DNA of 64,000 bases, taken from Falsihalocynthiibacter arcticus. GTDB lineage: Bacteria; Pseudomonadota; Alphaproteobacteria; Rhodobacterales; Rhodobacteraceae. The notes under the pieces were generated by a model. It was not told the origin of the DNA. It ran no database searches and worked only from the letters and a program-made list of their open reading frames with translations. Location: the NCBI RefSeq assembly GCF_000812665.2, contig NZ_CP014327.1, positions 868,001 through 932,000 on the forward strand. Reading direction: 5' to 3'. How positions within the stretch are numbered: the stretch's first letter is position 1; each line of letters starts with the position of its first letter. A program made the translations under genes and the position numbers. Shown piece by piece: positions 1-64,000 of this stretch.

Positions 1-3000
1 CCCTTGGCAACGGTTTTACCCAGAACCATAGATTTAAGACGCTGATAGATGTTGCGATCAAGAATTGTCAGCTCGTCGTCGCGGTCACGCGCCAAACGTT
101 CGACTTCTTCACGCTCGATTTGCAACGCACGTTCGTCTTTTTCAACGCCGTGGCGGTTGAAAACACGAACTTCCACAACAGTCCCGAAATCACCCGGCTT
201 CACACGCAACGATGTGTCACGTACGTCAGAGGCTTTTTCACCGAAGATCGCGCGAAGAAGCTTTTCTTCAGGCGTCATTGGGCTTTCGCCCTTCGGTGTG
301 ATTTTACCCACAAGGATATCACCAGGATGCACTTCCGCGCCGATGTAAACAATGCCAGCCTCGTCGAGGTTGCGCAGCGCTTCTTCACCAACGTTTGGAA
401 TATCACGTGTGATTTCCTCGGGACCAAGCTTTGTATCACGTGCGGCGACTTCGAATTCTTCGATGTGAACCGAAGTAAACACGTCATCACGAACGATACG
501 CTCAGAGATTAGGATGGAGTCTTCGTAGTTGTAGCCATTCCAAGGCATAAACGCGACAATCACGTTTTTACCCAAAGCCAATTCGCCAATATCCGTGGAC
601 GGGCCGTCAGCAATAACTTCGTTTTTGCCGACAATATCGCCTACTTTTACCAACGGGCGTTGGTTGATACAGGTGTTTTGGTTTGAGCGTTGGAACTTAC
701 GCAGACGATAGATGTCTACGCCAGCATCGCCGAGTTCAAGATCATGCGTCGCACGAACAACGATACGCTGCGCATCAACTTGGTCAACGATACCTTGGCG
801 TTTCGCCATGATCGAAGCACCGGAGTCGCGTGCAACCACTTCCTCAATACCGGTCCCAACCAAAGGCGCTTCAGCCTGTAGCAAAGGAACGGCTTGACGC
901 ATCATGTTCGAGCCCATCAAGGCACGGTTGGCGTCATCGTTTTCGAGGAACGGAATAAGCGAAGCCGCAACCGAGACCAGCTGTTTTGGCGAAACGTCGA
1001 TCAAGTCGATGTTTGCCGCTGGGCTCAATGTGTACTCGCCAGATTGACGTGCCGACACGAGGTCGTTTTTGAACTTGCCTTCGTCATCGAGCTGCGCGTT
1101 TGCTTGCGCAACCGTGTGACGCATCTCTTCAGTAGCCGACATGTACTGAACTTCGTCAGTCACTTTGGTGTCGACAACCTTGCGATAAGGCGTTTCGATA
1201 AAGCCGTATTTGTTCACTCGGGCAAAAGTCGCCAGCGAGTTGATCAGACCAATATTCGGACCCTCTGGAGTCTCAATTGGACACATACGACCATAGTGTG
1301 TTGGGTGAACGTCACGAACCTCAAAGCCCGCACGTTCGCGCGTCAAGCCGCCAGGCCCAAGCGCAGAAAGACGACGCTTGTGCGTGACTTCCGAGAGCGG
1401 GTTGGTTTGGTCCATGAACTGCGACAGCTGCGAAGAGCCGAAGAATTCACGCACCGCAGCAGCGGCTGGTTTCGCATTGATCAGGTCTTGTGGCATGACA
1501 GTGTCGATCTCGACGGAGGACATCCGCTCTTTGATCGCACGTTCCATGCGCAACAGACCAACACGGTATTGATTTTCCATCAATTCGCCAACAGAGCGCA
1601 CACGACGGTTGCCGAGGTGGTCAATGTCGTCGATGTCGCCTTTGCCATCACGCAATTGAACAAGCGCTTTGATACAGGAAACGATGTCTTCTTTGCGCAA
1701 GGTACGAATGGAATCATCCGCATCCAGATCAAGACGCATGTTCATTTTCACACGACCAACGGCCGAGAGATCATAACGTTCGCTATCAAAGAACAATGTG
1801 TCAAACAACGCGCTCGCGCTTTCAACGGTGGGTGGCTCGCCAGGACGCATCACACGGTAGATATCCATAAGCGCGGTGTCGCGACCCATGTTTTTATCTG
1901 CCGCCATTGTGTTGCGGATGTAGGGCCCAACATTGACGTTATCGATGTCAAGAACAGGGATCTCGGTGATGCCCGCGTCCAGAAGTTCCTGCAAAGAACC
2001 ACCAGTGATTTCGCCAGCTTTATCATATTCGAACGCCAACTCATCGCCAGCTTCGGCATAGATCGCGCCAGTTTCTTCGTTGATCATGTCGCGTGCAACA
2101 AACTTGCCGAGGATTTGCTCGAACGGCAAAAGAAGCTGAGTAACGGCAGCGTCTTCAACAAGTTTCTTCACGGCGCGAGGCGTGATCTTCTTGCCAGCTT
2201 CTGCAATCACTTCACCGGTTTTCGCGTCAACCAAATCATATGTCGGACGTGTGCCACGTACGCGCTCTGGGAAGAACTTGGTTGCCCAACCTTTGTTCTT
2301 CTTAAGCGTGTAGTTCACAGTATCATAATACGCGTTGCAAATGTCTTCTTGATCCATACCCAAAGCATAAAGCAATGTGGTCACAGGCAATTTGCGACGA
2401 CGGTCAATCCGTGAGAACACGATGTCTTTGGCGTCGAATTCGAAATCCAACCATGACCCACGGTAAGGAATGATCCGACACGCGAACAAAAGTTTACCCG
2501 AGGAGTGGGTTTTGCCTTTGTCGTGGTCAAAGAACACGCCGGGTGAGCGGTGCATTTGCGAAACGATTACGCGCTCAGTACCGTTGACAACAAAGGTACC
2601 ATTCGGTGTCATTAAAGGCATATCGCCCATGAACACGTCTTGTTCTTTGATGTCTTTAACCGATTTCGCGCCTGTATCTTCGTCGATATCAAACACGATG
2701 AGGCGGAGCGTCACCTTCAAAGGCGCGCTGTAAGTCATGTCACGTTGCTGACATTCTTCAACATCGTATTTCGGCTTTTCGAGCTCGTATTTTACGAACT
2801 CAAGAATGGATGTTTCGTTGAAATCTTTGATCGGAAAAACCGACTGAAATACGCCGTTGATGCCTTCGCCGTCGAGGGGCGTAAGCTGATCACCAGATTT
2901 CAAGAACAAGTCGTACGAGGATTTCTGAACCTCGATAAGGTTCGGCATCTCGAGAACTTCGCGGATTTTACCGAAGTATTTGCGAAGCCGTTTTTGGCCA

Positions 3001-3017
3001 AGGTAAGATTGAGCCAT
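1..3017 (-). CDS. rpoB: RNA polymerase beta subunit RpoB (3' part beyond window)
   Basis: Beta subunit of the core RNA polymerase, which forms most of the catalytic cleft. The reading frame is open from ATG at 3017 to the window edge, about 1005 codons of a protein that is usually near 1380 residues in this order. It begins [16 protein letters not shown]. An AAAGGTGA ribosome binding site lies about 8 bases upstream of the ATG. The rifampicin region (about 1350-1447) reads [18 protein letters not shown] then [10 protein letters not shown], with the Asp, His and Ser hot spots in wild-type form. It follows rplL in the usual L7/L12-beta order, separated by about 240 bases holding two hairpins. 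Identification is certain; only the C-terminal third is missing. Confidence 0.98.
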
Positions 3018-3194
3018 GTGCGTGGTCACCTTTCAGATTTTTCGCAGAGACATCCAAGCTGGGCAACAAGGACGTATCGCAAAACAAAACAATTCGGATC
3101 TATTCTCGAAACCGGCCCACCGGCTCCGCCCGATCCATTGAACCGCCTCTTAGGAAATGCCCGCGTGCCGCAGACCGTTTCTAAGACGCGATAA

Positions 3195-3223
3195 GCTGGA
3201 CCCGGAATAACCCCGGATCCAGC
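3195..3223 (-). promoter_or_regulatory. Hairpin in rpoB leader, promoter-proximal of rpoB
   Basis: A stem of ten pairs with one internal mismatch (GCTGGA/TCCAGC outside, CCGG/CCGG inside) closes a seven-base loop. It lies between rplL and rpoB and has no T-run on the transcribed minus strand, so it is not a classical terminator in that direction. In Escherichia coli the same interval holds an attenuator and an RNase III site; a similar role here is inferred from position only. Confidence 0.5.
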
Positions 3224-3239
3224 CAATTTTTGTAATCAC

Positions 3240-3256
3240 TCGGGCACAATGCCCGA
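3240..3256 (-). promoter_or_regulatory. Small hairpin just after rplL
   Basis: A six-pair stem TCGGGC/GCCCGA with a five-base loop sits immediately downstream of the rplL stop codon. It is the first of two hairpins between rplL and rpoB. No U-tract follows closely on the minus strand, so partial attenuation or RNA processing is more likely than full termination. Confidence 0.4.
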
Positions 3257-3261
3257 CGTAA

Positions 3262-3636
3262 TTACTTAACTTCGACTTCTGCGCCAGCTGCTTCGAGCTT
3301 AGCTTTGATGTCTTCAGCTTCTTCTTTCGAAACGCCTTCTTTGACAGCTTTGCCGCCAGCGTCTACGAGGTCTTTAGCTTCTTTCAGGCCAAGACCTGTG
3401 ATGCCGCGGACTTCTTTGATGACGCCGATTTTGGAAGCACCAGCAGATTTCAGAATTACTGTAAATTCTGTTTGCTCTTCTGCGTCAGCACCAGCATCTG
3501 CTGGGCCAGCCATCATAACAGCTCCGCCAGCAGCAGGCTCAATGCCATACTCGTCTTTAAGGATAGTTTTCAGTTCTTGTGCTTCGAGAAGGGTAAGACC
3601 AACGATCTCTTCAGCAAGTTTTTTCAGATCAGCCAT
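3262..3636 (-). CDS. rplL: 50S ribosomal protein L7/L12
   Basis: Stalk protein of the large ribosomal subunit that recruits translation GTPases. The 124 residues match the family length. The N-terminal dimerisation helix ([20 protein letters not shown]), the Ala/Gly-rich hinge around residues 36-50, and the C-terminal domain with the conserved [12 protein letters not shown] factor-binding helix are all visible. The ATG at 3636 fits. It lies 69 bases downstream of rplJ, as in most bacteria, and precedes rpoB. Confidence 0.98.
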
Positions 3637-3705
3637 TATACTGTTTCCGTTCGTTTAAGTTGTGTTCCAACGTGTAAGGACAATCCCCACGAAGGCTCAT
3701 GTTGC

Positions 3706-4221
3706 TTAAGCAGCAAGCTTGTCTTCAATTGTAGACAAGATGCTCGCGATATTGCTTGCAGGCGCGCCAATGGCCCCGGCGATGTTGGAAGCAGGTGCCC
3801 CAATGCAGCCAACGATAGAAGCGATAAGCTCCTCGCGTGACGGCATCGCTGCAACGGCTTTAACACCAGCGACGTCCAGTGCCGTCTCACCCATAGCACC
3901 ACCGAGAATTTCCAGTTTGGAATTCCCTTTGGAGTATGCCTGAACAACCTTGGCCGCAGCCACAGGATCTTCAGAGTAGGCGAGAACAGTCATGCCATTG
4001 AGGAGGCTCGCAATGCTTGCGCATGGCTTACCCTCAAGGGCGATCTTGGCGAGCTTGTTTTTGGCAACGCGAACAGACCCATCGACTTCGCTCATTTGAG
4101 CGCGAAGGTCTTGCATTTCAGCAACCGTGAGGCCTTCGTAGCGGCAAACCACTACAACGCCAGAGCTGTCAAAGATTTGGCCGAGTTCGTCGACCAACTG
4201 TTCTTTTTGTGCTCTATCCAC
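3706..4221 (-). CDS. rplJ: 50S ribosomal protein L10
   Basis: L10 anchors L7/L12 dimers on the ribosome and autoregulates its own mRNA. The start is set at GTG 4221 (protein [15 protein letters not shown], 171 residues) because GGAG lies six bases upstream of it. A TTG twelve bases further upstream overlaps that GGAG and is unlikely to be used. The core ([21 protein letters not shown]) is typical. The C-terminal third contains a tandem near-repeat, [11 protein letters not shown] followed by [11 protein letters not shown], in the hinge before the L12-binding helix. The gene is preceded by an L10 leader RNA and hairpins. Confidence 0.97.
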
Positions 4222-4237
4222 AGTTTTCTCCAAATTT

Positions 4238-4251
4238 GGGGGTTGCCCCCC
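4238..4251 (-). promoter_or_regulatory. GCAA-tetraloop hairpin beside the rplJ ribosome binding site
   Basis: On the transcript this is GGGGG-GCAA-CCCCC, a five-pair GC stem capped by a GNRA-type tetraloop. It ends about 7 bases before the GGAG of rplJ, close enough to influence initiation. It is the last of three hairpins with the same GCAA loop in this leader. Confidence 0.55.
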
Positions 4252-4326
4252 GGCTCAGTTTGACCCGCCCCCAGTGTGGGATTGGGCCGTTCGGGTCCAA
4301 TTTCTGGGTCCCGAGGCCAGATCACC

Positions 4327-4342
4327 CGAGGGTTGCCCCTCG
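4327..4342 (-). promoter_or_regulatory. GCAA-tetraloop hairpin, middle copy, rplJ leader
   Basis: On the transcript, CGAGGG-GCAA-CCCTCG forms a perfect six-pair stem with a GCAA loop. It sits between the L10 leader core (4358-4414) and the rplJ start. Confidence 0.55.
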
Positions 4343-4357
4343 AAAAATTGTCTCGTT

Positions 4358-4414
4358 CCCCATCTCAGGAAGGATTTATGGCCGAAGCCACCCTCCGTCT
4401 CGGACAGGATGGGG
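4358..4414 (-). ncRNA. Ribosomal protein L10 leader (autoregulatory mRNA element)
   Basis: The transcribed strand carries the signature of the L10 leader family: CCGAGACGGAGGGTGGC, then TAAATCCTTCCTGAGATG. They are enclosed by a seven-pair CCCCATC/GATGGGG stem. In known cases the L10-L12 complex binds this structure and represses rplJL translation. Its position 137 bases upstream of the rplJ start agrees. Recognition is from memory of the family consensus; a covariance-model scan would settle it. Confidence 0.75.
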
Positions 4415-4433
4415 CCAAATCGGCGGCCCCACC

Positions 4434-4457
4434 ATTCTGCGGGTTGCCCCGCGGAAT
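4434..4457 (-). promoter_or_regulatory. GCAA-tetraloop hairpin after rplA
   Basis: On the transcript, ATTC and GAAT pair outside a single mismatch, and GCGGG/CCCGC pair inside around a GCAA loop, giving nine pairs. It begins 14 bases after the rplA stop codon, so it could process or separate the rplKA and rplJL messages. It is the first of three equal-loop hairpins. Confidence 0.55.
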
Positions 4458-4470
4458 TCTTTAAACTGGC

Positions 4471-5169
4471 TTAGTTGCCAGTTGCGCTTTCAACGTTCAA
4501 TGTCACGCCTGGGCCCATTGTGGAGCTGACAGCGATCGATTTCATGTAGGTGCCCTTGCTGCCCGACGGGCGCAATTTGGCAACCGCATCAACGAAAGCA
4601 CGAATATTTTCAATCAGTTGCGCTTCAGTGAAGGACACTTTGCCAACACCAGCATGGATCACACCAGCTTTTTCAACTTTGAACTGAACTTCGCCGCCTT
4701 TGGCCGCTTTAACAGCAGCTTCAACATCCATAGTCACAGTACCAACGCGTGGGTTTGGCATCAGGTTGCGTGGGCCTAGGATCTTACCTAGACGACCAAC
4801 AACACCCATCATGTCTGGTGTCGCAATGCAGCGATCGAATTCGATCTTGCCGCTTTGCACGATTTCCATAAGGTCCTCGGCACCAACGATGTCTGCACCA
4901 GCAGCCGTTGCTTCGTCAGCCTTAGGGCCACGTGCGAAAACAGCAACACGTACTGTTTTGCCAGTGCCGTTGGGCAAGCCAACAACGCCGCGAACCATTT
5001 GGTCGGCGTGACGTGGGTCAACACCAAGATTCATCGCGATTTCAACTGTTTCGTCGAATTTTGCAACGGCACTGGCTTTCACCAATGCAACAGCATCTTC
5101 AACTGTGAGGTTTGCTTTACCAGCAAATGCCGCGCGTGCCGCGGTTGTGCGTTTTCCGAGCTTTGCCAT
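4471..5169 (-). CDS. rplA: 50S ribosomal protein L1
   Basis: L1 forms the mobile stalk at the ribosomal E site and, in many bacteria, represses its own operon by binding the rplK leader. The 232 residues include the conserved [20 protein letters not shown] segment and [17 protein letters not shown]-like core (here [18 protein letters not shown]). ATG at 5169 is two bases after the rplK stop codon, with GAGG inside the end of rplK as the ribosome binding site, so the pair is probably translationally coupled. Confidence 0.98.
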
Positions 5170-5171
5170 GA

Positions 5172-5597
5172 TTATTTTACCTCGATGCCCATAGAACGCG
5201 CAGAACCCATGATGATCAGCATAGCTGACTCAATATCGTTTGCGTTCAGGTCTTTCATTTTTGCTTCTGCGATTTCTTTGACTTGCTTCGCAGTCACAGT
5301 ACCCACAGTTTCACGGCTTGGTGTTTTCGCACCCGACGTGATGTTTGCAGCTTTTTTCAAGAAATAAGACGCCGGAGGAGTCTTAACTTCCATCGAGAAA
5401 GATTTGTCTTGGTAATACGTGATCACGGTTGGGCAAGGGGCGCCAACTTCAAGGTCCGCTGTTTTCGCGTTAAACGCTTTACAGAATTCCATGATGTTGA
5501 TGCCGCGCTGACCCAGCGCGGGGCCCACGGGGGGGCTTGGGTTGGCTTTGCCTGCAGGAACCTGCAGCTTCATAGTGCCAGCAATCTTCTTGGCCAT
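5172..5597 (-). CDS. rplK: 50S ribosomal protein L11
   Basis: L11 binds the GTPase-associated centre of 23S rRNA. The 141 residues show the N-terminal [20 protein letters not shown] segment and the C-terminal rRNA-binding domain ending [11 protein letters not shown] clear AAGGAGAGG ribosome binding site precedes ATG 5597. The PSPP stretch is encoded across a seven-base C run that is in frame here, unlike similar runs elsewhere in the window. Confidence 0.98.
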
Positions 5598-5620
5598 CGG
5601 GCCTCTCCTTCTTCAACTCA

Positions 5621-5638
5621 CCGCAAACGCGTTTGCGG
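5621..5638. promoter_or_regulatory. 18-base perfect palindrome in rplK leader
   Basis: CCGCAAACGCGTTTGCGG is a perfect palindrome 24 bases upstream of the rplK start. In RNA it folds as a seven-pair stem with a CGCG loop. It lies where L1-mediated feedback sites are found in other bacteria; a protein operator is the other possibility. Confidence 0.45.
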
Positions 5639-5663
5639 GACTATGGTTGTGTGGTTCGGATTT

Positions 5664-5677
5664 CTGAGCGCGCTCAG
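5664..5677. promoter_or_regulatory. 14-base perfect palindrome in nusG-rplK gap
   Basis: CTGAGCGCGCTCAG is a perfect palindrome that could fold as a five-pair stem with a CGCG loop, the same loop as the palindrome at 5621-5638. There is no following T-run, so it is not a simple terminator. Confidence 0.4.
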
Positions 5678-5721
5678 GTCCCCTCCCACAATTTCGTGCA
5701 CTCGAAGGTGCACACCACACA

Positions 5722-6255
5722 CTAGATATCTTTTGTTACCTGTGTGAATTCCAACTCGACCGGCGTTGCCCGACCAAAAATACTTACGGTCACTTTCAGG
5801 CGACCATTTGCTTCGTCCACATCCTCGACCATGCCGTCGAAACCTTCGAACGGACCGTCGGTAACCTGAACTTTTTCGCCCGTTTCGAAATGGATCAAGG
5901 TACGTGGCGCCTCTAGACCCTCTTCAACGCGATTCAAAATCTGGTTCACCTCTGCGTCGCGCATCGGCATCGGACGCCCCTGCGGACCCAAAAATCCAGT
6001 GACGCGATTGATGGAGGTCACAAGGTGGTAGCCCTCGTCGCTCATCTCCATGCGAATCAAAACGTAACCCGGCATAAAGCGACGCTCGGCGGTCACTTTT
6101 TTCCCACGGCGGATCTCAATGATTTCCTCCGTCGGTACCAGTACTTCTTCGATCTCTTCCTCAAGACCGGCTTCCGCAGCAGCAAGTTTAATTGCTTCGG
6201 CGATCTTTTTCTCGAAATTCGAGAGGACGCTCACCGAATACCAACGCTTAGCCAT
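5722..6255 (-). CDS. nusG: Transcription termination/antitermination factor NusG
   Basis: NusG binds RNA polymerase and couples it to Rho or to ribosomal protein S10. The 177 residues contain the NGN domain (MAKRWYSVSVLSNFEKKIAE, FMPGYVLIRM, and GFLGPQGRPMPM near residue 90) and a C-terminal KOW domain (FETGEKVQVTDGPFEGFDG). ATG 6255 fits the family start. It lies 185 bases after secE, an unusually long gap that contains an intrinsic terminator. Confidence 0.97.
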   Translation of the reverse strand: MAKRWYSVSVLSNFEKKIAEAIKLAAAEAGLEEEIEEVLVPTEEIIEIRRGKKVTAERRFMPGYVLIRMEMSDEGYHLVTSINRVTGFLGPQGRPMPMRDAEVNQILNRVEEGLEAPRTLIHFETGEKVQVTDGPFEGFDGMVEDVDEANGRLKVTVSIFGRATPVELEFTQVTKDI

Positions 6256-6338
6256 TTTGCCACAGTCCTTGTCTCAATTTTTGGGAAAACCCCAAAAGAT
6301 GTATAAATTCTAAAGGGTTAGTGCGATCCAACCCTGAA

Positions 6339-6371
6339 CAAAAAACAGCGCGCAGCCCGAATCGCTGCACG
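6339..6371 (-). terminator. Intrinsic terminator between secE and nusG
   Basis: On the minus strand a nine-pair stem (GCGTGCAGC with GCTGCGCGC, one G-U pair) closes a seven-base loop and is followed by TGTTTTTTG. This is a textbook intrinsic terminator oriented with secE transcription. It would cut off nusG unless readthrough occurs or nusG has its own promoter. Confidence 0.75.
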
Positions 6372-6440
6372 CCTGCCATGATGTTGATGCCTCAAGTATC
6401 CCTGAAACCAAGTGAATTCAAGCCAATTGAGGCGATTTTT

Positions 6441-6644
6441 TTATGCGAAGAACCCAAGGCCAAATTGCAGACCCGAGCGGATCGCCATATCAACCAAGGA
6501 AAAGAAGATTCCCATGAGCGTTGCCATCACCATAACCATCGCCGTGGTCAAAACGACCTCACGACGTGTTGGCCATGTGATTTTAGCCCCTTCGCCGCGC
6601 ACTTCTTGAATGAACTGAAGCGGATTTGTGCGTTTTGCTGCCAT
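6441..6644 (-). CDS. secE: Preprotein translocase subunit SecE
   Basis: SecE is the small essential membrane subunit of the SecYEG channel. The 67 residues have the conserved amphipathic segment FIQEVRGEGAKITWPTRREV followed by one transmembrane helix (about residues 32-56). This is the short single-helix form usual in alphaproteobacteria. It sits upstream of nusG, as in nearly all bacteria, and has its own recognisable promoter at 6684-6712. Confidence 0.97.
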   Translation of the reverse strand: MAAKRTNPLQFIQEVRGEGAKITWPTRREVVLTTAMVMVMATLMGIFFSLVDMAIRSGLQFGLGFFA

Positions 6645-6683
6645 GATGCTGCCCTTTATGCCGTCGCCACATGCGACGAAAGC

Positions 6684-6712
6684 GATATATGCTATGGTGA
6701 CGCGCTTGGCAA
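6684..6712 (-). promoter_or_regulatory. Promoter of secE
   Basis: On the minus strand TTGCCA (6707-6712) and TATATC (6684-6689) are separated by 17 bases, placing the start near 6677, about 33 bases before the secE ATG. The -10 element ends in C instead of T, a feature known to be frequent in Rhodobacter promoters. Confidence 0.6.
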
Positions 6713-6732
6713 GGCACGCGCGCTGGTTTGCG

Positions 6733-7622
6733 TCACGTGCGGGGTTGCCACGCCCCTATCACTTTAACCTTTTCCATCTTCGAGACATCTTCAAAGTCCG
6801 AACGATAGGCAGAGGCCGCCACTTCAATCTCATTTTGGGACCAAGGAGAGTATCGTGGATTTTCAGGCGCTGTCGGAAACAGGGATCGTGCCGCAATTGC
6901 CATCTCGCGTTGCTGGGCGCGGCTGTCCGTCGGCGACGCCTGTTGCAAGACCTGCTCGACCGCGCGTTGCGACATCCCTGAATGAACTCGACGGGCAATC
7001 GGCTCAACAAATTGGCCAAGTTTCCATCCAACCAGTTTGCGCATGATTCGCACAAAGTTGGCCGGATAATCCTCATAGCGCCAAACATAAATCTCGGCCA
7101 CCTCTGGGACAAGACTAAGACGCCGCACAACGTTTGACCAACGCACGTCGTGAAATGCCATTCCTTCTGCGAAATTCTTGAAAGGCTCAACCTTCCCACC
7201 CACAAGCGATTGCGAATAGGCCGAGGCCATTAAATCGGCGGGATTGCGGACGGCCAAAAAAAGCGACAACGGGCGGCCCCCGAAATAAGGAATAAGCTTT
7301 TCCAACTGGGAGTCGGAATTCGGATAAAGGGGGGCGACGCGCCTGCCCTTTTTGATGCGCCACATCGGACCAAGAAAGTTTTCTTCGGAAAGCACCAAAC
7401 GGTTTGCCCCCCCGCCAAGTCCCAAAGCGCTTGCTCGGCCCGTTCTTTTGATTCTGGGTGCTTGCTTGTAGGCAGTCCAAACCGACTCTGGAGCGATTTT
7501 TTCGGCCCGCGCAGATCTGAAGGCCCTCTGAATATCACCTTGGATTGCGCCAAGAGGTCCGCATTTGCTTCCAGCGAGTGCTGAAGATGCGTTGTTGCGG
7601 TTTTATGCGCGCCCAAATGCAT
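6733..7622 (-). pseudogene. Sulfotransferase-family protein, frame broken at a G7 tract
   Basis: Two overlapping frames together give a protein of roughly 300 residues. The first has MHLGAHKTATTHLQ, which resembles the 5'-phosphosulfate loop of PAPS sulfotransferases. The second has LFLAVRNPADLMASAYSQSL, like the 3'-phosphate motif. The frame changes at 7407-7413, a run of seven G on the coding strand. The start used here is the ATG at 7622 just before the loop motif; TTG 7673 would add 17 residues. Its acceptor is unknown. It lies between secE and an insertion sequence and is absent from the usual gene order at this locus, so it looks acquired. The break may be a sequencing error or true decay. 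Confidence 0.6.
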
Positions 7623-7810
7623 GGAAATCCGGAGTTTTTGCGAGGGGATGTCAGGCAATGGGATGTGACCCAAATAGGCGCCATATCGGCGGTACGGGGT
7701 TCAACGAGTCAAAAATCATGCTGCTGCCTTCAGGATACCTGCCCCATCTTAGCCGACTTCGCTAAAGTTTCAACGGGAACACCGAACGAATAATCTGAAG
7801 GGCACTGATG

Positions 7811-7821
7811 GTGTGGATGCC
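7811..7821 (+). repeat. Left subterminal inverted repeat of the IS
   Basis: GTGTGGATGCC is the exact reverse complement of the copy at 8974-8984 and lies 70 bases before the transposase start. Confidence 0.75.
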
Positions 7822-7891
7822 TCACCCCTGAACCGGCATCGAAGTATGCCATAGTGGTGATGTTGAAATCACCAAATGGGAGGAGGCATCC

Positions 7892-8755
7892 ATGAATGAA
7901 GTTACAATGATTGGCGTGGACTTGGCAAAGTCAGTTTTCCAGGCGCACGGCGCGACGGCAGCGGGCGAACCAGTACTCCGAAAGAAACTGTCGCGCGGGC
8001 AGTTCTTGAAATTCCTGAGCGAGCAGCCAAATTGCGTGGCTGCGATGGAGGCCTGTGCCTCGTCGCATTACTGGGGACGCGAGATCATGAAGCTGGGCCA
8101 CGACGTCCGCCTGATCCCGCTCATCTATGTAAAGCCATTTGTGAAACGCCAGAAGAAGGATGCGAATGACGCAGAGGCCATCGCCGAAGCGGCGGTCCGG
8201 CCAACGATGCGTTTCGCTCCAGTTAAATCAGCTGAGCAACAATCCCGGTCGATGGTCTTTAAGACGCGTGATTTATTTGTCCGACAGCACAATGCGATCA
8301 TCAACGCGCTGCGAGGCCACTTGATGGAATATGGTATCATCGCTCCACCCGGACGAAATTTTGTGAAGAAGTTGGCCGAACAGATCGAAGATCCAGAGAG
8401 TGGCTTGCCATTGATTGTCACTGAACTCAGCCGCGTATATTTGGATCAGCTCAGCACCTGCAGCTACAAAATTGTAGTGATAGAACGACGCCTGAAGGAT
8501 GAAGCGACGGCTGACCCCGAGACGATACGTTTGCAAACTGCACCGGGCGTTGGCCCAGTGAGTGCTATGGCGATCAAAGCGTTCTCTCCGCCGTTGGAGG
8601 GTTTTAAACGTGGCCGCGATTTTGCGACTTGGCTCGGGTTGGCTCCTGTCCAAAAATCCACTGGTGGCCGACAAATACTGGGCCGAACGTCAAAGATGGG
8701 ACAGCGCGACATCCTGTTGCGGCAGCTTGAAGCTGTAACGCTCGGTAAGATGTGA
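7892..8755 (+). CDS. IS110-family transposase, C-terminally truncated
   Basis: The 287 residues carry the RuvC-like DEDD domain: Asp10 in GVDLAKSVFQ, Glu53 in AAMEACASS, and Asp90 and Asp93 in KKDANDAEAIAEA. They also carry the start of the Transposase_20 domain (APGVGPVSA, then GLAPVQKSTGG with Ser256). Relatives are about 340 residues and continue beyond MGQRDI for about 60 more. Here the match ends at that point and a short unrelated tail LLRQLEAVTLGKM follows, so a deletion probably removed the C-terminus. The start ATG has GGGAGGAGG eight bases upstream. DNA inversion or transposition activity is unlikely unless supplied by another copy. Confidence 0.85.
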   Translation: MNEVTMIGVDLAKSVFQAHGATAAGEPVLRKKLSRGQFLKFLSEQPNCVAAMEACASSHYWGREIMKLGHDVRLIPLIYVKPFVKRQKKDANDAEAIAEAAVRPTMRFAPVKSAEQQSRSMVFKTRDLFVRQHNAIINALRGHLMEYGIIAPPGRNFVKKLAEQIEDPESGLPLIVTELSRVYLDQLSTCSYKIVVIERRLKDEATADPETIRLQTAPGVGPVSAMAIKAFSPPLEGFKRGRDFATWLGLAPVQKSTGGRQILGRTSKMGQRDILLRQLEAVTLGKM

Positions 8756-9055
8756 GAAGGACATTGAAACAGTAAGGGCAAATGATCGACTAGATCGAGG
8801 TTAGAAAAACCAGGCCTTCCCAGAGAGCTTCGCGCTCGTGACATTGATTTGGACCTGACCTTCGCATCGCCATACCGGCCCGCGGCATGTGAAACGTCGC
8901 AAACTGAGGCCTAACACATGACCGTACCCGATCACATGTTCAAACTGTTGAAAATATCTCTTGCATCAAACGGGGCATCCACACATGGGAAGGACATAAA
9001 TCCATTCACCGTTCTGACTTTCTTCAGGCCAAAATGCGTAAGACGCAAGGTGACC
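8756..9055 (+). other. Non-coding right end of the IS and spacer to tRNA-Trp
   Basis: About 300 bases without a convincing gene. Bases 8756-8984 belong to the insertion sequence and end with the inverted repeat. They are the candidate bridge-RNA region by analogy with other IS1111 elements. Bases 8985-9055 are spacer before the 3' end of tRNA-Trp. I see no promoter or terminator that I would defend here. Confidence 0.5.
8974..8984 (-). repeat. Right subterminal inverted repeat of the IS
   Basis: GGCATCCACAC is the exact reverse complement of GTGTGGATGCC at 7811-7821. Confidence 0.75.
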
Positions 9056-9131
9056 TGGCAGGGGCTGAGGGGCTCGAACCCACGACCCTCGGTTTTGGAG
9101 ACCGATGCTCTACCAACTGAGCTAAACCCCT
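9056..9131 (-). tRNA. trnW: tRNA-Trp (anticodon CCA)
   Basis: A 76-base cloverleaf with encoded CCA. The acceptor arm AGGGGTT pairs with AGCCCCT, the D-arm is GCTC/GAGC, the anticodon stem-loop is CGGTCTCCAAAACCG with CCA, and the T-arm is GTGGGTTCGAGCCCC-like. It lies between tuf and secE, the standard alphaproteobacterial location. A promoter is visible directly upstream. Confidence 0.97.
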
Positions 9132-9144
9132 AAAGTCGTCGCAG

Positions 9145-9173
9145 GAAGTACGGCACCCAGCGATTGGAATCAA
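9145..9173 (-). promoter_or_regulatory. Promoter of tRNA-Trp
   Basis: On the minus strand TTGATT (9168-9173), 17 bases, then TACTTC (9145-9150). The predicted start is about seven bases before the mature tRNA. The two hexamers and the spacing are identical to those in front of tuf, which supports both calls. The -10 ends in C at position -7. Confidence 0.65.
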
Positions 9174-9236
9174 GAGCGATTTACAACAATCGAGCAATCT
9201 CCGCCCCGTGTGGTCAAATTTATCTTTCAAGACGGA

Positions 9237-9905
9237 TTATTTCGCAGCCTTAGAAACGGAAACCGCCTTCAATGCGTCAATATCCGCGCCGACAATGAGA
9301 GGAAGGTGACGTTGAATGTCCTCGATCGGCCAATCCCACCATTTAATCTCCAACAGGGAATCAATCACGTCAGATTCAAAACGTGGACGGATGGGCTTTG
9401 CTGGATTGCCGCCAACGATCATATAGGGGCCAACGTCATTCGTGACCACCGAGCCAGTGGCGATAATTGCCCCGTCGGCAACAGTCACACCGGGCATGAT
9501 TTTGGCGTCATGCCCGATCCAAACATCGTTGCCGATATGCGTATCCTGAAATGCCTCCGTGTTTTGTGCGTAAACGCCCATGGTTTCAGGATTAAAGATC
9601 GCAAATGGATAGGTTGAAAAACCGCCTATCGGATGGTTCGCCGAGCTCGTAATAAACAGCACACCCTGCGCAAACTGGCAGAACTTACCAATCGTCAGGC
9701 GCTCAGGCGCACCCGCATAAAGATAGGGTGCAATGCCGCTCGCCCAATCCTCAACGGGGTGGAATGAGTTGAAATAACTGTAATCCCCGATCTCAATATT
9801 GGGGTGATCAATGACCTGATTGAGGTAAACGAGGTTTTCCAGAACCGTTCCATCTGGGAGGGTTACCGGGTTTGCCGCTTCGGAACGCAAAAAAGAAGAG
9901 GGCAT
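9237..9905 (-). CDS. CatB-type O-acetyltransferase (hexapeptide repeat)
   Basis: A left-handed beta-helix acetyltransferase of 222 residues, using acetyl-CoA. Hexapeptide repeats run through IGDYSYF, LTIGKFCQFAQG, IGNDVWIGHDAKIMPGV and VADGAIIATGSVV. The SSANHPIGG segment (about residue 90) carries the histidine that is catalytic in xenobiotic and streptogramin acetyltransferases, and VGGNPAKPIRPRF is the family's typical C-terminal motif. The real acceptor cannot be read from sequence; housekeeping or envelope sugars are as likely as an antibiotic. It lies between tuf and tRNA-Trp on the same strand, separated from tuf by a strong terminator. Confidence 0.85.
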   Translation of the reverse strand: MPSSFLRSEAANPVTLPDGTVLENLVYLNQVIDHPNIEIGDYSYFNSFHPVEDWASGIAPYLYAGAPERLTIGKFCQFAQGVLFITSSANHPIGGFSTYPFAIFNPETMGVYAQNTEAFQDTHIGNDVWIGHDAKIMPGVTVADGAIIATGSVVTNDVGPYMIVGGNPAKPIRPRFESDVIDSLLEIKWWDWPIEDIQRHLPLIVGADIDALKAVSVSKAAK

Positions 9906-10017
9906 GAAAAGCCTTTAGTTGGGTAAATCGTCAAACAAGAAATGCCGTATGTTCGCCCATCTTGTCACGCTGAAATTTTTGTTTCTCTAACTGAAGTTCG
10001 CTTTTGAGTTGCGCTAA

Positions 10018-10048
10018 ACGAAAAAGGGCCGCCCGAAGGCGACCCTTT
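10018..10048 (-). terminator. Intrinsic terminator of tuf
   Basis: The tuf transcript ends AAAGGG-T-CGCC-TTCG-GGCG-G-CCCTTTTTCG, a ten-pair stem with one mismatch and a stable UUCG loop followed by a T-run. It starts about 20 bases after the tuf stop codon. Confidence 0.85.
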
Positions 10049-10068
10049 CAAACTCAAGCAGCTAATGC

Positions 10069-11247
10069 TTACTCAATGATTTTAGAGACAACACCGGAAC
10101 CAACAGTGCGGCCGCCTTCGCGGATCGCAAAGCGGAGGCCAGCTTCCATGGCGATAGGCGCGATCAGTTCAACTGTGAACTTCAAGTTGTCGCCTGGCAT
10201 AACCATTTCTGTGCCTTCAGGAAGCGTAACTGTTCCCGTTACGTCCGTTGTGCGGAAGTAAAACTGTGGACGGTAGTTCGCGAAGAATGGCGTGTGACGG
10301 CCACCCTCTTCTTTGGTCAAAATATAGACCTCAGCTTCGAATTTTGTGTGTGGCTTAACAGAACCTGGCTTACAAAGGATCTGACCACGCTCAACGCCTT
10401 CACGGTCAACACCGCGAAGCAATGCGCCGATGTTGTCACCAGCTTCACCGCGGTCAAGCAGTTTGCGGAACATTTCAACACCAGTACAAGTGGTAGTTGT
10501 TGTGTCTTTGAGACCAACGATTTCGATGGAATCCCCAACGTTAACAACACCGCGCTCGATACGGCCCGTTACAACGGTACCGCGACCAGAGATCGAGAAC
10601 ACGTCCTCGATTGGCATCAAGAAAGGTTCGTCAATCGCACGTGGAGGCTGTGGAATAAACGCATCAACAGCAGCCATCAATTCAGCGATTTTCTTGGAGC
10701 CGATTTCTTCGTCACGGTCTTCCAAAGCTGCCAAAGCAGAACCAGCAATTACGGGGATATTATCGCCGTCATAACCATACTCTGTGAGAAGCTCACGGAT
10801 TTCCATTTCAACCAACTCAAGAAGTTCATCGTCGTCTACTTGGTCAACTTTGTTCATGAAGACAACCATTTCAGGGATGCCAACTTGGCGACCCAAAAGG
10901 ATGTGCTCACGTGTTTGTGGCATCGGACCGTCGGCTGCGTTCACAACCAAGATCGCGCCGTCCATTTGAGCCGCACCAGTGATCATGTTTTTCACATAGT
11001 CAGCGTGGCCTGGGCAATCAACGTGGGCATAGTGACGTGCTTCAGTCTCATACTCAACGTGTGCTGTCGAGATGGTGATGCCGCGTGCTTTTTCTTCGGG
11101 CGCGCCGTCAATTTGATCGTATGCTTGGAAGTTGTCCGAAAACTGCTTCGTAATCGCAGCTGTCAAAGTCGTCTTACCGTGGTCAACGTGGCCGATTGTA
11201 CCAATGTTACAATGCGGTTTGTTACGTTGGAATTTTTCCTTACCCAT
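10069..11247 (-). CDS. tuf: Elongation factor Tu
   Basis: GTPase that delivers aminoacyl-tRNA to the ribosome. The start is ATG 11247 ([14 protein letters not shown]), 392 residues, preceded by AGGATGAGG. G1 is [10 protein letters not shown], the switch II motif is [12 protein letters not shown], and the NKVD guanine motif is present. The gene is alone rather than behind fusA, so it is the copy linked to tRNA-Trp-secE; a second copy in the str operon elsewhere is likely but not visible. It has its own promoter and terminator. Confidence 0.98.
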
Positions 11248-11303
11248 GAAAGCCTCATCCTTAAACAAGGGGGCCGGAACCGACCCCACATTACATCGCG
11301 GGT

Positions 11304-11332
11304 GAAGTATGATTTTACGCAGGATAAATCAA
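11304..11332 (-). promoter_or_regulatory. Promoter of tuf
   Basis: On the minus strand TTGATT (11327-11332), 17 bases, then TACTTC (11304-11309), giving a start near 11297 and an untranslated leader of about 50 bases. It is identical in both hexamers and in spacing to the tRNA-Trp promoter. Confidence 0.6.
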
Positions 11333-11430
11333 GCGTTTCGTTTCATACTTTCCCCTTGATGCCTAAATGTGGCTTCAGCGCCGCTTATTCAAGGATAGTC
11401 TTGATCCCCTTGGAGTATTTGGCCGCAAGC

Positions 11431-13668
11431 TTAGGTAAATTTATTGTCGTGCGGGAAGCCACGCGGCGCCATCCGTCCGGTCGCGGCGCGCTTGCCCAAC
11501 CAATCTGCAAGCTCGGTCACGGTCCGCGTACGTCCTGCAGGATCATGCCACGTCAGGCCGTCCGCAATATTGAACGCGCGCGCATCGCTTAGGCCACCAT
11601 CTTTGAATTTCTGGAGACGCACACCTTTACCGCGTCCCATTTCGGGCAGTTCATCCACAGCAAACACCAGCATTTTATGATTATCGCCAACGGTTGCAAC
11701 GTGGTCGCCTATTATAGGCAGGCAAACGATGGCCGACACATCGCCGCGCACATTGAGCACTTGTTTGCCGCTTCGAGTTTGCGCAATCACTTCATTTTCA
11801 GGCACAACAAACCCATCACCCGCCGAAGAAGCCACCAAAAGTTTACGGTTCGGAACGTGTATAAACAGATCGACAATTTCGCTTTCGTTCGCAAGGTCGA
11901 CCATCAGACGGACCGGCTCACCCATGCCGCGCCCACCCGGAAGCGTGCTCGCCCCCATAGTAAAGAAACGGCCATTCGCGCCGAGCAAAAGCAGGCGATC
12001 AGTCGTCTCGGCATGGAAGGCAAAGCGGGGGCCGTCACCGTCTTTGAATTTCAACTCGCGTGTGAGATCAATATGACCCGACATCGCGCGAATCCAGCCC
12101 ATTTTGGAGCAAACAACGGTAATCGGTTCGCGCTCGATCATCGCTTCGATCGGTACGTCTTCGACTTCCAGTGCCTCGGCAAATTGAGTACGACGCGCGC
12201 CGCCTTCAAAATTCTTGCCAAATTTCTTCTTGGTTTCCCGCAACTGTTCGGAAATTTTTGACCACTGGAGATCTTCGCTTCCCATCAATTCGAAGAGACC
12301 CGCTCGCTCAAGAGTTAGGGCGTCATTTTCTTTTTTGAGTTCAAGTTCTTCCAGCTTTCGCAAGCTGCGCAAACGCATGTTCAAAATGGCTTCAGCCTGA
12401 ACTTCAGTCAGTCCAAACTCTTGCATCATCACGGCGCGTGGATGATCCTCAAAACGAATGATTTCGATGATGCGATCAAGATTGAGGAACGCAATAATGT
12501 ACCCTGCGAGCACCTCTAGGCGGTGATCGATTTGCTCAAGACGATACTGGCTACGTCGTAAAAGCACATCACGACGGTGATCCAAAAACGCCCGCAGAAC
12601 CTCTTTGAGGCTGCAAACCTTCGGCGTCAAACCATCGATCAGCACGTTCATATTCATGCTAAACCGCACCTCAAGATCGCTGTTGCGATACAGGGTGTTC
12701 ATCAGAACTTCTGGTATTACATTCTTGGATTTCGGCTCTAGAACGATGCGCACATCTTCGGCGCTTTCGTCCCGCACATCCCCAAGAATCGGCACTTTCT
12801 TAAGCTGAATGACCTCGGCCAGTTTCTCGATCAATTTACTTTTCTGAACCTGATAAGGAATCTCGGTGACAACAATTTGCCACGTGCCGCGCCCCAAATC
12901 CTCAACTTCATATTTACACCGCAGTCGGAACGAACCCCGCCCTGTGCGATACGCCTCGACGATGTTTTCGCGCGGCTCTACAATGATGCCGCCCGTCGGG
13001 AAATCTGGACCGGGAACAAAGTTCACCAATGTCTCGTCCCGCGCATCGGGCGTTTTGATCAGATGCAAACACGCGTCGACCAATTCAACAACATTGTGGG
13101 GTGGAATGTTGGTGGCCATACCAACGGCAATCCCAGTTGACCCATTAGCCAACAGATTTGGGAAAGTCGCAGGAAGCACCGTTGGCTCCGTTAGGCGCCC
13201 GTCATAATTATCCCGAAAATCAACGGAGTTTTCGTTCAATCCCTCAAGCATCGCTTCCGCGACAAACGTCATGCGCGCCTCGGTGTACCGACTGGCCGCT
13301 GGATTGTCGCCGTCGATATTGCCGAAATTCCCCTGGCCATCCACCAGTGGATAGCGCACGTTGAAGTCCTGCGCCAAACGGGCCATCGCGTCGTAAATCG
13401 CCATGTCACCGTGAGGGTGGAAATCCCCCATTGTGTCGCCCGAAATTTTGGCCGACTTCAAATACCCCCCCGTCGAATTCAGACGCAGCCGATTCATCGC
13501 ATAAAGAATACGTCGGTGCACAGGCTTCAGCCCGTCACGCGCATCGGGTAACGCACGATGCATAATCGTCGAAAGCGCATAGGTCAGGTAGCGGTCTCCA
13601 ATTGCGCGGCGCAACGGCTCAGCTATTTCCACAGGTTCGATGTCGGAGGGGTCGTTTTCTTTGCTCAT
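11431..13668 (-). CDS. parC: DNA topoisomerase IV subunit A
   Basis: ParC cuts and rejoins DNA during decatenation of chromosomes, with ParE as partner. ATG 13668 (MSKENDPSDIEPVEIAEPLR) is preferred over an upstream start that would add 28 untypical residues; the protein is then 745 residues. The catalytic tyrosine is Tyr128 in AASRYTEARM. The quinolone region reads GDFHPHGDMAIYDAMARLA, with Met89 at the usual Ser/Ala position. The DNA-gate and coiled-coil domains are complete and the C-terminal domain is short, as is normal for ParC. GyrA is the alternative but the fit is poorer. Confidence 0.93.
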   Translation of the reverse strand: MSKENDPSDIEPVEIAEPLRRAIGDRYLTYALSTIMHRALPDARDGLKPVHRRILYAMNRLRLNSTGGYLKSAKISGDTMGDFHPHGDMAIYDAMARLAQDFNVRYPLVDGQGNFGNIDGDNPAASRYTEARMTFVAEAMLEGLNENSVDFRDNYDGRLTEPTVLPATFPNLLANGSTGIAVGMATNIPPHNVVELVDACLHLIKTPDARDETLVNFVPGPDFPTGGIIVEPRENIVEAYRTGRGSFRLRCKYEVEDLGRGTWQIVVTEIPYQVQKSKLIEKLAEVIQLKKVPILGDVRDESAEDVRIVLEPKSKNVIPEVLMNTLYRNSDLEVRFSMNMNVLIDGLTPKVCSLKEVLRAFLDHRRDVLLRRSQYRLEQIDHRLEVLAGYIIAFLNLDRIIEIIRFEDHPRAVMMQEFGLTEVQAEAILNMRLRSLRKLEELELKKENDALTLERAGLFELMGSEDLQWSKISEQLRETKKKFGKNFEGGARRTQFAEALEVEDVPIEAMIEREPITVVCSKMGWIRAMSGHIDLTRELKFKDGDGPRFAFHAETTDRLLLLGANGRFFTMGASTLPGGRGMGEPVRLMVDLANESEIVDLFIHVPNRKLLVASSAGDGFVVPENEVIAQTRSGKQVLNVRGDVSAIVCLPIIGDHVATVGDNHKMLVFAVDELPEMGRGKGVRLQKFKDGGLSDARAFNIADGLTWHDPAGRTRTVTELADWLGKRAATGRMAPRGFPHDNKFT

Positions 13669-13815
13669 AAAACGGTGATAACGCCGAGAATTGGTGCGCA
13701 CAAGAACTAGGTCGCTTCCTGCAAAATTTTGCACCACGAACTGTGCGCGCAATTACCCTTGTTTTTTCATGCCTCAAAGGTGATCACTCAGACACACATC
13801 GCGCGAAAGAAAAAT

Positions 13816-14643
13816 ATGCCCAGCAAATCCATCCTCATTACCGGCTGCTCTAGCGGCATCGGATATGACGCGGCCCATGGCCTCAAGAACCGAGGATGGC
13901 GTGTTTTTGCTACCTGTCGCCAAGAAAAAGACTGCGAACGCCTTCGCGCCGAGGGGCTGGAAAGCTTCCCGCTAGATTATGCCGACGAGGCCAATATCGA
14001 GGCGGCGCTTGCCGAATGCCTTGCGCGCACCGGAGGCACGCTTGACGCCTTATATAACAACGGAGCCTTTGCTGTCCCTGGCGCAGTTGAAGACCTTCCC
14101 CGCGCCGCACTTCGGGAAATATTTGAGGTTAATCTCTTCGGGTATCATGACCTTACGTGCCAAGTTATCAAGATCATGCGCGCACAGGGGCACGGAAGAA
14201 TTGTCAATTGCAGTTCAATACTTGGCTTTGCCCCCATGCGTTGGCGCGGCGCGTATAATGCCACGAAACACGCGATGGAGGGGCTTACCGATACACTGCG
14301 TTTAGAGATGCGGAGCACTCCGATCAAAATCATCTTGATTGAACCCGGTCCGATCACGTCGAAAATCCGGCAAAACTCTATTGCGCATTTTGAACGTCAC
14401 ATCGACATTGAAAACTCGCCACGCAAAGCTCAGTATGCACAACTTACAAAACGACTTTATGCAGATAAGAAACCAGATACGTTTGAGTTGCCTGCATCGG
14501 CAGTCACAAAAAAACTCATTCATGCCCTCGAAAGCCCGCGCCCCAAGCCTCGATACTATGTAACAACCCCGACTTATGTGATGGGCTTGCTGAAACGCGT
14601 TACATCGACACGAATGTTGGATAAGGTCTTAGCCAAGTTCTAG
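13816..14643 (+). CDS. Short-chain dehydrogenase/reductase
   Basis: NAD(P)-dependent oxidoreductase of 275 residues. The cofactor motif TGCSSGIG is at residues 8-15, NNGAF follows near residue 80, the serine is in NCSSILG, and the catalytic YNATK is near residue 150. The start is ATG 13816 (MPSKSILITG), because an upstream extension to 13729 would overlap parC and lacks similarity to the family. It runs divergently from parC. The substrate is unknown; the sequence after the catalytic residues resembles SDRs acting on lipophilic substrates, but this is a guess. Confidence 0.88.
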   Translation: MPSKSILITGCSSGIGYDAAHGLKNRGWRVFATCRQEKDCERLRAEGLESFPLDYADEANIEAALAECLARTGGTLDALYNNGAFAVPGAVEDLPRAALREIFEVNLFGYHDLTCQVIKIMRAQGHGRIVNCSSILGFAPMRWRGAYNATKHAMEGLTDTLRLEMRSTPIKIILIEPGPITSKIRQNSIAHFERHIDIENSPRKAQYAQLTKRLYADKKPDTFELPASAVTKKLIHALESPRPKPRYYVTTPTYVMGLLKRVTSTRMLDKVLAKF

Positions 14644-14727
14644 GGTGCGCAATAGTCGCACACCGCGATTTGACCTTGCAGCCCCTATAAATGCCCGTAA
14701 GTCTGGACAAAACCGAAAGGAAATTTC

Positions 14728-14925
14728 ATGAATTCGGATCCGCTTTTTCTATTGGTCGTTGCGGCCATTTTGCTCGTCTTGGGCATACTTATCGTCGGCC
14801 TGGTTGGCTTTATGTCCGGCGGCGAGTTCAATCGCAAACACGCCAATCGTATCATGCGGTATCGTGTGGGTGCGCAGCTTGGGGCCGTAATATTAATCGT
14901 CATTTACGTTCTTTTGCGGCGTTAG
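14728..14925 (+). CDS. Small twin-transmembrane protein
   Basis: A 65-residue protein with two hydrophobic helices (about residues 6-29 and 46-62) joined by a basic loop GGEFNRKHANRIMRYRV. The loop resembles the HIG1-type hairpin. AAGGAAA lies seven bases before ATG. It sits just upstream of the PduO-type adenosyltransferase and etfBA, a neighbourhood I recall for the twin-transmembrane family in Rhodobacterales. Its role is unknown; location in the inner membrane is inferred from hydropathy. Confidence 0.8.
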   Translation: MNSDPLFLLVVAAILLVLGILIVGLVGFMSGGEFNRKHANRIMRYRVGAQLGAVILIVIYVLLRR

Positions 14926-14933
14926 GGGGCGAA

Positions 14934-15505
14934 ATGGTTGTTCTCAACAAAATCTACACCCGCACGGGTGACGCTGGTCAAACCGCACTGGGGAATGGCA
15001 CTCGCGTCGATAAATACGATGCGCGCGTAAATGCATATGGAACGGTCGATGAAACCAATGCGACCGTCGGGCTTGCACGGCTCCACGCCGAAGGTGAAAT
15101 GGACGTACAGCTCGCACGCATTCAAAACGATCTATTCGATCTAGGGGCCGATCTTTGTCGCCCAGATTTGGAAACAGACGCGACGGCGGAATACCCCCCC
15201 TTCGGATGAACCATGCGCAAGTCGACCGGCTTGAGGCCGAAATTGACGCCATGAATGCACATATTCCGCCATTGCGCAGCTTTGTTTTACCCGGAGGAAC
15301 ACCCCTCGCAGCACAACTTCACCTGTCGCGAACGGTGTCCCGCCGCGCCGAACGCCTCACCGTTGAACTTGCGAGCCTCGAATCTGTAAACCCTGCGGCT
15401 GTGAAATATCTAAACCGTTTGTCAGACTGGTTTTTCGTGGCCTCACGTGCCGCAAATAAAAACAGCGCGAATGATGTGCTTTGGGTTCCTGGGGCAAACC
15501 GTTAG
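14934..15505 (+). pseudogene. PduO-type cob(I)alamin adenosyltransferase, frame broken at a C7 tract
   Basis: This enzyme transfers adenosyl from ATP to cob(I)alamin to make coenzyme B12. The first frame (MVVLNKIYTRTGDAGQTALG, then VDETNATVGLAR) carries the ATP-binding N-terminus. A second frame continues with MNHAQVDRLEAEIDAMN and finishes SRAANKNSANDVLWVPG, the expected C-terminal half. The switch is needed at 15194-15200, seven C residues; one extra C or two fewer would restore about 190 residues. Every other part looks intact, so an indel artefact or very recent mutation is likely. The product would serve the B12-dependent mutases of the ethylmalonyl-CoA pathway, to which Mcd in this window belongs. 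Confidence 0.85.
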
Positions 15506-15647
15506 CGCCAACATCGAAAAAACGCCGCGTCCCAAGGGATAGACCGTCGATTTTGCTCTATTTTCTGTCGCCCCAAAAGGCTAGATAAAATCGAGAGCTT
15601 GTTAGGTTCGCATTTTTGCGATCATTGAAACTAAGGGAATACGCACT

Positions 15648-16406
15648 ATGAAGGTCCTAGTACCGGTCAAACGTGTGATCGACTATAACGTGAAAGTTCG
15701 TGTCAAAGCGGATGGCAGCGGCGTCGATCTCGCCAATGTAAAAATGTCTCTGAACCCATTTGACGAGATAGCCGTCGAAGAAGCTATCCGCTTGAAAGAG
15801 GCCGGAAAAGCTGACGAAGTTGTTGTTGTCTCCATTGGTGTGAAAGACGCGCAAAAGGAACTCCGCACGGCACTTGCCATGGGCGCTGATCGGGCGATTT
15901 TGATCGTTGCAACTGACGAAGCGACAACAGACATCGAACCTCTCGCGGTTGCGAAACTTCTCAAGGCAGTGATTGCCGAAGAAGCCCCCGGCCTCGTGAT
16001 TGCAGGCAAACAAGCCATCGACAACGACATGAACGCAACGGGCCAAATGCTCGCGGCACTCCTTGGCTGGTCACAAGCGACCTTCGCAAGCGAACTTTCC
16101 GTTGAAGGCGATAGCGCAATTGTTACCCGCGAAGTTGACGGTGGACTTCAAACCATCAAGGTAAAACTTCCAGCGATCGTCACCGCCGATCTGCGCTTGA
16201 ACGAACCACGATATGCAACCCTTCCCAATATTATGAAGGCCAAGAAAAAGCCTCTCGAAGAGAAAACCGCTGCTGACTATGGCGTCGACGTTTCTCCTCG
16301 TCTTCAGGTGATTTCAACCGCTGTTCCTTCTGAACGCAGTGCTGGGATCATGGTTGCCGATGTTGCCGAGCTTGTTGCGAAACTCAAAGATGCGGGGGCT
16401 GTGTAA
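15648..16406 (+). CDS. etfB: Electron transfer flavoprotein beta subunit
   Basis: ETF beta binds AMP and forms the ETF heterodimer that takes electrons from acyl-CoA and related dehydrogenases to ETF-ubiquinone oxidoreductase. The 252 residues include [36 protein letters not shown] and the recognition-loop region [23 protein letters not shown] precedes ATG. Its stop codon overlaps the etfA start by one base (TAATG), so translation is coupled. Confidence 0.97.
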
Positions 16407-17332
16407 TGACCGTTTTAATTCTTGCTGAAATCAACGGCGCAGAACTCGCGCTTGACGCAACGGCCAAAGCTGTCGCTGCAGCGTCCTCTTTGGGTGAAAT
16501 CACATTGCTTTGTGCCTCGGCAGGTTGCGGTGATGCGGCCCAAGCCGCGGCCAAAATCGCAGGTGTTTCGAAGGTTCTTTGCGCTGATGACGCGGCTTAT
16601 GGCCATGGTTTGGCTGAGCCTATCGCCGGCCTCATTGTCAGCCTTGCAGGTAACTATACGCACATCCTTGCCCCAGCGACCGCCAATGCAAAGAATATTT
16701 TGCCACGCGTTGCCGCACTTTTGGATGTTATGGTGCTTTCCGATGTTACGGCGATTATTGACGCCGATACGTTTGAGCGGCCAATCTATGCAGGCAATGC
16801 AATCCAAACGATCAAATCCACGGATTCTATCAAAGTTGCCACAGTTCGTACCGCTACATTTGACGCGGCAGGAGAAGGTGGCTCAGCGACTGTCGAGAGC
16901 ATAACAGCGACGGCCGATCCCAAGCTATCAGAATGGGTTGAAGATAAAGTTGCCAAGAGCGACCGACCAGAGCTTACAAGCGCAGGCATCGTTGTTTCTG
17001 GTGGACGCGGCGTCGGATCAGAAGATGATTTTGCGCTCATTGAAAAGCTGGCGGATAAACTTGGCGGCGCCGTTGGCGCGTCTCGTGCTGCGGTTGACTC
17101 GGGCTATGCACCAAATGACTGGCAAGTTGGCCAAACCGGTAAAGTTGTTGCTCCGGACCTGTATATCGCAATCGGCATCTCTGGCGCGATCCAACATCTT
17201 GCAGGCATGAAAGACAGTAAAATCATTGTCGCAATCAACAAAGACGAAGAAGCGCCAATTTTTCAGGTCGCCGACTATGGACTTGTTGCGGATTTGTTTG
17301 AAGCGGTTCCAGCCCTCATCGACGCGCTGTAA
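16406..17332 (+). CDS. etfA: Electron transfer flavoprotein alpha subunit
   Basis: ETF alpha holds the redox FAD. The 308 residues end with the FAD-binding domain: [60 protein letters not shown] and [19 protein letters not shown]. It is co-translated with etfB and followed by a perfect 17-pair hairpin terminator. Confidence 0.97.
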
Positions 17333-17346
17333 GCAACGATACTCCT

Positions 17347-17385
17347 AACAGTTAAGGCTCGCCCCAGTGGCGAGCCTTAACTGTT
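17347..17385. terminator. Bidirectional hairpin terminator, etfA / DUF6473
   Basis: A perfect 17-pair stem (AACAGTTAAGGCTCGCC and its complement) with a five-base CCAGT loop lies between the convergent etfA and DUF6473 genes. Long T-runs are missing, but the stem itself is very stable and the position fits shared termination. Confidence 0.7.
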
Positions 17386-17395
17386 CTGCAGCGCG

Positions 17396-18214
17396 CTAAA
17401 GCATGTCTCGAAGCGCGTTCGAAAGGGACTTAGCAATTTCTCGATGCGCCCTCATCCCCATCATTTCCTTTGCCATGGGTTCTTCCATTTCAGGGTAGAT
17501 CATACCAGCAACACCCTCAGATTTTGCCTGATCACTCAAATTAACTTCGACAACCTTCGTACAATAAGGCCGAATGGCTTCGATCATCTCCCGATCTACA
17601 AACAGCGGATCGTGACCAAGATCGCTTTTCCCTTCTGGATTTGAATCATCAATCCAAAGCATCACGGTTTTACCTTCGATTTTTTCAAGCATAATCTGCA
17701 TGCGCGCTTTCCAAGCTTCCTTGATCTCATCTTCCACCAATGCAAAGCGCTCTTCAGACAATTTTTTCAACGTGCTCAGCATATGCCGCGTGAAATGGAA
17801 GTCCGTAAAGTCGACCTCCCGAAACACCATTTTCAGCAACACTGAGGCCTTCAGAAAACGGTCGTTCCGGCGGGGATGCACCGCATAAAACCGATTGGAC
17901 ATGTTTTGAGCGCCCATCGCTTGAATGACGGTTACACGTGCCTTGGAACAGGCATCAAGGATAGCTGGTTCGTTTAGGAAAACATCCGCGCCAGCATTCA
18001 CACACCCGAAATTAATCGAAGTTGTGCTAACATCATCCTCAACCAGTTCCGTAAACGGCTTTTCGATGAACTTACCGTAGGTTTCCGTTCCCCCGATGAC
18101 GGCAATATAGTTACCATCCATCTTCTTACGCGGTCCACGGAACAACAGTTTTGACTTGCCGTATCGACAAGGTAAATAATCAAGAGCGCCTTCGCTCAGG
18201 TTCTCATAGGCCAT
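17396..18214 (-). CDS. DUF6473 family protein
   Basis: A 272-residue protein I assign to the DUF6473 family of Rhodobacterales from its opening MAYENLSEGALDYLPCRYG followed by SKLLFRGPRKKMDG and YIAVIGGTETYGKFI. ATG 18214 is chosen because AGGTGGG lies just upstream; a nine-codon extension is possible. There is a repeated feel of GG-T and N-G-D motifs reminiscent of GDSL/SGNH-type folds, but no catalytic set is certain. No transmembrane segment or signal peptide is visible. Function unknown. It is divergent from the hydroxybutyryl-CoA dehydrogenase gene, sharing a 188-base upstream region. Confidence 0.7.
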   Translation of the reverse strand: MAYENLSEGALDYLPCRYGKSKLLFRGPRKKMDGNYIAVIGGTETYGKFIEKPFTELVEDDVSTTSINFGCVNAGADVFLNEPAILDACSKARVTVIQAMGAQNMSNRFYAVHPRRNDRFLKASVLLKMVFREVDFTDFHFTRHMLSTLKKLSEERFALVEDEIKEAWKARMQIMLEKIEGKTVMLWIDDSNPEGKSDLGHDPLFVDREMIEAIRPYCTKVVEVNLSDQAKSEGVAGMIYPEMEEPMAKEMMGMRAHREIAKSLSNALRDML

Positions 18215-18402
18215 AACCCACCTCACTAATTTTCGACTCACCCAAGACCAATTTGCGCGCGACCTCTTGCCAAATCCCTAACCTTAAAATTAGCGCTATC
18301 TTGAAACGTGAGTCTCTTTACCGGAGGGAAACGAAACGCCCCTTGCATAGACGCTGCGGCGCGGCATATTCTTGGGCCGAATTCAAAAGAGAAGTTGAGC
18401 CA

Positions 18403-19278
18403 ATGGAAATTAAAAAAATCGGTGTCATTGGCGCAGGCCAGATGGGAAACGGAATCGCACATGTTTTGGCCGTTGCTGGTTATGACGTTGTATTAAATGA
18501 CATTTCTCAAGATCAGCTGGATGCGTCTTTCGCCCTAATCGAGTCAAACCTTGAACGGCAAGTTGCCCGCGACAAGCTTTCAAGCGATGCACGTGACGCG
18601 GCACTAAGTCGGGTCCAAACTACGCTTGATATTGCACAAGTTGGGCAATCGGATCTCGTCATTGAGGCCGCTACGGAAAAAGAAGACGTAAAAGTTAAAA
18701 TTTTCGCTAACCTTTTGCCACATCTTCAACCGCATACAATCCTCACGTCCAACACGTCGTCGATTTCCATAACACGCCTCGCCAGCGGCACAGACCGTCC
18801 GGAAAAATTCATGGGCTTTCACTTCATGAATCCTGTTCCCATCATGCAATTGGTCGAACTTATTCGCGGGATTGCAACTGATGAGGAAACTTATCGCGCG
18901 TGTTTGGCCGTTGTAGAAAAATTGGGAAAAACGGCCGCCTCAGCAGAAGATTTTCCTGGATTCATCGTAAACCGTATCCTCATGCCGATGATCAACGAAG
19001 CCGTCTACACATTGTATGAGGGGGTCGGATCGGTGGCGTCCATCGACAGTTCGCTAAAACTAGGGGCAAATCATCCGATGGGTCCGCTGGAGCTTGCTGA
19101 CTTTATTGGTTTGGATACATGCTTGGCGATCATGAACGTACTCCACGATGGCCTCGCGGATACAAAATATCGCCCGTGTCCGCTCCTGACAAAATATGTC
19201 GAAGCTGGATGGCTTGGTCGAAAAACGGAGCGTGGCTTTTATGACTATCGCGGAGAAACACCCGTTCCGACGCGCTAA
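18403..19278 (+). CDS. hbdA: 3-hydroxybutyryl-CoA dehydrogenase
   Basis: NAD(P)-dependent oxidation of 3-hydroxybutyryl-CoA to acetoacetyl-CoA, 291 residues. The Rossmann motif GVIGAGQMGNGIAHV is at residues 7-21, SNTSSISIT follows near 117, and the catalytic His lies in GFHFMNPVP. The C-terminal helix domain has NRILMPMINEA, HPMGPLELADFIGLD and GRKTERGFYDY. ATG 18403 is supported by GAGAAG upstream; an in-frame extension of 50 codons lacks family similarity. It works in butyrate/acetyl-CoA metabolism. The last four bases overlap the end of the convergent HPr gene. Confidence 0.92.
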   Translation: MEIKKIGVIGAGQMGNGIAHVLAVAGYDVVLNDISQDQLDASFALIESNLERQVARDKLSSDARDAALSRVQTTLDIAQVGQSDLVIEAATEKEDVKVKIFANLLPHLQPHTILTSNTSSISITRLASGTDRPEKFMGFHFMNPVPIMQLVELIRGIATDEETYRACLAVVEKLGKTAASAEDFPGFIVNRILMPMINEAVYTLYEGVGSVASIDSSLKLGANHPMGPLELADFIGLDTCLAIMNVLHDGLADTKYRPCPLLTKYVEAGWLGRKTERGFYDYRGETPVPTR

Positions 19279-19547
19279 AAATCTTCGCCGAATTTGTTAA
19301 CAACTAGGGCTTGCAAGGCATCAGCAAGCTTTTCTGCCTCGTCGCCAGATGTCGTGATTTCGATCTGGGTGCCTTTTGACGCCGCCAGCATGAGCAAGCC
19401 CATGATCGAGTCACCAGAGGCGCTAAGTCCGTCTTTGCTGACTTCGGCGCGCGCATCATGGCCTTCAACCACTTCCACGAGTTTGGCGGAAGCACGAGCA
19501 TGCAGGCCCTTTTCATTGACGATATCCAACGTTCTCGTAATGGTCAT
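19275..19547 (-). CDS. ptsH: HPr phosphocarrier protein
   Basis: The phosphocarrier of the PTS, 90 residues. His16 in NEKGLHARASAKL is the phosphohistidine acceptor, and Ser47 in GDSIMGLLML is the site expected for HPr kinase. It is the last gene of a minus-strand block with EIIA, rapZ and hprK. No sugar permease is present, so the role is regulatory. Confidence 0.95.
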   Translation of the reverse strand: MTITRTLDIVNEKGLHARASAKLVEVVEGHDARAEVSKDGLSASGDSIMGLLMLAASKGTQIEITTSGDEAEKLADALQALVVNKFGEDF

Positions 19548-19553
19548 GACGTC

Positions 19554-19949
19554 CTAACTTGTGGGATTTGCGTCGAAGCTGTTAATGTATTTTCGACCCG
19601 CGTTCAACGCGTTTTCTACCGCTTCTTGCACTGTGCAACTGCGTGATTTGGTAAGTTTGACGAGCATTGGAAGATTGGCACCGTAGATGATTTTCCGGTT
19701 CTTGGGGTTGCATGCTCGGAGAGAAAGATTGGAGGGAGATCCACCAAAAAGGTCCGTAACAACGACGACCCCGTCGCCTGTATCAACTGAATTTGCCGCA
19801 TCGCAGATTTCACACTGCTTCTCTTCTCGATCGTGATCGTCCTCAATTGAAATAGCGCGCATGCCGTCTTGTTTGCCGACAACATGTTCGACAGCAGAAA
19901 GGTATTCTTTGGCCAATCCGCCATGTGCGACGATCAAAATTCCGATCAC
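19554..19949 (-). CDS. PTS EIIA component, mannose family
   Basis: A 131-residue EIIA-Man type domain without EIIB or membrane parts. His9 in [15 protein letters not shown] is the expected phosphorylation site, and [14 protein letters not shown] is typical of the family. The start overlaps the rapZ stop by four bases and the stop lies seven bases before ptsH, so the genes are translated together. In other alphaproteobacteria this EIIA is part of an HPr kinase-dependent regulatory phosphorelay connected to ChvGI. Confidence 0.93.
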
Positions 19950-20872
19950 GCCGTTTTCCCCAATTTTGTGCCGGACGAAGTGCGTGTGCGGCGTTCAATT
20001 TCTCTATGTCTAGTTGACACTTGCCAACCAGCCTTCGCAAGTACATTCGACACATTTTCAGCGACGGCGACCGATCTGTGCTGTCCGCCTGTACATCCGA
20101 ACCCAATCGAAAAATGTGCTTTACCCTCTTCTATATAGGCAGGCAACAACATTTCCGAAAGGTCGCAAACTTTTGAAAAGAAGTCATCATAACGCTTGTC
20201 TTGCGCAACATAGTCAGCGACAGCTTTGTCTAGACCATTTAGGCTGCGGAGATCTTCTTGCCAATACGGATTTTGTAAAAACCGACAGTCGAAAACCATG
20301 TCAATGCCACGCGGCATACCTTGTTTATACGAAAAGCTATGGACTGATACCGCCAGTTTTTGGCTTTTTTCTGCCGCGTACCATTGTTCCACTTCCGCTC
20401 GCAACTCATGCGGTGACATGTCCGAAGTATCAATAAGTATATCCGCACATGCGCGGATGGGAACAAGTAAGTCTTGCTCGCGCTGAATGCCAATTTCCGG
20501 AGTTTCAGATGGAGCCAAAGGATGCCTGCGCCGCGTTTCAGAGAAACGGCGCAACAGAACCTCGGTACTACAATCTAAATAAAGGACTTCTATCGCCTGA
20601 TCACCGGACAGTGAATAATTATCTAAAAGCTCCAACAAACCCTTCGTAGAAAAATCGCGGTTGCGCGCATCGATTCCGAGTGCCAGTGGGCGATCAGACA
20701 CCCCATTTTCCAGCAATCGTGGCAGAAGAGAAATAGGGAGATTATCAATAGCTTCGTAGCCCGCATCCTCGAGGGTGTTAATCGCGGTAGAGCGCCCAGC
20801 ACCAGACGGGCCCGTCACAAGAACCAAGCGCTGTCTTAAAACTGGGTCATCTGTTAGGCGAGGTTTTGTCAA
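19946..20872 (-). CDS. rapZ: RapZ / nucleotide-binding regulator (YvcJ family)
   Basis: A 308-residue P-loop protein with Walker [10 protein letters not shown] near residue 20, IDNLP, and the C-terminal domain (CTGGQHRSV, then RHREIERR). Family members bind nucleotides; in enterobacteria RapZ controls glucosamine-6-phosphate synthase through small RNAs. The role in Rhodobacterales is not established. It overlaps hprK by four bases and the EIIA gene by four bases, so the three are tightly coupled. Confidence 0.93.
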
Positions 20873-21291
20873 TCTGATCTGCCGTATTTGAGAATCTGCA
20901 TGAGTGCATCTGCGAAATGATCACCCTTAATGCAATGATACAAGGTGGCTTTTTGGCCAAGTAAGACGATTTCTCTCGCAGGAGGAAGCCGCGTTTCCTC
21001 CACTTTATCCATATCCACGAAAAGGGAAACTATTGCGCGGGGCTCAAACGGTGTTCGAATGATCCCCATACCTCGTACCTCCAACTTGCCTGAAATTTCC
21101 GGCACAGCCAAAGCAACAAGTACTCCGTCTTCGAGTGACAACTGGGTTTGATCGTCCGAAATAAGTGTCGCGCCAAGGGAGATCATCCTAAGCGCAAGGG
21201 TCGACTTACCACTGCCTGAACATCCGAAAATGACCGCGGCTTTACCATCGATAGCAACCGTGGACGCATGGTGGAGCTCATTCGTTTCCAT
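20869..21291 (-). CDS. hprK: HPr kinase/phosphorylase, short form
   Basis: A 140-residue protein containing only the catalytic domain. Walker A is [14 protein letters not shown], followed by LISDDQTQL and EVRGMGII. The N-terminal domain of the 310-residue Firmicutes enzymes is absent, as in other alphaproteobacteria. It is expected to phosphorylate HPr at the serine. It lies between chvG and rapZ on the same strand. Confidence 0.93.
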
Positions 21292-21313
21292 TTAAAAGCT
21301 CACAATTGATGGC

Positions 21314-23032
21314 TCAAACAGGGAGCCCAACCACAAAACGCGCGCCCAAGGGGTCGGAGGTGATATCAGCGTCTGTCGGGCGAATGTTTTCCGCCCAAAT
21401 CACGCCGCCATGGGCTTCGACGATTTGCTTGGAAATTGCCAAGCCTAGACCGGAATTATTGCCGAATTGCCCAGCGGGGCGTTCAGAATAAAAGCGTTGA
21501 AAAATTTTGTATAATGCTTGGTCAGGAATCCCTGGGCCAGTGTCCTCAATTACTATAAGCACGCGATTTTCCCGTTTTCGCGCCCAAACTCGAATTGCGT
21601 CCCCGTCTTCGCAAAACGAGATCGCATTGGTAATGAGATTAACGAAAACTTGTGCCAAACGCGCCTCAAGACCGTGAATATGGATCGGTTCAGCAGGCAA
21701 GTCGGAAATGAACTCAACCCCCTTGGATTTCGCATCGCCACCAAGGTAATCGTTGATGTTGCCAAGCATTTTCAACAAATCAAACTGTTCTTCTTCTTCC
21801 CGGACAAGTTCGCTGTCGAGCCGGGAAGCGTTTGAAATGTCACTGACAAGACGGTCCAAGCGGCGCACATCATGGTCGATAACATCGAGGAGTTTGTCCC
21901 GCTGATCTTCCCGTTTTGCGACACGTAAAGTACCGACGGCAGATCGTAGGGAAGCCAAAGGATTCTTGATCTCGTGCGCGACATCGGCCGCGAATTGTTC
22001 GTTGCCTTCAATCCGATCATACAGTGCCGTAACCATTCCACGAAGCGCGCCGGAAAGACGTCCGATTTCATCTGGCCGCGCGGTTAGGTCGGGGATGCGG
22101 ACACGGTTCGGACTCATTTTACGCGCATTTTTGTCGCGTCCAAGCTCGGCGGCGGCAGCCAAATCCGAAAGCGGGTTGGCGATGGTTGACGCAAGTACAA
22201 GGCTTAACCCGACCGAGACGAGGATCGCGATTACAAACATTTGCAACACCTGCTCCCGCTCACTTCGAACCAGAAAATCTATTTCTCCTTCAGCGCTTGT
22301 CACGGCAACCGAACCCAAATTTACCCCGCCAACCAGAATAGGAGTGGCCACGGTAAACACTGCGCGACCTTGGGAGTCCAATCCGGTGTTCACTTGAGTT
22401 GAGCCGTCCGAGGTCTTCTGTACAAATTCCAGCGGCGGCTCAACGGTTGAGCCAAAACCATCGCTTTCGGTTTCCGAAGTAAACAGCCCAGAAACGCCTT
22501 CCCACATGGAATTCAAGAAATCTGTGATAAGCGTGCTGCGGGTGTTCTGAACCAATCCGCTTACTGGAGGTATGCCCGAGCGCTCGATCCCAATCGTAGA
22601 GGCAACGAGCGTTCCTTCGGGATTGTAAACATAGGCGTCAACGCCGGCAGGAAGCGACAGTTTTGCAAGATTTGCAAAAACAGATGCCCCATTAGGAAGG
22701 GTCTCTGCATCCCAAAAATGCGCTTCGAGTACGTCAGCGACCAGTTGTGTCTCAATGACAAGACCCCGCTCACGTTGCAACACAAGGCTGTCACGGAAAG
22801 GATTGAGATACAAAACACCCGCCACCAAAATGACGAGGGCCAATAAATTGAACGTGATAATTTTGCGCGCAAGTGGCGAACGGTTGAGGGAAATAAACCC
22901 GCGTTGCTCGCGCCTTTTGCGCAGCTCGCTTTCCACGCCACTGCTCGGCCCATCCCAGTCTTCACCGAGAACAACATTCGCTTCTTTTTGCATTTTTGTA
23001 TCGCGCACATTCTTACCCAAAGTTGGGGGCAT
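21314..23032 (-). CDS. chvG: Sensor histidine kinase ChvG
   Basis: Membrane kinase of the acid/envelope-sensing ChvGI (ExoS-ChvI) system, 572 residues. TM1 is at about residues 58-80 (IITFNLLALVILVAGVLYL), a periplasmic domain of about 200 residues follows, then TM2 near 255-277. HAMP is followed by the H-box AADVAHEIKNPLASLRSAV. The N-box holds NLITNAISFCEDG; DTGPGIP and GLGLAISKQIVEAHGG form the G-boxes. ATG 23032 shares its A with the chvI stop codon, giving translational coupling. Confidence 0.93.
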   Translation of the reverse strand: MPPTLGKNVRDTKMQKEANVVLGEDWDGPSSGVESELRKRREQRGFISLNRSPLARKIITFNLLALVILVAGVLYLNPFRDSLVLQRERGLVIETQLVADVLEAHFWDAETLPNGASVFANLAKLSLPAGVDAYVYNPEGTLVASTIGIERSGIPPVSGLVQNTRSTLITDFLNSMWEGVSGLFTSETESDGFGSTVEPPLEFVQKTSDGSTQVNTGLDSQGRAVFTVATPILVGGVNLGSVAVTSAEGEIDFLVRSEREQVLQMFVIAILVSVGLSLVLASTIANPLSDLAAAAELGRDKNARKMSPNRVRIPDLTARPDEIGRLSGALRGMVTALYDRIEGNEQFAADVAHEIKNPLASLRSAVGTLRVAKREDQRDKLLDVIDHDVRRLDRLVSDISNASRLDSELVREEEEQFDLLKMLGNINDYLGGDAKSKGVEFISDLPAEPIHIHGLEARLAQVFVNLITNAISFCEDGDAIRVWARKRENRVLIVIEDTGPGIPDQALYKIFQRFYSERPAGQFGNNSGLGLAISKQIVEAHGGVIWAENIRPTDADITSDPLGARFVVGLPV

Positions 23033-23733
23033 CAATCTTCGTTGTATCTATAGCCGATACCATAAAGCGTCTCAATTGCCGAAAAATCGTCATCCGCGGT
23101 CCGCATCTTCTTACGAAGCCGTTTGATGTGACTGTCGATCGTGCGGTCGTCGACGTAAACTTGATCGTCATAGGCGACATCCATCAACTGATCGCGACTT
23201 TTCACAAAACCAGGACGTTGGGCCAAAGCTTGCAGTAACAAGAATTCGGTCACAGTTAGGGAAACATCATTCCCTTTCCAACGCACAGAATGCCGCAATG
23301 GATCCATCCGTAAATCACCACGTTCGATAACTTTGGTTTCTTCGGTTTCGGCAATCTCTACACCGTTCATTGCTTCTTGCCGGCGCAAGAGAGCGCGAAT
23401 GCGTTCCACCAGCAAACGTTGGGAAAACGGCTTCTTTACGTAGTCATCCGCCCCCATGCGCAGCCCAAGAACTTCATCAATCTCATCATCTTTGGATGTG
23501 AGAAAAATAACCGGCATTGCGGTTTTTTGGCGCAGACGTTGGAGCAAGTCCATTCCATCCATGCGCGGCATTTTAATATCCAAAACAGCCATATCCGGCA
23601 GACTCTTGTTAAAAGCGTCTAGTGCGGATTGACCGTCATTATATGTTTCTACTTCGAAACCCTCTGCCTCAAGGGTCATAGCTACTGACGTCAGGATGTT
23701 CCTGTCGTCGTCGACCAAAGCGATCTTCGACAT
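23032..23733 (-). CDS. chvI: Response regulator ChvI
   Basis: OmpR-family transcription factor of 233 residues. The receiver domain has Asp8/Asp9 and phospho-acceptor Asp52 in [11 protein letters not shown], with Lys in DDYVKKPF. The winged-helix domain has [21 protein letters not shown] and [15 protein letters not shown]. It is partner of ChvG and is read divergently from pckA across a 358-base regulatory region. Confidence 0.95.
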
Positions 23734-23904
23734 GGAGGTCTTCCTTTATATAGTTTTTTATGCTCAATTTTTTATTCACTTTGAGTGTTCCACTTTAGCG
23801 AATCAACTCCTAACTGCGAATCACCCTACGATCTTGAGTTAGAATGTGCCCCAAAAGGCATAAAACTTTGCAAACGCGGCTGGATTTTTTAAACCAAGCG
23901 CCCC

Positions 23905-23949
23905 GTTAGCGCTAAACGGTAACGCTAAACCCAAAATGTTAGCGCAAAC
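23905..23949. promoter_or_regulatory. Three LacI-type operator copies upstream of pckA
   Basis: GTTAGCGCTAAAC (23905-23917), GGTAACGCTAAAC (23918-23930) and TGTTAGCGCAAAC (23937-23949) are variants of a TTAGCG-CTAA palindrome with a central CG. The centres lie near -90, -77 and -57 relative to the predicted start. LacI-family regulators of the CceR/PckR group are known to control pckA in alphaproteobacteria; linking this motif to that regulator is an inference. The upstream position suits activation. Confidence 0.65.
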
Positions 23950-23966
23950 TGCGCGCCCCTGACCGC

Positions 23967-23994
23967 TTTTCAAACCGATCTTCCGTGCTACAAT
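23967..23994 (+). promoter_or_regulatory. Predicted pckA promoter
   Basis: TTTTCA (23967-23972), a 16-base spacer, then TACAAT (23989-23994). The start would be near 24001, about 90 bases before the pckA ATG. The weak -35 fits a promoter that needs an activator bound at the adjoining operators. The rest of the 23734-24091 gap shows only AT-rich sequence on the chvI side. Confidence 0.5.
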
Positions 23995-24091
23995 TGCCTA
24001 TCAGCCGGGCCCGCGGCTGGTGCGCAGAATTGGCCCTTTGCGCTTTGGAAGAGATTGCGCGCTACTAGGACACGGCGCGAGGAGCTACATT

Positions 24092-25690
24092 ATGACACAC
24101 GGTCGTGTGAACCCAACCTGTACCCTTGAAACACAAGGTATAAAGGGGCTGGGAAATGTCTATTATAACGATCTGGAACCTGCGCTCGTCGAGACTGCTC
24201 TCAAGCACGACGAAGGCACACTAGGCCAAGGCGGCACGCTTTTGGTCACCACTGGCAAACATACTGGTCGCTCGCCCAAAGACAAATTTGTGGTACAAAG
24301 TGACTCTGTAAAAGACGGAATTTGGTGGGAAAACAACGCCCCCATGCAAGAAGATAAATTCGACGTCCTGTATGCGGACATGCTCGAGCATATGAAAGGG
24401 CGCGACTATTTCGTCCAAGACCTTTATGCGGGTGCCGATGCAAGTCAGCGTCTTGATGTACGCATGGTCACAGAGCTTGCATGGCACGCGCTTTTCATTC
24501 GCCATATGTTGCGTCGCCCTGATCGCGATGAATTGGAGGATTTCCTTCCTGAGTTCACCGTTATTAATTGCCCGACATTCAAAGCCGACCCCAAGCGCCA
24601 CGGATGCCGTTCCGAGACCGTTATTGCCATGAATTTCGACCAGAAACTCATCCTTATTGGTGGGTCTGAATACGCCGGTGAAAACAAAAAATCCGTCTTC
24701 TCACTTCTCAACTACTTACTACCGGCAAAGGGTATCATGCCGATGCATTGCTCGGCCAACCACGCCCCGGGAAACCCCGTCGACACGGCCATTTTCTTTG
24801 GCCTCTCAGGCACAGGGAAAACGACCCTTTCTGCCGACCCCTCCCGCACCTTGATCGGCGATGATGAGCATGGCTGGTCAGATCGTGGAACCTTCAATTT
24901 CGAGGGAGGCTGTTACGCGAAAACCATCAATCTTAGTGCCGATGCAGAGCCTGAGATCTTTGAGACCACGCGGACCTTTGGAACTGTAATCGAGAATATG
25001 GTCTTTGATCCCGAGACCAAAGAGCTAGACTTCAAAGATGATAGTTTGACGGCCAATATGCGGTGCGCCTACCCGCTTCACTATATTTCGAACGCGTCCA
25101 AAAGCGCGCTTGGCGGGCATCCCAAAAACATCATCATGTTGACCTGCGATGCCTTTGGCGTTCTTCCACCAATCAGCCGTTTGACACCCGCGCAAGCAAT
25201 GTATCATTTCCTTTCCGGTTTTACATCCAAAGTGGCCGGCACAGAAAGGGGCGTGACCGAACCTGAACCTACATTCTCGACTTGTTTTGGCGCCCCCTTC
25301 ATGCCGCGCCGTCCTGAGATTTACGGCAACCTCCTGCGCGAAAAAATTGCGAAACACGGAGCGACATGTTGGTTGGTGAACACGGGTTGGACGGGCGGTG
25401 CCTATGGGACTGGTTCCAGAATGCCTATCAAGGCCACGCGGACACTTTTGACAGCGGCGCTCGACGGCTCCCTCGAGAAAGCGCGCTTCCGCAAGGATGA
25501 AAATTTCGGCTTCGACGTGCCGGTTTCCGTGGACGGTGTTGCAGACATCCTGCTTGATCCTCGACGGACTTGGGGCGATTCCGAAGCCTATGACCTGCAA
25601 GCCGCAAAGCTTGTCTCAATGTTTTCGGACAATTTCACACAGTACCTAGACTATATCGACGATGATGTTCGCTCTGCGGCAATCGGCTAG
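24092..25690 (+). CDS. pckA: Phosphoenolpyruvate carboxykinase (ATP)
   Basis: Converts oxaloacetate and ATP to phosphoenolpyruvate, the first committed step of gluconeogenesis. The 532 residues contain [13 protein letters not shown], the kinase loops [13 protein letters not shown] (Walker A) and LIGDDEHGW, and [13 protein letters not shown]. The start is ATG 24092 (MTHGRVNP), with GCGAGGAG eight bases upstream; a 24-codon extension is not conserved in the family. It is divergent from chvI and followed by a terminator shared with the TauE gene. Confidence 0.97.
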
Positions 25691-25707
25691 TCATCCAATT
25701 GAGTTTC

Positions 25708-25739
25708 AAAACGCCCCTTCCAAATGGTTGGGGCGTTTT
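25708..25739. terminator. Bidirectional terminator, pckA / TauE permease
   Basis: AAAACGCCCC and GGGGCGTTTT pair over ten bases around a 12-base loop, giving a T-run on both strands. On the minus strand it overlaps the last codon of the TauE-family gene by two bases. Confidence 0.8.
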
Positions 25740-26520
25740 AACCAGACACCCCACGACGAATAAGGTTGAGACCCGCAATCGCCAAAACGATCAGCGTCGC
25801 CTTCTTGAATTTCGCTTGATCGAGTCGATCCTGAACTCGCATCCCCAAGAGCATTCCCAACAGGGCGGGTGCCAACATAAGCGCAGAAAACGAGCCCGTA
25901 CTTACGGTAAAGACGCCCGACTTAATATGGGCGAGTAAAAGAACCACCGCGCCCGCCCCATAGATGACGCCTTGAACGCGGATTTGCTCCTGTTTTTCGG
26001 TTCCAATGGCCGTCAGATAGGCCACAGTGGGCGGCCCCCAAATCCCAGATAGCCCGCCGGTAAAGCCAGCTACACATCCAATGATGACCTCTGCGCGCTT
26101 GCGATGCTCCTTCTTGATAGACAGATGCCAACCCAGAATCTGCGTAATCGAAAACAGCAAAACTGGAATGCCGATCATCAAGAACATCGCGTTTTGAGGC
26201 ATGAGCGTAACAAGTTGCGCACTCCCCATAATGCAGACCAAAACGATCCCCAAATACAGTCGGAATCGCCACGCACTTTGCAATGCTTCATGGAGGCCCT
26301 GTCGCAATGCTTGTGCAGCATTCGTCATGACCGTGGGCAAAATCAGCGCTGCAAGTGCAGCCTCGGCGCTCAAGACAGATGCCAACCCCGAAATCATAAT
26401 CATCGGCATTGCAAACCCAATGGCGCCTTTTACAAAACCCGCAATAACCGTTATTAAACAGGCAATTAGAAGCACCCAAAGGGGAATGTCCGCAAGTATA
26501 TTTTCCAAGAATGTCTCCAA
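25738..26520 (-). CDS. TauE/SafE family membrane permease
   Basis: A 260-residue membrane protein with about eight hydrophobic helices, including the family repeats FVKGAIGFAMPMIMISGL near the N-terminus and GFTGGLSGIWGPPTVAYL in the second half. Family members export or import sulfonates, sulfite or related anions, but substrate cannot be assigned. It is divergent from mcd and convergent with pckA. Confidence 0.88.
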   Translation of the reverse strand: METFLENILADIPLWVLLIACLITVIAGFVKGAIGFAMPMIMISGLASVLSAEAALAALILPTVMTNAAQALRQGLHEALQSAWRFRLYLGIVLVCIMGSAQLVTLMPQNAMFLMIGIPVLLFSITQILGWHLSIKKEHRKRAEVIIGCVAGFTGGLSGIWGPPTVAYLTAIGTEKQEQIRVQGVIYGAGAVVLLLAHIKSGVFTVSTGSFSALMLAPALLGMLLGMRVQDRLDQAKFKKATLIVLAIAGLNLIRRGVSG

Positions 26521-26666
26521 TTTCGTGCCCGTTATACAGGGAATACTCGGAGAACATCACAAATTCGACAAAGTTCTTTTAAATCAATTTTACTGCGCTA
26601 AAAGAATTTTTCTTGCGCTGCGGCTGCGAAAGGATTATTCATATCAACGAACTTAATGAGAGCCCA

Positions 26667-28346
26667 ATGCCAAAAGATGGACTAGATATGCGCAAATCCC
26701 AATCGCTGCCCATCCTGCCGGACCTCCTAAACTGCTGCGCCCAGAGTTTGCCGCCCCTAGAAGCATTGCTTGAGGAGGCCAGAGCAAACCTCCTGCAAAA
26801 GGTGCACGTCGATGGTCGCGTCAACGCCGCGCATCTCGAAACCCATCAGCACCAAGCCCATGTCTTTGCGTGGTTTGCGACCTATCAGGCGGCCCTCACT
26901 CGGATGCTGGCGTGGGCGCAATCTCTCGCGGATAGCGGCACTTTTGCGGAAATGGAACAACTGATCCTTCAGATCAGTTTTGGCGAATACCTCTGTCAAA
27001 TTTCAGGCGGTATCCCGATGAGCCAAGGGGAGATGGCCCGCTTGCAGGACCTTGAAATCTCGCCTGACGCTCTGCGCGTGACGGCGGTAGAAACGCTCAT
27101 GGCCCTAGGCAATTCTACCGCCGCCCGCACCAGACTTGTTACCCTTATGCAAGACAACACCGGCCACGCCACATTTGGTGCTACGGGTCTAGACGAAGAC
27201 CTTGAGATGATCCGCGATCAGTTCCGCCGTTTCGCCAACGAACGCGTTACTCCCTTTGCCCACGACTGGCACCTCAAGGATGAATTAATCCCGCTTGAGA
27301 TCCTCAATGAAATGGCCGAGATGGGCGTTTTCGGGCTGACCATCCCCGAAGAATACGGTGGGCTTGGGCTGTCCAAGGCAAGCATGTGTGTGGTCAGCGA
27401 AGAGCTTTCTCGCGGCTACATCGGTGTTGGTAGCTTGGGTACCCGCAGTGAAATCGCGGCGGAATTGATCCTATGTGGTGGAACCGAGGAGCAAAAACAA
27501 CATTGGCTCCCCAAAATCGCCAGTGCAGAAATCCTGCCAACCGCCGTTTTCACCGAACCGAACACAGGCAGCGATCTTGGCTCCTTACGTACGCGGGCTG
27601 TGAAAGATGGCGAAAGCTATACCGTGACGGGCAACAAAACGTGGATAACCCACGCCGCCCGAACCCACGTGATGACCCTCTTGGCGCGGACCGACACCTC
27701 AAGCGATGACCATAAGGGGCTCTCCATGTTCTTGGCTGAGAAACTTCCCGGTACGAACGACGTACCTTTCCCTACGCAGGGGATGAGTGGCAGTGAAATC
27801 GAGGTGCTGGGCTACCGCGGCATGAAGGAATACGAACTGGCATTTGATGGGTTCAAAGTTGATGCCAAAAACCTTCTGGGTGGCGTAGAGGGCAAAGGGT
27901 TTAAGCAGTTGATGCAAACCTTTGAGAGCGCACGCATTCAAACGGCCGCACGCGCAATCGGCGTTGCCCAGAATGCGTTGGAAGTCGGGATGCAATACGC
28001 CATCGACCGCAAGCAATTCGGCAAGAGCATCATTAATTTCCCGCGGGTTTCGGGAAAGCTGGCGATGATGGCCGTCGAGATTATGATCGCACGACAATTG
28101 TCCTATTTCGCGGCGACTGAGAAAGATAATGAGCGCCGCTGCGACCTAGAGGCTGGCATGGCGAAACTCCTTGGAGCGCGGGTCGCTTGGGCCGCGGCGG
28201 ATAATGCCCTGCAAATCCATGGCGGCAACGGCTTCGCACTTGAGTATCAAATCAGCCGCATATTGTGCGACGCACGTATCCTAAACATCTTCGAGGGCGC
28301 GGCAGAAATTCAAGCGCAGGTGATTGCGCGACGCCTTTTAAACTAG
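26667..28346 (+). CDS. mcd: (2S)-methylsuccinyl-CoA dehydrogenase
   Basis: An FAD acyl-CoA dehydrogenase that converts (2S)-methylsuccinyl-CoA to mesaconyl-CoA in the ethylmalonyl-CoA pathway of acetyl-CoA assimilation. The protein is 559 residues, about 170 longer than ordinary acyl-CoA dehydrogenases. The N-terminal extension contains the Mcd-type segments VFAWFATYQAALTRMLAW and ISFGEYLCQISGGIPMSQGE. The catalytic Glu lies in NIFEGAAEIQAQ. The start is ATG 26667 with GAGAG upstream; ATG 26688 is an alternative. Electrons go to ETF, encoded by etfBA at 15.6-17.3 kb. Assignment rests on the extension and length. Confidence 0.9.
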   Translation: MPKDGLDMRKSQSLPILPDLLNCCAQSLPPLEALLEEARANLLQKVHVDGRVNAAHLETHQHQAHVFAWFATYQAALTRMLAWAQSLADSGTFAEMEQLILQISFGEYLCQISGGIPMSQGEMARLQDLEISPDALRVTAVETLMALGNSTAARTRLVTLMQDNTGHATFGATGLDEDLEMIRDQFRRFANERVTPFAHDWHLKDELIPLEILNEMAEMGVFGLTIPEEYGGLGLSKASMCVVSEELSRGYIGVGSLGTRSEIAAELILCGGTEEQKQHWLPKIASAEILPTAVFTEPNTGSDLGSLRTRAVKDGESYTVTGNKTWITHAARTHVMTLLARTDTSSDDHKGLSMFLAEKLPGTNDVPFPTQGMSGSEIEVLGYRGMKEYELAFDGFKVDAKNLLGGVEGKGFKQLMQTFESARIQTAARAIGVAQNALEVGMQYAIDRKQFGKSIINFPRVSGKLAMMAVEIMIARQLSYFAATEKDNERRCDLEAGMAKLLGARVAWAAADNALQIHGGNGFALEYQISRILCDARILNIFEGAAEIQAQVIARRLLN

Positions 28347-28768
28347 AGCCTATATGTCAAAGCGCGATTGATCAGCAGCGTGATCTTCTCGATTTCGATG
28401 CTTGCCTTGCTGTCAAACAACACTGCGCGATTACCGTCGAATTCAAAGTCACCAGAAAAAAGCGTTCGAAATTCATTGATCACAGTCGTTTGACAATGGA
28501 CGAATAAGGCAAAGCCCCCCGCCTTTGGGACACCCAGCCTAATCGGGGTTCCAACATTTTTGGCAATCGGTAAATACGAAGGCTGCCTCCATTTGAGGGT
28601 TTCCGAAACGCCGCCGACCCGCTCATCCCTATCGGCGATTTCAAAGATGATGGAGCGCAGGAGAAGTGTGCCGTCCCGCGCAGGCCTTGGAAACCCGGCA
28701 AAAACAGCCGCAACAGCTTTGTCGGAAATGGGTGGATCGATGTGCGTCATGCCACACTTTGCAGCCAT
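28343..28768 (-). CDS. DUF1801 domain protein
   Basis: A 141-residue protein with the domain's features: AVFAGFPRPARDGTLLLRS, then GVSETLKWRQPSYLP and the GTPIRLGVPKAGGFALFVHC strand pair. Related domains occur in iron-sulfur chaperone-like and phosphoserine-binding proteins, but function is unknown. It is convergent with mcd; the two stop codons overlap in a shared CTAG. Confidence 0.8.
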   Translation of the reverse strand: MAAKCGMTHIDPPISDKAVAAVFAGFPRPARDGTLLLRSIIFEIADRDERVGGVSETLKWRQPSYLPIAKNVGTPIRLGVPKAGGFALFVHCQTTVINEFRTLFSGDFEFDGNRAVLFDSKASIEIEKITLLINRALTYRL

Positions 28769-28789
28769 TCAAGATCCGGAACAACATGT

Positions 28790-28824
28790 AAAAACGGAAA
28801 AGCTCGGGCCATGACAGCCCGAGC
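28790..28824 (-). terminator. Intrinsic terminator of glnK-amtB
   Basis: On the minus strand an eight-pair stem GCTCGGGC/GCCCGAGC with a seven-base loop is followed by TTTTCCGTTTTT. It begins about 28 bases after the amtB stop codon. Confidence 0.85.
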
Positions 28825-28851
28825 ACGTTTCTTGAAATTTCTCAGATGTAG

Positions 28852-30189
28852 TTAGCCTTTAGAGAACTCGGGATAGGCTTCCATACCAAGCTCCGCCACA
28901 TCAAGACCTGTGATCTCTGCTTCTGCACTCACTCGGATACCAACGGTGTGTTTCAGGAGGAGCCAGAGGGCACCAGAAGTTACGACAGTGAACCCACCTA
29001 CAACTACGATGGAGTAAAGCTGTGTGCCCAAAGACGCGTCGCCGTTAGTGAAGACAACCGCGATTGTGCCCCAGATACCAGCCATAAGGTGAACTGGGAT
29101 CGCACCAACAACATCGTCGATTTTGAGTTTGTCGAGCATTGGTACTGCGAAGACAACAATCAATCCACCGATAGCACCGATTAGCGTTGATTCACCAATT
29201 GTTGGCGTCAGTGGCTCTGCTGTGATGGAAACCAGACCAGCAAGCGCGCCGTTAAGGATCATTGTAAGGTCTGGCTTTTTATAGAGAGCTTGAGTGAGCA
29301 AGAGGGCTGTGATCAAACCACCTGCCGCCGCCGCGTTTGTGTTTGCAAAAATCCGCGAGATATCGGCGACGTCGCCAACCGAACCCATTGCGAGTTGCGA
29401 GGCACCGTTGAAGCCAAACCAACCCATCCAAAGAATGAACGTACCCAAGGTAGCGAGCGTAAGGTTGGAACCCATCATCGGGATGACTCGACCGTCTTTG
29501 TATTTACCCAAACGTGGACCAAGAACAAGTGCGCCAGTCAAAGCTGCCCAGCCACCAACGGAGTGCACAACTGTAGAGCCCGCGAAGTCAAGAAAGCCAG
29601 CCGCATCAAGGAAACCGCCGCCCCATTTCCAAGACGCTTGGATTGGGTAGATGATTGCCGTTAGAACAATTGTGAAAGCCAAGAAGGGCCAAAGTTTGAT
29701 GCGCTCAGCAAGCGTACCAGAAACAATAGAGGCCGTCGCCGCACAGAACATCAACTGGAAGAAGAAGTCAGAGCCAGTGGACGCATAGGAGTAATCGTCT
29801 GCACCCTCGGCCGTCACGCCAACAACTTCAAGAACTGCTGGGCCAAACACACCGGAAAGAACACCATCAACAGACCAATTACCCAATGGGTACATAAGGT
29901 TGTAACCGATCAAGTAATAGAAAATACAGGCCAGACCAAAGAGCGCCATGTTCTTTGTAAGCTGCATGGTAACGTTTTTGGAACGGACTAGACCGGCTTC
30001 GAGCATCGAGAACCCAGCGGCCATCCAGAAGACCAAGAAGCCACCGATGAGAAAGAGGAGCGAGTTGAGGATAAAGACGGAATCTGTTGGCACAGCAACG
30101 GCTACAACAGCTTCAGCGTCTTGGGCAAAACTGGCGAGAGGAAGCAAGGCTGCCGTCGCGCTCAGCGGGATTAATTTATTCAGTTTCAT
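28852..30189 (-). CDS. amtB: Ammonium transporter AmtB
   Basis: Trimeric inner-membrane ammonium channel, 445 residues. A signal-like N-terminus (LSATAALLPLASFA) is followed by eleven helices. The motifs FFFQLMFCAATASIVSGTLAER, DFAGSTVVHSVGGWAAL and GAIPVHLMAGIWGT hold the two pore histidines. It is downstream of glnK on the same strand (27-base gap), the standard pair in which GlnK blocks the channel when nitrogen is plentiful. Confidence 0.97.
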   Translation of the reverse strand: MKLNKLIPLSATAALLPLASFAQDAEAVVAVAVPTDSVFILNSLLFLIGGFLVFWMAAGFSMLEAGLVRSKNVTMQLTKNMALFGLACIFYYLIGYNLMYPLGNWSVDGVLSGVFGPAVLEVVGVTAEGADDYSYASTGSDFFFQLMFCAATASIVSGTLAERIKLWPFLAFTIVLTAIIYPIQASWKWGGGFLDAAGFLDFAGSTVVHSVGGWAALTGALVLGPRLGKYKDGRVIPMMGSNLTLATLGTFILWMGWFGFNGASQLAMGSVGDVADISRIFANTNAAAAGGLITALLLTQALYKKPDLTMILNGALAGLVSITAEPLTPTIGESTLIGAIGGLIVVFAVPMLDKLKIDDVVGAIPVHLMAGIWGTIAVVFTNGDASLGTQLYSIVVVGGFTVVTSGALWLLLKHTVGIRVSAEAEITGLDVAELGMEAYPEFSKG

Positions 30190-30216
30190 GTATAATTCCT
30201 TTGTCGAATCCAGCGC

Positions 30217-30555
30217 CTACAGCGCGTCTTCGTTGGTTTCGCCAGTCCGCACGCGCACCGCATGGTCTACGTCCAGAACAAAAATCTTGCCGTCGCCAAT
30301 TTTGTCGGTTTTGGCGGTCTTTTGGATGGTTTCTACGACTTGGTCCGCCATGGCGGCCGAAACAACGATTTCCAATTTGACCTTCGGCACGAAATTCACC
30401 GCGTATTCTGCCCCACGGTAGATTTCGGTATGGCCGGATTGAGATCCGAACCCCTTAATTTCTGTAACCATCATGCCCCGAACACCGATCGCGGTGAGTG
30501 CTTCGCGCACCTCTTCGAGCTTGAACGGTTTGATTGCTGCGATAATGAGTTTCAC
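30217..30555 (-). CDS. glnK: Nitrogen regulatory protein PII, GlnK type
   Basis: A 112-residue PII signal protein. Tyr51 in HTEIYRGAEYAVNF is the uridylylation site, and the B-loop has the usual GDGKIFVLDVDHAVRVRTGE. It senses ATP/ADP and 2-oxoglutarate and controls AmtB. Two direct repeats upstream may be an NtrC-type site. Confidence 0.97.
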   Translation of the reverse strand: MKLIIAAIKPFKLEEVREALTAIGVRGMMVTEIKGFGSQSGHTEIYRGAEYAVNFVPKVKLEIVVSAAMADQVVETIQKTAKTDKIGDGKIFVLDVDHAVRVRTGETNEDAL

Positions 30556-30682
30556 GTCGTTCCCCTTACATTCTCAGGCGTTGAACATCTGTTCGGTGCC
30601 CGCGCTTCCATGAGGCTAAAAAACGCGCAGACTTGTTCGGATTCAAGGAAGCAAACCCTATAATGCGGGCCTCCGGCGACCG

Positions 30683-30705
30683 AAAATGCACAAAAAATGC
30701 ACAAA
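30683..30705. promoter_or_regulatory. Phased direct repeats upstream of glnK
   Basis: AAAATGCACAAA occurs at 30683-30694 and again at 30694-30705, an 11-base period that puts both on one helix face. The core TGCAC/GTGCA resembles half-sites of NtrC. They lie about 130 bases upstream of glnK and 120 bases upstream of the penicillin-binding protein gene. Confidence 0.45.
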
Positions 30706-30825
30706 TTGGGCGATTAGATTAAAATTTAAGCACATCAAAAAGAAGAATCAGTCACGAATAGTCCCGTTACAAATCGGTTCAGACCCTGTAAGTTGAGGAA
30801 AAATACGCCCTAAGACGAGTAGCAG

Positions 30826-32976
30826 ATGACCGGAACAGGCCCAAAACGCCCCAAATTGGTGGCAGAGAAGCGCGCGAACGCTAAGAAGAGCAGCCCTAAG
30901 CGGGCGGCTCCTAAAACTGCGGCGCGAAAAACGCGCACCAAGCGACGTGCACGCCCCGCTCCTAAGAGAAATCCGATCAGTCGGCTGTTTCGCTGGATCG
31001 TTCGGTTGTTCTGGGGAATTACGTGGCGCGTGGGGGCTGTCTGTACCATTCTCGTCGCGCTGGGTGTGTTGTTTTACGCGTCCACTTTGCCCGAGCTTGA
31101 AGAACTGGTTGATGGGCGGACACGCGGTTCGGTAACGCTTCTGGACACCAATGGCCAAGTCTTTGCATGGCGCGGTGATCAATTCGGCGGCATGGTCACC
31201 ACCGAAACGGTGTCTCCACACCTCAAGAATTCCGTCACCGCGACCGAGGACAAACGCTTTTTCTGGCACTTTGGCGTTTCGCCACGGGGCATCGCGAGTG
31301 CTGTAAAAATCAACATATCCGAAGGGCGCTCGGCGCTCTCTGGGAATGGCGGGTCCACAATCACACAGCAAACCGCGAAACTGTTGTGTCTTGGCGTTCC
31401 ACACGACACGAATAAAATGACCGAACGCGAATATGAGTCCGATTGCCGTCGAGGATCACTCGTACGTAAAGCCAAGGAAGCGCTGTATGCGATGGCACTT
31501 GAGGTAAAGTTCACCAAGAATGAAATCCTGACGATCTACCTGAACCGCGCCTTCCTCGGCGCAGGCGCTCGTGGATTTGAAGCTGCTAGCCAGCGTTATT
31601 TCAACCTGTCCGCCAACCAAATTTCGCCTGCGCAAGCGGCGATGCTGGCGGGTCTTCTTAAGGCGCCCACGCGCTATGCGCCGACCAATGATCTTCAACG
31701 CAGCCAAGATCGCGCAGAGACCGTTGTGAAATTGATGGAAGAACAAGGCCTCCTTACCACTGCGCAAGCTAATGAAGCCCGCGCCAATCCCGCCACGCTT
31801 TCTGATGCAGCCAAATCGCGTACGGGTGGGTATTTTGCCGATTGGGTTATGTCCGAAGGTCCGAGCTATCTAACTCGCGACACCACCGAAGATGTGATCA
31901 TTCAATCAACGCTTGATCCGCGCGTCCAACGCGCTGCCGAACAAGCCATGCTGCATATTTTTGACACCAAAGTCCGCGATGGCTCCAAGGCCCAAGCCGC
32001 GATTGTGGTCATGTCCGCGGACGGAGCAGTACGGGCAATGGTTGGTGGCCGCGATGTTAAGGCAACAGGCGCCTTTAACCGTGCAACCCAAGCTTCGCGC
32101 CAAACAGGTTCCGCATTCAAACCCTTCGTTTATGCAGCGGCTTTGGACCTTGGATATTCCTACAACGACTATGTCAAAGACGAACCCCTGACGATCGACA
32201 TCCCGGGCTCGGGCCCGTGGACGCCATCGAATTACGACCATAAGTTCAGCGGCACAGTTACCTTAACCGAAGCCTTAAGACGCTCCCTGAACATTCCTGC
32301 GGTTCGCATATCCGAAGGCGTAGGCCGCGAAAATGTACGCACCGTGGCCGAAATGTTTGGCATTCAAAGCGACCTTGCGGCGGGTCCCGCATTGGCCCTT
32401 GGCGCATCCGAGAGCACGCTACTTGAAATGACGGGTGCTTATGCTGGCATCCTTAATGGCGGCCGTAGCGTAACACCCTACGGCCTTTCGGAACTGCGCC
32501 TTCAAGGCGACACGGAGCCGCTGATTGGTCAAGACGGTGGTATGGGCGAGCGGGTCATCACAACCAATGCTGCCGAGCAACTCACCTATATGATGTATCA
32601 AGTGATCGAATCCGGAAGTGGCCGTCGTGCCAAACTTGATGGACGTCAAGCCGCAGGAAAAACGGGCACAACACAGGCCGCCCGCGACGCGTGGTTTATC
32701 GGATTTACAGCGGATTATGTCACCGGTGTTTGGCTTGGCTATGACGACAATACGCCGCTAACGGGTGTCACGGGAAGCGGGCTTCCCGCTGAAATCTGGC
32801 ATGATGCTATGGTCCGCATCAACGAGGGCGTCCCAATTTCTCCCCTGCCGATGATTGATGGACAAGCGCCCAGCGCCTATGTCGACCCGAATGCACCCCA
32901 ACGTGCCAATCCCCAGCCCAAGGGAACCAATCCGATCGAGAACCTGCTCCTGCAGATTTTTGGCGGCGGGAACTAG
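30826..32976 (+). CDS. Class A penicillin-binding protein (PBP1-type)
   Basis: Bifunctional peptidoglycan synthase, 716 residues. A very basic cytoplasmic tail (residues 1-55, Lys/Arg/Pro/Ala rich) precedes one TM helix (about 62-87). The glycosyltransferase domain has ATEDKRFFWHFGVSPRG, GGSTITQQTAK and KEILTIYLNRAFLG-like sequence. The transpeptidase has SxxK in RQTGSAFKPFVYA, SLN in RRSLNIPAVR, and AGKTGTTQ. A Pro-rich C-terminal tail follows. It is convergent with mlaC, stops overlapping. Confidence 0.92.
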   Translation: MTGTGPKRPKLVAEKRANAKKSSPKRAAPKTAARKTRTKRRARPAPKRNPISRLFRWIVRLFWGITWRVGAVCTILVALGVLFYASTLPELEELVDGRTRGSVTLLDTNGQVFAWRGDQFGGMVTTETVSPHLKNSVTATEDKRFFWHFGVSPRGIASAVKINISEGRSALSGNGGSTITQQTAKLLCLGVPHDTNKMTEREYESDCRRGSLVRKAKEALYAMALEVKFTKNEILTIYLNRAFLGAGARGFEAASQRYFNLSANQISPAQAAMLAGLLKAPTRYAPTNDLQRSQDRAETVVKLMEEQGLLTTAQANEARANPATLSDAAKSRTGGYFADWVMSEGPSYLTRDTTEDVIIQSTLDPRVQRAAEQAMLHIFDTKVRDGSKAQAAIVVMSADGAVRAMVGGRDVKATGAFNRATQASRQTGSAFKPFVYAAALDLGYSYNDYVKDEPLTIDIPGSGPWTPSNYDHKFSGTVTLTEALRRSLNIPAVRISEGVGRENVRTVAEMFGIQSDLAAGPALALGASESTLLEMTGAYAGILNGGRSVTPYGLSELRLQGDTEPLIGQDGGMGERVITTNAAEQLTYMMYQVIESGSGRRAKLDGRQAAGKTGTTQAARDAWFIGFTADYVTGVWLGYDDNTPLTGVTGSGLPAEIWHDAMVRINEGVPISPLPMIDGQAPSAYVDPNAPQRANPQPKGTNPIENLLLQIFGGGN

Positions 32977-33578
32977 CTGAGTTTCTTCAACTGCGCGATT
33001 GCCTTATTAAGGTCGCCATTGTTCGCATCAATAATCGAGCCGATTTCAGAGCGCTCGGTTAGGAGCATATTGATGCCCTCGATGAACATGTTGAAAAACC
33101 TGTGTTTGCCGGATTTATCGGAGATCAGGAATTTGATTTCAAACGGCGCTTCGCCGCGCATAAACGCTGTCGTTTTAACTTCGACAAAGCTTTTCACGGT
33201 TTCGGCGCTATCGACTTCAATTCGACCCCCAATAAATTGGTGGAACTGGCTGCCGTATTTACGCGCGATGTAAGTTTCAAAAGCCCCCGTAAACGCCTTT
33301 ATTTGGGCGGGTGAGGCCCTGCGCGCATCCGACCCCAAAGCATAGCGTGCGATGGCGGGCACATCCGCATAGTCCGCGAAAATACGCTGAAAATCTTTGT
33401 ACATCGCCCGTTCAGGCTTCCCCGTGGCGATCACAGCGTTGATATCATCCACCAGTTTGATAACGAGCGTTTTAGATGCATCCACCGAAAGCGCAAAAGT
33501 CATGGGGGCCGTCGATAGCCAAAGTCCAGAGGCAACGAGGCCTCCCAAAATGCTGCGTCGTGTAACCTGATGTGTCAT
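32973..33578 (-). CDS. mlaC: MlaC/Ttg2D family periplasmic phospholipid carrier
   Basis: A 201-residue exported protein. The signal sequence has a twin arginine (VTRRSILGGLVASGLWL), so Tat export is possible. The mature part contains AMYKDFQRIFADYADVPAIA, GSDARRASPAQIKAFTGAF and SGKHRFFNMFIEGINML, typical of MlaC. It carries phospholipid between the outer-membrane MlaA and the inner-membrane MlaFEDB. It is nine bases downstream of mlaA; the ABC complex genes are not in this window. Confidence 0.88.
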   Translation of the reverse strand: MTHQVTRRSILGGLVASGLWLSTAPMTFALSVDASKTLVIKLVDDINAVIATGKPERAMYKDFQRIFADYADVPAIARYALGSDARRASPAQIKAFTGAFETYIARKYGSQFHQFIGGRIEVDSAETVKSFVEVKTTAFMRGEAPFEIKFLISDKSGKHRFFNMFIEGINMLLTERSEIGSIIDANNGDLNKAIAQLKKLS

Positions 33579-33587
33579 AACTGCCTC

Positions 33588-34397
33588 TTATTCAGTATCG
33601 CAGGACCCTGTAGATGCAGAAGGGTCCGCGTAGGGATCTGCATATGGGTCTGCATAGCCATTTGTGCAACCATCCGCACTTGGGGCGACTTCTTGCCCAA
33701 GTTCATAGCGACGGTTCTGAAGGTACATCATACGGGTCTGAACATAACTGTCCGCGCTCTCATTGAAAAGCTGATCCACGGAACCTGAATAACGGAAACG
33801 CTTATCAAGCTTCGCACCCAATAACGCCAGAAGGCCAACGGCGGCATAGCGCCCACCATCATAATAGAACATTGGATTTGTCGCCAAATCAACAACGCCA
33901 CCGACGGCGTCACGTTGGGTCGTTGGACCCAAAAACGGCGCTTCAAGATATGCCCCTTCACCGACACCCCATACTGCCAATGTGTCGCCAAACCCTGTGC
34001 TGTCCTCGTAAATCCCCATGTCGGATGCGACATCAAACAAGCCAGCAAGGCCAAAGGTCGTATTCACCAAGAGGCGCGTTGAATTTTGCGCGGCCCCCGC
34101 CAAGTCAAACTGAAGAATGTTGTTTCCAACCATCGGATACAGCGCGAGATAATCTGAAAAATTCGTCACCGTGGTCCGCAAAAACTCTGGGGTCTTTCCA
34201 TAAGCCTGCGCGACAGGCCCAATCATCCCTTGATCCGATTGCTTGGTGCGTTCATGACGCGCGCGGTTAGATTTTTCGTAGGGGTCGTAAATTTCACCCG
34301 TGCGCTCTGGATGCGCACAGGAAGACAATAACGACACGCTTAACAAACAAATAATTAAGCTACACTTGGCGCGGATACGAATTTCTGGCAAAAACAC
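33588..34397 (-). CDS. mlaA: MlaA (VacJ) outer-membrane lipoprotein
   Basis: Removes phospholipid from the outer leaflet of the outer membrane and hands it to MlaC. A lipobox LLSSC lies at the end of the signal peptide. The domain shows YDPYEKSNRARHERTK, LLVNTTFGLAGLFDVASDMG and FGDTLAVWGVGEGAYLEAPFLGPTTQRDAVG. GTG 34397 is preferred (269 residues) because GAGAAG lies just upstream; TTG 34409 is the alternative. The C-terminus ends with a short repeat of YADP units, an unusual tail for the family. Confidence 0.9.
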   Translation of the reverse strand: MFLPEIRIRAKCSLIICLLSVSLLSSCAHPERTGEIYDPYEKSNRARHERTKQSDQGMIGPVAQAYGKTPEFLRTTVTNFSDYLALYPMVGNNILQFDLAGAAQNSTRLLVNTTFGLAGLFDVASDMGIYEDSTGFGDTLAVWGVGEGAYLEAPFLGPTTQRDAVGGVVDLATNPMFYYDGGRYAAVGLLALLGAKLDKRFRYSGSVDQLFNESADSYVQTRMMYLQNRRYELGQEVAPSADGCTNGYADPYADPYADPSASTGSCDTE

Positions 34398-34459
34398 GAC
34401 ACTTCTCAACGAGTTATTTGTACTTTTGGGTCACATACTGATGTTATCGACAAAGCCCA

Positions 34460-34501
34460 ACCCAAAAAGGCTGACCTATTATCTTTTGAAGCTTTTTGGG
34501 T
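34460..34501. repeat. Inverted repeat upstream of the T1SS genes
   Basis: ACCCAAAAAG (34460-34469) and CTTTTTGGGT (34492-34501) are perfect inverted repeats separated by 22 bases, about 60 bases before the ABC gene and 60 bases upstream of mlaA. It could be an operator or a weak hairpin; no function is assigned. Confidence 0.35.
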
Positions 34502-34559
34502 ACAACGCAGCCTACGGAATTGCAACCGCAACTCCTATTAAACGAGACATTTACGCCTA

Positions 34560-36295
34560 ATGCAAAAACAATTCACTGATCTGGGTCGCGAAGAACTCAA
34601 TGCGGCACAGCGCCAGAACCGCCCCCTTATCTGGGCGATGATTCTATTCAGCATCTTTGTGAACTTGTTAATGCTGACGGGGCCGTTGTTTATGCTCCAA
34701 ATTTACGACCGCGTCCTTTCTAGTCGTTCTGTTGAAACGCTGATTGCACTCTCGATATTGGCAACGTTCCTTTATTTTTGCATGGGCGTTTTGGATTTCA
34801 CGCGTGGGCGGATTATGGCGCGTGCAGGGGCTCGTTTTCAGGCCAGTTTAAACAAGCGGGTTTTTTCCGCCGTTTTACGCGCCAACACGGTGCCGCAATT
34901 GCAAAAGAACGCCAATACAGCGCTGCAAGATGTCGATGCCGTGCAATCCTTCATTTCCTCCCCCATTTTCATTGCCTTCGTTGACTTGCCGTGGACGCCG
35001 ATCTTTATCGCGACAATTTTTCTCTTCCACCCGTGGCTTGGCATCCTCGCGGTTACGGGGGGGCGTTCCTGATGGTCGTGGCTTTTTTCAACCAAATTTC
35101 CACAAAAGCGCCTGTTCTCTCGGCTGGCCTCGCTGCCCGCAGAGCCGATTTTCAAGCCCAAGAGATTCGGTTCGAAGCTGAAACCATTCAAAGCTTGGGA
35201 ATGCGCGAGGCCGCCTTTGAGCGTTGGCGCTCAACGCGCGAAAGTGCTTTGGAATTTACGCTCACCGCCTCTGATCGCGGGGGCGGTTTTTCAACGACCA
35301 CCAAGACTTTCCGCCAGTTCCTTCAATCTGCCATGCTTGCGCTTGGGGCGTATCTCGTCCTTCAAAACGAGTTGTCCGCCGGCGCAATGATCGCAGGGTC
35401 GATCCTCCTTGGACGCGCGCTTCAACCCGTGGAGCAAGCGATTGGCGGCTGGGCGTATGTTGTGCGGGCCAAACAGGGGTGGCGATCATTGTCCGAACTT
35501 CTAAGCGCCATACCCCCCGATGAGCCGCGCACAACACTTCCGTCGCCCAGCGCAAAACTCGACGTACAACAGATAACCGTCGTTCCCCCCGGCGACAGTC
35601 AGGCCGCCCTTAGAATGGTGAGCTTTTCCTTGCCCGCAGGTACGGCTCTCGGGGTGATTGGATCGTCGGGTTCGGGCAAGTCAACGCTCGCGCGCGCCTT
35701 AACGGGGGTTTGGCGTCTTGCTGGGGGTACCATCCGGTTGGATAACGCCTCCCTTGAGCAATACGATCCAGACGTTCTTGGAAAATATATCGGCTATCTC
35801 CCCCAGAAGGTTCAACTCTTTGAGGGAACCGTCGCCCAGAATATTGGCCGGCTTTCCCAAGATATCAACGATGATAAGGTTGTTGCTGCAGCGAAAAAAG
35901 CCGCCGCCCACGAAATGATCCTGACGCTCCCACAGGGATACGACACGCAGGTGTCCGGAGCGGGTGGCCGCCTGTCAGGAGGGCAAATTCAGCGTATCGG
36001 CTTGGCGCGTGCCTTTTATGATGATCCCGTCTTGTTGGTGCTCGACGAGCCCAATTCAAACCTCGACAACGTGGGGTCCGAGGCCCTCAACCACGCCATT
36101 CGTGCCGCCAAATCTGCGGGCAATTCGGTCATCATAATGGCGCATCGCCCCGCCGCCATTCGGGAATGCGACTTGCTTCTTATTATGGAGAACGGATCGG
36201 TCAAAGCATTTGGACCAAAGAACGAAATTCTTCAACAGAACGTCACAAACCACAACCAAATTAGCCAGAATCAAGGCGCGGGGGGTGTTACATGA
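34560..36295 (+). pseudogene. Type I secretion ABC transporter (PrtD-like), frame broken at a G7 tract
   Basis: Two frames together encode a permease-ATPase of about 578 residues, the normal length for PrtD/AprD. The first (MQKQFTDLGREELNAAQRQN to LGILAVTG) holds the N-terminal and first membrane segments. The second, from about 35064, carries the rest of the membrane domain and the ATPase: [29 protein letters not shown] and VLLVLDEPNSNLD. The shift lies at 35057-35063, seven G; one added or two removed restores the frame. The downstream part overlaps the HlyD start by four bases, so an intact operon is the expected state. No secreted substrate gene is adjacent. Confidence 0.88.
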
Positions 36296-37602
36296 GCGCG
36301 CAAATGGCCATGAAATATGGTGCCAAAAGGTATGTTGCCCTCGGGTTCGCGACCATCTTAATTCTCGTCGTCGGCTTTGGTTATTGGGGGGCCACGACGA
36401 GTATTTCGGGCGCGATCATCGCCCAAGGGCAAATCGAGGTCGACAACTCACGACAGGTTGTGCAGCATTTGGATGGCGGCGTCGTACAATCCATACTTGT
36501 GGACGAAGGGGACGTTGTAGAAGCCAATCAACCTCTTATTATTCTTGATCCAGCCCGCACCCTCTCTGAGCTTTCTATCACGCAATCGCAACTCTATGAG
36601 GTATCCGCTCGTCGCGCACGACTTCAAGCGGAGCGCGACAAGGCTTCCGAGATAAAATTCGACGACTCCCTCCTCACGATCGCAAAGGTCCGACCTGAGG
36701 TTGAGGACGTATTGTCCGGTCAATCCCGCCTTTTTGTAGCACGCGCGGAAACCCAAACGAGTGAAGTTGAACAGCTTGGAAAGCAGCGCGAACAGATCGC
36801 CAACCAAGTGGAAGGAATCCAAGCCCAACAAGCCGCCCTCGTGACGCAACTTGAGCTCATTGTGCAAGAGTTGGACGCGCAGCAAACCCTTCAAGATCGC
36901 GGTCTTGCTACGGCTTCGCGGGTCTTAGCCCTCCTGCGGGAGCAAGCTAGGTTGCGCGGACTTGTGGGCGAATTGACGTCCAGCGCGGCGCAATCGCAAG
37001 GACGCATGGCGGGCATTGATCTTGCAATTCTCAAAATTCGAACCGACCGCCGCGAAGAAACGATTAGCCTGCTCCGCGATCTGCAACTGCGGGAACTGGA
37101 ACTGCGCGAAAACGAATCCTCCCTCAAAGAGCGCCTCAGCAATTTGGACATTCGCGCGCCCGTCAGCGGCGTCGTTCTTTCCCTTCAGGTGTTTGCCGAA
37201 CGCGCCGTTATTCGGCCCGCAGACCCACTTTTGTATATCGTGCCTCAAGATCGCCCGCTGGTCATTTCTGCGCGGATCAATCCGATCCACGTGGATCAGG
37301 TTTACGTGGGCCAAGAGACCGTTTTGCGTTTTTCGGCACTCGATACGCGCGACACACCCGAACTCTTGGGCACAATGACTCACCTCTCGCCGGATGCCCT
37401 CGTTGATCAACAAACAGGGCTTGCGTATTATGTAAGCGAAGTTGTCCTCAACCCAGGTGAGCAAGAAAAACTCCCTAAGGGAAGCCGCTTAATTCCCGGA
37501 ATGCCCGTCGAGACCTATTTCCGGATCGGGGATCGTTCACCACTCACATTCTTGGTGAAGCCATTTGCTGATTATTTCAACAAGGCTTTTCGCGAGGAGT
37601 AA
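36292..37602 (+). CDS. HlyD-family membrane fusion protein (PrtE-like)
   Basis: Periplasmic adaptor of a type I secretion system, 436 residues. One TM helix (about 15-37), a biotinyl-lipoyl half motif QHLDGGVVQSILVDEGDVVE, a long coiled coil (residues about 90-280), and the second half-motif LDIRAPVSGVVLSLQVFAE. It ends with the family's RLIPGMPVETYF. The ATG overlaps the stop of the ABC gene (ATGA). The outer-membrane TolC partner is not in the window. Confidence 0.93.
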   Translation: MSAQMAMKYGAKRYVALGFATILILVVGFGYWGATTSISGAIIAQGQIEVDNSRQVVQHLDGGVVQSILVDEGDVVEANQPLIILDPARTLSELSITQSQLYEVSARRARLQAERDKASEIKFDDSLLTIAKVRPEVEDVLSGQSRLFVARAETQTSEVEQLGKQREQIANQVEGIQAQQAALVTQLELIVQELDAQQTLQDRGLATASRVLALLREQARLRGLVGELTSSAAQSQGRMAGIDLAILKIRTDRREETISLLRDLQLRELELRENESSLKERLSNLDIRAPVSGVVLSLQVFAERAVIRPADPLLYIVPQDRPLVISARINPIHVDQVYVGQETVLRFSALDTRDTPELLGTMTHLSPDALVDQQTGLAYYVSEVVLNPGEQEKLPKGSRLIPGMPVETYFRIGDRSPLTFLVKPFADYFNKAFREE

Positions 37603-37668
37603 TCGCCCCTTTTCACTGCTTCATTTCCCCGCTACCGTCCCCTTGGAACCGTTTTAAAGGACAGACGC

Positions 37669-38133
37669 ATGAGTGGAATTTTCGAAAGTAATTTGGCCAA
37701 AATCGGCGTCACATTGCCTGATGCGCCAGCGCCAGCCGCAAACTATGTGCCAACTGTGCGCACTGGAAATACGGTGTATGTCTCGGGACAAATTTCGATG
37801 AAGGACGGCGCATTCGCTATCGGGAAACTGGGCGATACTATCTCAATCGAAGAAGGGGCCGCCTGCGCGCGCAGTTGTGCCATTTCGCTTCTTGCTCAAG
37901 TGAAAGCAGCCTGCGATGGGGACTTGGATCGTTTGGTTCGCGTTGTAAAACTGGTTGGTTTCGTAAACTCCACACCCGACTTCGATCAACAGCCCGCCGT
38001 TATCAACGGGGCATCCGACTTCATGGTCGAAGCGCTCGGCGATGCAGGGCTACACGCACGATCCGCTGTTTCCGCAGCCTCCCTTCCCTTTGGCGTCGTT
38101 GTTGAAATCGAAGGTATTTTCGAAATCAAATGA
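37669..38133 (+). CDS. RidA/YjgF-family protein (endoribonuclease L-PSP type)
   Basis: A 154-residue member of the RidA superfamily, of the longer subgroup with an N-terminal extension. Conserved features are VYVSGQISMKDG, the Arg-containing RVVKLVGFVNSTPDF segment, and HARSAVSAASLPFGVVVEIEG, where the Arg would bind the carboxylate of the substrate. Archetypal members hydrolyse enamine/imine intermediates of amino-acid metabolism. Its stop overlaps the GDPD start (ATGA). Confidence 0.88.
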   Translation: MSGIFESNLAKIGVTLPDAPAPAANYVPTVRTGNTVYVSGQISMKDGAFAIGKLGDTISIEEGAACARSCAISLLAQVKAACDGDLDRLVRVVKLVGFVNSTPDFDQQPAVINGASDFMVEALGDAGLHARSAVSAASLPFGVVVEIEGIFEIK

Positions 38134-38900
38134 GACAAATTCCGCGCCTTCCCCAATCTTTTCTTGATCGACCACTCGCCCATCGGGGCCTTCATAATGC
38201 TTCGGCACTACGCCCCGAAAATAGTCGCGCCGCGTTTCTCGCTGCAATTGGAGGCGGCTATGGGATTGAGTTGGACGTTCAACTTTCCAAAGACGGGCAA
38301 GCCATGGTTTTCCATGACTACAACATGACTCGACTGACGGGCGTGCACGGCCCGATCCAAATGCGCGAGTCCGGCGACCTCGTTCAAATCGAGTTGCTCC
38401 ACGGTGAAAAGCAGACGATCCCGTTGCTCGCGGAGGTCCTCGCGCTGGTCGCTGGACGCGTCCCTCTTCTTGTGGAAATCAAAGACCAGGACGGCGCGAT
38501 GGGGCCAAATGTGGGCGCATTGGAAAAGGCGGTGGCCGAATGTGCCGCATCCTACAAGGGGCCAATCGCTTTCATGTCATTCAATCCATATTCGGTAGAA
38601 GTCATCGCAAACTTACTTCCCGATCATCCGCGTGGATTGACGACATGCCTTATGGACGACAAAGGCTCGCTGCACGTCCCACGGGATCGGCGCGATGAGC
38701 TTGCCGCTATCCAAGATTTTGACCGCACAAAAAGCAGCTTCATTAGTCATGATCACAATAGCCTTTCAATTCCCCGCGTGCAGGAGTTGAAATCGCTTGG
38801 TGTACCTGTTCTGTGTTGGACGATCACGTCGAACGCCAGTGAAGTCGCTGCCCGTCAAGTTGCCGACAACGTGACATTCGAACAATACCTGCCCTCTTGA
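38130..38900 (+). CDS. Glycerophosphodiester phosphodiesterase
   Basis: A 256-residue GDPD domain that hydrolyses glycerophosphodiesters to glycerol-3-phosphate. LAHRGLHNASALRPENSRAAF and IELDVQLSKDGQAMVFHDYNM contain the catalytic His pair and the metal-binding Glu, Asp. PLLVEIKDQ and MSFNPYSVEVIA follow. There is no signal peptide, so it is cytoplasmic. It is coupled to the RidA-like gene upstream. Confidence 0.92.
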   Translation: MRQIPRLPQSFLDRPLAHRGLHNASALRPENSRAAFLAAIGGGYGIELDVQLSKDGQAMVFHDYNMTRLTGVHGPIQMRESGDLVQIELLHGEKQTIPLLAEVLALVAGRVPLLVEIKDQDGAMGPNVGALEKAVAECAASYKGPIAFMSFNPYSVEVIANLLPDHPRGLTTCLMDDKGSLHVPRDRRDELAAIQDFDRTKSSFISHDHNSLSIPRVQELKSLGVPVLCWTITSNASEVAARQVADNVTFEQYLPS

Positions 38901-38956
38901 CCGACACAAGCGAACGGGCACTCTCTTTCGGCCCAATCCCAGTATCCTGAGGACCT

Positions 38957-40132
38957 ATGAGCGCGCAAATTGAAGTCCAAATCCATCCGACACTTTCGGA
39001 TATTTCCGCATCCGACTGGGACGCTTGCGCCTGTCCAGAGGCAGTGAACGGGGGGCGCCCCTTTGATCCCTTCACAACTTACCGTTTTCTCAAAGCGCTA
39101 GAAGACAGTGGATCCGTTGGCGGAACGAGTGGTTGGCACGGACGCTACCTGACTGTCCATAAAAACGGTCAAATGATTGCGGCCTCCCCGCTTTACGTAA
39201 AATCCCACAGTCAGGGAGAGTATATTTTTGACTTCAACTGGGCTCAAGCCTTCGAGAATGCTGGGGGAAATTACTACCCCAAACTACAGATGGCCGTCCC
39301 GTTCACGCCAGCAACTGGGCGCCGTTTTTTAACTCTACCTGGATTTGAAGCCGAAGGCCGCAGTGCCCTTCTTCAAGGTGCAGTTCAACTCGCTGCAGAA
39401 AACAAACTTTCATCTTTACACATCACATTTTGTACCGAGGACGAAGCCGAGACTGGCGCGCATATGGGTTTGCTGCGCCGTGTAAGCCAACAATTCCACT
39501 GGCTGAATAATGGATACTCAGACTTCGACGCTTTTCTCGCAAGTTTGGCAGCACGTAAACGCAAAAATATTCGCCGCGAACGCGCAACCGCACAGGGGTT
39601 TGGCGGAACAATTATTCAACTCTCCAGTGACGAAATTCAACCCGATCACTGGAACGCCTTCTGGCAATTTTACCAAGACACCGGTGCGCGAAAATGGGGT
39701 ACTCCCTACCTGACACGGGCATTTTTCGACATTGCGCAAGAGACACTGCGCGACGACATATTGCTGGTTCTTGCGCTCGAGGACGGGAGGCTAATTGCAG
39801 GTGCCCTCAATATGATCGGCGCAGAAACGCTCTACGGGCGATATTGGGGATGCATCGAAGACCACCCCGCTCTCCATTTCGAACTTTGCTATTATCAGGC
39901 AATTGATTTTGCGATTGAACACGGATTGAAGCGAGTCGAAGCTGGCGCACAAGGAGAGCATAAATTGGCCCGCGGGTATTTACCCGTTCAAACCCACTCC
40001 CTTCATTGGATTGCCGACGAGGGTTTCAACCATGCCGTATCCCAGTTCTTGGACGCTGAAGCAAAAGCCGTTGGCAGGGAAATTGAAGTTCTAACCGAAT
40101 ATGGACCCTTCAAAACCATCCCCCAAGTGTGA
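38957..40132 (+). CDS. FemAB/GNAT-type protein (DUF482 family)
   Basis: A 391-residue protein of the DUF482 family (peptidoglycan biosynthesis/recognition, FemAB-like double-GNAT fold). Recognisable segments are ISASDWDACACPEAVNGGRPFDPF near the start, FDFNWAQAFENAGGNYYPKLQ, SLAARKRKNIRRERATAQG and YGRYWGCIEDHPALHFELCYYQ. A GAHKLARGYLPV-like end (here QGEHKLARGYLPV) marks the family. The acyl donor and acceptor are unknown. AGGA precedes ATG; it follows GDPD by 56 bases and may be in the same transcript. Confidence 0.87.
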   Translation: MSAQIEVQIHPTLSDISASDWDACACPEAVNGGRPFDPFTTYRFLKALEDSGSVGGTSGWHGRYLTVHKNGQMIAASPLYVKSHSQGEYIFDFNWAQAFENAGGNYYPKLQMAVPFTPATGRRFLTLPGFEAEGRSALLQGAVQLAAENKLSSLHITFCTEDEAETGAHMGLLRRVSQQFHWLNNGYSDFDAFLASLAARKRKNIRRERATAQGFGGTIIQLSSDEIQPDHWNAFWQFYQDTGARKWGTPYLTRAFFDIAQETLRDDILLVLALEDGRLIAGALNMIGAETLYGRYWGCIEDHPALHFELCYYQAIDFAIEHGLKRVEAGAQGEHKLARGYLPVQTHSLHWIADEGFNHAVSQFLDAEAKAVGREIEVLTEYGPFKTIPQV

Positions 40133-40332
40133 GCGCAACATGAATTACGACTTTTGAACCATAAGGATATGGGGGTCGTTCCGCTTCTATCCAAGCCTCC
40201 TTCTCTAAGGACCTTAGCGGGCATTTTCTCGTTTAAATATGATGTAGACGAGGGTTTGCGGGCGGTGATGTTTGCAACTCCTCTCATCGCACTCTATCTT
40301 GCCCGAAAATTATACTCTGAGAGGCGCGTCCC

Positions 40333-41541
40333 ATGTCGCATTTTATCGTTGTTGGTGCTGGCCAAGCAGGCGCATCCCTTGTTGCCAAGCTGCGCAACGA
40401 TGGATTTCAGGGCGACATTACCCTGATCGGAAGTGAAGCAGAAATACCCTACCAGCGCCCGCCACTTTCCAAGGCCTATTTACTCGGCGAAATGGCAAGA
40501 GAGCGCCTTCATTTACGCCCCGAAAGTTTTTACCAAGACCTGAAAATAACCTTGCGATTAGGCGCACCTGTTGACGCAATTGACGCCATATCCAAAACAG
40601 TCACGGTTACAGGAGAAACGCTGTCCTATGACAAGCTGGCCATCACAACGGGTTCTTCTCCACGCGTTTTGCCCGCTGCAATCGGTGGCCAACTTAGGAA
40701 GGTTTTTCGCGTTCGCAGCCTTGCCGATGTCGACGCAATGGCACCCCATTTTCGCAAGGACGCGCGCTTATTGATCGTCGGAGGGGGGTATATCGGCCTT
40801 GAGGCAGCAGCGGTCGCGGCCAAAAGGGGTGTCGACACCACTTTGATCGAGTCGGCAGATCGCATTCTTTGCCGCGTCGCCGCCCCTGAAACCTCCGACT
40901 ATTTCCGTGCTATTCATGCGTCCCACGGCGTGAAAATTCGCGAAGGCTTGGGGTTGGAGCGATTGTTGGGAACCACCGAAGTTACGGGCGCTGAATTCTC
41001 GGACGGCACCCAAGAAGCCTTTGATTTTGTCATCGTTGGTATAGGCGTAAATCCGGGCAACCTCCTTGCTGAAACGGCGGGATTAGAAATTGAAAACGGA
41101 ATCAAGACGGATTCGACGGGTCAAACTAGCGACCCGAATATTTGGGCTGCTGGGGACTGCGCCTCTCTGCCCTACAAGGGTGGGCGCATCCGACTAGAAA
41201 GCGTACCCAACGCTATTGATATGGCCGAAGTCGTCGCGCGAAACATGATGGGCGCTCAAGTTGAGTATGTGCCGAAAATTTGGTTTTGGAGCGATCAGTA
41301 CAATGTTAAACTCCAGATCGCTGGGCTAAACACCGGGTATGATCGAGTGATTGTGCGCCAAGGTGAAACGGAAATTTCCCAGAGCCATTGGTACTATCAA
41401 AACGGCACGCTTTTGGCCGTTGATGCGATGAATGATCCCCGTGCCTATATGATCGGAAAACGCCTAATTGAGGCTGGTAGGACGCCAGACCCTGCGGCAA
41501 TTTCGGATCTCTCGACCAACCTTAAGGCATTGCTATCATGA
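40333..41541 (+). CDS. FAD-dependent ferredoxin/rubredoxin reductase
   Basis: A 402-residue pyridine-nucleotide-disulfide oxidoreductase of the putidaredoxin/rhodocoxin reductase type, feeding electrons from NAD(P)H to a ferredoxin. FAD binding is shown by IVVGAGQAGASLVAKLR and the RPPLSKAYL segment, NAD binding by LLIVGGGYIGLEAAAVA, and the second FAD motif is IWAAGDCASLPY. The C-terminal domain has WFWSDQYNVKLQIAGL. Its electron acceptor is not adjacent. GAGAGG lies ten bases upstream of ATG. The stop overlaps the rsmD start by four bases. Confidence 0.88.
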   Translation: MSHFIVVGAGQAGASLVAKLRNDGFQGDITLIGSEAEIPYQRPPLSKAYLLGEMARERLHLRPESFYQDLKITLRLGAPVDAIDAISKTVTVTGETLSYDKLAITTGSSPRVLPAAIGGQLRKVFRVRSLADVDAMAPHFRKDARLLIVGGGYIGLEAAAVAAKRGVDTTLIESADRILCRVAAPETSDYFRAIHASHGVKIREGLGLERLLGTTEVTGAEFSDGTQEAFDFVIVGIGVNPGNLLAETAGLEIENGIKTDSTGQTSDPNIWAAGDCASLPYKGGRIRLESVPNAIDMAEVVARNMMGAQVEYVPKIWFWSDQYNVKLQIAGLNTGYDRVIVRQGETEISQSHWYYQNGTLLAVDAMNDPRAYMIGKRLIEAGRTPDPAAISDLSTNLKALLS

Positions 41542-42098
41542 GAATAATTGCAGGAAAACACCGTGGAACAAAGCTGACGGACGTCGGCATCGGCGACGAC
41601 GCGGCACATCTTCGCCCCACGTCCGACCGTGTACGCGAGAGCCTGTTTAATGTTCTCAACGGGGGGGCGTTTGGCCGCCCGATCGAGGGTGCACGCGTTT
41701 TGGATCTTTTCGCAGGGACTGGTGCGTTAGGCCTAGAAGCTCTCAGTCGGGGTGCCGAACATGTTACGTTTGTTGATAATGGCCGAATTGCACAAAATCT
41801 GGTCCGTGAGAACATCAAAATCCTGCGTCGCGAAGCCGACTCGAGTGTTTTGACCTGTGCCGCCAACGGGCTTCCTGCGACGCAAATGCCCTGTCATTTG
41901 ATATTTCTCGATCCCCCTTATGGTCAGGATTCAGGGGCTTCTGCGCTTGAAAACGCACTTAAATTGGGATGGATCGACCCAAAGGCGCTGATCGTTTGGG
42001 AAGAAGATCAGCCAGCAGCCGCACCCCGTGGTTTTTCCCGTCGCGACACACGCCGCTATGGCAATACCCATGTCACGTTTCTGGAACCTATTGCTTGA
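41538..42098 (+). CDS. rsmD: 16S rRNA (guanine(966)-N(2))-methyltransferase RsmD
   Basis: Methylates G966 of 16S rRNA using S-adenosylmethionine. The 186 residues contain MRIIAGKHRGTKL, RVRESLFNVLNGG, VLDLFAGTGALGLEALSRGA (SAM-binding) and the catalytic LIFLDPPYGQ. It is coupled to the preceding reductase. A seven-G run at 41661-41667 is in frame here. Confidence 0.95.
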   Translation: MRIIAGKHRGTKLTDVGIGDDAAHLRPTSDRVRESLFNVLNGGAFGRPIEGARVLDLFAGTGALGLEALSRGAEHVTFVDNGRIAQNLVRENIKILRREADSSVLTCAANGLPATQMPCHLIFLDPPYGQDSGASALENALKLGWIDPKALIVWEEDQPAAAPRGFSRRDTRRYGNTHVTFLEPIA

Positions 42099-42125
42099 AA
42101 AGGCCGCCCAAACCAATGGGCGACC
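42098..42125 (-). terminator. Terminator of the TRAP binding-protein gene
   Basis: On the minus strand GGTCGCCCA and TGGGCGGCC pair (one G-T) around a six-base loop and are followed by TTTT. It lies 14 bases after the stop of the minus-strand gene and overlaps the last base of rsmD. Confidence 0.75.
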
Positions 42126-42138
42126 CTCACTTCATTCG

Positions 42139-43188
42139 TTACTCCAAAGGCGCAGCGGTGCCTTCAGTTAGTTGAACCGCAGCGCGCGCATCAGAGATGA
42201 GCGCCTCTCCGTCGAGACCCTTTTGCGAAACTTCTTCAATCCACTCAGCGACCACTTCTTCGCCCAGCGCCTTCATCAATTCGGTTTGCTCTTGGTTGAT
42301 TTCGGCGATTTCGTTGCCCGCATCAATCATGACCTGCTTGCCTTCAATGTCACCCGTGTCGTGCGCACGCCCTGCCAAAGCGGAAGTTTCAAAGCCAGAG
42401 TTCGCGTCGATCACGGCTTTTAGGTCGTCGGGCAACCCTTCATATACGTCCTTATTCATCGCCCAGATGAAAAAGAGGCTGTACAGGGATTTGTCGCCCG
42501 CCACGTCGGTGTGGCTATCCGTCAATTCGTCGAGCTTCAACGAGGGCGCCATTTCCCACGTGATAACCCCGCCATCAACCACACCTTTTGAGAGCGCTTC
42601 TGGGAAGGCTGGAACGGCCATTCCGATCGGATTTGCCCCCAATTTACTCAAAAGAAGCGTTGCCGGTCGCGAAGGCCCGCGCAATTTCACACCGTCAAAA
42701 TCGGAGATTTCCGCAATGGCTGGACCCTTTTTATGCACCACTCCAGGGCCATGCATGTGCGCAGCGATTACTTTCACATCTGCAAAATCATCCATCAGGT
42801 GCTTTTGAGTAAAAATCCAAGCGGCCTTACTGGCTTCTTCACCCTTTTTGGTGACCATGAACGGCATTTCCATGGCTTCAGCTTCGGGAAAACGCCCGGG
42901 TTGATATCCCGGAATGACCCAACCACCATCCACAACCCCATCACGAATGAGGTCGTATTGCGAAGGCGCTTTGCCCCCAAGCTGCATCAAGGGGTAGATT
43001 TCCACTTTAATGCGCCCGTCCGAATCGCGTTCGACTTTATCGGCCCAAGGCTGCATAAAGTAAGTTGGGTTCGCGGATTTCGGGGAAACGAAATGCTGAA
43101 AGCGAAGGGTAACCTCTTGGGCAAACGCGCTTTGAGCAGCAGTTGCAACAAGGGCAGTGAGGGCGGCGGACTTGAGAGTGATTTTCAT
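42139..43188 (-). CDS. TRAP transporter substrate-binding protein, DctP family
   Basis: Periplasmic solute receptor, 349 residues. A Sec signal peptide (MKITLKSAALTALVATAAQSAFAQ) precedes the mature domain, with RFQHFVSPKSANPTYFMQPWADKVE. The Arg-rich substrate loop KLRGPSRPATLLLSKLGA is followed by GVVDGGVITWEMAPS and LYSLFFIWAMNKDVYEGL. ATG 43188 is chosen because AAAGGAGG is just upstream. DctQ and DctM membrane subunits are absent nearby, so it either works with distant permeases or is an orphan. Ligand unknown, probably an organic acid. Confidence 0.9.
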   Translation of the reverse strand: MKITLKSAALTALVATAAQSAFAQEVTLRFQHFVSPKSANPTYFMQPWADKVERDSDGRIKVEIYPLMQLGGKAPSQYDLIRDGVVDGGWVIPGYQPGRFPEAEAMEMPFMVTKKGEEASKAAWIFTQKHLMDDFADVKVIAAHMHGPGVVHKKGPAIAEISDFDGVKLRGPSRPATLLLSKLGANPIGMAVPAFPEALSKGVVDGGVITWEMAPSLKLDELTDSHTDVAGDKSLYSLFFIWAMNKDVYEGLPDDLKAVIDANSGFETSALAGRAHDTGDIEGKQVMIDAGNEIAEINQEQTELMKALGEEVVAEWIEEVSQKGLDGEALISDARAAVQLTEGTAAPLE

Positions 43189-43273
43189 CGCGCAGCCTCC
43201 TTTTCGTCTAGAGGTAAGTGAACCACCCTCCTTTTGAAGCGTGGTGAGACTTGTTACCTCCCCTTCCGGCCAA

Positions 43274-43307
43274 TTGCAAATCATTCGCAACTGGACCGAT
43301 TGGTCAA
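43274..43307 (-). promoter_or_regulatory. Promoter and Fur/Mur-like box upstream of the TRAP gene
   Basis: On the minus strand TTGACC (43302-43307), a 16-base spacer and AATGAT (43280-43285) form a plausible promoter. Overlapping the -10 is TGCAAAT-C-ATTCGCA (within 43274-43290), a 7-1-7 inverted repeat like Fur/Mur-family operators. GACC-AATC-GGTC around the -35 is a second small palindrome. Confidence 0.45.
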
Positions 43308-43354
43308 AAATTTGCGCCCCGTCAAAAACGATGCGGTAGGACGCTTAGATCCCG

Positions 43355-44164
43355 CTACCCCCAAGTTGGATGGTAAAGGTTCCGGGGCGAAAGAGTGAAT
43401 ATTTCGGCCCCTGTTTCGGTCACGCCAATGGAATGCTCAAACTGCGCAGACAACGATTTATCGCGCGTAACCGCCGTCCAATCATCCGCGAGAACTTTGG
43501 TTTCTGGACGCCCCAAATTCACCATCGGCTCAATCGTAAAGATCATACCGGCCTCGAGGACTGCCGCTGTACCTGGCTTGCCATAATGCAAAACATTGGG
43601 TGGCGCATGGAAAACACGCCCCAATCCGTGGCCACAAAAATCGCGGACAACGGACATTCTGTTGCTCTCAACATACTTTTGAATCGCGTGGCCGATATCA
43701 CCAAAGGTATTCCCCGGCTTGACCGCTTCGATTCCCACCATCAGCGCGTCATGCGTCACTTGAATCAGGCGTTCAGTTTTTTTGGAGCGTTTGCCCGCAA
43801 CATACATCCGGCTCGTGTCGCCAAACCAGCCATCAACAATGACCGTGACATCGATGTTCAAAATATCGCCATCTTGAACCACTTTTGGCCCCGGAATTCC
43901 GTGACAAACTACGTGGTTAACCGAGATACAACTGGCATGCTTATAGCCCTTGTAGCCAATGGTCGCCGACTTCGCGCCCGCTTGAATTACGTGTTCCGTG
44001 ATGAGGTCATCAAGCGCACCCGTCGTCACTCCCGGTACAACATGTTCGGCAACTGCATCCAAAATTTCGGCCGCAAGTTTCCCTGCCGCATGCATTCCTG
44101 CAAAATCTGCCGTTTCGTAAATTCGAATTCCGTCTTTTGTCAGACGACCGCGCGCTTCGTTCAA
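43355..44164 (-). CDS. map: Methionine aminopeptidase, type I
   Basis: Removes the initiator methionine from nascent proteins. The 269 residues carry the five metal ligands: Asp in LNIDVTVIVDGWFGDTSRMY, Asp/His of GDTSRM and FCGHGLGRVFH, Glu in IFTIEPMV and Glu in AQFEHSIGVTE. The start is TTG 44164 (MNEARGRLTKDGIRIY); GGAGA lies seven bases upstream. SfsA lies downstream... in the opposite sense it is the upstream neighbour, 67 bases away on the same strand. Confidence 0.95.
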   Translation of the reverse strand: MNEARGRLTKDGIRIYETADFAGMHAAGKLAAEILDAVAEHVVPGVTTGALDDLITEHVIQAGAKSATIGYKGYKHASCISVNHVVCHGIPGPKVVQDGDILNIDVTVIVDGWFGDTSRMYVAGKRSKKTERLIQVTHDALMVGIEAVKPGNTFGDIGHAIQKYVESNRMSVVRDFCGHGLGRVFHAPPNVLHYGKPGTAAVLEAGMIFTIEPMVNLGRPETKVLADDWTAVTRDKSLSAQFEHSIGVTETGAEIFTLSPRNLYHPTWG

Positions 44165-44231
44165 AACTTATCTCCAAAACTGGTGTGATCTCTAAATAGG
44201 CGAGACTAAGCAAAAGGGCTAGAGCTTTGGC

Positions 44232-44939
44232 CTATTTTCTTGGATCGAACGGGATCTGTCCCGACAATTCAATTCTTTCAGGTGATATTTCGCAACCATA
44301 CGCCAGAAACTCGACGCCCGCGCCACGGGCAAGATCAAAGGCATCCGCGTATTTGCGATCCAGGTCCCGCGCGACATCAATGTTGGTCGCGCCCGTTCGC
44401 TGCACCAAGAACAGCAGCACAGCCCGATGCCCTACGGCCACCATTTGCGACAGTTCGGCAAGGTGTTTTGCACCACGCGCTGTCACGCTATCGGGAAATT
44501 CCACAAGGGGCGCCTCGCGCATTAATGTTGCGGACTTCACCTCAAGGTAGCAATCTGGCGCTTCGCCCGTGAGCAGAAAATCGACCCGCGATCCCGTGCC
44601 ATATTTTACTTCCGAGCGGATATTTCCATACCCCAATAGCGGCACAATTTTCTTGGCCAGCAACGCTTCCGCGACGATCCGATTTGCCCGACCCGTGTCA
44701 ATACCGGTGAAGTTTCCGTCACTATGCTCGACTAATCGCCACCCATATTTTAACTTCTTTTTAGGGTCGTTGTTCGGCTCCAACCAAATCCGCATCCCCG
44801 CCTCCGCCAAGCCCATCATCGAACCCGGATTCGGACAATGCGCCACCACCTCGCGCCCATCGGCGAGGCGCACATCCGCTAGAAATCGTTTGTAGCGACG
44901 GATCAAAACGGCGGGTATAAGTGGGGTATCAAAGCGCAT
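44232..44939 (-). CDS. sfsA: DNA/RNA nuclease SfsA family protein
   Basis: A 235-residue SfsA-family protein. Conserved segments are LIRRYKRFLADVRLADG, VAHCPNPGSMMGL, RVDFLLTG and YLEVKSATL; the latter two resemble the D-ExK nuclease core. In Escherichia coli it was first described as sugar fermentation stimulation protein. The start is ATG 44939 (MRFDTPLIPAVL). It lies upstream of map on the same strand and is divergent from the CinA-like gene. Confidence 0.92.
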   Translation of the reverse strand: MRFDTPLIPAVLIRRYKRFLADVRLADGREVVAHCPNPGSMMGLAEAGMRIWLEPNNDPKKKLKYGWRLVEHSDGNFTGIDTGRANRIVAEALLAKKIVPLLGYGNIRSEVKYGTGSRVDFLLTGEAPDCYLEVKSATLMREAPLVEFPDSVTARGAKHLAELSQMVAVGHRAVLLFLVQRTGATNIDVARDLDRKYADAFDLARGAGVEFLAYGCEISPERIELSGQIPFDPRK

Positions 44940-44984
44940 ATTGCTGGCCTATACCTTGCGCCACCAACGATCAAGGAGTGCGAG

Positions 44985-45707
44985 ATGCCCAACCCAACCG
45001 CTGCGATGCTCGTCATTGGCGATGAAATCCTGTCTGGCCGCACGCGAGATGCCAATATGTACCACTTGGCGGGAGCTTTGACGGATCACGGCATCGACCT
45101 TAAAGAAGTGCGCGTTGTGAGCGATGATGCCCCCGCGATTGTTGCCGCAGTCCGCGCCCTTGCCGCGCAATACACGCATTTGTTTACCTCTGGCGGCATC
45201 GGTCCGACCCACGACGATATCACCGCCGACTGCATTGCCGAAGCATTCAACCAAACCATCGACGTGCGTGCCGATGCCCGCAAGCTTCTCTCTGATCACT
45301 ACGAAAAAACGGGCCGCGAATTAAACGAAGCGCGGTTGCGTATGGCCCGCATCCCCGCGTCCGCCACGCTGATTGACAATCCGGTTTCCATCGCCCCCGG
45401 ATTTACCGTCGAAAATTGCCATGTCATGGCGGGTGTTCCCAGCGTTTTTCAAGCCATGGTACAAAGCGTTTTGCCACTGCTTTCTGGCGGCGCACCGATG
45501 TTAAGCCGCACCCTTCGGATCGAGCGCGGTGAAGGGGATATCGCCGCCCCGCTTGGGGAACTCGCCAAGGAATTCAGCGATCTCTCCTTTGGGTCCTACC
45601 CGTTCCAAAACGATGGTATTTACGGCTCAAACGTTGTTATTCGCGGCCAAGACCCAATCCGCTTGGACACCGCATTTGCATCCCTGACCGCACTGTTCCC
45701 ACAATGA
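44985..45707 (+). CDS. Competence/damage-inducible (CinA-N) molybdopterin-binding domain protein
   Basis: A 240-residue stand-alone MoCF-biosynthesis domain. AAMLVIGDEILSGRTRDAN opens the fold and LFTSGGIGPTHDDITADCIA is the nucleotide/pterin-binding motif. PVSIAPGFTVENCHVMAGVP follows. The C-terminal deamidase domain of full CinA is absent. The biochemical role of such short versions is not settled. The stop overlaps the next ORF start by four bases. Confidence 0.88.
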   Translation: MPNPTAAMLVIGDEILSGRTRDANMYHLAGALTDHGIDLKEVRVVSDDAPAIVAAVRALAAQYTHLFTSGGIGPTHDDITADCIAEAFNQTIDVRADARKLLSDHYEKTGRELNEARLRMARIPASATLIDNPVSIAPGFTVENCHVMAGVPSVFQAMVQSVLPLLSGGAPMLSRTLRIERGEGDIAAPLGELAKEFSDLSFGSYPFQNDGIYGSNVVIRGQDPIRLDTAFASLTALFPQ

Positions 45708-46423
45708 CCGTCGATTACTATGCCGTAGCCGAGGCCACTTGGCGGTCCGCGTCCAGCCAAACCCTTGGCGGGTTTGTTGTGCGAAATGGTGCGGGAGGAG
45801 GCAAGAGAGTAAGCGCGGCAACGCTCGATGCCCCCCTAGAGCACACGGAAATTGCTGTCGCCCAAGCCGAGATGATTGCAATCCAACAATCGCCACTTTT
45901 TATGATCCGTGACGGTGAGAATGACCTAGATATTGCTCTCGGAGCCTTTGGATACACGGTGATTGACCCCGTCACCATTTATGTGTCGGATGTTGAAAGC
46001 CTTACGGAATCTTTGCCACGCCTCACTTGCTTCTCAATGTTCCCGCCCCTCGCGATCATGACCGAAATTTGGGCGGACGCGGGAATTGGCCCCGAACGCA
46101 TCGCTGTCATGGAGCGCGTCACTGCCCCCAAAACGACTCTCCTTGGGCGCGCAAACAACCACGCGGCCGGCGTTGCTTTTGTCGGAATCCACGAAAAAAC
46201 CGCGATGTTACATGCGCTTGAAGTAAAACAATCCCTGCGTCGGCAAGGTGTCGCTCTCAACATAATGCGTGCTGCGGCCAATTGGGCCCAAGATCATGGG
46301 GCAGAACGACTGAGCATTATTGTTACCCAGGCAAACAAAGGTGGCAACGCACTCTATACTTCCCTTGGCATGAAGCCTGTGGGACACTACCACTACAGAA
46401 TTCTGGCCCCAAAACGAGCGTAG
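45704..46423 (+). CDS. GNAT family N-acetyltransferase
   Basis: A 239-residue protein with a C-terminal GNAT domain. The acetyl-CoA loop is QSLRRQGVALNIMRAAANWA (Q/RxxGxG/A variant) and the end is ITQANKGGNALYTSLGMKPVGHYHYR-like (IIVTQANKGGNALYTSLGM). The N-terminal half shows only weak similarity to known domains. ATG overlaps the CinA-like stop (ATGA), so the two are coupled. The acceptor is unknown. Confidence 0.82.
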   Translation: MTVDYYAVAEATWRSASSQTLGGFVVRNGAGGGKRVSAATLDAPLEHTEIAVAQAEMIAIQQSPLFMIRDGENDLDIALGAFGYTVIDPVTIYVSDVESLTESLPRLTCFSMFPPLAIMTEIWADAGIGPERIAVMERVTAPKTTLLGRANNHAAGVAFVGIHEKTAMLHALEVKQSLRRQGVALNIMRAAANWAQDHGAERLSIIVTQANKGGNALYTSLGMKPVGHYHYRILAPKRA

Positions 46424-46428
46424 TCAAT

Positions 46429-47004
46429 TTGAAAAACACGGAAATCAGCCCGACAGCCCTTAACCTTCCTGTAGTTGATCCACTTCCGGAAGACACTCAA
46501 AAATACTTTGACCTTTGTGCTGAAAAGCTTGGATTGATCCCAAATGTTTTGCGTGCCCATGCGTTTGATATTGCAAAACTCGACGCATTCGCCGGACTGT
46601 ATAACGAGCTGATGCTCGCCCCAAGTGGCCTTTCTAAACTGGAACGCGAAATGATTGCGGTTGTTGTTTCCGCCGAGAACCGATGCTTTTATTGCCTCGT
46701 TGCCCACGGCCAAGCGGTCCGAGCGCTTTCAGGTGATCCCATTTTGGGCGAGATGCTGGTGATGAATTATCGGATGGCACAGCTTGCGCCAAATCAACGC
46801 GCAATGCTTGATTTTTCCCTAAAAATGACAAAATCAAGCGCAACAATTGAAGAAGCGGACCGTCAAACCCTAAGAGACGTGGGGTATGTTGATCGCGACA
46901 TATGGGACATCGCCAACGTTGCGGCGTTCTTTAACATGACAAATCGCGTGGCCTCGGCGACGCAAATGCAACCTAACTCGGAATATCACGGCCAAAACAG
47001 ATGA
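46429..47004 (+). CDS. AhpD/CMD-type peroxidase-related protein
   Basis: A 191-residue alpha-helical protein of the peroxidase-related (carboxymuconolactone decarboxylase-like) family. The redox motif is ENRCFYCLVAHGQAVR, with the CxxC pair and His typical of AhpD. The C-terminal DRDIWDIANVAAFFNMTNRVA is also standard. The start is TTG 46429 (MKNTEISPTALNLPVVDPL), five bases after the GNAT stop; no ATG or GTG fits the N-terminus, and the ribosome binding site is weak. The stop overlaps the OmpA start by four bases. Confidence 0.87.
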   Translation: MKNTEISPTALNLPVVDPLPEDTQKYFDLCAEKLGLIPNVLRAHAFDIAKLDAFAGLYNELMLAPSGLSKLEREMIAVVVSAENRCFYCLVAHGQAVRALSGDPILGEMLVMNYRMAQLAPNQRAMLDFSLKMTKSSATIEEADRQTLRDVGYVDRDIWDIANVAAFFNMTNRVASATQMQPNSEYHGQNR

Positions 47005-47944
47005 ATACTAAGCGTAAATATCTACTAGCTGGAGCAATTGTCGGCGCGTTTTCGCCCGCACAGGCTATGGATTTACACCTGCCGTTCGGTGCGTCGCTTG
47101 CAACCGAAACTGTAGAAGAATTTGCGAGCTATGCTTTGCCGATTAGCGGTTGGAAAAAGGGCCGTTTCGAAAGCATATGGGCAGAAGGCGCCTTCACCCA
47201 ACAAGCTTGGCGCGTGAGTGCTTCCGACAAAACTACCCTTCAACTTCTCGACCCCCTTCGCGAGCAATTAATCGAAGCTGGTTATGATGTGATATTTGAG
47301 TGCGACGCCGCATCCTGCGGGGGCTTTGATTTCCGTTTTGAAACAGAAATACTACCTGAGCCGAACATGCATATTGATCTTGGTGACTTTCGTTTTTTGT
47401 CAGCCCAGCGGATGGGCGAAGATAAACCCGAATACACCAGCCTCGTGGTGAGCAAGTCATCAACCACCGGTTATATTCAAGTTACAAATTTAGGGAGGGT
47501 CGACACACAACCCACCCCGCTTACAACCTCCACCAAAGGGGTCCAAATTCCGGACGCTCTAGATCCTGGAAGCCTCTCGTACACTCTAGAAAACAAGGGG
47601 TCATTCGTTCTAGACGATTTGGAATTTGCGACGGGGTCTTCGGCTTTATCGGGGGAAGATTTTGCCACCGTGGCCGCCCTCGCGGACTATTTGAATAACA
47701 ACCCGGAACGCAAAACCGCCCTTGTTGGACATACAGATTCCGAAGGTTCCTTGAGTGGAAATGTAGCCTTGTCCAAAAAACGCGCGGCGTCCGTAGTTAA
47801 ACTTCTGACCGGAAAACATGGCGTTTCGAAGACCCAAGTCACGGCGGAAGGAATGGGCTTTTTAGCCCCCGCGCGAGCAACCTGACCGAAGAAGGCCGCA
47901 CTTTCAATCGTCGTGTTGAAGTCATCCTTACGTCCACTCAATAA
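47001..47944 (+). CDS. OmpA-family lipoprotein-like protein, C-terminal frame break
   Basis: An exported protein with a signal peptide (residues 1-22, ending SPAQA) and a C-terminal OmpA peptidoglycan-binding domain. LEFATGSSALSGEDFATVAALADYL, VGHTDSEGSLSGNVALSKKRA and VTAEGMGFLAP are visible. As written the frame ends at 47885 after FLAPARAT. One extra C in 47866-47870 restores RASNLTEEGRTFNRRVEVIL and a stop at 47942-47944, the normal end of the domain. The first 200 residues (unknown domain with DIELGDFRF-like strands) are not assigned. The coordinates cover the restored gene. Confidence 0.82.
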
Positions 47945-47965
47945 GCGAACATCCTACGCCCAATG

Positions 47966-47994
47966 AAAAAGGCCACCCGTTTTCGCAGGTGACC
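47966..47994 (-). terminator. Terminator of the LysR gene
   Basis: On the minus strand GGTCACC and GGTGGCC pair (with a G-T) around a ten-base loop and are followed by TTTTTCATT. It lies 26 bases after the LysR stop codon, and it may also serve the convergent OmpA gene. Confidence 0.75.
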
Positions 47995-48019
47995 TCTTCA
48001 GACAGACGTTAAATGGAGC

Positions 48020-48925
48020 TTACCAAATATCTGGTCCTTTTTCGGCGAATGAATTCACCAAGAAATCGATAAAAGCGCGCACTTTTGGTTGCGTGAATCG
48101 ACCCGGCGGGTAGACGGCATATATGCCCTGCTTTTCCACGGGAAGGTCTGGCATTGCTTCAATGACATCGCCTTTGCGCAATGCGTCGGCATATAGGTAG
48201 CTTGGCAAATACGCGATTCCGAGGCCGGAAACCGCCGCATTTAGAAGGGATTGACCATCATTCACCGAGAGCCAGCCCGACGTGCGAACCTGTCGCTTTT
48301 CCCCAGACGGAGCCGTCAATTTCCAAACGGCACCACTTGATTGGCTGGAATAATGAAGCAGTTTGTGATCGCTTAAATCGTCAATTTTTTCGGGCCGCCC
48401 AAACTCTTTAAAATAGGACGGAGCCGCAACCATACGCTTTGTCGTTTCAGTGAGTTTTCGCGCTCGCAAGGTGCTGTCTTCAAGCTCCCCTATGCGGATC
48501 GCCATGTCAAAACCTTCACTAATCAACTCAACAAATCGATTATTGAGCACCATATTCACGGTGATATCAGGAAACTCTGAAAGGAAATCCCCGAGGACTG
48601 GCGACAGGTGGTTCACACCAAAATCTGTAGCAACGGAGATACGTAATAGGCCCGAAGGCGCTGATTGCATAGATGTAACAAGGGCGTCTGCTTCCCCCGC
48701 ATCATTCAAAACACGGCGCGCTCGGTCATAATAGGCGAGTCCAATTTCAGTTGGACTAACGCGGCGGGTCGTTCGATTCAAAAGTCGCGCTCCGAGACGG
48801 GCCTCAAGGGAGGAGACGTGCTTGGAAACTGCGGATTTAGAAATCCCCATTTTCTTAGCAGCGTCGGTAAATCCACCCTGATCCACAACTGTGGCAAAGG
48901 CTTCCATTTCTGTGAGTCGGTCCAT
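48020..48925 (-). CDS. LysR-family transcriptional regulator
   Basis: A 301-residue regulator. The winged-helix domain is at residues 3-62 (MEAFATVVDQGGFTDAAKKM, SKSAVSKHVSSLEARLGARL) and the effector domain follows, with LLRISVATDFGVNHLSPVL. It resembles the large subgroup with single-gene regulons near oxidoreductases. It lies downstream of the FadH-like reductase gene on the same strand, so that reductase may be a target; there is a gap of 182 bases. Confidence 0.92.
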   Translation of the reverse strand: MDRLTEMEAFATVVDQGGFTDAAKKMGISKSAVSKHVSSLEARLGARLLNRTTRRVSPTEIGLAYYDRARRVLNDAGEADALVTSMQSAPSGLLRISVATDFGVNHLSPVLGDFLSEFPDITVNMVLNNRFVELISEGFDMAIRIGELEDSTLRARKLTETTKRMVAAPSYFKEFGRPEKIDDLSDHKLLHYSSQSSGAVWKLTAPSGEKRQVRTSGWLSVNDGQSLLNAAVSGLGIAYLPSYLYADALRKGDVIEAMPDLPVEKQGIYAVYPPGRFTQPKVRAFIDFLVNSFAEKGPDIW

Positions 48926-49107
48926 TTTTAACCCTTACGTCCACTTGTTCGTTGAGGTTAGTTTTAGGGGCCAATTCAGGCGGAAATGTGCTGAAGGCCT
49001 GACAATACCGCGGTATTTAGGGTGATCGTCCGTAAAGTGGAAACGGGATAAACGGCGAAACTCGTGCCATTCATCCCGACAACCATTTGTTTTTAATGCC
49101 TTAAATC

Positions 49108-51198
<2,091 letters not shown>

Positions 51199-51208
51199 TC
51201 AAACTAAG

Positions 51209-51592
51209 TTAGGGTGCCGTTTCCACACAATGGCGCCGAAAAGCACGTTTGAGCATATCGAGTTCTTCACGCAACAAGTTCATCTCGGCGCGAATATCTT
51301 GCGACAAAGGCTCGCCTGCAACAATCGAGAAGCTATCAAGGAGGGCTTGCTCGTCCTTGTCGAATATCAAAAACGTGTGAACCCCGTCCGAAAGCAATTC
51401 GATCGGAATCGCAATCCGCAGGAGCCATTCGTTGGTGGCATCCGGCTGAGCGATTACTTCAACCCCCTCAAGAGGGGCTTCAAGATGGGTCACCAAAACC
51501 TGTGGGGGGGTGGAATCGCCTTTATCGCTCGTCAGGATACCTTCCCAATACCCTTCTTTTATTCTAATTTTTACCAAAGATAGTGCGTTCAT
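51209..51592 (-). CDS. Conserved hypothetical protein, 127 residues
   Basis: A soluble protein of 127 residues beginning MNALSLVKIRIKEGYWEGIL and ending with a predicted amphipathic helix (residues about 95-120, MNLLREELDMLKRAFRRH). It has no signal peptide, no transmembrane segment and no recognised catalytic motif. A beta-rich first part (VLVTHLEAPLEGVEVIAQ, IAIPIELLSDGVHTFLIF) suggests a jelly-roll or Ig-like fold. The stop lies 73 bases upstream of the FadH-like gene. It follows the DUF6478 gene by nine bases on the same strand, so the two are probably one operon. Function unknown. Confidence 0.75.
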   Translation of the reverse strand: MNALSLVKIRIKEGYWEGILTSDKGDSTPPQVLVTHLEAPLEGVEVIAQPDATNEWLLRIAIPIELLSDGVHTFLIFDKDEQALLDSFSIVAGEPLSQDIRAEMNLLREELDMLKRAFRRHCVETAP

Positions 51593-51601
51593 ATTTTGCT
51601 C

Positions 51602-52375
51602 CTAAAGTTCAGCTCGCGGTCGGCGGCTAAGGGTCAAATCACGCAAAATGATCTGGTTCATTTCGGGGCCTTCAAAAATCAAATCGATCCACACACGTTC
51701 AACGCGCTTCTCATTCATTTTCGTATACGAGAGATCAAATTCGACCATCACATTATCCGAAATCAGAGGAAGCTCCCGCACAACTTGTTCCGTATTGGGG
51801 CCGTGTTTTATATTGAGTCGTGCAAAAATTTCGAGCGGTTTTTCCATTTCGACGATCGCATCAAGGCGCAACAAGTGCTTCAATTTGAACCCCTGCGCAG
51901 CACTTTCGGGCAATTCGATCACGAGGGACAGAAAGCTACCGTCAAAACGAAATACGTCCATGCGAAGGCCAAACGGTGCTAAATCCGCTTCGTGCTGGTT
52001 GCGCAGTTGTCGGATGGTCAACTCGCTAATTTCACAGTCGTGAAAGACAGAAACCTCGCGCCCAAACGTTTCCCGCGTCTTAACTGCGGAGCGCCCCAGG
52101 GGCACCAACGGGCCGCGCCAAAGTTCTGGTCGCCAAGCCCAATCTGAATGCATAGGTTTTTGAATAGCCGTCGATCCAATTTTGGGGAGCGCCAAACGAC
52201 TTTCGGCCACATAGAGCAGTTCATTAACACGGGAATTAATTTGCCGACCACGACGACGCAATGCCCGCAAAGTTTTTAGATCGACAACCTGCGCCTCTTG
52301 CGCCCAACGTGTCCATCGGCGTAAAATTCGAAAATGGAACGCGCGATCCAAAAGCGGTAAAATATGTTTCGCCAT
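51602..52375 (-). CDS. DUF6478 family protein
   Basis: A 257-residue protein I assign to DUF6478, known mainly from Rhodobacterales. It opens with MAKHILPLLDRAFHFRILRR and has LKTLRALRRRGRQINSRVNEL, then WAWRPELWRGPLVPLG and the end LRDLTLSRRPRAEL. No signal peptide or transmembrane helix is visible. ATG 52375 is the only good start. Function unknown. It probably forms an operon with the 127-residue protein and is divergent from the CPBP protease gene. Confidence 0.75.
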   Translation of the reverse strand: MAKHILPLLDRAFHFRILRRWTRWAQEAQVVDLKTLRALRRRGRQINSRVNELLYVAESRLALPKIGSTAIQKPMHSDWAWRPELWRGPLVPLGRSAVKTRETFGREVSVFHDCEISELTIRQLRNQHEADLAPFGLRMDVFRFDGSFLSLVIELPESAAQGFKLKHLLRLDAIVEMEKPLEIFARLNIKHGPNTEQVVRELPLISDNVMVEFDLSYTKMNEKRVERVWIDLIFEGPEMNQIILRDLTLSRRPRAEL

Positions 52376-52578
52376 GCCTACTCTTGTCGCCCATCAATTG
52401 CCGCTTTGGTGTTTTTCTTCAACTTCTTATATGACGTCAAATAGTTTCCGGAAAGCAAACAGTTTGTTTCACACCTATATTCACGCGCAGAACCCTCAAT
52501 TTCAACCATCTTTACGCCTATTTTGACTTAAAACGACATCCCCACGCAACCACACTCTCACACCCTCTCCGAGGCCTA

Positions 52579-53472
52579 ATGTCATACCTCCCCCTTCAAA
52601 GCTTCATCGCACCGGCCCGTGACACTTGCCAGATTTGGCGAACGGTCGCGGGGATCGCATTGACCTTCGCGATTTATAGCATGGGCCTTTCAACCTTTGC
52701 CCCCCTTTTGAGGGAGGTCACCGCAATAGGGAGCGATGTGGGGACGACCTTACTAGAACAAAGTGACGTCGCGCCGGCGGCCACCCTCGTGATTTTGTAT
52801 TCGTTTGGTTTGCTCACATTTGGTTCGGCGGCAACCGTCATAATCCTCCACAAGCGCTCGGCGCTCTCACTTCTCGGCGATCCAACACATATGACTCGAC
52901 AGTTTTGGCGCGCCGTTAAGGCCATGCTGGTGTTAAATGTTACCCTCATTTTACTCCCACCCTACGGCGGGAGCGGGAGCGTCGAGATCGTCGAAAACCT
53001 AGCACCACAGACATGGGCCCTCCTGTTTCCGCTGTCGCTCCTTGGCTTGCTCGTCCAAACCAGCGCCGAAGAAATCTTCTTTCGGGGGTATCTTTTACAG
53101 CAACTCGCCGCTCGATTTTCTTCGCCCCTTGTCTGGATGGGAGCGCCAACCCTTGTTTTTGCCCTTGGACATTTCGACCCTGCAAACGGTGTGCATGCAT
53201 GGTCTATCGTTATTTGGGCGGGCTTATTCTCGCTCGCAGCCACGGACCTTGTCGCGCGAACGGGAAACCTTGGGGCGGCGATTGGGTTGCATTTTGTGAA
53301 CAACGCGTTTGCCATGCTGGTCGTTTCATATCCCGGAAATATGAGCGGCCTTTCGTTATTCGTATTCACGGAAGGGCCGGCCGATTTTGGCCCAACAAGC
53401 GTCGAAATACTGCTGGAATACGCAATGCTGGGAGTTTCTTGGCTTGCAATCCGTCTTGCGGTACGTCGTTGA
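52579..53472 (+). CDS. CPBP-family intramembrane metalloprotease (CAAX-like)
   Basis: A 297-residue membrane protein with about eight hydrophobic segments. The CPBP motifs are visible: EExxxR in TSAEEIFFRGYLLQ, FxxxH in LVFALGHFDPANG and HxxxN in IGLHFVNNAFAML. Such proteases act on membrane substrates or process peptides; the substrate is unknown. It is divergent from DUF6478 across about 200 AT-rich bases and precedes accD on the same strand. Confidence 0.9.
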   Translation: MSYLPLQSFIAPARDTCQIWRTVAGIALTFAIYSMGLSTFAPLLREVTAIGSDVGTTLLEQSDVAPAATLVILYSFGLLTFGSAATVIILHKRSALSLLGDPTHMTRQFWRAVKAMLVLNVTLILLPPYGGSGSVEIVENLAPQTWALLFPLSLLGLLVQTSAEEIFFRGYLLQQLAARFSSPLVWMGAPTLVFALGHFDPANGVHAWSIVIWAGLFSLAATDLVARTGNLGAAIGLHFVNNAFAMLVVSYPGNMSGLSLFVFTEGPADFGPTSVEILLEYAMLGVSWLAIRLAVRR

Positions 53473-53545
53473 TTGCAATTCGTCGCGTCATTCCTTATTT
53501 GAGGGGTAACGCAAATTCGCGACCCAAACAGCAGGACAAGCTCGG

Positions 53546-54472
53546 ATGAACTGGATTTCAAACTACGTTCGCCCCACGATCAACTCACTTTTCTCGCGCC
53601 GCGAAGTGCCCGAGAACCTTTGGCAGAAATGCCCCGAATGCGGAACAATGTTGTTTCACCGCGAGTTGTCGGAAAATTTGAACGTTTGTTCGTCGTGCGA
53701 CCACCATATGCACATCAGTCCGCGCGCCCGATTCGCAGACCTCTTTGATGGCGGTATTTTCACCGAAGTTCCTGTACCCGAAGTGACGGTCGATCCACTG
53801 TCGTTCCGCGACCAGAAGAAATACCCCGAACGCTTAAAGGCCGCGCAAAAGAAAACGGGCGAACGTGACGCAATGCTTGTTGCCGAGGGCGAAATGAACC
53901 GCACTCCGATCGTCGCCGCAGGGCAAGACTTTGCCTTTATGGGCGGCTCGATGGGAATGTATGTCGGCAATGCGATCATTGCCGCCGCGGAACGTGCCGT
54001 TAAACTCAAACGTCCGTTGATTTTGTTCTCCGCCGCTGGTGGCGCGCGCATGCAAGAGGGCATCCTTTCGCTCATGCAAATGCCGCGCACGACCATTGCC
54101 GTCCAAATGCTCAAAGAAGAAGGCTTGCCGTTTATTGTTGTCCTCACCCACCCCACAACCGGTGGGGTTACGGCGAGTTATGCGATGCTTGGCGACGTTC
54201 AGATCGGTGAACCAAATGCGTTGATCGGCTTTGCGGGCACACGCGTCATTGAACAGACATTGCGCGAAAAACTTCCGGAAGGTTTTCAGCGGTCGGAGTA
54301 TTTGCTCGATCACGGGATGCTCGACCGTGTCACCGCACGCAAGGATCTAAAATCCGAACTCACGGCCATTGTGCGGATGCTCATGGGGCTGCCGCCAGTT
54401 GTCTCTGGCGAACTTCCCAAGCCCGACGCACAGATCCCCAAAATTGAAATTTCCGAGACCGTGAAAAAGTGA
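53546..54472 (+). CDS. accD: Acetyl-CoA carboxylase carboxyltransferase beta subunit
   Basis: AccD, 308 residues, forms the carboxyltransferase with AccA for malonyl-CoA synthesis. The N-terminal zinc ribbon is CPECGTMLFHRELSENLNVC-SSC. The crotonase-like domain contains PIVAAGQDFAFMGGSMGMYVG, SAAGGARMQEGILSLMQM and LTHPTTGGVTASYAMLGD. It overlaps folC by four bases (GTGA), the common accD-folC arrangement. Confidence 0.96.
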   Translation: MNWISNYVRPTINSLFSRREVPENLWQKCPECGTMLFHRELSENLNVCSSCDHHMHISPRARFADLFDGGIFTEVPVPEVTVDPLSFRDQKKYPERLKAAQKKTGERDAMLVAEGEMNRTPIVAAGQDFAFMGGSMGMYVGNAIIAAAERAVKLKRPLILFSAAGGARMQEGILSLMQMPRTTIAVQMLKEEGLPFIVVLTHPTTGGVTASYAMLGDVQIGEPNALIGFAGTRVIEQTLREKLPEGFQRSEYLLDHGMLDRVTARKDLKSELTAIVRMLMGLPPVVSGELPKPDAQIPKIEISETVKK

Positions 54473-55743
54473 GCGCTGCCGCCTCGGACGTTATCCTTGA
54501 ACGGATGATGTCGCTGCATCCCAAGATTATCGACCTTACGCTCGATCGTATGGAGCGCCTTTTGGCGATTCTGGATCATCCGGAACAGCACCTTCCGCCC
54601 GTCGTCCATATCGCGGGAACCAATGGCAAAGGCAGCACGCAAGCGATGATCCGTGCGGGACTCGAGGGGGCTGGCAAACAGGTTCATGCCTACACCTCCC
54701 CGCATCTTGCCCGCTTTCACGAACGCATTCGTCTTGCAGGGGACCTCATAACCGAAGACGCGCTGGCGGCTATTTTGGACGAATGCTATGTGGCTAACGG
54801 CCCAGAGAGTATCACGTATTTTGAAATCACAACCGTCGCAGCCCTGCTCGCCTTTAAGCGCACACCTGCGGATTTCACATTGCTTGAAGTCGGCCTTGGC
54901 GGACGCCTTGATGCGACCAACGTCGTAGAAAACCCCGCCCTGACGGTGATCACACCTGTATCGATCGATCACACACAATACCTCGGGGAAACGCTTGCAG
55001 AAATCACAGGCGAGAAGGCCGGGATTATCAAACGGGGCGTGCCTTGCGTTGTCGGCAAACAGGACACTGACGCGCTCGCGGTAATTGAAGCTCGCGCAGC
55101 CAAACTTGGCGCTCCGCTGATCGCTCAAGGCCAACACTGGCATGTTTTTGAAGAGCGCGGCCGCTTGATTTTTCAGGATGAAACAGGCTTGCTTGATCTC
55201 CCCCTGCCAACCCTCCTTGGCGAACATCAAATCCAGAATGCTGGCGTTGCAATCGCCAGCCTCAGAGCGCTTGGTTTTGACGAGGTAGCCTGCGAGGCTG
55301 CTATGACCAAAACAGTCTGGCCGGCTCGCATGCAACGCCTCACCAAGGGGCCACTGAGCCAAGCGGCGGGTCTGAACGAAGTATGGCTTGACGGAGGTCA
55401 CAACCCCGCCGCAGGAGAAGCCATCGCCTCCTTGCTAGGGACGCTGCCCGCAAAGGACACGCACATCATTTGCGGCATGCTTAACACCAAAGATATCGCT
55501 GGATATTTACGCCCACTTGCTGCGTCTGTGACGTCCTTCACTGCCGTTTCAATTCCAAATGAGGCCAACACATTACCCGCCGACGTCACCTCGCGCGTGG
55601 CGAAAGACGTGGGTATGGATGCGGAAATCGCACCGGACGTTCAGTCTGCCATTGTAAAAATCGCAAACAGGTCGGAGCGCGGCCGCATTTTGATTTGCGG
55701 CTCACTCTATTTGGCTGGGAACGTCCTGCGCGAAAACGGTTAA
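54469..55743 (+). CDS. folC: Bifunctional dihydrofolate synthase/folylpolyglutamate synthase
   Basis: FolC, 424 residues, adds glutamate to dihydropteroate and folates using ATP. The P-loop is HIAGTNGKGSTQAMI, followed by YTSPHLARFHERIRLAG, and LEVGLGGRLDATN with the DXTN motif; DGGHNPAAGEAIA lies in the C-terminal domain. The start is GTG 54469, overlapping the accD stop. Its stop overlaps that of convergent zapE by three to four bases. Confidence 0.95.
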   Translation: MSAAASDVILERMMSLHPKIIDLTLDRMERLLAILDHPEQHLPPVVHIAGTNGKGSTQAMIRAGLEGAGKQVHAYTSPHLARFHERIRLAGDLITEDALAAILDECYVANGPESITYFEITTVAALLAFKRTPADFTLLEVGLGGRLDATNVVENPALTVITPVSIDHTQYLGETLAEITGEKAGIIKRGVPCVVGKQDTDALAVIEARAAKLGAPLIAQGQHWHVFEERGRLIFQDETGLLDLPLPTLLGEHQIQNAGVAIASLRALGFDEVACEAAMTKTVWPARMQRLTKGPLSQAAGLNEVWLDGGHNPAAGEAIASLLGTLPAKDTHIICGMLNTKDIAGYLRPLAASVTSFTAVSIPNEANTLPADVTSRVAKDVGMDAEIAPDVQSAIVKIANRSERGRILICGSLYLAGNVLRENG

Positions 55744-56813
55744 GTTCCCCAATCAGCACTCTGCATTTCGCGCAGGCGGCTCGCCGTGCGTTCAAATTCA
55801 AACGTACCTTCACCCTCAAGATATAAAAATTCAGGCTCTGCTGCAGCGGTACAAATAAGCCGCGTTTTAGCCTCGTATAACGTATCAATAAGGGTCACAA
55901 ATCGCTTGGCTTCGTTGAAATTTCGACGTCCAAGCGCTGGTATATCCTCAAGGATCAACAGTCGCACCACTTGCCCAATCGCCAAATAATCGGCGGGGCC
56001 CAACATTTTACTACAGAGATCATAGAAACGTGCGCGTGCGACGCCGTTCCAAAACTCTGGAATGTGTACCGTGCGTGCCTTGACCGTTATATCCATCGGC
56101 GCACCTTGGCCTTGCGTTAAAACCTGCCAAATCGCTTCGATTTCGGCACGAGCAGCGGCGCTGTTGGGGGTGAAATAAACCTGATTTCCTGACAAGCGAT
56201 CCTGCCGATAATCGTTTTCGCTAGAGAGTTCGTGGACCTCCATATCGACCTTAATTTTCTCTATAAACGGTAAGAACAACTGTCGATTTAGCCCATCCTT
56301 ATAGAGGTCATCGGGAATGCGGTTCGACGTGGTAACAATCGCCACACCGAGGTCATGCAATTTCTCAAACAAGCGTCCAACGATCATCGCATCGGCAATA
56401 TCGGTTATCTGCATCTCGTCAAAGGCAAGGACACGAATATCGCGGGCAATCGCATCGGCCACGGGTGCAATCGCGTCGTCTGCGCCATCCTTACGGGCCT
56501 CGTGCAAGGCTCCCTGAACCTCCTGCATGAAGGCGTGAAAGTGTACGCGCCGCACTGGAATATCGCCCAAAGCACTCACGAAAAGATCCATCAGCATGGA
56601 TTTTCCACGACCGACCCCACCCCAGAGATAGACGCCACGGGGCGCTACCGGTTTGCGCGAAAACAGCCCTTTTAATCCGCGTGATTTTTCCTCGTTTTCA
56701 ACGAGATCAACCCGCAGACGTTCAAGTTCGGGCAAAGCGCGCACCTGTGCTGTATCGTTTTTATACGTGCCGTCAGCCACATGCGCGGCATAGATTTTTT
56801 GGAGAGTTGCCAT
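55740..56813 (-). CDS. zapE: Cell division protein ZapE (AFG1-type ATPase)
   Basis: A 357-residue AAA-like ATPase of the AFG1/ZapE family, which in Escherichia coli destabilises FtsZ filaments and in mitochondria is the Lace1/Afg1 protein. Walker A is LWGGVGRGKSMLMDLF, Walker B is VLAFDEMQITDIADA, and TTSNRIPDDLYKDGLNR is the family signature. Two ATGs at 56816 and 56813 are both possible; the second is preferred because GAGGG is too close to the first. It is convergent with folC. Confidence 0.92.
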   Translation of the reverse strand: MATLQKIYAAHVADGTYKNDTAQVRALPELERLRVDLVENEEKSRGLKGLFSRKPVAPRGVYLWGGVGRGKSMLMDLFVSALGDIPVRRVHFHAFMQEVQGALHEARKDGADDAIAPVADAIARDIRVLAFDEMQITDIADAMIVGRLFEKLHDLGVAIVTTSNRIPDDLYKDGLNRQLFLPFIEKIKVDMEVHELSSENDYRQDRLSGNQVYFTPNSAAARAEIEAIWQVLTQGQGAPMDITVKARTVHIPEFWNGVARARFYDLCSKMLGPADYLAIGQVVRLLILEDIPALGRRNFNEAKRFVTLIDTLYEAKTRLICTAAAEPEFLYLEGEGTFEFERTASRLREMQSADWGT

Positions 56814-56869
56814 CATACCCTCATTTAAATCGCTGGAGGTAAAAAGGGAAGATGCGCCGGTCGTTGAAT

Positions 56870-57796
56870 TTAAACAGCTTCGCGCAAAAATTCTTGGACG
56901 ATCGGAATGATTTCGTCAGAGTGTGTGAGGAGCAAACCGTGATCCGCCCCTTTTAACACGTCCTGATAGGCGGCTCGGTTCACTTCGGCGAGGCGCCCCA
57001 TGGCCGAGAGTGGAATAGCGCTATCCTCGTCGCCCCAAATCGCAAGGACTGGTGTGCCGTTTTTCGTTATCGCACGATGAGCCCCAAGTTGATCCACAGA
57101 AAGTGTATGGCGATAACTCGACAGGACCGCAGGCAAAAAGCCTTGCGATTGGCGTTCTTCCATCGGCCAAGGGTGCATATTCGGCGCTGCGGCGAGGGCT
57201 GCATTCATCGCGCGCGACGATTTCCCAAATAGGTTTCCACCAAACGTGTACATTAATCCATCGCCAATAACAGGCACGTTAATCATGAACTTCACGAAGG
57301 GCGAAACCGTTGCCCCCAATCCAGCGGTGGCCAAGAGGATGAGCCGCTCGACCATTTGTGGATGGGTTTGGGTATAATCAACAGCAATTGCGCCGCCCAT
57401 GGAATAGCCCACCAGAATACCCCCTTCGTCGACCTCTTGATCTTCAAGGAGTTCCGCTAATTGCTGGCGGAAAAATTCGGGGTCCTGAAGGCCTTCTGGC
57501 CGTGCCGAGAGTCCGCGTCCATAAAGGTCATAGGTCAGAACCCGAAACCCCATACGCACAAACCCTTTCACGAGGGCCGTCCAAACATAACTGGGGGTGG
57601 TTAGGCCGTGAATACACACGATCTGGCGTCCGTTTTCCGGCCCTGCCCACTGATAATGGGTCACTCCGCGCGTTAGTTTCGCAAATCGCCCCGGTGCGTC
57701 GGCCTGCATCGCACGCGAAATCGGCCGGCGCTGGCGCTCAATTACGAGCGGGGTAGCGACGGCAACAAGCACGAGTACGAAGAGAAACCAAAGCAT
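56870..57796 (-). CDS. Alpha/beta hydrolase with N-terminal membrane anchor
   Basis: A 308-residue hydrolase. A hydrophobic N-terminus (residues 2-19) probably anchors it in the membrane. The fold is shown by QIVCIHGLTTPSYVWTALV (oxyanion), the nucleophile elbow VGYSMGGAIAVDY, Asp in LAIWGDEDSAIP and His in GADHGLLLTHSDE. The substrate is unknown. It lies between zapE and an ornithine cyclodeaminase-like gene and starts 4 bases before that gene's stop codon. Confidence 0.88.
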   Translation of the reverse strand: MLWFLFVLVLVAVATPLVIERQRRPISRAMQADAPGRFAKLTRGVTHYQWAGPENGRQIVCIHGLTTPSYVWTALVKGFVRMGFRVLTYDLYGRGLSARPEGLQDPEFFRQQLAELLEDQEVDEGGILVGYSMGGAIAVDYTQTHPQMVERLILLATAGLGATVSPFVKFMINVPVIGDGLMYTFGGNLFGKSSRAMNAALAAAPNMHPWPMEERQSQGFLPAVLSSYRHTLSVDQLGAHRAITKNGTPVLAIWGDEDSAIPLSAMGRLAEVNRAAYQDVLKGADHGLLLTHSDEIIPIVQEFLREAV

Positions 57797-57799
57797 TCA

Positions 57800-58708
57800 T
57801 TACCTCCACTGTGACAGAATATAGCGACTCGTCATCAAATCCAGATGTGCGCCGCCACCGTTCTTAAACAGGGTTATCTCGTCAACATTTTGGCGACAAA
57901 AAGACCCTGTGCCCAAATCATAGAAATCCGCGACCACTTGATCGGAACTAATGACACCGCGCGAAATAGGATCTTTCAACTCACCAATATGGTCAATGGT
58001 GGTGTCGCGACTGTCTACAAATATCCGCGCACGCGTTAGCGCTTGATCATCAACTTCTCGCATGTCTGTACGATAGGCACCAATCAAGTCAATGTGTTGA
58101 CCCGCTTGTAACCATGCGCCTTGTATCAAGGGCTCGGTCGACATTGTCGCGGATGTCACTATATCCGCAGTTTTGACCGCCGCTTCCAAATCGGCCTCCG
58201 CACGTGTGTTTGCATGAGATTTAGCAAAGGCTACGGCTTTTTCTGGTGACCGATTCCAGATTGTGAACCGTGCGTCGGGGAAAAGGGCGCTATAGGCTTC
58301 ATGGAGGTTTGAGCCTTGCGTCCCAGCGCCGATAATCGTGATGTCTTGACTGTCTGGACGGGCCAACAATCGCGCGCCCAACAGACTGTCCCCAGCGGTT
58401 TTCCATTTGGTCACCAGATGGAAATCGACTGTGGCTTCTGGGACGCCTGTTGCGTCGGAAAACAACAAAACAGAGCCGTTGATTGTAGGGAGCGAATGCT
58501 GCGCATTTTCAGGAAAGATTGTCGCGACTTTTACCAAATACCCCAAGCCGTCAATGACGGCTCCACGCACCAAACCCGTGTCCGGTGTGCGATACAAAAA
58601 CATATCGCCCATATCGGCACGTGGTAAGCTGTGCCCTGCGATCAAAGCATCGGTGAGCCCGATCCAATCCAGATTGGCCTGCCCCTCGTCAAAAGCTACG
58701 TTTTCCAT
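57800..58708 (-). CDS. Ornithine cyclodeaminase/mu-crystallin family protein
   Basis: A 302-residue NAD(P)-binding enzyme. The Rossmann motif is ITIIGAGTQGSNLHEAY near residue 120; the earlier KVATIFPENAQHSLPTINGSVLLF segment and later DLIGAYRTDMREVDD are family features. Such enzymes make proline from ornithine, or act on other imino or keto acids. The start is ATG 58708; an extension of 18 codons overlaps the HAD gene without similarity. It overlaps the end of the HAD gene by 13 bases, so they are coupled. Confidence 0.87.
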   Translation of the reverse strand: MENVAFDEGQANLDWIGLTDALIAGHSLPRADMGDMFLYRTPDTGLVRGAVIDGLGYLVKVATIFPENAQHSLPTINGSVLLFSDATGVPEATVDFHLVTKWKTAGDSLLGARLLARPDSQDITIIGAGTQGSNLHEAYSALFPDARFTIWNRSPEKAVAFAKSHANTRAEADLEAAVKTADIVTSATMSTEPLIQGAWLQAGQHIDLIGAYRTDMREVDDQALTRARIFVDSRDTTIDHIGELKDPISRGVISSDQVVADFYDLGTGSFCRQNVDEITLFKNGGGAHLDLMTSRYILSQWR

Positions 58709-59328
58709 AATCCTGCCTCTGAACCCGTCAAGACCCCATGCGAAACAAGCGACTCGGCCCATCCCGTGGGTTCCGTAAACAAATGCGTTTTCCAGCCCCG
58801 TGCGGCGGCGGCTTTAATATTATCAACTCGATCATCCGCAAACAAAAGCGCCTCAGGAGCAACGCCGCTATCCGCTTCGAGCAATTCATAGATTTCCATT
58901 GCGGGCTTAATCACCCGCATATGGCCGGAGATATAACGCCGGTCAAACTCCTTGAGGAAAGGGTATTGGGTCTCGGCATAGGCAAAACTTTCGATCCCAA
59001 AATTCGACAGCGCAAAAACTGGCACACCCTTGGCGCGCAACGTACGAAGAAGCCGAACCGAATGCGGAATCGCAGGGCTTGCCATTTTGATCCAATTGTC
59101 AAACCAATCGCGGATTTCAACGCGAAATTCCGGTAATTCTTCGGCGGCGGCATAAATCGTTTCGCGAAACGGTTCCCCGCGATCAATGCGGTCGTTCATC
59201 GCGTGCAGGTCTACGGCAGCAAACATTTCCCGCCGACGCGCCTCACCATAGGTGGCGTCATAATACCGCTCTGGCTGCCACTCAATCAGCACATTCCCGA
59301 TGTCAAAAACCACAGCTTCAATGGCCAT
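58696..59328 (-). CDS. HAD-superfamily hydrolase
   Basis: A 210-residue phosphatase-like protein. Motif I is VVFDIGNVLIEW (in some families DxGxV), motif II FALSNFG, the motif III Lys lies in MRVIKPAMEIYE and motif IV is LLFADDRVDNIKAA. Relatives include 2-haloacid dehalogenases and sugar phosphatases; the first Asp is followed by Ile rather than Asp, so the second nucleophile-acid Asp of phosphatases is not in the usual place. The start ATG 59328 has AAGGA upstream. Substrate unknown. Confidence 0.88.
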   Translation of the reverse strand: MAIEAVVFDIGNVLIEWQPERYYDATYGEARRREMFAAVDLHAMNDRIDRGEPFRETIYAAAEELPEFRVEIRDWFDNWIKMASPAIPHSVRLLRTLRAKGVPVFALSNFGIESFAYAETQYPFLKEFDRRYISGHMRVIKPAMEIYELLEADSGVAPEALLFADDRVDNIKAAAARGWKTHLFTEPTGWAESLVSHGVLTGSEAGLWKT

Positions 59329-59359
59329 TTTTCGTCCTTTCACGCCCTCGAATGGGGAT

Positions 59360-59824
59360 CTATTTTATCGGCGGCAAACGCTTGGATGCCTGAATTTCAC
59401 GTTCAAGCGCATTCAAAAAATTTGACCTATCCGCCTTCGAAAAAGCACGCCCCCCGCCCTGTCGAAAAGGATCGGCCGCGCGCAAATCCTGCATCAGGTC
59501 GCGCGTGGCCAATTGCGGACCGATGTTGCTTTCATTGAGGGGGTCGCCGTTGTGGCGCAAAACCCGCGCACCGCCCTTAATACAGGCGTCCGCGAGAGGA
59601 ATGTCGCCCGTTATAACGATATCACCACGGGTTGCCCGATCGGCGATCCACATGTCCGCGACATCTGGTCCCTCCGAAACGATGATCAACTCCACAAAGG
59701 GATTTGCACTCGGTCGCAATCCACCATTGCAAACCAAAAACATCTGTAATTTATGACGTGTCGCTACTTTTTCTGCCTCCGATTTTACGGGGCAGGCATC
59801 GGCGTCCACATAGATTACTGTCAT
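59360..59824 (-). CDS. YaiI/YqxD family (DUF188) protein
   Basis: A 154-residue protein with a PIN-like nuclease fold. [20 protein letters not shown] opens the family, [34 protein letters not shown] is its central core (split here at the conserved D residues). RNase activity is suggested by the fold but not demonstrated for most members. It overlaps the fghA stop by four bases and may be co-translated. Confidence 0.9.
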
Positions 59825-60651
59825 TGATATAGGGCCTCGGCATGAAGGGCGATGTGCTCCTCCATGAATGTTGAAATCATGTAATAAGAGTGATCATACC
59901 CTTTTTGCATCCGAAGAACACCCGCTTGACGTCGGGCAAACATAGCCTCGGCAAGGGCTTCGGGCTTCAAAAGGTCAAGGAACTGGTCTTCGGTGCCTTG
60001 GTCAATCAAAAGGGGGCCGTTAAAGCCAACATCGCGCATCAATAATGTGGCGTCATGTTTGGCCCAACTTGCTTCGTCCTTGCCCAAATATGCCGTCAAT
60101 TGCTTGCGTCCCCATTCAGATTGCGACGGGTGCGCGATGGGGGCAAACGCCGAAACGGAGCGATACCGATCAGGTAGATTCATCGCTATGGTCAGCGCGC
60201 CATGCCCACCCATAGAGTGCCCCATGATCGACTGGCGATCTGTGTCGACCGAAAAATTCTTGGCCAACACATTTGGCAATTCTTCCGTAATATAATCCCA
60301 CATTTGAAAATGCGGTGCCCATGGATTTTGCGTCGCGTTCACGTAAAATCCCGCGCCCTGTCCAAGATCATAGGCTTCGTCATTGGCAACCGTTCCTCCC
60401 CGCGGAGAGGTGTCGGGGAAAACAAGCGCAATGCCCTGCTCTGCCGCCCAAATTTGCGCGCCCGCTTTGGTCATGGCATTCTCGTGGGTGCACGTCAGGC
60501 CAGAGAGAAACCACAACACGGGAACGGGTCCATCCTGCGCTTCGGCAGGCAGAAAGAGCCCAAAGGTCATATCTCCACCGCACACCTTAGACGGCGCCGT
60601 ATAGACCCCCTGAACGCCGTCAAAACAACGATTCACCGAAACCATTTTCAT
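59821..60651 (-). CDS. fghA: S-formylglutathione hydrolase
   Basis: Hydrolyses S-formylglutathione to formate and glutathione, the second step of glutathione-linked formaldehyde oxidation. The 276 residues contain [29 protein letters not shown], the nucleophile [13 protein letters not shown], Asp in [11 protein letters not shown] and the His in [14 protein letters not shown] 60651 is supported by AAAGGATC upstream; a 27-codon extension is not conserved. It is the partner of the dehydrogenase at 62135-63247, and is divergent from the TetR gene. Confidence 0.94.
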
Positions 60652-60794
60652 TGCCAGATCCTTTTTATTACGCACGCCCAGAGATTTGGGACTACAATCT
60701 TTAGGGCTACCGCGCATGCGGAATTCTGACAAGGGCGGGTTTTAAGCGTTTACGTAAAACAACCCTATGTGGCACGACTGTTGCTTGCTGAAAG

Positions 60795-60810
60795 TGAACC
60801 GAATGGTTTA
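60795..60810. promoter_or_regulatory. Candidate TetR operator, fghA / tetR gap
   Basis: TGAACCGAATGGTTTA is an imperfect palindrome (T-AACC-N4-GGTT-A) 30 bases before the TetR start. TTGCTG-16-TTTAAG could be the promoter (about 60784-60811), so the repeat overlaps it, as expected for self-repression. Binding is inferred. Confidence 0.45.
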
Positions 60811-60839
60811 AGTTCGAAGAGATACACAAGGAGCAATCA

Positions 60840-61466
60840 GTGGCTACGCATTCCGACACCATAAAACGCGGACGTAAGTTCGACCAGGTCCTTGAAGGCG
60901 CCCGCACCATTTTTATGCGCGACGGCTTTGAGGGTGCGAGCGTCGACGACATTGCGCGCGAAGCAAGCGTTTCCAAAGCGACACTGTACAGTTACTTTCC
61001 CGACAAACGTCTTTTGTTTGGGCAAGTTTCAGAGACCGAGTGCAGGCGTCAGGCCGACGAAGCCTTCGAAGTTCTCGACATGGACGCACCGCCAAAAGAA
61101 GTTTTGGTAGAGGCCGCTTGGCGTATGGTGAGTTTTATAACGTCCGATTTTGGTATCGCCGTTTTCAAAATTTGCATCGCGGAATCCGGACGGTTTCCCA
61201 ACCTTGGTCAACAGTTCTACGATTCTGGGCCTAAATTGGTGCGCGAACGCATTGTTGTATACCTGAAGGAAGCGACCAAACGCGGCGAATTGAATATTAC
61301 GGACTTCAATTTTGCGGCCGAACAGTTTTTAGAACTTACCAAAACCTACATTCACCCCCGCATACTTTGTGGGGTGCAACTGACGTTCTCACATGCTGAA
61401 CTTGCCAAAATTGTGCACGGCTCGGTGGAAATGTTCCTTGCCCGCTATGGTCGGGACTTAGACTAA
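60840..61466 (+). CDS. TetR/AcrR family transcriptional regulator
   Basis: A 208-residue repressor-type regulator. The helix-turn-helix domain is at residues 12-60 (EGARTIFMRDGFEGASVDDIA, SKATLYSYFPDKRLLF), and the C-terminal domain resembles the AefR-like group (FITSDFGIAVFKICIAESGRFPNLG). The start is GTG 60840 with AAGGAG six bases upstream. It is divergent from fghA and convergent with the ClpP gene, so a link to formaldehyde metabolism is possible but not shown. Confidence 0.93.
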   Translation: MATHSDTIKRGRKFDQVLEGARTIFMRDGFEGASVDDIAREASVSKATLYSYFPDKRLLFGQVSETECRRQADEAFEVLDMDAPPKEVLVEAAWRMVSFITSDFGIAVFKICIAESGRFPNLGQQFYDSGPKLVRERIVVYLKEATKRGELNITDFNFAAEQFLELTKTYIHPRILCGVQLTFSHAELAKIVHGSVEMFLARYGRDLD

Positions 61467-61491
61467 GGGCCCGAATGAACCGCGCCCTTAG
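61463..61491. terminator. Hairpin between TetR and ClpP genes
   Basis: CTAAGGGC and GCCCTTAG pair over eight bases around a 13-base loop. The left arm includes the TetR stop codon. A weak TTTT follows on the plus strand. Probably a modest terminator shared by two convergent genes. Confidence 0.45.
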
Positions 61492-61508
61492 AGTGTTCAT
61501 GTTTTACA

Positions 61509-62087
61509 TTACTTGAGTTCGGCCATGGTCGAAATGACGTGACCCAACAAGCCGTATTCCAAGGCTTCTTCAGTGTTCAGCCAGAAATCATGCTGCGTAT
61601 CTTGCGCGATTTTTTCGGCTGTTTGACCTGTTGCCAGAGCAAACAAATTATCAAAGCGCGCGCGCATGATGCGGATTTGCTCGGCTTGGATTTGCATATC
61701 CGTCACCTTACCGCCGATACCGCCACTGGGTTGGTGCAAGAGGAAACGCGTGTTGGGAAGGCAATAGCGGTCTTCCTTATCGGCACCGACAAAGATCAAC
61801 GCCCCTGCACTCGCGACCCAGCCAGACCCAATCGTGCGCACTTTTGGCGTAATGAACTTAATCATGTCATGCACCATGTCGCCAGATTCAACGTGACCAC
61901 CAGGGGAGCTGATGAACATATTGATCGGGTCGTCATTCTCTTCGGCAAGCGCCAAAAGATGCGTAACTGTTTGCTTAGCCAGCTTGTCGTTTACTTCGCC
62001 TGTCACCAAGACATTGCGACTTTTGAAAAACAGTTTCTCCGCTGTTGGGCTTACTGCTTCGTCTTTTTTGTTTGTTTCTTCAGTCAT
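61509..62087 (-). CDS. ATP-dependent Clp protease proteolytic subunit, ClpP-like
   Basis: A 192-residue serine peptidase of the ClpP family. The catalytic triad is Ser93 in GSGWVASAGALI, His118 in FLLHQPSGG and Asp167 in QDTQHDFWL. The motif SSPGGHVESGDMVHDMI is a typical strand-helix of the barrel. The sequence diverges from the main ClpP in the N-terminal pore loops, so it may be a second, specialised paralogue. ATG is preceded by GAGGA. No clpX or clpA lies nearby. Confidence 0.85.
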   Translation of the reverse strand: MTEETNKKDEAVSPTAEKLFFKSRNVLVTGEVNDKLAKQTVTHLLALAEENDDPINMFISSPGGHVESGDMVHDMIKFITPKVRTIGSGWVASAGALIFVGADKEDRYCLPNTRFLLHQPSGGIGGKVTDMQIQAEQIRIMRARFDNLFALATGQTAEKIAQDTQHDFWLNTEEALEYGLLGHVISTMAELK

Positions 62088-62134
62088 AATATCCTCAGGA
62101 TTCAGTCTCTGCTGCTATCTATGTAGTGGCTTGG

Positions 62135-63247
62135 TTAATAAAGCACCACCGAACGAATGGATTTTCCAGCGTGCATAAGCTCAAATCCTTCGTTGATTTC
62201 GTCCAGCGACATCGTATGAGTGATCATCGGGTCGATTTCGATTTTGCCGTCCATGTACCAATCAACGATTTTGGGAACGTCGGTGCGGCCGGATGCACCG
62301 CCAAATGCGGTTCCGCGCCACGACCGCCCCGTCACAAGTTGGAATGGACGCGTGGAGATTTCGGCACCTGCGGGCGCGACGCCAATAATGATGCTTTCAC
62401 CCCAACCTTTGTGCGCCGCCTCAAGGGCCGTGCGCATGACATTCACGTTGCCCGTGGCGTCAAACGTGTAATCTGCACCACCCCCCGTAAGCTCCACAAG
62501 ATGCGCGACCAAGTCACCCTCAACTTCACTTGGGTTCACGAAATGCGTCATCCCAAAACGTGTCGCCATTTCGTTTTTGCTATCGTTGAGGTCGACCCCC
62601 ACAATTTGATCGGCCCCCGCAAGGCGCAGCCCTTGGATCACATTGAGCCCGATGCCGCCGAGCCCAAAGACGATCGCTGTGGAGCCAATCTCGACTTTGG
62701 CCGTGTTGATCACCGCGCCAATGCCCGTGGTCACACCGCAACCGATGTAGCAAATTTTATCAAACGGCGCGTCTTTGCGCACCTTTGCCAGCGCAATTTC
62801 CGGCACAACCGTGTGGTTGGCAAAGGTGGAACAGCCCATATAATGGTGGATTGGCGTACCATCCAGCATAGAGAACCGCGTGGTTCCGTCGGGCAGAAGT
62901 CCTGCGCCCTGTGTGCTACGGATCGACTGACAGAGGTTGGTTTTCGGATTGAGGCAATATTCGCATTCGCGACATTCCGGCGTGTAAAGCGGGATCACGT
63001 GATCGCCTACTTGAAGGCTTTTCACCCCTTCGCCCACTTCAATCACAATACCCGCGCCTTCATGGCCCAAAATCGCGGGGAAAAGCCCCTCGGGGTCCGC
63101 GCCAGAGCGTGTAAATTCATCCGTATGGCAAAGGCCGGTTGCCTTGATTTCAACCAAGACCTCTCCGGCTTTCGGTCCTTCGAGATTGACGTCCATAACG
63201 ACAAGAGGTTTTCCGGCCTCAAGGGCGACGGCTGCGCGCGTTCTCAT
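62135..63247 (-). CDS. S-(hydroxymethyl)glutathione dehydrogenase / class III alcohol dehydrogenase
   Basis: Glutathione-dependent formaldehyde dehydrogenase, 370 residues. The catalytic zinc ligands lie in KATGLCHTDEFTRSG and GHEGAGIVIEVGEG, the structural zinc in CRECEYCLNPKTNLC. The NAD-binding fold is VFGLGGIGLNVIQGLRLAGA, and GCGVTTGIGAVINTAKVE is the class III signature. ATG 63247 has TGGAGGAAGC just upstream; a 15-codon extension lacks similarity. Together with fghA (59821-60651) it completes formaldehyde to formate. Confidence 0.95.
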   Translation of the reverse strand: MRTRAAVALEAGKPLVVMDVNLEGPKAGEVLVEIKATGLCHTDEFTRSGADPEGLFPAILGHEGAGIVIEVGEGVKSLQVGDHVIPLYTPECRECEYCLNPKTNLCQSIRSTQGAGLLPDGTTRFSMLDGTPIHHYMGCSTFANHTVVPEIALAKVRKDAPFDKICYIGCGVTTGIGAVINTAKVEIGSTAIVFGLGGIGLNVIQGLRLAGADQIVGVDLNDSKNEMATRFGMTHFVNPSEVEGDLVAHLVELTGGGADYTFDATGNVNVMRTALEAAHKGWGESIIIGVAPAGAEISTRPFQLVTGRSWRGTAFGGASGRTDVPKIVDWYMDGKIEIDPMITHTMSLDEINEGFELMHAGKSIRSVVLY

Positions 63248-63330
63248 AATGCTTCCTCCAAATATGTTGGGCACAGCGTGATCTATTGCCAAAAAAGTTT
63301 CAACCTCAGAAGCGCATATTCACGTCAGCC

Positions 63331-63375
63331 TTGAAGCCTTTTTCTGCACACTCTAGTGTAGAACAAAATGAGAAC
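63331..63375 (+). promoter_or_regulatory. SOS promoter with LexA box, imuB
   Basis: TTGAAG (63331-63336), a 17-base spacer and TAGTGT (63354-63359) form a promoter. GAAC-N7-GAAC at 63361-63375 is the alphaproteobacterial SOS box and covers the predicted transcription start, so LexA binding would block it. The box ends 18 bases before the imuB ATG. This is among the best-supported regulatory sites in the window. Confidence 0.85.
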
Positions 63376-63393
63376 AAAAGTGTGATTCTGCCC

Positions 63394-64000
63394 ATGCCTG
63401 CCAAACGCATCCTCTCTCTCTGGTTCCCGCGCCTCGGGGCCGAGCGCCTCTTGCGCCTTGAGCGTGGCACCCTTGAGGCGCCGCTCGCGGTGGCGCGCGA
63501 CACGGGCAATATGCAGATCCTGTCGTCTCTTTCGCTGGCCGCATCTGAAGCGGGGCTCACGATGGGGCAACCCCTGCGCGATGCCCGCACCATGTGTCCC
63601 GCGCTGATTACACGGCTGCAAAACCCCCAAGCAGAGGCCGATTTCCTCAAAACATTGCGTCGATGGGCGGGGAAATTCTCGCCTTGGGTCGGAGAGCAGG
63701 GTGAAACCGCCCTTATTCTTGATATCACGGGCTGCGCACATCTGTTTGGCGGCGAGGAATCCCTTTTGGCGGCCGTCGAAGAAGACTGTCTCCAGCTTAA
63801 CCTGACGGTCCATGCGGGGATTGCGGATACCGTTGGCGCGGCATGGGCCTTGGCGCGTTATGCGGGGCAGCCTCTGGGCATGGCACGCACCGGCGACGCC
63901 GTCGACCAAGAGGCCCGCGCCACCCGATCCCGCGCCACGAAACGGCGCAACTGGGAACGCGGCGGCCCCACGCCACGCGCTATGCCGCGGGCCCCGCGCG
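63394..64000 (+). CDS. imuB: ImuB, Y-family DNA polymerase-like (partial)
   Basis: The first about 200 residues of a protein cut by the window edge. It begins MPAKRILSLWFPRLGAERLL and continues with QILSSLSLAASEAGLTMGQP, GDATMCPALI-like DARTMCPALITRLQNP, ETALILDITGCAHLFGGEE and VHAGIADTVGAAWALARY. This matches ImuB, the polymerase-homologous hub of the ImuABC (DnaE2) mutasome, which lacks the catalytic acidic residues of active Y-family polymerases. The usual imuA gene does not precede it here. The SOS box directly upstream agrees with DNA-damage induction; dnaE2 would be expected downstream. Confidence 0.85.
   Translation, partial: MPAKRILSLWFPRLGAERLLRLERGTLEAPLAVARDTGNMQILSSLSLAASEAGLTMGQPLRDARTMCPALITRLQNPQAEADFLKTLRRWAGKFSPWVGEQGETALILDITGCAHLFGGEESLLAAVEEDCLQLNLTVHAGIADTVGAAWALARYAGQPLGMARTGDAVDQEARATRSRATKRRNWERGGPTPRAMPRAPR

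Follow-up and report, generated by a model that had tools for sequence, protein, structure and literature searches.

The three palindromes located upstream of pckA in Falsihalocynthiibacter arcticus are very probably, as predicted from their sequence, binding sites of CceR (GapR), and we consider it highly likely that they serve as operators for this regulator, encoded elsewhere on the chromosome, which would activate pckA via a phased pair of sites. By its sequence, the site cluster is a further member of the known CceR/GapR regulon. The analysis puts the pckA gene of this genome into a known carbon switch, by which marine relatives of Rhodobacter change between sugar breakdown and gluconeogenesis, and it corrects which of the sites matter.

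Palindromic sites in the pckA promoter region

The window, i.e. the entire 64,000-nucleotide stretch analysed here, corresponds to positions 868001-932000 (G000:C1) of a 4.33-Mb chromosome. The target gene, pckA, encodes ATP-dependent phosphoenolpyruvate carboxykinase (24092-25690, plus strand, start codon ATG at 24092; Pfam PEPCK_ATP, 719 bits). Direct reading of the sequence confirmed the initial annotation in that three palindromic sites (given here without strand) precede the -35 of this gene: site 1, GTTAGCGCTAAA (23905-23916), which contains a perfect 10-bp palindrome; site 2, GGTAACGCTAAA (23918-23929), the distal partner in a conserved phased pair; and site 3, GTTAGCGCAAAC (23938-23949), the proximal partner in that pair. 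Their centres lie at approximately -90, -77 and -57 from the inferred transcription start. The corresponding 10-mers are TTAGCGCTAA (23906-23915, exact), GTAACGCTAA (23919-23928, two mismatches) and TTAGCGCAAA (23939-23948, one mismatch), all CG-centred, with centre-to-centre distances of 13 bp between sites 1 and 2 and 20 bp between sites 2 and 3. Sites 1 and 2 had been described as directly abutting; the 13-bp spacing is correct, but the 10-mers are separated by three bases. A third register, CTAAACGGTAAC (8/10), lies between these two sites and overlaps both of them (within 23905-23929), hence alternative pairings of the half-sites are possible.

The promoter elements, located by consensus, are putative. 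Aligned by reading to the CTGTTC sequence and the TGTTAAG block of the relatives, the pckA promoter comprises a weak -35, CTTTTC (23966-23971, plus strand), and a -10, TACAAT (23989-23994, plus strand), with a 17-bp spacer. On the other side of the sites there is a divergent gene for an OmpR-type response regulator of the chvI type (23032-23733, minus strand), and the genes beyond it encode a sensor kinase, the C-terminal domain of an HPr kinase and RapZ, an arrangement consistent with chvI/chvG plus their usual neighbours.

A CG-centred inverted repeat of the form GTT N6 AAC is present at all three pckA sites as well as at the zwf, edd, gap and cceR sites discussed below. Compared with the motif [A/G/T]GTT N6-8 AAC[A/C/T], through which RSP_1663 is predicted to control PckA, Zwf, Mdh and FbaB (PMC4344238), site 2 is the weaker one, while sites 1 and 3 match at most positions. 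Judged by their sequence, the sites before pckA are real and look functional.

Scored against GTTANCGNTAAC with the CG centre required to be intact, the window contains 15 sites with a score of at least 8, compared to 13.5 in shuffled sequences, which is about the chance level (the chance expectation per window is 0.9 sites scoring at least 9 and 13.5 scoring at least 8). Nor is the window enriched in the 10-mer when up to two mismatches are allowed (23 found, 22.2 expected), and genome-wide, where the statistics are based on pattern searches and stretches of the genome, the 10-mer alone shows no enrichment (87 matches vs 282 for the reversed control). Only the extended motif and the clustering are informative. 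A triple of sites scoring at least 8 of 10 within 45 bp was found once in the window and never in 200 dinucleotide shuffles, and close pairs were found three times, against a shuffle mean of 0.08. The strict tandem CGCTAA N13-15 CGCTAA, tried as a genome signal, was rejected: it has just two matches genome-wide, both within coding genes, thus this pair is not widespread in the genome.

The two weaker copies proposed earlier near 15501 and 18290 do exist, namely GTTAGCGCCAAC at 15501-15512, before etfB (9/10), and ATTAGCGCTATC at 18289 (8/10), but their significance did not hold up, as such sites occur at about chance frequency and neither of these two is shared by the sister species. Both appear to be chance-level or lineage-specific, the one before etfB perhaps the latter. 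A weak site precedes etfB in about one third of the relatives; counterparts at -104 to -140 are seen in some of them, and none in the sister species. In the case of hbd, no counterpart site was found at the same place among the relatives examined.

A conserved phased pair of sites at a constant distance from the putative pckA promoter

A site with a score of at least 8 is present in 106 of 109 pckA promoters of the family, compared to 7.3 in shuffled sequences. The spacing to an upstream partner in these 109 promoters peaks at 20 bp (46 cases) and 21 bp (27 cases), together 73, against about 0.05 partners per spacing in the shuffles; a small number also occur at 31 and 40-41 bp. When the columns are anchored on the proximal site, a conserved CTGTTC is observed at +26 to +31 from the start of the site, followed by the TGTTAAG block, and these blocks are the putative -35 and -10, locked to the proximal site. 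In 70 of 75 relatives, 19-20 bp separate the centre of the proximal site from the -35 (with the consensus derived from the same alignment); in the window, site 3 is about 22 bp from the -35, i.e. about 2 bp further than in the relatives. What is constant at pckA across the family is two sub-consensus sites with a spacing of 20-21 bp, placed some 20 bp before the -35. A perfect score is not reached by any of the 106 proximal sites, and in their left half-site positions 2 and 4 are systematically non-consensus, with G/A and T/G replacing T and A.

In the window, sites 2 and 3 are the counterpart of this conserved pair, whereas site 1, with its perfect palindrome, is an additional site. The initial annotation had stressed multiple phased sites, of which the existence of more than one phased site is upheld; the phased pair, however, is the 20-bp one, and not the 13-bp one, which is off-phase and rare: a third site at 12-13 bp was found only in the records L114 and L124 among the relatives that were read. 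The activator-type arrangement, with the sites upstream of the -35 of pckA, is supported.

We infer the following mechanism. In the absence of the sugar signal, 6-phosphogluconate, CceR dimers would occupy sites 3 and 2, one each, on one face of the DNA and separated by two helical turns, with their centres at about -57 and -77 relative to the transcription start. Bound CceR would recruit RNA polymerase to the weak -35, turning on pckA and gluconeogenesis. A rise in 6-phosphogluconate would take CceR off the DNA, with a decrease of pckA expression as the outcome; CceR senses gluconate-6P, and its release from DNA by 6-phosphogluconate has been published, as cited in PMC5507952. Site 1, because its centre is only 13 bp from that of site 2, probably competes with site 2 or boosts local occupancy rather than binding a third cooperative dimer.

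The same region could be read differently, with CceR bound at the pair but chiefly repressing, or with the pair serving the divergent chvI operon as a shared operator, in line with the earlier suggestion of one decision point for chvI, HPr kinase and pckA. The sites do lie within the intergenic region shared by chvI and pckA, which are divergent in 79 of 80 named relatives, and for the same reason this adjacency is uninformative as a discriminator. On the other hand, the sites are located upstream of the -35, off the core promoter, and their distance is fixed with respect to the -35 of pckA but varies with respect to chvI (sd 18 bp), hence joint control of chvI or HPr kinase is not supported. 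Moreover, proteomics of a cceR mutant of P. denitrificans revealed a fall of PckA, together with a rise of Zwf and Edd (PMC11323563), which argues against a repressor. We regard this alternative as improbable, and prefer activation of pckA by CceR.

In Agrobacterium, pckA is induced by acid and has a link to ChvG/ChvI, and in the window the gene adjoins chvI, hence the repeats could also be thought of as sites for the ChvI response regulator, exerting acid or envelope control of pckA. However, CG-centred inverted repeats are the form typical of the LacI family (PMC4052901), the same motif precedes zwf, edd, gap, fba and a LacI-family gene, and it is missing from the pckA promoters in genomes that lack the LacI regulator. 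This is the least likely of all the explanations considered, and we therefore retain CceR as the regulator in question.

Among records of the chvI-pckA locus, L086 and L152 have titles that name Actinobacteria, Nocardioides marinus and Enemella evansiae, respectively, and yet bear loci of the Rhodobacteraceae type; at least the title of L152 looks wrong, as this record matches the family genome G003.

Identification of the regulator

A scan of the genome for the LacI helix-turn-helix domain yielded 13 matches, 12 of them above the curated cut-off, with one clear candidate for CceR (G000:C1:1356953-1357990, minus strand), 1.36 Mb into the chromosome. The gene carries a perfect site, TGTTATCGCTAACA, in its own promoter, and its orthologues are found across Rhodobacteraceae (61-89% identity, nearly full length). 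The likeness to CceR/GapR (RSP_1663) comprises the GTT N6 AAC form of the motif, the set of targets (pckA, zwf, edd, gap, mdh and fba; the published GapR regulon includes the first four and mdh, PMC4052901), a regulator gene that is not clustered with its targets, an autoregulatory site and a family-wide distribution, and we saw no feature contradicting it. The proposed orthology to RSP_1663 rests on the motif, the regulon, the autoregulation and the family-wide co-occurrence. The best match of the candidate (L069:2951-3991) among solved structures is PDB 3KJX (E 1e-168), a close full-length relative named just as a LacI-family regulator without function, the structure of which could directly serve as a template for the effector pocket of CceR.

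Other LacI-family systems with related roles differ from this candidate. PckR (SMc02975) of Rhizobiales is likewise predicted to activate pckA and to repress genes of the Entner-Doudoroff pathway, but it is reported to be non-orthologous, to recognize a different motif and to have orthologues only in Rhizobiales (PMC4052901); of the earlier assignment to a LacI-family regulator of a CceR/PckR group, the family and CceR are retained, and PckR is dismissed. The enteric Cra/FruR also represses glycolysis and activates gluconeogenesis, yet it is another protein (PRK11303, 78 bits against a cut-off of 385) with another effector. Among NCBIfam families with a name, GntR and IdnR are the nearest (the candidate scores 295 and 242 bits, short of the curated cut-offs, 400 and 500 bits), but these are local gluconate repressors, whereas CceR is a global switch. 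The operators of GntR/IdnR are of the related TTACCGGTAA type.

In 41 genomes of the family, with the site threshold set at a score of at least 8, a site precedes pckA in all 30 genomes that possess both pckA and a full CceR orthologue, compared to one of the eight without the orthologue. The single exception, G019, is a fragmented assembly, 91% complete, with a perfect zwf site, which suggests that its cceR gene was probably missed; without it the count is 0/7. The site before gap1, the first of two gap genes, is present in 16 of 24 genomes with CceR and in none of the eight without, while the zwf site is present in 24 of 31 and two of six, respectively, G019 being one of the latter two. These counts ignore kinship, and the genomes without CceR are, G019 apart, more distant (PckA 57-66% identical), so the co-occurrence partly reflects shared ancestry.

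The second-best match in the genome is a LacI paralogue 45% identical to CceR (G000:C1:1309829-1310824), the neighbours of which are genes for a dehydrogenase and a sugar-acid kinase-like protein. Its recognition helix is similar (VSKMTASRSLR against VSEMTVSRVLR), and it could share the CceR sites. As the main regulator at pckA it is very improbable, since no paralogue of this kind passes the threshold in the majority of the family genomes that carry pckA sites, as opposed to the CceR orthologue, which is present in nearly all of them, and since the perfect copy of the motif precedes the CceR gene and not that of the paralogue. We therefore attribute the main role at pckA to CceR.

Other members of the regulon and the layout of their sites

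Exact matches to TGTTANCGNTAACA in the genome are located before the candidate CceR gene, gap, edd and a glutamate dehydrogenase gene (gene identities by NCBIfam), and a one-base variant lies upstream of zwf. Less exact sites precede fba (two sites, 21 bp apart), mdh, the second gap gene and pntA. Central carbon genes, pckA among them, are preceded by sites of this kind. The exact CceR-type site upstream of the glutamate dehydrogenase gene lies at L064:2474-2487, and a near-perfect one at L066:3026-3039, 79 bp before the transhydrogenase gene pntA; both genes are possible additional members of the CceR regulon.

The layout of the sites differs between the target genes. The site of zwf is nearly always a perfect GTTAGCGCTAAC, present as a single copy, with the -35 and -10 typically just upstream, which places it at or just past the start. 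The site of gap1 is also single and near-perfect, and it overlaps the -10 behind a conserved TTGAC. By contrast, the adjoining gap2 exhibits pairs resembling those of pckA, spaced by 19-20 or 30-31 bp, upstream of the promoter. It may be, at even chances in our estimate, that paired, phased, sub-consensus sites fixed upstream of the -35 confer activation (pckA, gap2), whereas a single perfect palindrome over the -10 or the start confers repression (zwf, gap1). We found no description of this distinction in the papers on CceR/GapR that were consulted. If the rule is true, gap1 and gap2 would encode a glycolytic and a gluconeogenic GAPDH, respectively, driven in opposite directions by CceR, and one could tell the sign of CceR control from the DNA sequence by itself throughout a marine family that is abundant; the rule makes a testable claim on two adjacent genes. 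In this genome the two adjacent GAPDH genes are located at L059 (G000:C1:3083000-3090500), where gap1 has one perfect site near the start and gap2 has two sites spaced by 19 bp, 119-138 bp before its start codon.
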